Source: an uncultured Deferribacteres bacterium
Lineage (GTDB): Bacteria; Zhuqueibacterota; JdFR-76; DREG01
Assembly (NCBI GenBank): GCA_913009825.1
Contig: CAJVYQ010000059.1
Location: forward strand, 1-34,964
Direction: 5' to 3'
Length of the DNA: 34,964 bases
A program made the position numbers and the translations under genes. Shown here piece after piece: positions 1 through 34,964 of this stretch. Below the pieces are notes generated by a model, which saw nothing but the letters and a program-made list of their open reading frames with translations, made no database searches and had not been told where the DNA came from. Within the stretch, counting starts at the first letter, position 1. The number at the start of each line of letters is the position of its first letter.

Positions 1-3
1 GGT

Positions 4-754
4 ATTGTAACTTGTCGGGATCCGAAAAATACAGTTGTCCGGAATATCTTTTGTTCCATTCTTCGATGTTAATCATCCTGTGCATAAAACAAGTATCCGT
101 ATGTTTCCGGGACAATCCCTGTTCATTGATTCATATCCTGCGAGCCCTAAAGGGGCGAAATACAAAATTCAAATGAACAGATCGTACCGGCACAGGTAAA
201 TATTCCGCCCCTTCAGGGCTTGTTATTCTTTTTCCTCTTTCCCCCCGGGGCGTTGCCCCGGGCTATTGTATTTCACCCCGTTGGGGTGGTTGAAAATGTA
301 TTTTAAATGCTATGAATGTCTCACTGATATCTGAAAGATGGTGTTTAAACAAAACAACCTTATTAGTTAATAATTAATAGGTTACGTTGTCATAAATCAG
401 AAGGTGTTTTCCAATAGTTTCCATTAGTTGGGGCTAATATTTATAAAAATATTTCCACCAATTAGTGTATTTGACTGAGAATATTAGGATTTTTAACATT
501 TTAAATTGTCATTTGTTAATTTGCAAAAGCTCTGTTTAAACACCCTTTAAAAGAGTATCACCGGCTTTTTCAGGTTGGGTAAAAAATCCTTTCAATTCGT
601 GCAATTTTGTAATACTTTCAATATACAGCATATAACCTCTGATTTGGAATTATGTATTAACGTATTATAATTTAATAAGTTGTGAGGTTGTATGCTGCTT
701 TTTTTATACTGGTTTCCCTTATTTTTATACCGGTTAACTAACTGCGAAACTTGA
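4..754. repeat. Long inverted repeat, left copy
   Basis: This stretch matches 29081-29683 in reverse complement nearly end to end. Both copies carry the same chain of GC-rich palindromic modules (CCCCGGGGCGTTGCCCCGGG, a CGCCCCTTCAGGGC type and CACCCCGTTGGGGTG) and then an AT-rich part whose own inverted repeat reads CAGCATATAACCTC / GAGGTTGTATGCTG (about 627-695). The left copy has an extra 211 bp (339-549) and lacks one roughly 63-bp palindromic module present in the right copy. No convincing gene is seen inside. Such modules are typical of dispersed intergenic repeats; who mobilises them is unknown here. Confidence 0.85.
339..549. mobile_element. MITE-like insertion inside the left long repeat
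   Basis: An AT-rich 211-bp segment starts with GGTGTTTAAAC and ends with its reverse complement GTTTAAACACC. It is bracketed by AAAGA at 334-338 and 550-554. The other copy of the long repeat (29081-29683) reads straight through with a single AAAGA, so it behaves as the empty site. It has no coding capacity. The right terminal repeat lies about 5 bp inside the apparent right border, so exact ends are uncertain. Confidence 0.7.
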
Positions 755-764
755 ATAATTAATA

Positions 765-882
765 CTTGAATTGAGCGATTATTTTGTTTTTGAGCATGTT
801 TTTATTACCAAACAGGTTTTTATTCTTTAGTGTAAATCCGGTTGGCGATTCAGCGAATCGCCTTACAATCGCTCAATTAAAG
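765..882. mobile_element. MITE family 1, copy 1 (TTGAGC ends, TAATA duplication)
   Basis: The 118-bp element has 12-bp terminal inverted repeats (CTTGAATTGAGC / GCTCAATTAAAG) and an internal palindrome GGCGATTCAGCGAATCGCC. It is flanked by the 5-bp direct repeat TAATA (760-764 and 883-887). Related copies lie at 9455-9571 and 29931-30058 in the same orientation, each with a different 5-bp duplication. It is too short to encode a transposase, so it must be mobilised in trans. Confidence 0.85.
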
Positions 883-926
883 TAATAATAAGAATCCTGA
901 ATTTTAACAAGACTAAAATGGCAAAT

Positions 927-1382
927 TTATTTTTTCTTTTTGCCTTTTAATTTTTTGCTTTTCTTTCTTTTACTTTTCTTTTTACTTTTTCCCTTATTCT
1001 TCCCGGATTTTTTCTTTTTATTCTTTTCGTCTTTCTTCTTGCTTTTATCCTTTTTTATCTTTTTTCCTTTCACCGTTTCAATTGCGGGTTTCTGTTCCTC
1101 TCCGGTTTCAACAACAGACTCAGATTCATTTTTTTCCGACAGTTCTACTGTTTCTTTGTCGTTTTCCGGGAAAATGGCCAACCCTTTTTGTTTAAATATC
1201 CTTTTCAAATATTCTACCTGTCCGATCGAAGAGCCGGTCTGTCGCCCCACTGCCGACAAGGTCATGCCATCATTCAGCAGCAGCAGAGTTTTGGCCCGCT
1301 TGCCGTGAAGATCATCCCTTGCGGCCATATTTTCGCAAAAAGAAGCTTCCTGATCCTTCAGTTTAAATTTTCTCTGAGCCAT
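927..1382 (-). CDS. HTH-domain protein with histone H1-like lysine-rich tail
   Basis: A 151-aa protein of two contrasting halves. Residues about 20-70 form a predicted homeodomain-like helix-turn-helix resembling the N-terminal DNA-binding part of IS630-type transposases (pattern RAKTLLLLNDGMTLSAVGRQ, then a second recognition-like helix). Residues about 75-103 are acidic and Ser/Glu-rich. Residues 104-151 are almost entirely Lys with some Gly, Ser and Arg, like the tail of histone H1 or bacterial Hc1-type proteins. A good ribosome site (GAAAGGAAAA) precedes the ATG. It stands alone between repeats. DNA binding is inferred from both halves; whether it is a nucleoid protein or a captured transposase domain cannot be decided from sequence alone. 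No named family is certain. Confidence 0.7.
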   Translation of the reverse strand: MAQRKFKLKDQEASFCENMAARDDLHGKRAKTLLLLNDGMTLSAVGRQTGSSIGQVEYLKRIFKQKGLAIFPENDKETVELSEKNESESVVETGEEQKPAIETVKGKKIKKDKSKKKDEKNKKKKSGKNKGKSKKKSKRKKSKKLKGKKKK

Positions 1383-1501
1383 GATATTTTCCTTTCTTTG
1401 GTTTATTTTTCAACTCAGTATTTTATTATCAGCCCTGCCTACGCTCCGGCCGATATGCCTGATTGCTGTTCCTATAGTATAAAATTCTCCACTGCCGGCG
1501 G

Positions 1502-1899
1502 TCATGCCAAAAAAACGCAGCATTCCACATGAATGGGAGATTTAGCAACGGTTGGCGCATCAACTTTAATCGCTTTTCCCCAGGTGAGACCCGATAAAGT
1601 AAATTTATCCTCCGTTGCGCCGGAATTCATTTCTACTTTCTCAAACGCCTGAACCATGTCTGCATTGGGAACATTCAGCACAAATTCATCATGCTCCTTA
1701 ATGAAAGCCCCCACAATATGTTTCCTGCCCACACCGATACCAATTTGCGGCGGCTTTCCATTGAAGACAAAAGTCCAGACCACCGATATTTCATCCGCTG
1801 CCGCACCGCTGTCATTTCCACAACGCCTGTGATTCCCATCCCCATCAACAATGCAGTTGCCACAGACTGTTTAAAAAATATTCTGCTGGATCGACTCAT
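1502..1899 (-). pseudogene. Frameshifted, truncated flavin reductase / flavoredoxin-like remnant
   Basis: The frame from 1783 downward reads like the middle of FMN-binding flavin reductase-like proteins: GKPPQIGIGVG, then FVLNVPNADM, DKFTLSGLTW and a C-terminal IHVECCVF, matching the family order PP-I-I-G / FVVNIP / DKF-L-GLT / ECRV. The upstream start is in another frame (from 1899), and the frames must be joined near 1800-1830 by one indel. The product stops at 1502, about 70 residues before the usual end of this roughly 190-aa family. Both lesions argue for a decayed gene. The parent reaction would be NAD(P)H-dependent flavin reduction; no function is expected now. Confidence 0.65.
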
Positions 1900-2097
1900 T
1901 TTCTACTTCTCACATAACCGGATAATCCCAACCTAAATTAAGCGATTCTATGTTTAAGACAACCACCCAAAGAGTGAAATGTCGTTTAGCAGGAATCTTG
2001 TTAATTTATTGCTAATATTTAAAAAGATTCCTCCTGAATGACATGAGAATCTTTTAATTTAGGTCTCAATTTAAACATTAGCAATCCTTTTTTAGTA

Positions 2098-2592
2098 TTA
2101 AGATTCACACGACTTTTTCAAAACCACTATTTTCCACAGCCGCGCATAATAATGAATACTGGAAAAAAACAGGGCGCCGCCAATGGTCAGATAGATAATA
2201 GCCAAATACGGTTTCGGAAAGGCAGAATGGCGCAACACGAGCCCTAACGTTACCATGATCACGATGATCAAATAACTTCTCCAGGCCTGAAAAGAAAAAA
2301 TGCAGCTTTTGTCCGGCCTAAAACAAAGGCGCTCAATATTTTTCCGGGCTATCTTCGCAAATCCGAACCGATAGACAATAACGGAAAGGATCAAACCGAA
2401 GGAAGCAAACCACAAGGCTGTAGGCAGATAAATATGTTGCAGCCAGATTTCTGCCCGGAGACAAAGCATCAATCCAACCAGGCTCCATAAAATTCCGGCC
2501 AAAGCAAATAACCATTTTTTAGATACTGCAGGATCGAATTTCGATAACTGTTCGTGCACTATTTTCTCCGTCAATTCATTTACCCCATCCAA
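2098..2592 (-). CDS. Four-helix integral membrane protein of unknown function
   Basis: The 164-aa product has four clear hydrophobic segments at about residues 27-45, 57-76, 107-121 and 129-150, separated by a basic loop (residues 80-106) with KIARKN and several Arg/Lys. I do not recognise the family. The only possible start is the TTG at 2592, because an in-frame stop lies just upstream. That start overlaps the end of the zinc-ribbon gene (2580-2759) by 13 bases, which suggests translational coupling and explains the lack of a well-spaced ribosome site. The two products may therefore work together in the inner membrane. This is inference from gene arrangement. Confidence 0.7.
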   Translation of the reverse strand: MDGVNELTEKIVHEQLSKFDPAVSKKWLFALAGILWSLVGLMLCLRAEIWLQHIYLPTALWFASFGLILSVIVYRFGFAKIARKNIERLCFRPDKSCIFSFQAWRSYLIIVIMVTLGLVLRHSAFPKPYLAIIYLTIGGALFFSSIHYYARLWKIVVLKKSCES

Positions 2593-2759
2593 AACCCTTT
2601 ACGATGAGAGACACCCAACACTTTGTGACAGTGCGGACAAAAATAAAGATAACGTCGCCCCAAAAATCCGCGCAACCACTGAAAATATATTTTATTCAGA
2701 GACGTGGAACAATGAGGACAAATTGGGTCAATATTCATTTTTTCTTCCAACTCTATCAT
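2580..2759 (-). CDS. Small zinc-ribbon protein (59 aa)
   Basis: The minus strand encodes a compact 59-residue protein with two CPHC knuckles (Cys14/Cys17 and Cys41/Cys44) about 24 residues apart, a spacing typical of zinc ribbons that bind one Zn2+ with four cysteines. The core between them is basic and aromatic (FQWLRGFLGRRYLYF). The tail reads LGVSHRKGFWMG. A strong ribosome site (GGGAG) lies about 10 bases before the ATG at 2759. The stop codon lies inside the start region of the membrane-protein gene, so the pair is probably co-translated. Role is unknown; nucleic-acid or protein binding is common for such ribbons. The gene is short and easily missed because a longer antisense ORF covers it. 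Confidence 0.75.
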   Translation of the reverse strand: MIELEEKMNIDPICPHCSTSLNKIYFQWLRGFLGRRYLYFCPHCHKVLGVSHRKGFWMG

Positions 2760-2779
2760 AATAGTATTCTCCCGTTTGA

Positions 2780-3084
2780 TTATGCGATAATATTACCAAC
2801 AATAACTTTGTTGATTAGGTAACCGCCCGAACTTTCTCCAAAACAAGAAGAACTGCCGTTCATATTCTGCCTGTCATCAAAGGGAAGCTTTGGGATGTTG
2901 TCCCGGTGTTGTTCAATAAAATCATCAATGATTCTGTTGATTAATTAAACTTCCAAAGTTTCCCCGTGGACGTTTGTCAACATATTGTATGTTCCAAAAA
3001 TATAAATCACATTTTGCAGAATTGATCAAAAACTTTGGAAGTTTTTTGCATTAAATCAACAAACTCATCAATGTCCCTCGCCAT
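2780..3084 (-). pseudogene. Short ORF split by a MITE (possible small gene remnant)
   Basis: If the 135-bp element at 2930-3064 and one 8-bp duplication are removed, an uninterrupted 53-codon frame appears, from ATG at 3084 (overlapping the last codons of the DUF1684 gene) to TAA at 2780-2782. It reads MARDIDDFIEQHRDN, then IPKLPFDDRQNMNG. Only MARDI plus insertion sequence remains joined today. I recognise no family, and a 53-codon frame can occur by chance, so this may never have been a gene. The charged, low-complexity-free N-terminal half is the only sign of coding. Confidence 0.25.
2930..3064. mobile_element. MITE family 2, copy A (8-bp duplication)
   Basis: The 135-bp element has terminal inverted repeats built on TGTTGATTAATTAAACTTCC / GGAAG...AATCAACA (the right arm has small differences) and is flanked by the direct repeat TCATCAAT (2922-2929 and 3065-3072). 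A reverse-complement copy lies at 19751-19880 with a different 8-bp duplication (ATTAATGA). It landed on the stop codon region of the DUF1684 gene; the stop TGA lies in the duplicated target, so the reading frame was preserved. It has no coding capacity. Confidence 0.85.
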
Positions 3085-3991
3085 ATTTTTTTTCACCCGC
3101 CTCAATTTTTACGGTTAAATTATTTTCCGGCGGCGGCAGTGGACATGTAGCAAACGGCGTGTAGGCACATGGCGGATTATATGCCCGGTTGAAATTTAAA
3201 TCGACCGTACTGTCGGCCAAAAATTTTGCTTCCATGAAGCGTGAAGCACCATACGTTTCGATGCCGCTGGTGCCGTCTCTGAAAATGAAGGACAATTCAC
3301 CGGGTTGTGAATCGAAAGCATCCAATTGATATTCTTTGCCGTCGATGGCGAATTTCACGTAACCGGGTGATGCCATCTTGACAGTAGTACCAATCTCTGT
3401 TCCCACTTCAATCATTTTGGCCGGTATATAATGGACAAATTCCCCTTTTAACCGGAATCTTTCATTCGGAGGGAAAAAATTCAGACCTTTGTAATTTTTA
3501 TACGCAGCTGCATTCAAGTCCCTCAGACGGATAGCAAACCGGTCTCCTCTCTTGATTACCCACATTCTTAAATCATTGATAGCCAGAATATCCGCACCAC
3601 CATCCATATCCGACTTAAGAGTCATCTTCTTCACCGACTTACCTGAGCAAGTCAATCCGGAATTTTCATTTGCTTCCACAGTCACCTTATTATTATTTAG
3701 AATAAATTTCCCGATAAATTCCGGAGCAGAGCCCTCAGGCAATTTAATTTTATTTTGCGGCGCCGAGCCAAAACCGTTCTCCCCCTCCCCCAGCCATAAC
3801 AATCCGGCAATGGTTAGCCAGGAAGTGGGCGCCTTCATTTTTACATCCCTTTCTTTACGCCATTCCATTTCTGCATTTGCGAACGGAGTCAACGCTTTCG
3901 ATTTTTTTTGCTCCCGTCCGCAATTGAAAGATAAAACCACACTCATAAAAAACAACCCCAGAAGCCCGTCCGCAAAAATTCTTCTCATCAT
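3068..3991 (-). CDS. DUF1684 family lipoprotein
   Basis: The protein carries the DUF1684 signatures in order: WRKERD near the N-terminus, TSWLTIAGLLWLGEGENGFG, RLRDLNAAA, TYGASRF, and the diagnostic C-terminal block FNRAYNPPCAYTPFATCPLP, then AGEKKYGEGH. The catalytic role of this family is not established. The first ATG after a good ribosome site (AAAGGA) is at 3991; a TTG at 4003 would add four residues. Either way the N-terminus is a lipoprotein signal (hydrophobic stretch ending LSFNC), so the protein is probably lipid-anchored in the periplasm or outer membrane. The stop codon lies in the target duplication of a MITE directly behind it. It stands alone, with no gene closely upstream. Confidence 0.85.
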   Translation of the reverse strand: MMRRIFADGLLGLFFMSVVLSFNCGREQKKSKALTPFANAEMEWRKERDVKMKAPTSWLTIAGLLWLGEGENGFGSAPQNKIKLPEGSAPEFIGKFILNNNKVTVEANENSGLTCSGKSVKKMTLKSDMDGGADILAINDLRMWVIKRGDRFAIRLRDLNAAAYKNYKGLNFFPPNERFRLKGEFVHYIPAKMIEVGTEIGTTVKMASPGYVKFAIDGKEYQLDAFDSQPGELSFIFRDGTSGIETYGASRFMEAKFLADSTVDLNFNRAYNPPCAYTPFATCPLPPPENNLTVKIEAGEKKYGEGH

Positions 3992-4003
3992 TTTTCCTTT
4001 CAA

Positions 4004-4500
4004 CTATTCCGGTGTAATTACGATGGTAGATGCAATTTATTTGCACCGGATTTATTTTACAATTAAAATAACACTTTAGTCCTTTGAAAAACACCAAATA
4101 ATTACCAAACCGTTACCAGTTTGATCATATTTTTAAAGTTAAAATTCTGTTGTTTAAAAAGCAAATGATTTTAGTGACTCAGTGAAAGACCTCCTTCCAT
4201 AGATTAACTTGAACCAAAATTCAAATAATGCGGAGGACAAGCTCAAGTCACTAAAGAAGCAGCACTATTTGATCTGATGTACTTTCTCATAAATTTACTA
4301 TCTGTCCGTTGCGGGTTGTTCTTTCTTGAGCAAAATAGTTCCTTCTCCTTTATCAACATTTTCTGTACTTTATTAATTCTTACTAATTTTGCGTAAGTAT
4401 TCCTTGATTTTACTGATTATTATTTTAATTTACTTTTGGCCGGGAATGATCAGGGTAACAGGTACTGTTAAATATCTTCAAAAAACGGAGGAATAACAGC
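4004..4500. other. Divergent intergenic region
   Basis: This 0.5-kb AT-rich gap separates the minus-strand DUF1684 gene from the plus-strand M13 peptidase gene and must hold both promoters. I see no repeat element, RNA gene or convincing reading frame. The only clear signal is the GGAGG ribosome site at about 4486-4490 for the peptidase gene. Confidence 0.5.
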
Positions 4501-6546
4501 ATGAAAAAAATTCACAAATCAATATTTATGGCAATGATATTCGTTTTATTTGTTTTGATGGCAATCGTTGGCTGCTCCCAAAAAGCGGAAGCGCCAATCA
4601 GCAAGAAGAACATGGATTTGTCGGTAAAGCCGGGAGACAATTTTTTCCGTTATGCCAATGGGGGCTGGTTGGACAAAGCACAGATCCCCGATGATAAAAC
4701 AAGTTATTCAGCATTCGATATCTTACAAGAAAAACGGGATGAAAATTTATATCAACTTTTACAGAAAATATCAAAAGAGACCGATGTGAAACCGGGCAGT
4801 ATGACACAGAAAATTAGTGATTTTTTTGCCACCGGTATGGATACGGAACGGATCGAAACGGAAAAAACAAAGCCGCTGCAAGAGGAATTTAGCCGCATTG
4901 CAAACATCAAAACCATTGCCGATGTGCAGGATGCCATTGCCCATTTTCATACTATCGGCTTGGACCCGCTTTTTAGCGGCGGCGTGGAACAGGATTTGAA
5001 GAACAGCAAAATTTACAAATTTTATTTGATGCAGGCCGGGCTGGGTTTGCCCGACCGGGATTATTACACCAAACAGGAAGATCGTTTTAAAAATATTCGC
5101 CGGGAATATGTTAAATTTGCTGGAAAGATGTTTGTTCTGCTGGGTGATGATTCTTTGACAGCAGCACAAAACGCTCGAACGGTCATGAAAATTGAAAGCA
5201 GGCTGGCAAAAAAATCCAAAACGCGGCTGCAAATGCGCAATATTCCCGCTCTCTACAACAAGATGAGCTTGCGGCAGTTTTCCAAATTATCGCCCTATTA
5301 CAACTGGCAACGTTATTTCACCAATATCAGCGATATTAATTTTGGCGACGTCATTGTAGGAATGCCAAAATTTTTCAAAGAAGTAAGCAATTTAATGCAG
5401 GAAATATCTGTTAACGAATGGAAAACATACCTGCGCTGGAATTTGATCAACAATTGTGCGTCATACCTGAATTCGGAGTTCGTCAGGCAAAATTATCATT
5501 TTTATTCTGAGTTTCTTTCCGGCAGTAAAAAAATGAAAAAACGTTGGAAACGAGTTGTTGCCACTGTAAACGGTTCCATCGGCGAACCTTTGGGTAAATT
5601 GTATGTTAAAAAATATTTCCCGCCCGAATCGAAAAAGCGCATGATGGAATTGGTCACGAATCTGAAAAAATCGCTACGGCAGCGCATTGAAAATTTAAAC
5701 TGGATGGGTGATTCCACTAAAACAGAAGCATTGGCAAAACTGGCGGCGATGAAAGTGAAAATCGGGTATCCGGATAAATGGGAAGATTATGCTAAATTAG
5801 AAGCGAAAAGGGACTCCTATGTATTGAATGTTTTACGGGCCGATAAATTTCAATATTATAAAAATCTGAACCAATTCGGCAAACCGGTCGATCCGGATAA
5901 ATGGGGCATGACACCACAGACAGTCAATGCCGGTTATAATCCTATCAAAAATGACATCACTTTTCCGGCCGCTATTCTTCAACCGCCTTTCTTCAATCCT
6001 GCTGCGGATGATGCAGTGAATTACGGCGCTATCGGCGTGGTGATTGGCCACGAGATGACGCATGGTTTTGATGATCAGGGACGGCGTTTCGACAAAAACG
6101 GCAACATGCGTGACTGGTGGACCAAAAAAGACGCCGAGGAATTTAACAAGCAGATACAATTGATTGTGAATCAGTACAGCCAATTTGTGGCTATCGGCAA
6201 TTTGCATATTAACGGGAAACTGACACTGGGTGAAAACATCGCTGACTTTGGCGGTTTAACCATCGCATTAAACGCTTACAAAATGACTCTGAAAAACAAA
6301 CCAGCGCCAAAACCGATAGACGGATTCAGCGGTTTGCAGCGTTTTTTTCTGGGATATGCCCAAGTATGGCGCGGCAAAATTCGTGATAAAGCATTGAGGC
6401 GCAAGGTTCAGGAAGATGTACACGCCTGGGGTAAATTCAGAGTGAACGGCGCTTTATTTAATGTGCCGGAATTTTACCGGGCATTTAAGATCAGTCCGGA
6501 GGACAAATTATATCGCACCCCGGAACAACGGCCGGTAATCTGGTAG
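4501..6546 (+). CDS. M13 family zinc metallopeptidase (neprilysin/PepO-like) lipoprotein
   Basis: This 681-aa protein is an exported endopeptidase of the neprilysin family, normally cleaving oligopeptides. Residues 1-25 are a lipoprotein signal (AIVGCSQK, Cys25). The M13 N-terminal domain follows at about 45-440, starting VKPGDNFFRYANGGWLDKA. The catalytic domain covers about 485-681. Zinc ligands His517 and His521 and catalytic Glu518 sit in GHEMTHGFDDQG; the third ligand Glu578 and Asp582 lie in ENIADFGGL. The NAYNP-type substrate motif appears as NAGYNP and the domain ends PVIW, where animal enzymes have CxxW. Length and motif order are normal, so it should be active. A GGAGG ribosome site precedes the ATG and a hairpin terminator follows, so it is probably monocistronic. 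Confidence 0.95.
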   Translation: MKKIHKSIFMAMIFVLFVLMAIVGCSQKAEAPISKKNMDLSVKPGDNFFRYANGGWLDKAQIPDDKTSYSAFDILQEKRDENLYQLLQKISKETDVKPGSMTQKISDFFATGMDTERIETEKTKPLQEEFSRIANIKTIADVQDAIAHFHTIGLDPLFSGGVEQDLKNSKIYKFYLMQAGLGLPDRDYYTKQEDRFKNIRREYVKFAGKMFVLLGDDSLTAAQNARTVMKIESRLAKKSKTRLQMRNIPALYNKMSLRQFSKLSPYYNWQRYFTNISDINFGDVIVGMPKFFKEVSNLMQEISVNEWKTYLRWNLINNCASYLNSEFVRQNYHFYSEFLSGSKKMKKRWKRVVATVNGSIGEPLGKLYVKKYFPPESKKRMMELVTNLKKSLRQRIENLNWMGDSTKTEALAKLAAMKVKIGYPDKWEDYAKLEAKRDSYVLNVLRADKFQYYKNLNQFGKPVDPDKWGMTPQTVNAGYNPIKNDITFPAAILQPPFFNPAADDAVNYGAIGVVIGHEMTHGFDDQGRRFDKNGNMRDWWTKKDAEEFNKQIQLIVNQYSQFVAIGNLHINGKLTLGENIADFGGLTIALNAYKMTLKNKPAPKPIDGFSGLQRFFLGYAQVWRGKIRDKALRRKVQEDVHAWGKFRVNGALFNVPEFYRAFKISPEDKLYRTPEQRPVIW

Positions 6547-6572
6547 ATCGGCAAATTCATTGGCAAAATCAT

Positions 6573-6609
6573 AAAAACGGCATCCGATAAAAGTGATGCC
6601 GTTTTTTTT
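6573..6609 (+). terminator. Rho-independent terminator of the M13 peptidase gene
   Basis: The inverted repeat AAAACGGCATC / GATGCCGTTTT with a 9-base loop is followed by a run of eight T, starting 27 bases after the stop codon. Confidence 0.85.
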
Positions 6610-6790
6610 GAATACCATTTTTATCTTTGTGTATTATGCAATGTTACGCTGAATTTTCTGTAACTATTCAAGTCTTTTTTTTGACATGAGTTACGGAATA
6701 AACAGGATTAAAATTGATAAGCAACATAATAATAATTCGGTCAATCCAGTAAATCAGATCAAAAATAAAGTGAAAAGGAAGGTGAAAAAA

Positions 6791-9232
6791 ATGAAATCAC
6801 AAAAAATGTTTGTGACGATGGGGCTGTTTTTAATCCTGTTTTTTTCAATCCAATGCAATTTAAAAGCACAAAGTTTAACCGGCATCATCGATTCAACCAC
6901 ATTCAGGCTGTACAAAAACGAGACTCAAATTGGTACCATTCAGTATTCATTGGATGCTAACGGGCAATATCAAAGAGATTTCATCATCTCCATGGCGGGA
7001 CAGGAAGTTAAATATCGCCTGAAATTAGTGCCGGATAAAAATGGGAATTGGCAAAAAGCGCAAATCATTACACCGACCGACACAGTTAAGGTTGAAAAAG
7101 TGGATAGCGCTGCTGTGTTCACCGTCAAAGGGAAGCAATACAAAGTAACGCTCCCTTCCCGGTATATTCTTTACGATAATTACGGCCCCGTATTTGAAAG
7201 TTTTGTGCTTAAAGATTATGACATGATGAAGAAAGGTATCCAGAAATTTCAACGCTTTCTTTTTCCTGCAAAAATGGAAGAGGTAACGCTGGAATACAAA
7301 GGGGATGAAATCAGAAAAGTAAAAGAAGTAGAAAAAACATTTCTTCGATTTGACATGATGTTGGTTGGCATCAAGCTGCAGATATGGGCGGATGCAGCAA
7401 ATAAAATCTATTTGATGAATGTTCCGGTGCAATATGCCGCTTTTGTGCGGAAAGGATATGAGGACTTACTCAAATACAGATCGGAAGATCCATTGTTGTC
7501 CAAACCATCCTTTGAGGTCAGGCGGGAAACGGTTCAAATTACAATGAGGGATAGTGTAAAATTGGCCACTGATCTCTATTTTCCTGCAGGTGAAAAGGAT
7601 CGTTTGCCGGTCATTCTCATCCGCACTCCCTACAAAAAAGAGATGCAGGAATTGGACGGACAATTTTATGCAAAACGTGGCTATGTCGTCGCTATCCAGG
7701 ATTGTCGCGGCCGGTTTGGTTCGAAAGGAATTTGGGAACCGTTTGTGAATGAACCGAATGATGGTTATGATACCATCGAATGGCTGGGCACACGTGAATG
7801 GTCAAATGGCAAAGTCGGTATGATTGGCGGTTCTTATGTGGGTTGGGTGCAACTCTGGGCTGCGGCAACCAAACCGCCACATCTGACCACGATCATTCCA
7901 AATGTGGCGCCTCCCGATCCATTTTACAACATTCCCTATGAATACGGTGTGTTCTACATCCTGGGTTCTTTCTGGTGGGCGGAAATTCTGGAAAGCGAAG
8001 CTACCGGCGATCTGTCCGGAAAAACAATGAGTAAAATCAGTGAACGCAAGTATGAAAAAATCTTAAAGACTCTCCCCGTCATCGACCTGGATAAAAAAGT
8101 TCTGGGCAAAAAAAATCCCTATTGGAGAAAATGGATCAAAAACAATGTGAACGGCGGTTACTGGGAACGGGCTAATTTCAATGAAAAATTAAAAACACTG
8201 AATATCCCCGTGTTCCTGCAATCAGGCTGGTTTGACGGTGATGCCATTGGCACAAAAATGAATTATCTGGCTTTGAAACAAGGAAAAAATCCCTACATCA
8301 AAATGATTGTGGGCCCGTGGGGGCACACAGCGCAATCATCTTCCCGTGTTGGTGAATATGATTTTGGTGAACAGGCGGCGTTGGATCTGCAGACCCGATA
8401 TTTGAAATGGTTCGATTACTGGCTGAAAGGCATCAAAAACGACATTTTAGATGAACCTCTGGTACAATTGTTTACCATGTTCTCCAATAAATGGTTGAAA
8501 GCAGATACCTACCCATTGCCGGAAACTCAGTATACCAAATTTTACCTGTCCAGTGAAACCGGCGCCAACACATCGCTGGGAGACGGTCGCTTGAAAACGG
8601 TTGAGCCGCTGACAGGCAAAAACTATGATGAGTATATTTATGACCCCGGAGATCCTACCCCCTATCCGGAATACTATTACAAAAGCGAAGAAGAGGTTAA
8701 ACAGGAGAAAAAACATACCATCGATATTGAAAAACAAACCGCGCAACGAAAAACATTTCACAACAAAGTAACGGATTCGAGGAAAGATATTCTGGTTTAC
8801 CAAACCGAACCATTGCAAAATGAAGTGACCATTGCCGGGCCGGTTTCCGCCGTTTTATTTGCCTCCTCTTCTGCCCGGGATACCGACTGGTTTGTTTCCT
8901 TTATGGATGTGGATGAAAAAGGAGAAATATTCCAGCTTGGCAGAGGGGCAATCAGAGCGCGGTTCAGAAATTCTACTTTTGCGTCTGAACTTTTAGAAAA
9001 AAACAAAGTGTATCAATATACTATTGATCTGTGGCACACCGGAATCACATTTCAAAAAGGACATCGAATCCGGATTGAAGTATCTTCCGCTCTGTTCCCT
9101 ATATTCTCCCGTAATTTGAATACGGGTGGGCACAACGAAATGGAAACAAAATTTGTAAAAGCCGACCAAAGAATTTATCACACAAAAGAATATCCGTCTC
9201 ATCTGCTTCTGCCGGTTGTATCGCTAAAATGA
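6791..9232 (+). CDS. CocE/NonD family serine hydrolase (X-Pro dipeptidyl-peptidase S15-like)
   Basis: An 813-aa exported alpha/beta hydrolase. The ATG at 6791 is chosen because AAGGAAGG precedes it and the protein then begins with a signal peptide (MFVTMGLFLILFFSIQC); a longer frame from 6686 would bury it behind 35 polar residues. An N-terminal region of about 250 residues has no recognised domain. The S15 catalytic domain follows, with nucleophile Ser348 in GMIGGSYVGW, Asp482 in SGWFDGDAIGT and His512 in VGPWGHTAQ. The C-terminal jelly-roll of X-Pro peptidases covers about 570-810 (WFVSFMDVDEKG, GHRIRIEVSS). Family members cleave acyl, ester or Xaa-Pro bonds; the substrate cannot be read from sequence. 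The N-terminal extension is the unusual part. Confidence 0.9.
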   Translation: MKSQKMFVTMGLFLILFFSIQCNLKAQSLTGIIDSTTFRLYKNETQIGTIQYSLDANGQYQRDFIISMAGQEVKYRLKLVPDKNGNWQKAQIITPTDTVKVEKVDSAAVFTVKGKQYKVTLPSRYILYDNYGPVFESFVLKDYDMMKKGIQKFQRFLFPAKMEEVTLEYKGDEIRKVKEVEKTFLRFDMMLVGIKLQIWADAANKIYLMNVPVQYAAFVRKGYEDLLKYRSEDPLLSKPSFEVRRETVQITMRDSVKLATDLYFPAGEKDRLPVILIRTPYKKEMQELDGQFYAKRGYVVAIQDCRGRFGSKGIWEPFVNEPNDGYDTIEWLGTREWSNGKVGMIGGSYVGWVQLWAAATKPPHLTTIIPNVAPPDPFYNIPYEYGVFYILGSFWWAEILESEATGDLSGKTMSKISERKYEKILKTLPVIDLDKKVLGKKNPYWRKWIKNNVNGGYWERANFNEKLKTLNIPVFLQSGWFDGDAIGTKMNYLALKQGKNPYIKMIVGPWGHTAQSSSRVGEYDFGEQAALDLQTRYLKWFDYWLKGIKNDILDEPLVQLFTMFSNKWLKADTYPLPETQYTKFYLSSETGANTSLGDGRLKTVEPLTGKNYDEYIYDPGDPTPYPEYYYKSEEEVKQEKKHTIDIEKQTAQRKTFHNKVTDSRKDILVYQTEPLQNEVTIAGPVSAVLFASSSARDTDWFVSFMDVDEKGEIFQLGRGAIRARFRNSTFASELLEKNKVYQYTIDLWHTGITFQKGHRIRIEVSSALFPIFSRNLNTGGHNEMETKFVKADQRIYHTKEYPSHLLLPVVSLK

Positions 9233-9257
9233 GTGGTGTTCGATGATGGCCAGTAGT

Positions 9258-9394
9258 TAGTGTCTGTCCGAAAACTCTACTTTTCTGTCATTCCTGGTGA
9301 AAGAGGGAATCTATAAGTTTTTATTTTTATTGGATTCCTGCTTTCGCAGGAATAACATTTTTAACTGATTCTCAAAGTTTTCGGACAGACACTA
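9258..9394. mobile_element. TGTCTG-ended inverted-repeat element, copy 1
   Basis: Nineteen-bp perfect terminal repeats, TAGTGTCTGTCCGAAAACT and its reverse complement, bound a 137-bp element whose interior is itself palindromic (ATTCCTGCTTTCGCAGGAAT). Related ends occur at 19712 (one end), 28889-29020 and 32741-32898. No clear target duplication is visible, so mobility is less certain than for the other families. Confidence 0.7.
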
Positions 9395-9454
9395 ATCAGA
9401 GCTTGATCGAAAACCCATCTTCTCCGTTATTCCTGGCGAAAGAGGAATCAATAA

Positions 9455-9571
9455 CCTGAATTGAGCAATTCTCTTGTTTTTGACCTTGTTTTTGTTACTA
9501 AACGGATTTTCATTTTTAATACAAATACGGCTGGCGATTCAGCGAATCGCCCTACAATCGCTCAATTCAGG
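9455..9571. mobile_element. MITE family 1, copy 2 (AATAA duplication)
   Basis: The 117-bp element has perfect outer ends CCTGAATTGAGC / GCTCAATTCAGG (one A/G change further in) and the shared palindrome GGCGATTCAGCGAATCGCC. It is flanked by AATAA at 9450-9454 and 9572-9576. The rest of the 9233-9849 gap holds copy 1 of the TGTCTG element and AT-rich sequence (with a CGCGAATAACACGAAT-type short repeat); I see no gene there. Confidence 0.88.
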
Positions 9572-9849
9572 AATAAGTAACTTTTTCGCCCGCGAATAAC
9601 ACGAATCATGCGAATAAATTATAAAAATACGATGTTCAAATATTCGCTATTTTAGCGTTGTTAGCGGACAAACTGATTAGTCATATTCTGCATATAAATA
9701 GTTCGTAGTGCTCCTCCACACCATGATCATTCACATCTGTTCAAAACAACAACAGATATCCACAACAAAGATAAAATATCTTGATTTTTAATAACATTTT
9801 TGTTTATTGAAATTAAAATAATGTTGTAAAATCTAACGGGAGCAATAAC

Positions 9850-12525
9850 ATGAACAAAAATCTTTTCCGTAAAAAATCAATTTTATTCATCCTGTTTTCA
9901 GGAGTTCTGACCATGATTCAGTGCAGCACAAAAGAAAATTATCGGAATTTACCGCCGTATAATAATCCAAACCTGACAATTGAGGAAAGGGTGAACGATC
10001 TGGTTTCCCGCATGACACTGTCCCAAAAAATATCCCAGATGCTTTACGATGCACCGGCAATCGATAGTCTGGACATCCCCAAATATAACTGGTGGAACGA
10101 ATGCCTGCACGGCGTTGCCCGATCCGGCCGGGCGACGGTTTTTCCCCAGGCTATTGGTCTGGCGGCAACCTGGGATACCGATCTGATGCACCGCGTTGCC
10201 ACCGCCATTTCCGATGAAGCGCGGGCGAAACATCACGAATTTGTCCGCCGCGGCAAAAGAAATATCTACCAGGGATTAACTTTCTGGTCGCCGAATATCA
10301 ACATTTTTCGTGATCCGCGCTGGGGACGCGGCATGGAGACGTACGGAGAGGATCCCTTCCTCACCGGGCAGATGGCAGTGCAATTCATCAAGGGATTGCA
10401 GGGGAATGATGATCATTATCTGAAAGTTGTGGCCACGGCAAAACATTTCGCCGTGCACAGCGGTCCGGAACCGGATCGCCACTCTTTCGATGCGGTGGTA
10501 AACGAGCGGGACCTGCGTGAAACATACCTGCCCCATTTCCGCGCTTCCGTAATAGATGCGCATGTTTTTTCTGTCATGTGCGCGTACAACCGTTTTCGCG
10601 GTGAGGCCTGCTGCGGCAGCAGTACTTTGCTGACCGATATTCTGCGTAATCAGTGGGGATTCGAGGGATACGTAGTATCGGATTGCGGCGCAGTGCGGGA
10701 TATTTTCGCCGGTCATAAAATTGTGCAAACTTCCCCGGAAGCTGCTGCGCTCGCGGTAAAATCCGGCACCGATCTGAACTGCGGCAGTCAATATAAAAAC
10801 TTGCAGCAGGCGGTGGAACAGGGGCTTCTCACCGAAGAGGATATTGATCAAGCGGTAAAACGGTTGTTCCGGGCGCGGTTCAAACTGGGCATGTTTGATC
10901 CCGCCAACCGGGTTCCGTATGCCAACATCCCCTACTCCGTAATCGATTGCGACAAACACCAAAAACTCGCTTTGGAAGCGGCGCAAAAATCCATCGTTCT
11001 GCTCAAAAATAAAAACAATTTACTGCCGCTTAAAAAAAATATCGGCGCTATCGCCGTCATCGGCCCCAATGCCGATGATGTGGAAGTTTTGTTGGGCAAT
11101 TACAACGGCATCCCTTCTCATCCGGTTACGCCTTTGCAGGGAATCAGGGGAAAAGTGGCGCGACATACAAAAGTGCTCTACTCACCGGGCTGTAAACAAG
11201 CAAAAAATTTACCTGTTTTGAACCCTGTACCTGCCGGTGTTCTTTTCCACACCGAAGGCAGCGACAGAAAACCGGGTTTATTGGCAGAATTTTTTAACAA
11301 TCGCGAGATGAAAGGAACACCGGTACATACACGCATTGATGAAAAAATCGATTTTTATTTTTGGGACAAAGCGCCTTTTGCCGATATGGACGATGACAAT
11401 TTTTCCATTCGCTGGTCCGGGGAGTTGGCGCCGCCGGTGACGGGAAAATATGCGTTGGGAGGAAAAGGATTGACCGGTTTTAGAATTTATCTCGATGATG
11501 AAGAGTTAGTGCAATTCCGCAGTTCTCACGAGGCAACAAAGGTTTACAAAAAGGTGAACCTGCAGGCCGGAAAAGCATATAAAATCCGCGTTGAGTTTTT
11601 TGAACAAGCCGGTGATGCCTCAATGCAGTTCCTGTGGGAAGTTCCCGGCGAAAACCACCGGCAGGAAGCTATCCGGGCAGCGCAACAAACCGATGTTACC
11701 GTGATGTTCATGGGGCTGTCGCCCCGCCTGGAAGGCGAAGAGATGAAGGTTCCCGTTCCGGGATTTGCCGGCGGCGACCGGCTGAATCTGAAACTGCCGC
11801 AAGTTCAGGAAAATCTGCTCAAAGATATTCATAAACTTGGCAAACCCGTGGTTTTGGTTTTATTAAACGGCAGCGTCCTGGCCGTTAATTGGGCGGATAA
11901 AAACATCCCGGCCATCCTCGAAGCCTGGTATCCGGGGCAAGCCGCAGGAAACGCCATTGCCGATGTGCTGTTCGGAGATGTCAATCCGGGCGGCCGGTTA
12001 CCGGTTACTTTCTACAAATCTGTGAAACAGTTGCCTCCCTTCAAAAATTACAACATGACAGGTCGCACGTACCGTTATTTCAACGGCAAACCGCTTTATC
12101 CGTTTGGCTACGGACTCAGCTACACAAAATTCAATTATGAAAATTTAAAACTACCATCTTCGGTTACGGCGGGCGATTCGGTCACTCTTTCCGTGGATGT
12201 GAAAAACAGCGGTGAAATGGTTGGAGAAGAAGTCGTTCAGTTGTATCTGTCCCACATTAACCCATCTGCACCGGCGCCAATCCGGTCATTGCGTGGATTC
12301 CGGCGAATATCTCTGCAACCAGGTGAGAAAAAAACAGTCCGGTTCACATTAACGCCCAGACAACTTTCGCTGATCAATAATAATTTACAGAGAATTGTCG
12401 GGCCGGGACAATGCGGGATTTCTGTGGGCAGCGGACAACCGGGTTTCGCCGGGGAAAAATCTTTGACAACGCTCACGGCAAAATTTGAAATTACCGGAGA
12501 AACGCGGGTGTTGGAAGAATACTGA
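9850..12525 (+). CDS. Glycoside hydrolase family 3 (beta-xylosidase/beta-glucosidase-like) lipoprotein with PA14 insert
   Basis: An 891-aa exported exo-glycosidase. It begins with a lipoprotein signal (TMIQCSTK). The GH3 N-terminal barrel contains NWWNECLHGVARSG, NINIFRDPRWGRGMETYGED, the substrate-binding Lys198-His199 and nucleophile Asp278 in VVSDCGAVRDI. The C-terminal alpha/beta sandwich is split by a PA14 carbohydrate-binding domain at about 475-595 (GLLAEFFNN to QFLWEVPGE) and resumes with VTVMFMGLSPRLEGEE. A fibronectin III-like domain closes the protein (EEVVQLYLSH, SLRGFRRISLQPGEKK). The overall pattern is nearest to bacterial beta-xylosidases or beta-glucosidases of GH3; the sugar released is not certain. 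GGGAG precedes the ATG. No partner gene is adjacent. Confidence 0.94.
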   Translation: MNKNLFRKKSILFILFSGVLTMIQCSTKENYRNLPPYNNPNLTIEERVNDLVSRMTLSQKISQMLYDAPAIDSLDIPKYNWWNECLHGVARSGRATVFPQAIGLAATWDTDLMHRVATAISDEARAKHHEFVRRGKRNIYQGLTFWSPNINIFRDPRWGRGMETYGEDPFLTGQMAVQFIKGLQGNDDHYLKVVATAKHFAVHSGPEPDRHSFDAVVNERDLRETYLPHFRASVIDAHVFSVMCAYNRFRGEACCGSSTLLTDILRNQWGFEGYVVSDCGAVRDIFAGHKIVQTSPEAAALAVKSGTDLNCGSQYKNLQQAVEQGLLTEEDIDQAVKRLFRARFKLGMFDPANRVPYANIPYSVIDCDKHQKLALEAAQKSIVLLKNKNNLLPLKKNIGAIAVIGPNADDVEVLLGNYNGIPSHPVTPLQGIRGKVARHTKVLYSPGCKQAKNLPVLNPVPAGVLFHTEGSDRKPGLLAEFFNNREMKGTPVHTRIDEKIDFYFWDKAPFADMDDDNFSIRWSGELAPPVTGKYALGGKGLTGFRIYLDDEELVQFRSSHEATKVYKKVNLQAGKAYKIRVEFFEQAGDASMQFLWEVPGENHRQEAIRAAQQTDVTVMFMGLSPRLEGEEMKVPVPGFAGGDRLNLKLPQVQENLLKDIHKLGKPVVLVLLNGSVLAVNWADKNIPAILEAWYPGQAAGNAIADVLFGDVNPGGRLPVTFYKSVKQLPPFKNYNMTGRTYRYFNGKPLYPFGYGLSYTKFNYENLKLPSSVTAGDSVTLSVDVKNSGEMVGEEVVQLYLSHINPSAPAPIRSLRGFRRISLQPGEKKTVRFTLTPRQLSLINNNLQRIVGPGQCGISVGSGQPGFAGEKSLTTLTAKFEITGETRVLEEY

Positions 12526-12590
12526 TAAGATGCAAAGATTTTATTTTTATTCGTTCAATAAAACATTGTAAAGTTGAAATTGGAAATTGA

Positions 12591-12825
12591 GTAACAGGTT
12601 TAGCGCTTTGAAGATTTTTTATTTGCACTGAGAAAGGACAGGTGCAAGACCCTTTGATCAAGTTTATCCTGAGCCCTTTGACAGGCTTATTCGAAAGGCT
12701 CAGTTTGACAGCGTTGTGCCATGTCATGTTGAGCGGAGTTCCGATGGTTTTTATCGGAACGGAGTCGAAACATCTCTTGCCGGGCAAGCAACAAAACCTA
12801 TAATTTCAAAAGACTAAAATGTTAC
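12591..12825. repeat. Cluster of intergenic palindromes
   Basis: The gap after the GH3 gene holds a CTGAGCC / GGCTCAG inverted repeat (12669-12703), and a second one with GTTCCGAT / ATCGGAAC arms (12738-12760) inside a TCATGTTGAGCGGAGT-type repeat, a class very common between bacterial genes. The block begins GTAACAGGTTTAG and ends CTAAAATGTTAC; similar GTAAC-type borders recur at 24434-24484 and 34736-34957. I see no gene here. Confidence 0.55.
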
Positions 12826-12876
12826 CCATTTATTTACACTTTGTCGAATGACAAGTCTTCCCGAACAACCCACCAC

Positions 12877-14700
12877 CTATTTCAGCAACGTCATCTTCTT
12901 TATGTTCACAAACCCACCGGCTTTAATGCGATAAAAATAGATTCCCGAACCCAATTTTATCCCGGCATCGTTGCATCCGTCCCAGATGATTGAATGTTCT
13001 CCCGCTGTCACCTTCTCATCTACCAACGTTTTCACTTTGTGTCCCAGAATATCATGCACGGTCAATTTTACAGAAACCGCCAGAGGAAGCATAAAACGAA
13101 TCCGGGTTACCGGATTGAACGGATTGGGATAGTTTTGATATAATTGATAATTGTGTGGCCCGTATCCGGCAGTCGTCGTGCTAATCCCTGTCGTTCCTTG
13201 CAGCCCGGAAGTGAATACCGTCTGCCCCCAGAACCTGGCGTATTTTACATAGAATTTCATCACCTCCACACTGGCCAGGCGATCTGCGCCAAGCCCGCCA
13301 ACCATAGCAATGACAACTTCCTGCGTATCGCCTAACGCCATGGTGAAAGGGCCGGAATTCATCTGAAAACGGCGCTCCCCGGGTACAAATGACCATCGAG
13401 TTCCTTTCCCATCAACCGGGCCGGTTTGTGTTACCGGATCGCCGCTGTACATGAATTTTGTCGGTATTCCATCAGGATCCAGAAACGCTTCCGGACCATT
13501 TCCATGTTTGGTTCTAAATCCCCTGAGAAAATTGTACATCTCGTAAGAATTTGTTGGGTCCATGATAGGCGATCCGGTTGGTTTTACCGAGAAGGAAGAC
13601 AGAGATAGATTTTTAAAACCATGCTTCGGCAAAAAATTAAAGATAGCCTGATCCGACGGATCATCGCTTGAGACTACCGGTCCCTGCAGAAGGACGTAAC
13701 CGATCGCGGGGACGGAGAGGTCAAATTTTTGATATTCCCTGTCGTCTGTAGATGAATTATAACAATACCCAACTTGCAAAGAGGTATCACATCCGGCCAA
13801 ATCATCGCCGTTATATCCCAGATCAGGATCAACCCATTGGCCAATGAACATGCTGTCAATCCGGGCGGTATCGGGCGTATCGCTTCTGCCTTTGTAAATC
13901 AACCGCACCCGTTTGAAAATCAGATTGCGAAATGCATCATTTATTTCCGAACCGCCGTGATTGTACGCCCACAATGTCACCTGCATCTCCAGGCCGATGG
14001 GCGGCGAGCCGCCGGAATCAGGATAGAAATTCATCGTAACCGTCGAATCCAGATCGTTGGCCGCTAACCAGACAACCTGGTCCGCGTAAGCAATCCCCGG
14101 TTTCTCGCCCTCATCCATCACTCCATTGCCGTTGCTGTCATAGAAAGGCGCGCCTTTTTGCCATGGCCACTCCCGCCGGTCTGTTTCATATTGGGTGCGC
14201 ACGGCATCAATCTGATCCTGTGTTACGCTGTCGGCAGGAAGATGAAAATATTCCGCCGCATCCCGGGTCAGGTCGGCTGTTTGCCAACCGGGACGAATTC
14301 GCCAGACGCGAACGGACGGATCAGCCGGATTCTCGGCCATACCATTCGAGATAATCCTACCGGGGACGGTTCCCGCTTTGTAACGTTGCCCGCCCACTCT
14401 TATCACCGGCAAATGGCCGTCCTTCACCACGCCGCCCCAGATGATTCCGCCGGCAAAAACCACACCGGCGGTGCCGGCCGGATAAAACGCCCCCCAATTG
14501 CTCTGCGGCAAAGGATTTCTGCTGCAGCGGCCGTCGGCCTGAACCCATACGGAAAAACGGTTGATGTTGAGCAGAGTCGCTTTGGCTTCGCCGTTAATTT
14601 TTTGCCGGGATCGGTTCCCGCCGTCAGCGCCAGAACAGGGAAAAAATACGACTGCAAATAAAACAAACAGCATGATAAATAGGTTTGCTCTCTTTTTCAT
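12877..14700 (-). CDS. Surface protein with C-terminal type IX secretion sorting domain
   Basis: The protein starts with a signal peptide (LFIMLFVLFAVVFFPC). ATG at 14700 follows GGAG by six bases; an ATG at 14712 would add four residues. The large central part (about 40-515) has no recognised enzyme domain, though the order of motifs (FYPAG, GGIIWGGVVKDG, IRVGGQRYKAGTVPG) is shared by surface proteins of the same phyla. A dockerin/EF-hand-like calcium loop lies at about 188-199 (DSNGNGVMDEGE). Residues 518-607 are a T9SS type A sorting domain: YPNPFNPVTRI, VHDILGHKVKTL, WDG, SGIYFYRIKAG. Cargo of this kind is moved across the outer membrane and anchored or released. It lies directly behind the TonB receptor gene, so it is probably part of the same FecI/FecR-controlled unit. 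Confidence 0.88.
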   Translation of the reverse strand: MKKRANLFIMLFVLFAVVFFPCSGADGGNRSRQKINGEAKATLLNINRFSVWVQADGRCSRNPLPQSNWGAFYPAGTAGVVFAGGIIWGGVVKDGHLPVIRVGGQRYKAGTVPGRIISNGMAENPADPSVRVWRIRPGWQTADLTRDAAEYFHLPADSVTQDQIDAVRTQYETDRREWPWQKGAPFYDSNGNGVMDEGEKPGIAYADQVVWLAANDLDSTVTMNFYPDSGGSPPIGLEMQVTLWAYNHGGSEINDAFRNLIFKRVRLIYKGRSDTPDTARIDSMFIGQWVDPDLGYNGDDLAGCDTSLQVGYCYNSSTDDREYQKFDLSVPAIGYVLLQGPVVSSDDPSDQAIFNFLPKHGFKNLSLSSFSVKPTGSPIMDPTNSYEMYNFLRGFRTKHGNGPEAFLDPDGIPTKFMYSGDPVTQTGPVDGKGTRWSFVPGERRFQMNSGPFTMALGDTQEVVIAMVGGLGADRLASVEVMKFYVKYARFWGQTVFTSGLQGTTGISTTTAGYGPHNYQLYQNYPNPFNPVTRIRFMLPLAVSVKLTVHDILGHKVKTLVDEKVTAGEHSIIWDGCNDAGIKLGSGIYFYRIKAGGFVNIKKMTLLK

Positions 14701-14750
14701 CGTTTTCTCCATCTTTTATTTCTCAAATATATTGTCCACTGAATTTGCCA

Positions 14751-14781
14751 GAAGCTGACCTTCTTTAAGAAGGTCAGCTTC
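14751..14781. other. Perfect hairpin between receptor and T9SS-protein genes
   Basis: Thirteen-bp perfect arms (GAAGCTGACCTTC / GAAGGTCAGCTTC) enclose a 5-base loop. On the minus strand, the sense of the flanking genes, no T-run follows it, so it is not a standard terminator for them; on the plus strand TTTTCTT follows. It could stabilise or partly separate the receptor and T9SS-protein messages. Confidence 0.55.
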
Positions 14782-14793
14782 TTTTCTTGCTTT

Positions 14794-17394
14794 CTAAAAG
14801 GTAAAACTGTAACTGATAAACGGAATCAGCGGAAGCAAATTCACCTGTTTAATCTCCAGCCTTTCTGCCGAACTCTTTTCAAAATGCAAAAAATAGGGAT
14901 TTTTTCGGTTGTACACATTGTAAACAGCGACGGTGAGCATCTGGCGGTTTTTCCCTCTTTTTAAGTAGTAACTGAAACGGAGATCCAGTTGATGATACTG
15001 CCGGATACGGATGTTCTTTTTGGCGCTCTCTGCCAACAAAATTTCATCTTTTACCAAATCACGAAATACGGGCAGCTCAGTCTTGACGTATTTCACAGCA
15101 GGCAGGGACAAAGCTTCACCGGTACTATAGCGCCAGTTTGCCGAAAATTCAAAATTGGCTGTGAAATGATGCGTTAAAGCCAACGTAACCTGGTGGCGCC
15201 GATCATAACGAAAAGGGAATTCTCTCCCGTAAGTAAAAGCCGCAAAATTTTTATTAGTCCAGGACAAATTGTAACTCATCAACCCGGTTGTTCTGCCCTG
15301 CTTTTTTTGGCAAAAGAATTCCACGCCGCGGGAATATCCGGTGCCTTCCGTCATCCTGCTTTGCCCGCTGTAGCCGGGTATTTCAGTTTTATCAACGCCC
15401 CGGTACGTCAGAAGATTTTCCAGGGTTTTCGAATAAGCTTCCATACTGAATTCAAGATGTTTCTCCGGCCAGGATTTAGCAATTCCAACGGTAATCTGGT
15501 TGGCACGCAGCGGTTTGATGCGGTCGTTAACCGGCAGCCACAAATCCGTGGGCAAACCGACCTGATTATTGGTGAGCAGATGAATATACTGCGCCATCGC
15601 CGCATAAGAAAATTTGAGCGCCATTTGACGGCCAAGTTTGTAGCGGATGGAAATTCTGGGTTGCAGCGATGAATAGAGCCCTTCTGTTACAGCGAACAGA
15701 CAAGCACGCAGCCCCACATTCATGGCAATTTCCCGGTTAAGTTCAAATTCATCTTCAATGTAGCCGGTGAATTCCTGCGCCGCTATTTTCCCCGGAAGCA
15801 AAGATGAATCATTTTCAGCAATGAAACCGGAAAATTGAAAAATACCCGGATTAAAACTATGATGAACAAAACCGCCGCCGAATCGGATGTTGTGAAAGTT
15901 CCCGGGCAGATAATTCAGGTTGAAATAAGCCCCCATATCCCGTATTTCAGAACGATAGGTTTCAAAATAGAATTTTCTATCCGAACCGTTTTCTCCCAAC
16001 TCGCTGTTTGCCAAATTAACGTCAAAACGGTACTGACTGTATATCACAAACGTATTTGCAAACAGCTTTTGGTTGACAATATGGTTCCAGCGCAACGAAG
16101 CTGTTTTATTTTCCCATTTCGAGTTCATTTTCGAACGGATGTCCATACCCTGTTCCCGGAGCAAAAACTTATCCATCCCGGCATACAGACTAACATAAAT
16201 CCGGTCCGAAGCGGATACAACCGCGTTCCCTTTTGCATTCACATCATAAAAAAACGGCAGGTAGGAAAGGTTGCCGTCATTCAGAAATGTTTTTCCGAAC
16301 AGATTTGCATACGTCCTTCTCCCGGAAAGAATGAAGGAGGATTTTTGCTTCACAATCGGCCCCTGCAAAACGAAATCGGATGAAAGAAAACCAACGGAAG
16401 CCTGCCCCTTAAATTTCCGGTTATTTCCTTCATTGGTGTTGATTTCGACAACGGAAGAAACCCGTCCGCCAAAACGAGCCGGAAATTCCCCTTTTATAAA
16501 ACGGATATTTTGTACCGTTTTCGGATTAAACGCAGGAAACAAACCGAGAAAGTGAGATGCGTTATAAACCGGCACGCCATCCATCAGAATCAGATTTTAA
16601 TCCGGACTGCCGCCGCGGATATACAACCCGCTTCTGCCTTTTCCCATGAATTCCGATGATGGAAAAGAATGAAATGTTTTCAGAATGTTCATCTCTCCGC
16701 CCAATTCCGGCAAATATTGCATCTGAGAAACCGGAACGGCACTGCGCCCCATCCATCCCTGATTCTCAAACGGCTGTTCAGAATAAACAATCTGCACCGT
16801 GTCTCCCATCACCGAAATTGGCTGCAATTTAATTTTCATCCGGCGATCACGATTCAGAAAAAACTGTTGCTGAAAAAACCGGTAACCCATATAAGAAACT
16901 GTGAAAGAAACGGAATCCGCCGGCAGCGTCAGGCTGAAAAAGCCATACATATTGGTCGTTGTACCGATTTTTCTTCGTTCATCAAAAACATTCGCTCCCA
17001 TCAATCTTTCGCCGGAATCCACATCTTCCACGTAGCCACAAAGGGTGTATTTGGGAATAGAGCGCGCCGGCGGGATTTTCGATTTGAACAAAACAATATT
17101 CCGGGAATTATAGAAAATTCTGAATGATAAATCTGTCTTTTCCAGTATGATTTTCAAAGCCTCCGGTAATTTCTTTTTTTCAAAAGAAGCGGTTACATTT
17201 TTATCTTTTACAGATCGATCTAAATAATTGAACTTAACTTGCAGTTGGCTTTCCAACTCTTGTAAGATATTTTTTAACGGTTCTTCTTTGTAACAACCGG
17301 ATATTTTGCGATTTGTTCTCTCCTGCGAAAAAACAGTTTCCGCCATTACAGATAGCGTCATAAAAAATAAGATAGTTACTAATCGATTCATCAA
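14794..17394 (-). pseudogene. TonB-dependent receptor with STN domain, interrupted by one in-frame TAA
   Basis: Two abutting frames in the same register form one receptor of about 866 codons. The first (17394-16597) has a signal peptide (VMAETVFSQE), an STN domain (about 30-105, the part that contacts FecR), a carboxypeptidase-like fold (about 115-180) and the start of the plug, ending LYIRGGSPD. After a TAA at 16597-16599 the same frame continues NLILMDGVPVYNASHF and the 22-strand-type barrel, ending with the aromatic terminal residue typical of outer-membrane barrels (SYSFTF). The family motif at the break is RGGSPDQNLILLDG, so a Gln codon has most likely become TAA (CAA to TAA). Everything else is intact, suggesting a recent loss, a strain polymorphism or a base-call error. 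It starts 12 bases after the FecR gene. Confidence 0.88.
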
Positions 17395-17406
17395 AATTAT
17401 TTGAAA

Positions 17407-18381
17407 TCAATAAATTATAAACTCAGAAGTTCCGGTTGAAGAATACCTCAATCCTGCAGAGAGACAAACCATTTCTATTGATTTTTCCACACTTTTACTG
17501 TCCAGGCCGCCGGAATAAGTTCGTTCTCCCATTTTTCGCTTTAAGATAACATGACAATTAAACTGTCTTTCGATTTCTTCAAAAACTTCAGATAGAGGGA
17601 TACTGTCAAAAACATAATTTCCTGTGAGCCAACCGGTTTTGTTTTTGATTTTAAATTGAATGGGCGGCGCTGGAATCTGATTTTTAATTATTAGACTTTT
17701 GAATGCAGGATTTAGAATTAGTGGCAAAAAATTTTGTTGACTCGATTCCACACTTACTTTGCCGGTTACACAAGCAACTTCTACTTTATTGTTTCGGGAT
17801 CTAATATTAAAGGAGGTCCCTAAAACTTTTATAACCACAAAATTTGATTTTACAACAAATTCTTTTCCGTGTGTTACGTTGAAAAAGGCTTCCCCGATCA
17901 AAAATACTTCTCGTTTTTTATCCCAGTTACGCTTTTTGTATTTTAAAGAAGATGCTGCATTTAGAGTAACTTCAGAGCCTCCGGGTAAAAATATTGTTTT
18001 GTGTTCTCCTCTTTGGGCAAATTCTGAAATTAGCTGATCGCTTGTTGTCCAATAGTACACGGCAACCATCATTATTATTGCCGCTGCAATTGAAGCTGCT
18101 TGCCAAAATTTAAAAACGCCTGTTTTTTTCGCTTTATAAAATGATCCACCATGAATAGTTTCTGAGATCGAATTCCAGCGCTCTTCAGCCGATAGTCTGC
18201 TTTTTATTTTTAATTGACCGGCGCATTTCCAACTCCACTGTAACTCATTAAAATATTTTTTATCTTCCGGATTGCCAGTCAACCACTTTTCAAATTCCAC
18301 CTGTTCAGCAAAACTAATTTCCCCCGAAATCCAGCGAGCAATGAAATTGTCCTGGTAATATTTACTTCTCTTTACCATCAT
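17407..18381 (-). CDS. FecR family anti-sigma factor
   Basis: A 324-aa single-pass inner-membrane regulator. The cytoplasmic N-terminal part (about 1-90) binds the sigma factor and carries ARWISGEISFAEQVEFEKWL. A transmembrane helix lies at about 94-111 (ASIAAAIIMMVAVYYW). The periplasmic FecR domain (about 121-215) contains TIFLPGGSEVTLNAASSLKY, GEAFFNVTHGKEFVVK and LGTSFNIRS. The C-terminal domain at about 248-322 (GNYVFDSIPLSEVFEEIERQ) is the STN-related DUF4974 type that pairs with the receptor. It sits 12 bases before the TonB receptor gene and 297 bases after the sigma factor gene. In the known Fec-type model, the receptor reports ligand binding to FecR, which then frees or activates the sigma factor. 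Confidence 0.93.
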   Translation of the reverse strand: MMVKRSKYYQDNFIARWISGEISFAEQVEFEKWLTGNPEDKKYFNELQWSWKCAGQLKIKSRLSAEERWNSISETIHGGSFYKAKKTGVFKFWQAASIAAAIIMMVAVYYWTTSDQLISEFAQRGEHKTIFLPGGSEVTLNAASSLKYKKRNWDKKREVFLIGEAFFNVTHGKEFVVKSNFVVIKVLGTSFNIRSRNNKVEVACVTGKVSVESSQQNFLPLILNPAFKSLIIKNQIPAPPIQFKIKNKTGWLTGNYVFDSIPLSEVFEEIERQFNCHVILKRKMGERTYSGGLDSKSVEKSIEMVCLSAGLRYSSTGTSEFIIY

Positions 18382-18678
18382 TCTTTTCTCTCTTTTATTT
18401 TTACTATTATTAAATACACATCACTCCGGAGTAACCCTGATATTCTTTTATTTTTTTTGACTGGAACAACATGATGGACAGGATGAAAATCACGTGATTA
18501 TTCTTCAGTGGGATTGGCAGTGAATTGTTAATTGTAAAGTTTTATTAAAACTCCGGATATTTTCAAATTTGATATTTTAATTCCTCTTCGACAGGATTTT
18601 AGGAAATGTGAGGTGAAAGGATTATTAAACAAATTGCTGTATTTTTATTAGCAGAACAGAGGGATTCGTCAATTAAAC

Positions 18679-19236
18679 CTAAGAACCAGATTTCAGCGCT
18701 TTTCTCAGGCTCTTTAGCGCTTTTCCAATATGCGTCTCAACGGTTTTGATGCTGATGTTTAATCGATTTGCAATCTCTTTGTGAGAAAGATTGTCGTGCC
18801 TGCTCATCATAAAAACTGTTCTTTGCTGCCCGGGTAATTTTTCTAATGCTTTTATGAAGTTGTTCTTTAATTCATTCAGCTCAAGATGAAATAATGGAGA
18901 GGAAAAATTTTCCTGATCAGCCCGTAATTCCAATTCCTTCTGAAAATTTTGCACAACTATTTTATGGCGGTAATAATTTGCCGTTAAATTTTTTGCGATC
19001 GTGTAAAGATAGGCCGGCAAAGACAACTCTTCTTTTAATTGATATCTGTTTTCCCAAAGTTTTACAAACACATCTTGTAAAAGATCTTCAGCAGTTTGAG
19101 AATCTCCAATTTTAAAAAAGAGATAGTTGAAAATATTGTCGTGTAATTCTCTAAAACTTTCTTCAAAGGCTTCACTGTTGGAAGATTTTAACAACGGAAT
19201 CAGGTTGTTAAAGTTTTTATTTTCTCTTTTAGTCAT
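18679..19236 (-). CDS. ECF-type RNA polymerase sigma-70 factor (FecI-like)
   Basis: A 185-aa extracytoplasmic-function sigma factor of normal length. Region 2 covers about 25-95 (FRELHDNIFNYLFFKIGDSQ, AEDLLQDVFVKLWEN, LYTIAKNLTANYYRH). Region 4 covers about 125-180, with the helix-turn-helix LSHKEIANRLNISIKTVETH and a basic end (ALKSLRKALK). Region 3 is absent, as expected for this group. With the FecR and TonB receptor genes just downstream on the same strand it forms a cell-surface signalling set. Its likely targets are the promoters of this set and possibly the nearby export enzymes; no binding sites could be confirmed. The 297-bp gap to fecR contains no gene that I can see. Confidence 0.94.
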   Translation of the reverse strand: MTKRENKNFNNLIPLLKSSNSEAFEESFRELHDNIFNYLFFKIGDSQTAEDLLQDVFVKLWENRYQLKEELSLPAYLYTIAKNLTANYYRHKIVVQNFQKELELRADQENFSSPLFHLELNELKNNFIKALEKLPGQQRTVFMMSRHDNLSHKEIANRLNISIKTVETHIGKALKSLRKALKSGS

Positions 19237-19442
19237 TGATTTAACATGATGTTATAAAACCGAATGGATTTTTTGTAACTATTGGATAGTAAAAATAAAA
19301 ATTACTAAAGTCAAGTAGAAATATACACTAAGAGAGATACTTTAGTTTTAGGCAGAGAACATGCCTTCAAAACCGTCGAAACGGTTAGACTAAATCTTGT
19401 TTCTTCATCGACGCCTGATTTAATTAAAATTTGAAGGAGATG

Positions 19443-19562
19443 TTACAAATAAATGATCCGTTTCAACGGTTTTGAAAAAGTGATAATTGTTTTAAGCGAC
19501 CCCAAATAGGCGTTGGAACTGCCACTGATTCCACCGCTAATAATGATTACATCCAATTTCAT
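19443..19562 (-). pseudogene. Remnant of an FAD/NAD-binding oxidoreductase N-terminus
   Basis: A 39-codon frame begins MKLDVIIISGGISGSSNAYL, which closely matches the beta-alpha-beta dinucleotide fold at the start of FAD-dependent oxidoreductases (DVIIIGGGISGSSAAYL), with the first Gly of the GxGxxG motif replaced by Ser. After about 22 residues it runs into an AACCGTTGAAACGG-type palindromic repeat and stops. The remaining 300+ residues of such an enzyme are absent. It is probably a stump left by deletion and repeat insertion. Confidence 0.4.
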
Positions 19563-19750
19563 TCCCGAACGCTCTTATCGGTTTGCCAGCAAAAGGCAGG
19601 CCTGTTTGTTGCAGACAGGCCGCTAAAAACATGCGGAATGACAACTTGGCATGTCGTTGCAAAGAAGGTAAATATACCAACAATCCTGATTTCTAATTTC
19701 CAATTTCTTATTAGTGTCTGAACGAAAACCCCCTTTTCTGTAATTAATGA

Positions 19751-19880
19751 GTTTGTTGATTAATTAAACTTCCAAAGTTCTTGATCAATTCTGCAAACTG
19801 TGATTTATATTTTTAGAACATACGATATGTTGACAAACGCCCCCGGAGAAACTTTGGAAGTTTAATTAATCAACAGAATC
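19751..19880. mobile_element. MITE family 2, copy B, nested in a TGTCTG element
   Basis: This 130-bp element is the reverse complement of copy A (2930-3064), with ends TTGATTAATTAAACTTCC and its complement. It is flanked by ATTAATGA at 19743-19750 and 19881-19888. The sequence just left of it (19712-19742, TAGTGTCTGAACGAAAAC, then TTTTCTGTAATTAATGA) is one end of the TGTCTG family, so copy B inserted into an older element. No matching right end of that older element remains obvious. Confidence 0.85.
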
Positions 19881-20112
19881 ATTAATGACGTTTTTTGTTG
19901 TTTTTCAGAGTTTCAGGGAAACATAATTCAACACATTGGAAACAAATTTTCCATTACAATAATGGTAAAAATAAACGAAAAAATCAAATTTTACAATTTC
20001 ATCCTTGCCTTTTTCATGTAAGAGACTTAAAATAAGGAACATCGATATTCACTAGCGACATATTTGATTTGCGTTTCTGCCTCCCTTTGAAGGATAAAAG
20101 AGAGAGAACAAA

Positions 20113-21507
20113 ATGCCAACCGTAAAGCAAAACAGAAGACAGTTTTTAGAAACGCTCACACTAAGTTCGGCAGCTTTTGCCCTGTATGGCACATCCTGCG
20201 CAAAGGATGACACAGCGGAAAAACCAAATTTTATCATCATCTTCACAGATGACCAGGGTTACGGGGATGTGGGCGTTTATGGCGCACAGGGATTTCAAAC
20301 ACCCAATCTGGACATCATGGCTGCAAAAGGCGTGCGTTTCACCGATTTTTATGTTCCGGCCACGGTATGCACGCCATCCAGAGCCGGATTGTTGACCGGA
20401 TGCTATCCTAAGCGGGTCGGGCTCTATAAGGCGGTTCTGTTCCCTTTTTCAGATCACGGCCTTAATCCGGCAGAAATAACCATTCCCGAAATGTTAAAAC
20501 CGCAGGGGTATCGTTCCGCCTGCATCGGTAAATGGCATTTGGGACATCATAAAAAATTTATGCCCAACAAACAGGGGTTCAATTATTTTTACGGCGTTCC
20601 CTATTCAAATGACATGGACAAATATCTGTATCGAAATCCTCCGTTCCAGTCCCCTCCCCTGCCGCTTTATGAAAATGAAAAGCTGCTGGAAAGCGGTCCC
20701 GATCAGAACTATCTGACGAAACGTTACACAGAAAAAGCAGTTGAATTCATCAAACAAAACAGAGATCAACCTTTCTTTTTGTACCTTGCCCACAATATGC
20801 CGCACCTGCCGCTGCATGCTTCCGATAAATTTCGCGGTTCCAGCAAACGCGGACTTTACGGAGATGTCATTCAGGAAATCGACTGGAGTGTTGGGAAAAT
20901 ATTACGGACCCTGAATGAATTGAAACTGGAACAAAAAACGCTGGTCATTTTCACTTCGGACAACGGACCTGTGCTGCGCAAGAATGCCGGAACTGCCGGA
21001 CCGTTGCGCGGCGGGAAAGCCACAACCTGGGAAGGCGGCCCAAGAGTTCCGTGTATCATTTCCTGGCCGGGACATATTCCCAAAAACAAAATATGCAGAG
21101 AATTGGCGACAACTATGGACTTTTTCCCGACTTTCGCCAAACTGTCCGGTTCGCATCTGCCCGATGATCGTAAAATAGACGGGCACGATATCAGCGATCT
21201 GTTGTTTAAGCCGGAACGCGCAATGACACCCTGCAAAGCTTTCTACTACTACGGGCGGGACGGAAATTTGGAAGCAGTCAGAGAGGGTGACTGGAAGCTG
21301 CATATTGCAAAAAACAGAGGCTGGAATAAAAAGCAAGGTCCGTTTCCGATCAGCCTTTACAATTTAAAACAGGATATTGGCGAAACACAAAATGTAGCAA
21401 CCCGGCATCCGGAATTGGTTGACAAACTACAAAAGAAGATCAATCGTTTTAATGCGCAATTATCCCGTGAAGCAAGGCCGGTTGGCCGCTTTGAAATTTC
21501 GAAATAA
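20113..21507 (+). CDS. Sulfatase (formylglycine-dependent, alkaline-phosphatase superfamily)
   Basis: A 464-aa exported sulfate-ester hydrolase. The N-terminus has a twin-arginine motif (NRRQFLETL) followed by a lipobox (YGTSCAKD, Cys29), suggesting a Tat-exported lipoprotein. The calcium site uses Asp46-Asp47 in FTDDQGYGD, and Asp283-Asn284 in FTSDNGP. Cys86 in VCTPSRAGLLTG is the residue converted to formylglycine by a maturase, the C-T-P-S-R form of the sulfatase signature. GKWHLGH and LAHNMPHLPLH supply the other catalytic histidines. The C-terminal subdomain ends with the usual GDWKLHI and IGETQNVA. Substrate is unknown, but the two GH172 genes that follow on the same strand point to a sulfated glycan. 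Spacing to the next gene is 108 bases. Confidence 0.94.
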   Translation: MPTVKQNRRQFLETLTLSSAAFALYGTSCAKDDTAEKPNFIIIFTDDQGYGDVGVYGAQGFQTPNLDIMAAKGVRFTDFYVPATVCTPSRAGLLTGCYPKRVGLYKAVLFPFSDHGLNPAEITIPEMLKPQGYRSACIGKWHLGHHKKFMPNKQGFNYFYGVPYSNDMDKYLYRNPPFQSPPLPLYENEKLLESGPDQNYLTKRYTEKAVEFIKQNRDQPFFLYLAHNMPHLPLHASDKFRGSSKRGLYGDVIQEIDWSVGKILRTLNELKLEQKTLVIFTSDNGPVLRKNAGTAGPLRGGKATTWEGGPRVPCIISWPGHIPKNKICRELATTMDFFPTFAKLSGSHLPDDRKIDGHDISDLLFKPERAMTPCKAFYYYGRDGNLEAVREGDWKLHIAKNRGWNKKQGPFPISLYNLKQDIGETQNVATRHPELVDKLQKKINRFNAQLSREARPVGRFEISK

Positions 21508-21615
21508 GTGAATCACTTTTTATCCTCTTCATGAACCTCTGCGAATTCCCCGGGAAGGTAAAATGATAAAAATGGGTGCCCTCGGGTACTCAAGTTAAAC
21601 AAAAGGAGAACCGAC

Positions 21616-22764
21616 ATGAAAAGAATCATTGCATCGCTCATTATAATAGGTATGATTGCAGCTATTTCACCTATCCTGTTTGCCCAGCAATCCAATTTTA
21701 ACGGCCTGCACATGAATATGGGCAATCTGTTCCGGTTGTCCCACGCCAAAACACGCTCCATCAGTCCGGAGAATTTTACCGGCGAAAAAGGCAAAGGCGG
21801 TATGTCCACCGACGGTCTGGCCGCAAAAGCAGCGCGGGATTTGGGACAGGGCTGGAAAGTTTCGCCCTACATTCACATCAAATCCAAAGAAACTTTTGTT
21901 TTAGCAGAAATTAATGGTCCCGGCGCTATTCAGCAAATCTGGATGACTCCAACAGGAAACTGGCGTTTTTCTATCCTGCGCTTTTACTGGGATGGCGAAA
22001 CCGAACCGTCGGTGGAAGTGCCTGTGGGTGATTTTTTTGCCAGCGGCTGGGGGAAATACGCCAAAGTAACCTCCTTAGCGGTTAACGTGAATCCGGGCAG
22101 CGCATTCAACTGCTACTGGGTGATGCCGTTCCGCAAATCATGCAAAATAACCATGGAAAATCTGGATGATAAAAAGATGACCCTGTTCTACCAGATCAAT
22201 TATACACTGACCGATGTTCCCGATGATGCGGCTTATTTTCACGCACAATTCCGGCGAACCAATCCGGTACTCTACAAACAGGATTACACAATTGCAGACG
22301 GCATCAAAGGGCAGGGACAGTACGTGGGGACCTACATGTGCTGGGGATCGAACAGCAGCGGCTGGTGGGGCGAAGGAGAAATCAAATTTTACATGGATGG
22401 CGACACCAAGTTCCCAACTATCTGCGGTACCGGCACAGAGGATTACTTTTGCGGTTCATACTGTTTTGTGGTAAATAACCGATACGTAGAATATTCAACC
22501 CCGTATGCCGGTATGCCTCAGGTACTGAAACCGGACGGATTATGGAATTCCCAGCAGCGTTTCAGTCTGTACCGCTGGCATATTCTGGATCCCATTCGAT
22601 TTGAAAAAGATCTGAAAGTAACCATGCAAGCTCTGGGCTGGCACTCCGGCGGGCGCTATTTACCTTTGCAGGATGATATTTCCTCCGTAGCTTTTTGGTA
22701 CCAAACCGAGCCTCATGCAAAATTTCCCAAACTGCCGGATCGGGATTATCTGGAAGTGAAATAA
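21616..22764 (+). CDS. GH172 (DUF2961) family glycoside hydrolase, paralogue 1
   Basis: A 382-aa exported enzyme of the DUF2961 family, now GH172, whose characterised members act on difructose dianhydride, alpha-fructofuranosides and D-arabinofuranosides. A signal peptide ends at about ILFAQQ. The core has SHAKTRSISPENFTGEKGKG, GPGAIQQIWMTP, LRFYWDGETEPSVEVPVGDF, WWGEGEIKFYMDGD and GTGTEDYFCGSY; Glu255 and Glu275 in the last two are the likely catalytic carboxylates by family analogy. The end (LPLQDDISSVAFWYQTEPH) completes the double jelly-roll, and length is normal. AAGGAG precedes the ATG. It follows the sulfatase gene and precedes a very similar paralogue, so it probably belongs to a glycan-use cluster. 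Confidence 0.92.
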   Translation: MKRIIASLIIIGMIAAISPILFAQQSNFNGLHMNMGNLFRLSHAKTRSISPENFTGEKGKGGMSTDGLAAKAARDLGQGWKVSPYIHIKSKETFVLAEINGPGAIQQIWMTPTGNWRFSILRFYWDGETEPSVEVPVGDFFASGWGKYAKVTSLAVNVNPGSAFNCYWVMPFRKSCKITMENLDDKKMTLFYQINYTLTDVPDDAAYFHAQFRRTNPVLYKQDYTIADGIKGQGQYVGTYMCWGSNSSGWWGEGEIKFYMDGDTKFPTICGTGTEDYFCGSYCFVVNNRYVEYSTPYAGMPQVLKPDGLWNSQQRFSLYRWHILDPIRFEKDLKVTMQALGWHSGGRYLPLQDDISSVAFWYQTEPHAKFPKLPDRDYLEVK

Positions 22765-22847
22765 TCAAATGAAGTTCGATGCGGGACTATGCGATAAAAC
22801 AGGATTCCGGATATTTGTCCGAAAATACCGTTTTTATCATTTTGATC

Positions 22848-23012
22848 GTAACCGATCACAGGAGGTGAACAACCTAAAAAAACCGTTAAAACGGTTCTAA
22901 AATATTTTTTATGCGTTAGCCCACGACTTAAGTCGTGGGCTAAAATAGTAAAGATATTAGCAACCGCTTCAGCGGTTTAAACTTAATGCATGTTTACGCC
23001 GTGATCGGTTAC
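22848..23012. mobile_element. Nested palindromic element with GTAACCGATCAC ends and TTTTGATC duplication
   Basis: The outer 12-bp repeats GTAACCGATCAC / GTGATCGGTTAC are perfect and are flanked by TTTTGATC at 22840-22847 and 23013-23020. Inside lie three more palindromes: AACCGTTAAAACGGTT (22881-22896), a perfect 28-bp one centred on GACTTAAGTC (22916-22943), and AACCGCTTCAGCGGTT (22962-22977). The element fills most of the gap between the two GH172 genes and has no coding capacity. Confidence 0.85.
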
Positions 23013-23166
23013 TTTTGATCCGCTAAAAAACGAAGGATTTTTTTCACTTATTTATTTTCAGTGGAGATATGATTTCAAAATTTCGTTTCTCCCTGGATAA
23101 AAGTTTCATCGGCTTTCAGACAAACGTTAATCAATCTATTCATTTTACAAAAAAAGGAGAAAAATC

Positions 23167-24315
23167 ATGGGAAAATTCCTTGCACTTTTTTGTCTTATTG
23201 GCATAATGGCCGTTTTTTCACCGGACGTTTCCGGCCAGCAATCTGGTTTCAATGGTCTTTACATGAACATGGGTAACCTGTCTCATTTATCGCACGCCAA
23301 AACCCGCTCCATCAGTCCGGAGAATTTTACCGGCGAAAAAGGCAAAGGCGGCATGTCCACCGACGGTCTTGCCGCTAAAGCGGCACGGGATTTGGGACAG
23401 GGCTGGAAAATTTCGCCGTACATTCACATCAAATCCAAACAAACTTACGTACTCGCAGATATTATGGGCCCCGGCGCTATCCAGCAAATCTGGATGACCC
23501 CGACGGGAAACTGGCGATATTCTATCCTGCGCTTCTATTGGGATGGTGAAACGGAACCATCTGTAGAAGTACCGGTTGGGGATTTTTTTGCCAGCGGTTG
23601 GGGAAAATATGCAAAAGTCACCTCCCTTCCCGTCAATGTCAATCCGGGCAGCGCTTTCAATTGCTACTGGGTGATGCCGTTCCGCAAATCCTGCAAAATC
23701 ACCATGGAAAATCTTGATGATAAACAGATGACGGTTTATTATCAAATTAATTACACTCTCACGGATGTTCCCGAAGACGCCGCTTATTTTCATGCCCGGT
23801 TCAGACGTGTTAATCCGCTCCCCTACAAAGATGTTTACACCATCGTGGACGGCATTAAAGGATGGGGACAATATGTAGGCACGTATATTTGCTGGGGCTC
23901 CAATAGCAGCGGCTGGTGGGGCGAAGGCGAAATTAAATTTTATATCGATGGCGATAAAAAATTCCCTACTATCTGCGGCACCGGCACGGAAGATTATTTT
24001 TGCGGCTCGTACGGATTCGAAGTAAATGGCCGGTATCAGGAATACACCACACCATACGCAGGGATGCCGCAAGTTTTAATCCCTGATGGTCTGAACCAAT
24101 CGCAGCAGCGATTCGGTCTGTACAGATGGCATATCATGGATCCGGTGCGGTTTGAGAAAAATTTGAAGGTAACTATCCAGGCTTTGGGCTGGCGTTCCGG
24201 CGGCCGTTATCTGCCGTTGCAGGATGATATTTCTTCCGTGGCATTCTGGTATCAAACGGAACCCCATAAAAAATTCCCTAAACTGCCGGATCGGGATGAG
24301 TTGGAAATTAAATAA
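23167..24315 (+). CDS. GH172 (DUF2961) family glycoside hydrolase, paralogue 2
   Basis: The same length as its neighbour (382 aa) and alignable without gaps, with over four-fifths identity by eye. Signal peptide (LFCLIGIMAVFSPDVSGQQ), catalytic-region motifs (WWGEGEIKFYIDGD, GTGTEDYFCGSY) and C-terminus are all kept. Differences cluster around residues 205-230 and 290-330 (for example FEVNGRYQEYTTP for FVVNNRYVEYSTP), which may tune substrate choice. The DNA of the first part (SHAKTRSISPEN to IKSK) is nearly identical to paralogue 1, whereas later parts differ at many third codon positions. AAGGAG precedes the ATG. A 400-bp gap holding a mobile palindromic element separates the two copies, so they may have separate messages. 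Confidence 0.92.
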   Translation: MGKFLALFCLIGIMAVFSPDVSGQQSGFNGLYMNMGNLSHLSHAKTRSISPENFTGEKGKGGMSTDGLAAKAARDLGQGWKISPYIHIKSKQTYVLADIMGPGAIQQIWMTPTGNWRYSILRFYWDGETEPSVEVPVGDFFASGWGKYAKVTSLPVNVNPGSAFNCYWVMPFRKSCKITMENLDDKQMTVYYQINYTLTDVPEDAAYFHARFRRVNPLPYKDVYTIVDGIKGWGQYVGTYICWGSNSSGWWGEGEIKFYIDGDKKFPTICGTGTEDYFCGSYGFEVNGRYQEYTTPYAGMPQVLIPDGLNQSQQRFGLYRWHIMDPVRFEKNLKVTIQALGWRSGGRYLPLQDDISSVAFWYQTEPHKKFPKLPDRDELEIK

Positions 24316-24433
24316 CTTTTGGGGCACTTTTTTACACCCCGGGGGTTTTCCAAACCCAGAGATGCGGGCAACGCAGAGTGCGCAGAGATTCGCAGAGCTA
24401 CTCATATTTCTGGTTCAAAGTTTAACGGTACGG

Positions 24434-24482
24434 AACATTTTAGTTCATTGGAAATCAAATATTTTCAATGAACTAAAATGTT
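24434..24482. other. Perfect inverted repeat between convergent genes
   Basis: Seventeen-bp arms AACATTTTAGTTCATTG / CAATGAACTAAAATGTT surround a 15-base AT-rich loop, midway between the GH172 gene (plus) and the permease gene (minus). It could act as a two-way transcription barrier or be a minimal mobile element; borders of the type CTAAAATGTTAC also occur near 12813-12825 and 34957. An ACGCAGAGTGCGCAGAG-type short repeat lies just left of it. Confidence 0.6.
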
Positions 24483-24539
24483 ACTTACAAAGCATTGCTC
24501 GGCATCTTCTTTCTGTGGCCTAAAACATTCGCAAAGACA

Positions 24540-25883
24540 TCATCCTTCCCTTCTCTCAAAATGATCCCTGTTCTGCCATTTTATCCACACATAAACCGGA
24601 AACCCGGCAAGAATCAGCAGAAATCCCCAGTAAACCGTCTCCTGCCCGGCACCGGCCACTGCCCATAAAGAGTAAAGAAATGCCAAAATCGCCACAACGG
24701 AAGCACGAACAAGTTTGGGCTTGCTGAATTGATCCCGGTTTCTCATAAAAAGCAACAACTCCGACATGGCACAGAAAATATAAGGCAGCAGGGACGTTAA
24801 AGCCGCTAACAGGATAATGAAAGTGAACAACTCAACCAACCCTTTGGTATAGTTTACTGAAATCAGTACCGTGACCAACAAACTGGAGATAACGAGGCCG
24901 GAGGTTGGTGTACCACGCCGGGATACTTTACCAAAAATTGCCGGGAAAAGACGGTCGCGGGCTGTTGCCAACGGGATTTGACCCTGCAACAGAATCCAGC
25001 CGTTCAAGGCACCGAAACAAGAGATAACCGCACCGACGGCAACGGCATATCCGGCGCCGGTATTCCAAATGGAGGTTGCTGCATCGGAAAACGGCGCGGT
25101 TGATTTGGCCAAATCAGACGGCGCAACGATACCCATGACCGCTACCGTCGCCAAAATGTAAATCACAGCGGCGATAAGTGTGCCCAGAATGGTTGCCCTG
25201 GGAATGGTCTTTTGCGGCTCCTTTACATTGTCCGCCGGAATGGTAGCGGATTCCAGGCCCAAAAATGCCCAAAGGGTTAGAGTGGCGGTTGCGGTGATAG
25301 CGGAGAAGGATGAACTGCTGCTTAAATTGAAGGGATGAAAATGGCTCAAATTAAAATGGAAGAAGCCCACAATTGCAATCAGAATTAACGGCAGCAGTTT
25401 CAACACCGTAGTAACCACCTGGATGTAACCGACATTGCGAATTCCGGCCGAATTCACATAAGTGAGAATCCATACAACGGAAATAGCAGTCAGCGCTGCC
25501 AGTGACGGTGTATGGGAAACTGCCGGCCAGAACACACCGAGATACCCGGCCAGCGCCACAGCGATGGCGGCGTTCCCGGCTAAAATGGAAATCCAGTACC
25601 CCCATGCCACAATGAAACCGGCAAAATCGCCGAATCCGTGCCGGGTGTAAACATAAGGCCCGCCTGCTTTTGGCACCATGCGACTCAATGTAGAAAATAC
25701 CATCGCCAACAGCACGGCGCCGGTTGTAGTAAACAGCCAGCCAAAGATGCTGATGCCGCCAAAAACCGCCAGAGACGCGGGCAGCAAAAACACACCGGAA
25801 GCGATCATATTGCCCACAACCAAGGCCGTACTCATCCAAATTCCCAGTTCTCTTTGGGATTGCGCTTTTTCTTCAGACGACAT
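24540..25883 (-). CDS. APC superfamily amino-acid permease (APA-type, AdiC-like)
   Basis: A 447-aa inner-membrane transporter with about twelve hydrophobic helices. The N-terminal helix 1 carries the broken-helix substrate motif GNMIASGVFLLPASLA (24-39), the signature of the basic amino-acid/polyamine antiporter group exemplified by the arginine:agmatine exchanger AdiC. Helix 3 region reads SRMVPKAGGPYVYTRHGFGDF, again typical. The helix 6 segment LWAFLGLESATIPADNVKEP matches the substrate-proximal stretch of the group. Exchange of a cationic amino acid or its amine is likely, but other APC substrates are possible. The gene stands alone, convergent with the GH172 gene. No decarboxylase is beside it, unlike in acid-resistance systems. 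Confidence 0.9.
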   Translation of the reverse strand: MSSEEKAQSQRELGIWMSTALVVGNMIASGVFLLPASLAVFGGISIFGWLFTTTGAVLLAMVFSTLSRMVPKAGGPYVYTRHGFGDFAGFIVAWGYWISILAGNAAIAVALAGYLGVFWPAVSHTPSLAALTAISVVWILTYVNSAGIRNVGYIQVVTTVLKLLPLILIAIVGFFHFNLSHFHPFNLSSSSSFSAITATATLTLWAFLGLESATIPADNVKEPQKTIPRATILGTLIAAVIYILATVAVMGIVAPSDLAKSTAPFSDAATSIWNTGAGYAVAVGAVISCFGALNGWILLQGQIPLATARDRLFPAIFGKVSRRGTPTSGLVISSLLVTVLISVNYTKGLVELFTFIILLAALTSLLPYIFCAMSELLLFMRNRDQFSKPKLVRASVVAILAFLYSLWAVAGAGQETVYWGFLLILAGFPVYVWIKWQNRDHFERREG

Positions 25884-26327
25884 GGTTTTCCCTTTTTTGA
25901 ATAGATAAACTCAAATTTCTTGCGGTGAGAAAAAAACCTTCCGGGTTTCGATGTTTAAACGGAATCGTCAAATAAAAGACCCGCTCCGTGGTGAACCACG
26001 AGGCTAAAAACAGGAAGGACGCTAAAGCGCCCTGAAATAGAAATTGCTGCTTTTGATTCACACTTTGAATGACTTGACAGATCAATATAAGCAAACATTC
26101 CGGGTTTCAAAACATAAACGAAACTGTTATCAAACTGCATTTCAATTTAGGTAATACTACAAAGTAGGCATATTTACGATTCTTTTAATCCGACAACGAA
26201 ACCTAAGTTAAACCGTTGAAACGGTTGCTTTATAGGTGTTCTTTTCAGTTAAGACTCACGTTCAGATCAATAAATCCAATGTAACCCGCCGGCAAGTGCA
26301 CCGGACTGAATGAACAACATCCGAACA
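25884..26327. repeat. Intergenic palindrome cluster
   Basis: The gap between the permease and the histidine kinase genes holds short palindromes CGTGGTGAACCACG (25987-26000), GGACGCTAAAGCGCCC (about 26017-26032) and AACCGTTGAAACGGTT (26211-26226), and two direct copies of a CCGGGTTTC-plus-AAACG segment (about 25940 and 26100). Several ORFs across it have no coding character. The last palindrome is the same family as at 19371 and 22881. Confidence 0.6.
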
Positions 26328-27737
26328 TCATCCCCTGTTTTCCGGCAGGATGATTTTTACAGTTGTACCCCTGTCCACCGCGCCGCCAATCTCAATCCCG
26401 CCGCCGTAAGCTTCGACAATCCATTTACAGATGGAAAGTCCCAAGCCGGTGCTGTTTTGTTCGTGGCTTCTCGCTTTGTCCACGCGGTAGAAGCGATCGA
26501 ACACAAAAGGGATTTCCTCTTCCGGAATCCCGATTCCGTTGTCCGTGACAGTTACGACAAAACTTCCCTGCTCCCGAAAAAGCCGGATGTCAACCCGTCC
26601 GTTTTCGGGAGTATATTTAATCGCATTATCCAGTACATTGGTAACCACCTGACGGAATTTATCGGGATCGATGCGGCAAATAGGCGTAAAATTTCCCGTG
26701 TTAAAATTCAACGAGATACGCTTTGTCCCGGCGAGTTTTTTAATTCCCGGTAAAGTTTCCCGTATTAATCGGTTCAAATCCACATTTTCATTCTGAAACT
26801 GAATTTTTCCGGCATCGGCGCGGGAAAGGAACAGCAGATCATTCACGATTTTTTCCATCCGGTGGATTTCCTGCAGGGAACTTCGCAGTACCTTGCGGTA
26901 ATCTTTATTTTCCCTCGGCTTGCGCAGGGCGACTTCGATCTCTCCGCGCATTACGGTTAACGGAGTGCGTAATTCATGCGAGGCATCGGCGGTAAATTGT
27001 TGCAATTTCATCACTCCTGTTTGAATCCGTTCGATCATCTCGTTGAACGTTTTGCTCAACTGGCCGAGTTCATCATTTTGCCGCGAAACCGGCAGACGCA
27101 TATTCAAATGACGCATGGAAATTTCTCTCGCCGCATTGGTGATATCGGAAACCGGTTTTAATGCCCGGCGGGCAAGATACCAACCGCCGAAACCGGCAAA
27201 AATCAATAATACGGGAGTCAAAACAAGCAGCAAATTTCGGATCCGGTGAAGAATTCTGGTTACATAAAGAATAGACTGCCCCACTAAAATATAATACTGC
27301 GTAAAATCCTCTTTTTCTGAACCCATCACACGAACAGGACTGGATTGAACACGGAAAGTGAAACCAAAAACATCCTTGATTTTGTACGCTTCCTCACGTT
27401 CGAACAGATAGGCTGACTGATCCGAAAATTGCGGCGAATTAAGAGAGCGGTAAAATGACTTGCCGGTTTCATCAAAAATTTCGAAAAAGATACCGAATTC
27501 ATCGAGATTCAGTTCTTCATTTATTTCCCGAACGTTGACATGCTCCAGTTCACCATTTTTTGTTTCCAGGAATTCGGAAATTTTCTCGCCCGTTTCGAGA
27601 AGCAGATGTGACTGTTCATCAAACTGTTGCCTGGCAATGAAAAGATAGGCCAATACACCAAACGCACTGAGGGCGATCAGCAGCATCAAGCTGTACCATA
27701 AAGTAAGCCGAACACTCACATTCATTTTTCTATTCAT
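26328..27737 (-). CDS. Sensor histidine kinase (HAMP-HisKA-HATPase)
   Basis: A 469-aa inner-membrane kinase. TM1 is at about 10-32 (LWYSLMLLIALSAFGVLAYL), followed by a periplasmic sensor of roughly 130 residues without a recognised domain, then TM2 at about 165-185 (LLLVLTPVLLIFAGFGGWYL) and a HAMP linker (RRALKPVSDITNAAREISMR). The phospho-acceptor is His254 in DASHELRTPL. The ATPase domain has the N box (NVLDNAIKYT), G1 (DNGIGIP) and G2 (STGLGLSI). The ATG at 27737 overlaps the end of the regulator gene by eight bases; an ATG at 27761 would add eight residues and overlap it by 32. It is co-transcribed with the regulator. The signal sensed is unknown; similar kinases often respond to metals or envelope stress. 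Confidence 0.94.
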   Translation of the reverse strand: MNRKMNVSVRLTLWYSLMLLIALSAFGVLAYLFIARQQFDEQSHLLLETGEKISEFLETKNGELEHVNVREINEELNLDEFGIFFEIFDETGKSFYRSLNSPQFSDQSAYLFEREEAYKIKDVFGFTFRVQSSPVRVMGSEKEDFTQYYILVGQSILYVTRILHRIRNLLLVLTPVLLIFAGFGGWYLARRALKPVSDITNAAREISMRHLNMRLPVSRQNDELGQLSKTFNEMIERIQTGVMKLQQFTADASHELRTPLTVMRGEIEVALRKPRENKDYRKVLRSSLQEIHRMEKIVNDLLFLSRADAGKIQFQNENVDLNRLIRETLPGIKKLAGTKRISLNFNTGNFTPICRIDPDKFRQVVTNVLDNAIKYTPENGRVDIRLFREQGSFVVTVTDNGIGIPEEEIPFVFDRFYRVDKARSHEQNSTGLGLSICKWIVEAYGGGIEIGGAVDRGTTVKIILPENRG

Positions 27738-28407
27738 TTTCCGGCTCGATTTTGTAGCCATATCCCCGCACGGTGCAAATTAGAGAGCAGGAAAACGGTT
27801 TGTCAATTTTTTTTCTCAGATGATTGATATAAACATCAACCATATTTGTATCATGATCATAATTGATATCCCAGGCCAACTCTTCAATATCGATACGGGA
27901 TAACACATGCCCTTTGTTGCGCATTAAAAGTTCCAGCAGACGATATTCCAATGCGGTCAGTTCGATGATCTGTCCCGCTTTTGTTACGCGATGATGAACC
28001 ATATCCATTTCCAGATCTGCCGCTTGCAGTTTCTCAGAGAGATTGCCTGATTTTCTTCTTGTCAGCGCATGAAGCCTGGCCAGCAGCTCCTCGAAAGCAA
28101 AAGGTTTGATAAGATAATCATCGGCGCCGGTGCGTAAACCGTTCACCCGGTCCGGCACGGTATCTTTTGCGGTCAATAACAGAACAGGAACATCATTCTC
28201 TTCCCGGCGCATGATGCGCAAAACAGACAACCCATCTCGTCTGGGCAGCATAATATCCAGCACAACCACATCAAAAATTGATTCACGGAGAATTCCCAGC
28301 GCTTCTTCCCCATCCCGGGCAACCCGGACCAGCCACTGTTCCTCTGTCAATCCCTGCTGCAAAAATGCCGCAACTTTGGGTTCATCTTCAATAACCAGTA
28401 CTTTCAT
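27730..28407 (-). CDS. OmpR/PhoB-type response regulator
   Basis: A 225-aa regulator of standard length. The receiver domain (1-115) has the acidic pocket Glu7-Asp8, phospho-acceptor Asp51 in VVVLDIMLP, the conserved Thr in LLLTAKD and Lys in YLIKPFAFEEL. The winged-helix DNA-binding domain (about 128-222) has LTALEYRLLELLMRNKGHVL, the recognition region VDVYINHLRKKID and the wing CTVRGYGYKIE. It is the first gene of the pair, immediately upstream of its kinase, with overlapping stop and start codons. Target genes are not evident; the upstream gap is full of repeats. Confidence 0.96.
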   Translation of the reverse strand: MKVLVIEDEPKVAAFLQQGLTEEQWLVRVARDGEEALGILRESIFDVVVLDIMLPRRDGLSVLRIMRREENDVPVLLLTAKDTVPDRVNGLRTGADDYLIKPFAFEELLARLHALTRRKSGNLSEKLQAADLEMDMVHHRVTKAGQIIELTALEYRLLELLMRNKGHVLSRIDIEELAWDINYDHDTNMVDVYINHLRKKIDKPFSCSLICTVRGYGYKIEPENE

Positions 28408-28459
28408 CGGGATCTTTTACTTTATATTTGAACCGTTTCGTCGAAAAGCAATTCCGTTA

Positions 28460-28598
28460 GTATCCACTCAATATTTAATAGTATTTTTGGTTTTAGCCGC
28501 TAAGACACCAAAGCACAAAGATTCATAAAATATTATTTTTGTGTTTCTTTGTGCCTTAGTGGCAATTACTACACTACCATGATTTATTGAGCGGATAC
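28460..28598. mobile_element. MITE family 3, copy 1 (GTATCC ends, TTCCGTTA duplication)
   Basis: The outer ends GTATCCACTCAATA / TATTGAGCGGATAC and an inner stem GCCGCTAAGACACCAAAGCA / TTTGTGCCTTAGTGGC form a nested palindrome of 139 bp. It is flanked by the perfect 8-bp repeat TTCCGTTA (28452-28459 and 28599-28606). A second copy lies at 29766-29907. It is non-coding. Confidence 0.85.
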
Positions 28599-28888
28599 TT
28601 CCGTTACATGAATTAACCGGACGAAATGATTCAGACAGGTCGGTTGTTTGATGAATAGTAAGCCTCCGGCTTTACCCAGGCTAACATTGAAAACCATGCT
28701 AAGCCCTTCAACAAGCTCAGGATAAACTTAGTCGCAGCTTGATTACAGTTATTATTATTGAACCCACCTGAATCATTACAAGTGTACAAAATAAACCTGT
28801 TTAAATCAATCTAAAATTTGAGGAACACACAAATTTATCGCAGTAAAATGAAAATTTTAGGTAACTATTCAGGTATGCACTAATAATC

Positions 28889-29020
28889 AGTGTCTGAACG
28901 AAAAGTGGAAAACATGCATCTTGCTTGTTTTATAAACTGTTTCGTTTCCTACTTTTCAATAAGATTATAATTCAAACAAGATGTTTGATATACAATTTAG
29001 ATACTTTTCGTTCAGCCGCT
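28889..29020. mobile_element. TGTCTG-type inverted-repeat element, diverged copy
   Basis: Terminal repeats AGTGTCTGAACGAAAAGT / ACTTTTCGTTCAGCCGCT (a few mismatches) bound 132 bp, with a second inner inverted repeat CATCTTGCTTGTTT / AAACAAGATG. A wider border of GTAACTATTCA (28861) and TGAATAGTTAC (29067-29077) surrounds it. No duplication is visible. The part of this gap from 28607 to 28860 has a TCAACAAGCTCAGGAT-type short repeat and no gene that I can see. Confidence 0.6.
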
Positions 29021-29080
29021 AAATAGTTTTGCCCGAATTGGTTTTGCCTGTTTCGGCGATCAAGATTGAATAGTTACAAC

Positions 29081-29683
29081 TCAAGTTTCGCAGTTAGTTA
29101 ACCGGCATAAAAATAAGGGAAACCGGCATAAAAATAAGCAGCATACAACCTCACAACTTAATAAATTATAATATGTTAATACATAATTCCAAAACAGAGG
29201 TTATATGCTGTATATTACCAGGTATTACAAAATTGCACGAATTGAAATGATTTTTTACACATCCTGAAAAAGCCGGTGATACTCTTTCAGATATCAGTGA
29301 GACATTCATAGCAATTAAGAGACATTTTCAGCCGTCCCAACGGGGTGAAGTACAATAGCCCGGGGCAACGCCCCGGGGGGGAAAGAGGAAAAAGAATAAC
29401 AAGCCCTGAAAGGGCGGAATATTTGCCTGTGCCGGTACGGTCTGTTCATTTGAATTTTGTATTTCGCCCCTTCAGGGCTTGACTCCGTTGTTTTTTCCCC
29501 CGGGGGCGTTGCCCCGGGCTGGTATATTCCGCCCTTTCAGGGCTCGCAGGATATAAATCAATGAACAGGGATTGTCCCGGAAACATACGGATACTTGCTT
29601 TATGCACAAGATGATTAACATCGAAGAATGGAACAAAAGATATTCCGGACAACTGTATTTTTCGGATACTGACAAGTTACAAT
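29081..29683. repeat. Long inverted repeat, right copy
   Basis: This is the reverse complement of 4-754 without the 211-bp insertion and with one additional palindromic module (around 29476-29541, another CCCGGGGGCGTTGCCCCGGG unit). It lies 28.3 kb from its partner in inverted orientation, so recombination between the copies could invert everything in between. Overlapping ORFs inside are products of the palindromic modules and not genes. Confidence 0.85.
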
Positions 29684-29765
29684 TGCATATTCCGATGAAA
29701 CTTGAGATACAATTTAAATATTGCCGTCTTCATTTTTTTTGATATGCCTATTTAAAAAAAAACGC

Positions 29766-29907
29766 GTATCCGCTCAAGAATTGAGGGTAAAAATGAAATA
29801 TTTGTTAATCAGCCACCAAGTCACAAAGACACTAAGTTCTAATAAAACACATAATTAGTGCCTTCGCGGCTATTATTTCTCTTCACTATTAAATATTGAA
29901 TAGATAC
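29766..29907. mobile_element. MITE family 3, copy 2 (AAAAACGC duplication)
   Basis: The outer ends GTATCCGCTCAA / TTGAATAGATAC and inner stem GCCACCAAGTCACAAAGACA / TTAGTGCCTTCGCGGC match copy 1 at 28460-28598 in layout. It is flanked by AAAAACGC at 29758-29765 and 29908-29915. Confidence 0.85.
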
Positions 29908-29930
29908 AAAAACGCTGAATTTATTTCAAA

Positions 29931-30058
29931 TTTAAATTGAGCAATTTATCTGTTTTTGAGTTTGTTTTAAGTAGCTAACGGGTTTTCATTATTTCATGTA
30001 AATTCATAGAAATCGGGTTGGCGATTCAGCGAATCCCCCTGCAATTGCTCAATTTAGA
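29931..30058. mobile_element. MITE family 1, copy 3 (TCAAA duplication)
   Basis: The 128-bp element has terminal repeats TTTAAATTGAGC / GCTCAATTTAGA and the internal palindrome GGCGATTCAGCGAATC, slightly decayed. It is flanked by TCAAA at 29926-29930 and 30059-30063. The variable middle is longer than in copies 1 and 2. Confidence 0.85.
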
Positions 30059-30079
30059 TCAAAAATATAGTTTCACAAG

Positions 30080-30164
30080 TTAATTTGAATATATATTGGA
30101 TCCATATTTTGTCAGCAGCAAATTGCCGTCTTTGATCAGCCCGATACCCGGCTTATAAATTTTC
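30080..30164 (-). pseudogene. Short coding-like remnant behind the cytochrome gene
   Basis: Directly after the cytochrome stop, a different frame reads KIYKPGIGLIKDGNLLLTKY and a few more residues to a TAA at 30080-30082. The pattern is reminiscent of a domain edge such as a Nudix-type strand (KDG-LLL), but there is no start codon and too little sequence to assign a family. It may be the end of a lost gene or chance. Confidence 0.2.
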
Positions 30165-30407
30165 TCACCACTTTTTATTATGGCATTCAAAACAGGACAC
30201 ACCCACACTCCCGCCTTTGAGATTATCACCGTGACAGCTTACGCAATTGGACAATGGGCTGTAAAGGCCGCTCTTGTGCCTGGCGTCGCTTTTATTGATT
30301 TTATGATCTGCCGGCGGGTTATATTTGGATTTGCTCTGAGTTGGAAATTTACAAGCTGCTAAAATGATAATGCAAAACATAAAAAAGAAAGCGATTTTTT
30401 TCAACAT
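30165..30407 (-). CDS. Small diheme c-type cytochrome lipoprotein
   Basis: An 80-aa exported protein with a lipobox (IIILAAC, Cys19) and two heme-attachment motifs close together, CVSCH (55-59) and CFECH (72-76), separated by GDNLKGGSVGVS. About 35 polar residues link the lipid anchor to the hemes. Very small multi-CxxCH proteins of this style (NCVSCHGDNLKGG) occur in Calditrichota-like and Ignavibacteria-like genomes and are presumed periplasmic electron carriers; the redox partner is unknown. Its start overlaps the last seven bases of the GT2 gene, so it is probably co-translated with a glycosyltransferase, an odd pairing. Cytochrome maturation genes are not in the window. Confidence 0.85.
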   Translation of the reverse strand: MLKKIAFFFMFCIIILAACKFPTQSKSKYNPPADHKINKSDARHKSGLYSPLSNCVSCHGDNLKGGSVGVSCFECHNKKW

Positions 30408-31345
30408 ATTTCAGCTTCCTTTAATAATATTTCCGGTTCTGATAATTTGCTGACTACTTTTGCGGAAAAATTCGGGTTAATGCCAAATAACGTATAGCTG
30501 CTATGCCAGGTTTTAACTTTATTAAAGAGATCAAGATTTTTGGGGGACTGCGGCTGCACTTCATGGTAAAGATGATATTGAACGGCGATATTGTTCAGAC
30601 AACGGGTTTTCACACCATTCAAGCCCAATCGATATTCAAGGTCGGTATCTTCGCCAATCGATGGCAATTCGTAACGCTCATCAAAGCCGTTGACATCCAG
30701 TATATCGCTTTTGTGCAACGAAAAATTGCAGCCGAGTAAGGAACGATCTTTTTTATTGATGAATCTGCGGATGAAAAGATTAGAGAAATACCATCCTTTT
30801 TCAACATATCTGCTTTTGCCCCAAATACTATCAAGAAAAATTTGTAACAAGTGTGTTTCCAGATAACCATTTTTTACCTGCTGCTGTGTTAAGCGACGGC
30901 TAATTTTATCGGATAAATTAACACGGCGGCCCGTAAGACATGCCTTTTTTTCCCGGTTCTCATAATGTTCGTGAATAAATTTTTTATGCAAAATACAATC
31001 TCCATCAATGAAAACCAAATAAGAACTTTTTGCTGCCATGATGGCCCGATTAAGGATTCTATTTTTACGAAAACCCAGGTCCTTTTGCCAAATGTATTGT
31101 GTTGGGAAGAGCGCTGAATGGCATAATTTTGCCACTTGTTTTTTAACCATCCCGTCCGATCCGTCATCTGCAATAATAACTTCAAAATTATTGTATGTCT
31201 GCCGCTCGAGACCGGCAAAGACGAGGCGTAAGTAATCAATACAATTGTAAAAGGCAATGATAACCGAAATGGATGGCATGGTCAAAGCACTTTTTATTAA
31301 ATTATTGTTCGAAATCATTTGGTGAGCTTCATTTTTTAGGATCAT
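30401..31345 (-). CDS. Family 2 glycosyltransferase (GT-A fold)
   Basis: An inverting sugar transferase. The catalytic fold starts at PSISVIIAFYNCIDYLRLVF, with NDP-sugar contacts at Asp60-Asp61 (VIIADDGSDG), the metal-binding DxD at 114-116 (FIDGDCIL) and the acceptor-activating Glu-Asp at 232-233 (SIGEDTDLEYRL). The GCNFSLHKSDILDVNGFDE block is of the GT7-C/chondroitin-polymerase type. The start is uncertain: ATG at 31345 gives 314 aa, but an ATG at 31279 lies just before the conserved fold, and no candidate has a strong ribosome site. It lies between the GT4 gene and the cytochrome gene in a minus-strand series and probably builds a surface polysaccharide. Donor and acceptor are unknown. 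Confidence 0.88.
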   Translation of the reverse strand: MILKNEAHQMISNNNLIKSALTMPSISVIIAFYNCIDYLRLVFAGLERQTYNNFEVIIADDGSDGMVKKQVAKLCHSALFPTQYIWQKDLGFRKNRILNRAIMAAKSSYLVFIDGDCILHKKFIHEHYENREKKACLTGRRVNLSDKISRRLTQQQVKNGYLETHLLQIFLDSIWGKSRYVEKGWYFSNLFIRRFINKKDRSLLGCNFSLHKSDILDVNGFDERYELPSIGEDTDLEYRLGLNGVKTRCLNNIAVQYHLYHEVQPQSPKNLDLFNKVKTWHSSYTLFGINPNFSAKVVSKLSEPEILLKEAEIC

Positions 31346-31494
31346 TACGATTGAAAGAGTGGATAATTCATTTCTCCTGCTCGTTTAATCCACCTATGCC
31401 GGCATGCCTCCCATCATGTTTTTATCTTCCAATGTTTCTTGAATTGTTGTTTTATGCCTCTGTAAACCGTTTGCATAATCAACAAAAATAGACT

Positions 31495-32571
31495 CTATCC
31501 GGGAGACCATCCGCTTGATGGTAAAATTTGCGAGTACTCTGTCCCGCCCCTTTTTCCCATGAGAACAGCCATATTTTTATCTTTCAAGATTATTACAATT
31601 GTTTTTGCCAATTTTTCAGGCTGATGAACAGGAACCAACAAGCCGGTTTCGCCATGCTGCACAATTTCCGGGATACTACTTGCATTTGTCGCTACAACAG
31701 GTTTTGCCGCCGCCATAGCTTCAATCAAAACATAACCAAAGCCTTCCACTTTAGACGGCAGGATCAACAGATCGATGGCTTTCATAATGGCCGGGATGTC
31801 TTTACGAAAGCCGGCATAAATGATTTCTTTTGTCAACCCGCGTTTTCTTCTTTGTTCCAAAAGATAGTCCTTAAGATTTCCCTTGCCGACAAAAAGGAAT
31901 TTGGTATTAGGCACTGCCTGCAAAACAAGAGGAATGCTTTTAATAATATCTTTAATGCATTTTCGCTCATCAATTTGCCCCACAAATCCGACGAGATGTC
32001 CGCCGGGACTGATACCAAATTCTGCCCGAATTCTCATTCTTTCATCAGGAGCATGCAGATAGGGTTCAGGACGGATGCCCTTATAGACCACTTCAACTCT
32101 GCTTGCTTGCAACCAGGGGGCACTTTTGAGCAGAGTGTTTTTTGTTGACAAAGAATTAGCAATGATATAATCAGATAAAAAATTATATGTAAAACGGAAG
32201 CGAAGTTTATTTTTCAACGGATAATCCACTTCTCGTGAGGGAATAACCGCCTTTACACCGGCTAATTTGGCTGCAATACCGCCGAATCGCAACTCTTTGT
32301 CCATATTGGTGCATAAAACATGAATGTCTTTTTTTCGCATGAGACGCCATATTTTCCAGATAACTATCGGATCAAAATCACTGCGTATTTTTATGGACAC
32401 GACATCGAAACCTTCGGTCGCGGCGTTTTTCTCAAGAATAGTGTCTGGCCGACAGACAAGCGTAACCTTATGACCTCTATCCTGAAGGCCATGCATTACA
32501 TCTATCAGCCAGACTTCCGCACCACCCCACATCCGGATGGAGTTTATGAAAAGAATGTTCAGTTGTTGCAT
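31495..32571 (-). CDS. Family 4 glycosyltransferase (GT-B fold), C-terminus frameshifted
   Basis: A retaining sugar transferase. The acceptor domain starts NILFINSIRMWGGAEVWLID with the GGAE loop. The donor domain has GFVGQIDERKCIKDIIKSIP, FLFVGKGNL, ILPSKVEGFGYVLIEAMAAA (the EX7E pair Glu276/Glu284) and SSIPEIVQHGETGLLV. After MGKRGG (residue 343) the frame runs into an unrelated tail. The minus-one frame continues as DRVLANFTIKRMVSRIESIF, the normal GT4 C-terminal helix, and ends at a TAG at 31394-31396. One base is therefore missing in the A5G4 run around 31546-31557; restored, the protein would have about 392 residues. Loss of the last helix may impair folding, or the base may be a sequencing error. 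Likely role: surface glycan assembly with the GT2 next to it. Confidence 0.9.
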   Translation of the reverse strand: MQQLNILFINSIRMWGGAEVWLIDVMHGLQDRGHKVTLVCRPDTILEKNAATEGFDVVSIKIRSDFDPIVIWKIWRLMRKKDIHVLCTNMDKELRFGGIAAKLAGVKAVIPSREVDYPLKNKLRFRFTYNFLSDYIIANSLSTKNTLLKSAPWLQASRVEVVYKGIRPEPYLHAPDERMRIRAEFGISPGGHLVGFVGQIDERKCIKDIIKSIPLVLQAVPNTKFLFVGKGNLKDYLLEQRRKRGLTKEIIYAGFRKDIPAIMKAIDLLILPSKVEGFGYVLIEAMAAAKPVVATNASSIPEIVQHGETGLLVPVHQPEKLAKTIVIILKDKNMAVLMGKRGGTEYSQILPSSGWSPG

Positions 32572-32662
32572 GAAATTGTTATTCCATATTATTTTGCAAT
32601 ATTTTCGATTGCCTATTACTTTTGTGAAAGTGGCGGGAAACTTATCAATACCGATACCTTAT

Positions 32663-32693
32663 AAGAAAATGATCTTTCACACATCATTTTCTT
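32663..32693. terminator. Hairpin between asparagine synthetase and GT4 genes
   Basis: Eleven-bp perfect arms AAGAAAATGAT / ATCATTTTCTT with a 9-base loop. In the minus (transcribed) sense it is followed by ATAAGG and no long T-run, so it would be a weak terminator at best or an mRNA processing structure. Confidence 0.35.
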
Positions 32694-32740
32694 GAAAACG
32701 TTTTTCCGCCCTAAATATCACTAAAAATTAACTAACCCAA

Positions 32741-32898
32741 TAGAGTCTGTCCGAAAACTTCAGTTTTTATTATTTCGATCCGCCGGTTGGCGGAGAGAAA
32801 TCTGTTTAACTCATTAATTTATCGCGGCATACAGATTCCTCAACTCCGCTCTGCTTCGCTCGGAATGATAAGTTTTACCGGTTTTCAGACAGACACTA
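32741..32898. mobile_element. TGTCTG-ended element overlapping the end of asnB
   Basis: The ends TAGAGTCTGTCCGAAAACTT and GGTTTTCAGACAGACACTA are diverged versions of those of the copy at 9258-9394. The interior includes a CTCCGCTCTGCTTCGCTCGG segment and a GATCCGCCGGTTGGCGG palindrome. Bases 32885-32898 also encode the last codons and stop of the asparagine synthetase gene. Confidence 0.7.
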
Positions 32899-34714
32899 AA
32901 TAAGTTCTATACCACAATTCCAGATTAATCCATTTCCAAATTTCGCGACTAATATCTATTTTATTGTCTAAATGTTTTGAATATAATTCAAAAGCTTTCT
33001 TTTTATTTAAGACACCATTATTGAAGAAAAATCCTTCATTAATTATATCTTTAATGAAACCGTTAAATATTTTGCTGCGAAACCATTTATCAGCAGGAGT
33101 ATTAAAGCCTATTTTATCTTTACGATTCCGTATCTTATTGGGAAGTTTTCCTTTCATAGCCTGTCTGAGTATGAATTTCGTCATACCATCATTTATTAGC
33201 ATGTCTTCTGAGAGAGCTAATGTTCTTTCTACTAATCTGTAATCCAAGAATGGTACCCGCGATTCTAATGAGAACCACATAGAATTACGATCTTCATATT
33301 TTAACATGTGTTCAAGTTTATATTCAAAATGATCAACTAATGAACCTCTCAGGGTTTTCAATCCATACACATTGCCGGTAATTTGATTCATGGGAATGTA
33401 TTGTTCAATAAAATCCTTTTTAACATATCCTTTTTGGGAAATTTGAATTCTGACTCTTAAATTATCCGGTAAAAGGAAATATAAAAAAGTTATCAGGCCC
33501 GAATATATATGATTATTTTTACTTTTATATATTTCTTTGAGAAATTTCAAGATTCGTAACTGTATCAATAAATCTTTATAATAAAAACCAAAGAAATAAT
33601 GATATCCTGCTAATTGCTCATCTGCTCCCTGTCCGTCCAGAGTTACTGTCACATAATCTTTAGCCAATTCCATAACTTTGAACTGTGCATAAGCTGAGGA
33701 AGATAATACAGGTTCACCATGTGCTTTAATAAATTGGTCGATATCACTAAAAAGCGTTCTTGAAGAGGGAAAGACAAAATGCATATTATCAATAGATGGT
33801 TTAAATTCTGAAATAAAATCAGATTCATCACCAAATTGACCTTTTCCGTAAACAGCCGAAAATGTATTCAAATTACGAAAATTGTAATCATTTAATAATA
33901 TCGATACTATACTGGATGAATCAAGTCCACCGCTTAAACATACTCCGACAGAAACATCACTACGCAAACGCAGTTTGATTGCAGAACTAAATGTATCGCC
34001 AAATTCATCCGAATTATTAAAAGGATTGTTCATATTTTCTTCGAGATTATACCACCTGACAAAAGTAATCTTAGAATGATGAATTTTTATTAAATGACCG
34101 TGTTTCAATTTGTTTATCTCAGAAAAAAAAGTATCGTCTGTTTGATCCGTGCGATTTAGAACAAGATATTCAAATATTGCCTGTTTGTTGAGACTATATT
34201 TATTGTCTAAAATGGAAAGAATGGCAGGAATTACAGAGGCAAAAACAAATTTATTTTCATCTAAATAATAATAGACCGGCTTTATACCAAATCTATCTCT
34301 TGCTATAAAAATATTTTTCGTCATTTTATCATAAATAGAGAAAGCCCACATGCCATTAAATTTATTCAAGCATGTTTCTCCCCATTCGATGAAGCTATTC
34401 AAAACAACTTCTGTATCTGTATTTGATTTGAATTGATATCCTTTTTTCTTCAGTGCTTCCCTTAGTTCTATATAGTTATAGATTTCGCCATTATATACAA
34501 TAACATATCTTTGACTCACATCAAACATTGGTTGGTGACCTGACTGAGATAAATCTAAAATACGTAATCTGACATTGCCGATTCCGATATGATTATCGAC
34601 AAAAGTTCCTTCGTCATCAGGACCACGATGTTTCATTACCTTTAGCATTATCCGGACATCATTTTCATCTAATGATTGTGGCTTAAAATTTATTATTCCC
34701 GCTATCCCACACAT
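32885..34714 (-). CDS. asnB: Asparagine synthetase, glutamine-hydrolysing (AsnB family)
   Basis: A 609-aa two-domain amidotransferase. The N-terminal Ntn glutaminase starts MCGIAGI, so Cys2 becomes the nucleophile after Met removal; HRGPDDEG, YNGEIYNY and FARDRFG-like ARDRFGIKPVYY follow. The synthetase domain has the ATP PP-loop SGGLDSS (261-267), LDGQGADEQLAGY and ESRVPFLDYRLVE. It would form a beta-aspartyl-AMP intermediate and then an amide. In polysaccharide clusters such proteins often amidate a sugar-borne carboxylate and not free aspartate; the downstream glycosyltransferases suggest this. The gene is visibly more AT-rich than the enzymes upstream. Its last codons (Val-Ser-Val-stop) lie in the end of a mobile element, so the natural C-terminus has been replaced. 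Confidence 0.93.
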   Translation of the reverse strand: MCGIAGIINFKPQSLDENDVRIMLKVMKHRGPDDEGTFVDNHIGIGNVRLRILDLSQSGHQPMFDVSQRYVIVYNGEIYNYIELREALKKKGYQFKSNTDTEVVLNSFIEWGETCLNKFNGMWAFSIYDKMTKNIFIARDRFGIKPVYYYLDENKFVFASVIPAILSILDNKYSLNKQAIFEYLVLNRTDQTDDTFFSEINKLKHGHLIKIHHSKITFVRWYNLEENMNNPFNNSDEFGDTFSSAIKLRLRSDVSVGVCLSGGLDSSSIVSILLNDYNFRNLNTFSAVYGKGQFGDESDFISEFKPSIDNMHFVFPSSRTLFSDIDQFIKAHGEPVLSSSAYAQFKVMELAKDYVTVTLDGQGADEQLAGYHYFFGFYYKDLLIQLRILKFLKEIYKSKNNHIYSGLITFLYFLLPDNLRVRIQISQKGYVKKDFIEQYIPMNQITGNVYGLKTLRGSLVDHFEYKLEHMLKYEDRNSMWFSLESRVPFLDYRLVERTLALSEDMLINDGMTKFILRQAMKGKLPNKIRNRKDKIGFNTPADKWFRSKIFNGFIKDIINEGFFFNNGVLNKKKAFELYSKHLDNKIDISREIWKWINLELWYRTYLVSV

Positions 34715-34735
34715 AACACAATCTTATTATTTTTC

Positions 34736-34957
34736 GTAACTATTCAGGTTGCCCGCTAATATCGCTAAAAAACGCGAATCGTTAACTATTTTGTCCTGTT
34801 CGTATGATTTCGTGTAATTCGCGTGCTGAACAGGCAAACGATTTTTTCAATTTCTCTGCGCCCTCCGCGTCTCTGCGTTTTAAAGCGCCTGTTTTTTTAA
34901 CGCAGAGACGCAGAGAACGCAAAGGAAGCGGATTTGTTCAAAAAACTAAAGTGTTAC
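34736..34957. repeat. GTAAC-bordered palindromic repeat block
   Basis: The region after the asnB start begins GTAACTATTCAGGT and ends CTAAAGTGTTAC near the window edge. It contains a long imperfect hairpin of CCGCGTCTCTGCGTTTT against AACGCAGAGACGCAGAG, a very common intergenic repeat, and a TACGAT/ATTCGCG-type short repeat. No gene is visible. Confidence 0.5.
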
Positions 34958-34964
34958 GGTATTG

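Follow-up and report, generated by a model that had tools for sequence, protein, structure and literature searches.

A 165-bp palindromic element separates two DUF2961 genes

The window analysed here is a stretch of 34,964 nucleotides from the genome of an uncultured Deferribacteres bacterium, below called the host genome. Two genes located in tandem on its plus strand, at positions 21616-22764 and 23167-24315, encode DUF2961 (PF11175) paralogues, which we take to be GH172 proteins; the downstream paralogue is 85% identical to the upstream one. The region between them contains a 165-bp element (positions 22848-23012), which is located 83 bp past the upstream stop codon and 154 bp ahead of the next open reading frame (ORF). 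The original prediction had delimited it as 22840-23020, which corresponds to the element proper plus the duplication on either side.

The ends and flanks of the element are as had been predicted. The left terminal repeat, GTAACCGATCACAGG (15 bp, 22848-22862, plus strand), is mirrored by a right terminal repeat on the minus strand (22998-23012) of which the outer 12 bp are perfect: GTAACCGATCAC at 22848-22859 has its exact reverse complement at 23001-23012. The octamer TTTTGATC occurs just twice in the entire window, at 22840-22847 and 23013-23020, abutting both ends and constituting an 8-bp target duplication. All three predicted inner palindromes are present at the places named, being AACCGTTAAAACGGTT (22881-22896), the perfect 28-bp palindrome TTAGCCCACGACTTAAGTCGTGGGCTAA (22916-22943) and AACCGCTTCAGCGGTT (22962-22977); hairpins related to the first two adjoin a Y1 transposase gene (see below). 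This set, an AACCG hairpin on either side of the 28-bp palindrome, is referred to as cargo type A. The 28-bp palindrome is the sole perfect palindrome of at least 20 bp in the window, and perfect palindromes of at least 28 bp were found in none of 30 shuffled windows (single-base shuffles).

Over its full length the element forms one imperfect foldback. RNA folding, which the original prediction had singled out as a check, gave stable structures in both orientations (-69.8 kcal/mol, z -10.1 for the plus strand; -69.6, z -9.4 for the minus strand), and folding of the single-stranded DNA gave -39.1 (z -8.7). No Rfam family reached its gathering score in the window.

The element landed in an older repeat

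The sequences flanking the element belong to a family of MITEs that we name H. The left flank (22816-22847, plus strand) is a relic of H (TTAGTGTCTGTCCGAAAATACCC...), the target, and this relic continues in the right flank (23021-23028, plus strand; CGCTAAAA versus CGCCAAAA), beyond which it has decayed. When joined, the flanks align across the junction with nine uninterrupted H copies (TTAGTGTCTGTCCGAAAATACCC...GATCCGCCAAAAGGCGGAGAGAAATCTG) in the same genome, each of which contains a single octamer: TTTCGATC in eight of them and TTTTGATC, the octamer duplicated in the window, in one (L194). The H copy in the window is decayed more than about 8 bp to the right of the junction, and the match to L194 runs over about 35 bases with 78% overall identity. 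The nine H copies thus constitute a paralogous empty site, and the element landed in an older MITE. The proposal that it transposed and in doing so duplicated 8 bp is therefore borne out, both by these empty sites and by the duplication present in most of its copies (see below).

Four more copies with type A cargo (L113, L106, L114 and L139) are located inside H, at a AGAGAAAT sequence that uninterrupted H copies contain once. Because all four have this site in common, dispersal as an H-plus-A composite is possible. The H family itself (L185, L186, L188-L193) is MITE-like, has TTAGTGTCTGTCCGAAAA ends and has repeatedly been hit by elements with GTAACC ends.

Dispersed copies have the same ends and mostly an 8-bp duplication

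A DNA search of the host genome gave 40 scored matches, many of which are both strands of one palindromic place; the best copies were 75-88% identical over almost the whole length. The end pattern GTAACCRATCACAGG was found 316 times in the host genome with up to three mismatches, versus 96 times for the reversed-pattern control, and 122 versus 6 times with up to two mismatches. At the latter threshold the counts in 38 relatives were low (2-20 versus 0-14 for the control); the expansion of GTAACC ends is therefore specific to the lineage of the host genome.

Copies were surveyed in 80 genome stretches, obtained from the first 100 listed of the 316 end places together with the hairpin and Y1 matches. 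Pairing of inverted ends in these stretches gave 44 candidate pairs, of which 37 were kept as elements. Of the seven pairs dropped, six (L107 twice, L127, L130, L134 and L001) overlapped a retained pair and amounted to alternative pairings, and one (L079, 2197-2390) had no recognisable octamer. Since the elements were collected via their ends, the common ends are partly given by construction, and the octamers provide an independent check. Among the 44 pairs, exact direct repeats had a length of 8 bp in 18 cases and 7 bp in one, and none were 5, 6 or 9-13 bp long. Mean flank identity was 0.75 for repeats of 8 bp and 0.27-0.40 for the other lengths, and flanks matching at six or more of the eight positions were found for 31 of the 44 real pairs versus 44 of 1892 combinations of mismatched flanks. 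For the 37 elements, whose 15-bp ends follow GTAACCRATCACAGG, the two octamers matched at 8/8 positions in 18, 7/8 in nine, 6/8 in four and at most 5/8 in six. According to simple ORF calls the neighbouring ORFs were tandem in 26 cases, convergent in three and divergent in two; four elements were at the edge of a stretch and two overlapped a doubtful ORF.

With a length of 165 bp, no gene, terminal inverted repeats, dispersed copies and a duplication of fixed length, the element is a MITE. A search of the 80 stretches for an autonomous copy (end pairs up to 3.4 kb apart with an octamer match of at least 6/8) gave, apart from pairs of 100-260 bp, just two candidates, of 1390 and 444 bp; each had a 6/8 octamer and was unconvincing, and relaxing the partners allowed for unpaired ends gave nothing convincing. 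In one stretch (L134, 1812-1841) the left end of an element with type B cargo (see below) is duplicated in tandem over 15 bp, and the outer of the two copies abuts the octamer.

The same ends enclose different hairpin sets

Four hairpin sets could be distinguished between the GTAACC ends of the 37 elements. Ten copies contain cargo A, the set of the element in the window; 16 contain cargo B (CGCCTGAAGC... / GCACCCTAAAGGGCGCTTTAGCGTCC / GCCTGAGGATTTATCCTCAGGC), six contain cargo C (TGTCATTCAGGA...TCCTGAATGACA), and five contain cargo D, which consists of C-rich/G-rich stems. Representatives of the other types also fold back (z -5.1 for B, -7.5 for C and -5.2 for D). Comparison of the consensus sequences showed that similarity between types is confined to about the first 15 bp; the type A consensus, in which orientations are mixed imperfectly at the ends (some rows may be flipped), was used solely for this limit. 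The idea of different cargo hairpins is hence not only supported but can be extended, in that GTAACC ends alone enclose at least four unrelated sets. In addition, two chimeras were observed: L133 has a D-type hairpin where the left hairpin of A would be, and L114 has a foreign hairpin within the central palindrome of A.

The element at the DUF2961 locus is most likely a selfish insertion

DUF2961 homologues were detected in 13 of 21 genomes including the host genome, which alone has two adjacent copies, and in the stretches of nine relatives nothing similar to the intergenic region was found (local scores 21-33). The original prediction held that conservation of the same element in all relatives would imply a fixed regulatory role. 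Matches were found in four of 38 relatives, and solely over the hairpins. A regulatory RNA governing both paralogues, as a terminator, attenuator or mRNA stabiliser, would be in keeping with the very stable fold and with the location of the element 83 and 154 bp from genes in tandem. Against this, the same element adjoins unrelated genes elsewhere in the genome, the DUF2961 homologues of relatives lack it, and a terminator-like site was found nowhere on its plus strand and only once, weakly, on its minus strand. We consider such a role highly improbable. Most likely the element is a selfish insertion in the gap between tandem paralogues, whose hairpins may incidentally influence the 3' end of the upstream mRNA. 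Beyond such possible effects of stable hairpins we see no grounds for assuming a regulatory role.

Cargo hairpins of two types resemble repeats adjoining Y1 transposase genes

The host genome contains nine Y1_Tnp matches. The core of cargo A aligns with units on both sides of one of these genes (L146) with a score of 48, versus 23.3 +- 2.4 for shuffled sequences (z 10.4, 60 shuffles), and the core of cargo B aligns with repeats adjoining another (L148; z 10.4, 60 shuffles). Neither core matched the remaining Y1 stretches tested. Cargo C scored in two Y1-gene stretches (L149 and L026) and cargo D had no match in the Y1 stretches; a specific link to a Y1 gene thus exists for two of the four cargo types, A and B. 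The Y1 proteins of L146, L148 and L147 exceed the NCBIfam cut-off for IS200/IS605 transposases, and structure comparison matched those of L146 and L148 to ISHp608 and other solved IS200-type transposases. We call them RAYT-like on the basis of the flanking palindromes. The hairpins of the cargo have the look of REP-type units from IS200/RAYT-like HUH transposases, now enclosed in a MITE. At L147 (2230-2700 and flanks) a Y1 transposase gene lies within tandem long multi-hairpin units (CCCGCCAATGAATTGGCGGG...), which form a different type of REP array.

The similarity of the inner hairpins to repeats beside a Y1 gene, together with the presence of hairpin units in other genomes, might suggest that the whole element is a REPIN- or BIME-like unit moved by a RAYT (HUH, Y1) transposase, and that its GTAACC ends are merely the outermost palindrome arms. 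This is very unlikely in view of the exact 8-bp duplications, which Y1 enzymes are not known to generate. Moreover, identical ends enclose unrelated hairpins, and on inspection the hairpin units near the Y1 gene or in other genomes are without GTAACC ends. Outside the host genome, A-type hairpins were seen in four relatives (of 38) and a Chlorobi contig.

The element resembles REPINs and BIMEs with RAYTs (as described in the cited parts of PMC3116915 and PMC2817692) in having several palindromes per unit, in its intergenic location and in the related hairpins near Y1 (IS200-type) genes. It is unlike them in that DDE-type inverted ends and 8-bp duplications delimit it, in the several unrelated hairpin sets between the same ends, and in having no REP tag: the tetramers GTAG and CGTC, which define superfamilies in the cited part of PMC3733652, are absent from both strands of 22848-23012. 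That part of PMC3733652 also describes REP dimers located in longer palindromes of Anabaena variabilis and H. neapolitanus, a similar case of REP-type hairpins inside another palindromic repeat; there, no outer palindrome lacking a REP was found. Unlike that case, the ends studied here are constant with different hairpins and have a demonstrable target duplication.

The ends and duplications point to IS66-type machinery

Genes for IS66 transposases were absent from the host genome (0 matches in a 123-contig assembly of 96% completeness) and from six order-level relatives, and IS66 matches were found in 21 of 82 genomes of the phylum. We searched 18 stretches around IS66 genes for inverted ends with an octamer, leaving the end sequence free. 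Three convincing elements were obtained, with lengths of 2409, 2520 and 1525 bp, at least 14/16 identity between ends and an 8/8 octamer. Their end pairs (GTATCCCCTCGG/GCATCAAC, GTATCCGCCCTG/GTTCGTCG and GTAACTGTTCAG/ATTTTTTG) all begin with GTA[A/T]C, as GTATCC or GTAACT. Three further pairs reported at threshold (12/16, 7/8) were not credible, and 12 of the 18 stretches, several of which ended at contig ends, gave no pair. The ends found have GTA[A/T]C and scattered bases in common with GTAACCRATCACAGG and do not match it over the full 15 bp. The 1525-bp element resembles ISDge4 of the ISBst12 group of IS66, for which the cited part of PMC12898284 gives the ends GTAACTGCTCAGCA / GTGACTACTCAGCA and a fresh insertion with an 8-bp repeat. 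Repeats of 8 bp are also given for the IS66 members ISPpa5a and ISPpa7 in the cited part of PMC3281130.

The layout had been predicted to parallel that of a GTATCC family in the window, and this parallel is upheld, since both GTATCC-family MITEs (28460-28598 and 29766-29907) are flanked by exact 8/8 duplications, TTCCGTTA and AAAAACGC respectively. Related machinery for the two families, as also predicted, is plausible: the three intact IS66 elements from the phylum have GTATCC or GTAACT ends and an exact 8-bp duplication. For this reason we think that the GTAACC and GTATCC elements were probably mobilised by IS66-type machinery. The GTAAC-type ends and the 8-bp duplication are shared with the ISBst12 group (ISDge4, in the cited part of PMC12898284; L251). 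Unlike members of that group, the element in the window is 165 bp long, contains no gene, differs in its full 15-bp end and resides in a genome without an IS66 gene. The main weakness of the IS66 reading is that the transposase is missing where the MITE is abundant.

That absence is also what would favour a MITE of another DDE family making 8-bp duplications (IS256, IS4-like, IS1595, ISL3, IS6 and others), and the host genome does contain four DDE_Tnp_1 matches and one IS256-type match. Around these five genes, however, neither GTAACC ends nor a convincing octamer was found, and IS1595, the further family searched for, had no match in the host genome. In addition, the only intact octamer elements with GTA[A/T]C ends found in the phylum, where IS66 genes alone were examined, encode IS66. 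We therefore regard another DDE family as unlikely.

According to the IS66 reading, a DDE transposase of this family, with GTA[A/T]C-type ends and 8-bp duplications, would recognise the 15-bp ends and move whatever sits between them. In the window the element inserted in a decayed H copy, duplicating the octamer TTTTGATC, and would be a DDE-type vehicle for palindromes originating from single-strand (HUH) systems. More speculatively, the element may be a two-tier parasite: IS66-type MITE ends would form a general vehicle, and REP cassettes taken from different RAYT-like HUH systems would go in and out of it one hairpin at a time. Palindromes would then be spread by single-strand (HUH) and DDE transposition acting together. 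The chimeras L133 and L114 fit such swapping, and we hold this scheme to be possible rather than probable.

In kind the element is thus nothing out of the ordinary, being a MITE, but its anatomy is unusual in combining IS66-like ends, REP-like hairpin cargo and exchange of cargo between constant ends. A search of the open-access literature turned up no MITEs in which IS66-like ends are constant and RAYT-type hairpins exchangeable. If the ends are truly of IS66 type, several abundant and seemingly unrelated palindromic repeats of the host genome (the GTAACC, GTATCC and perhaps GTAACTATTCAGG families) would come down to one mobilising principle. Constant ends with variable hairpins would also give REP palindromes a concrete way to be spread by a classical transposase, and this anatomy makes hairpin exchange within MITEs testable.

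Other repeats in the window

Ends of the sequence GTAACTATTCAGG are located at 28861 and 34736 (plus strand) and at 29077 (minus strand), and are near those of the IS66/ISBst12-type element L251 (GTAACTATTCAGCTA); within the window no two of them form a pair with a good octamer. Positions 4-754 and 29081-29683 are inverted, repeat-rich non-coding copies that are about 90-95% complementary in several blocks and enclose about 28 kb. Another inverted repeat pair of 130 bp, with 92% complementarity and AACTTTGGAAGTTT motifs, is located at 2915-3044 and 19766-19895.
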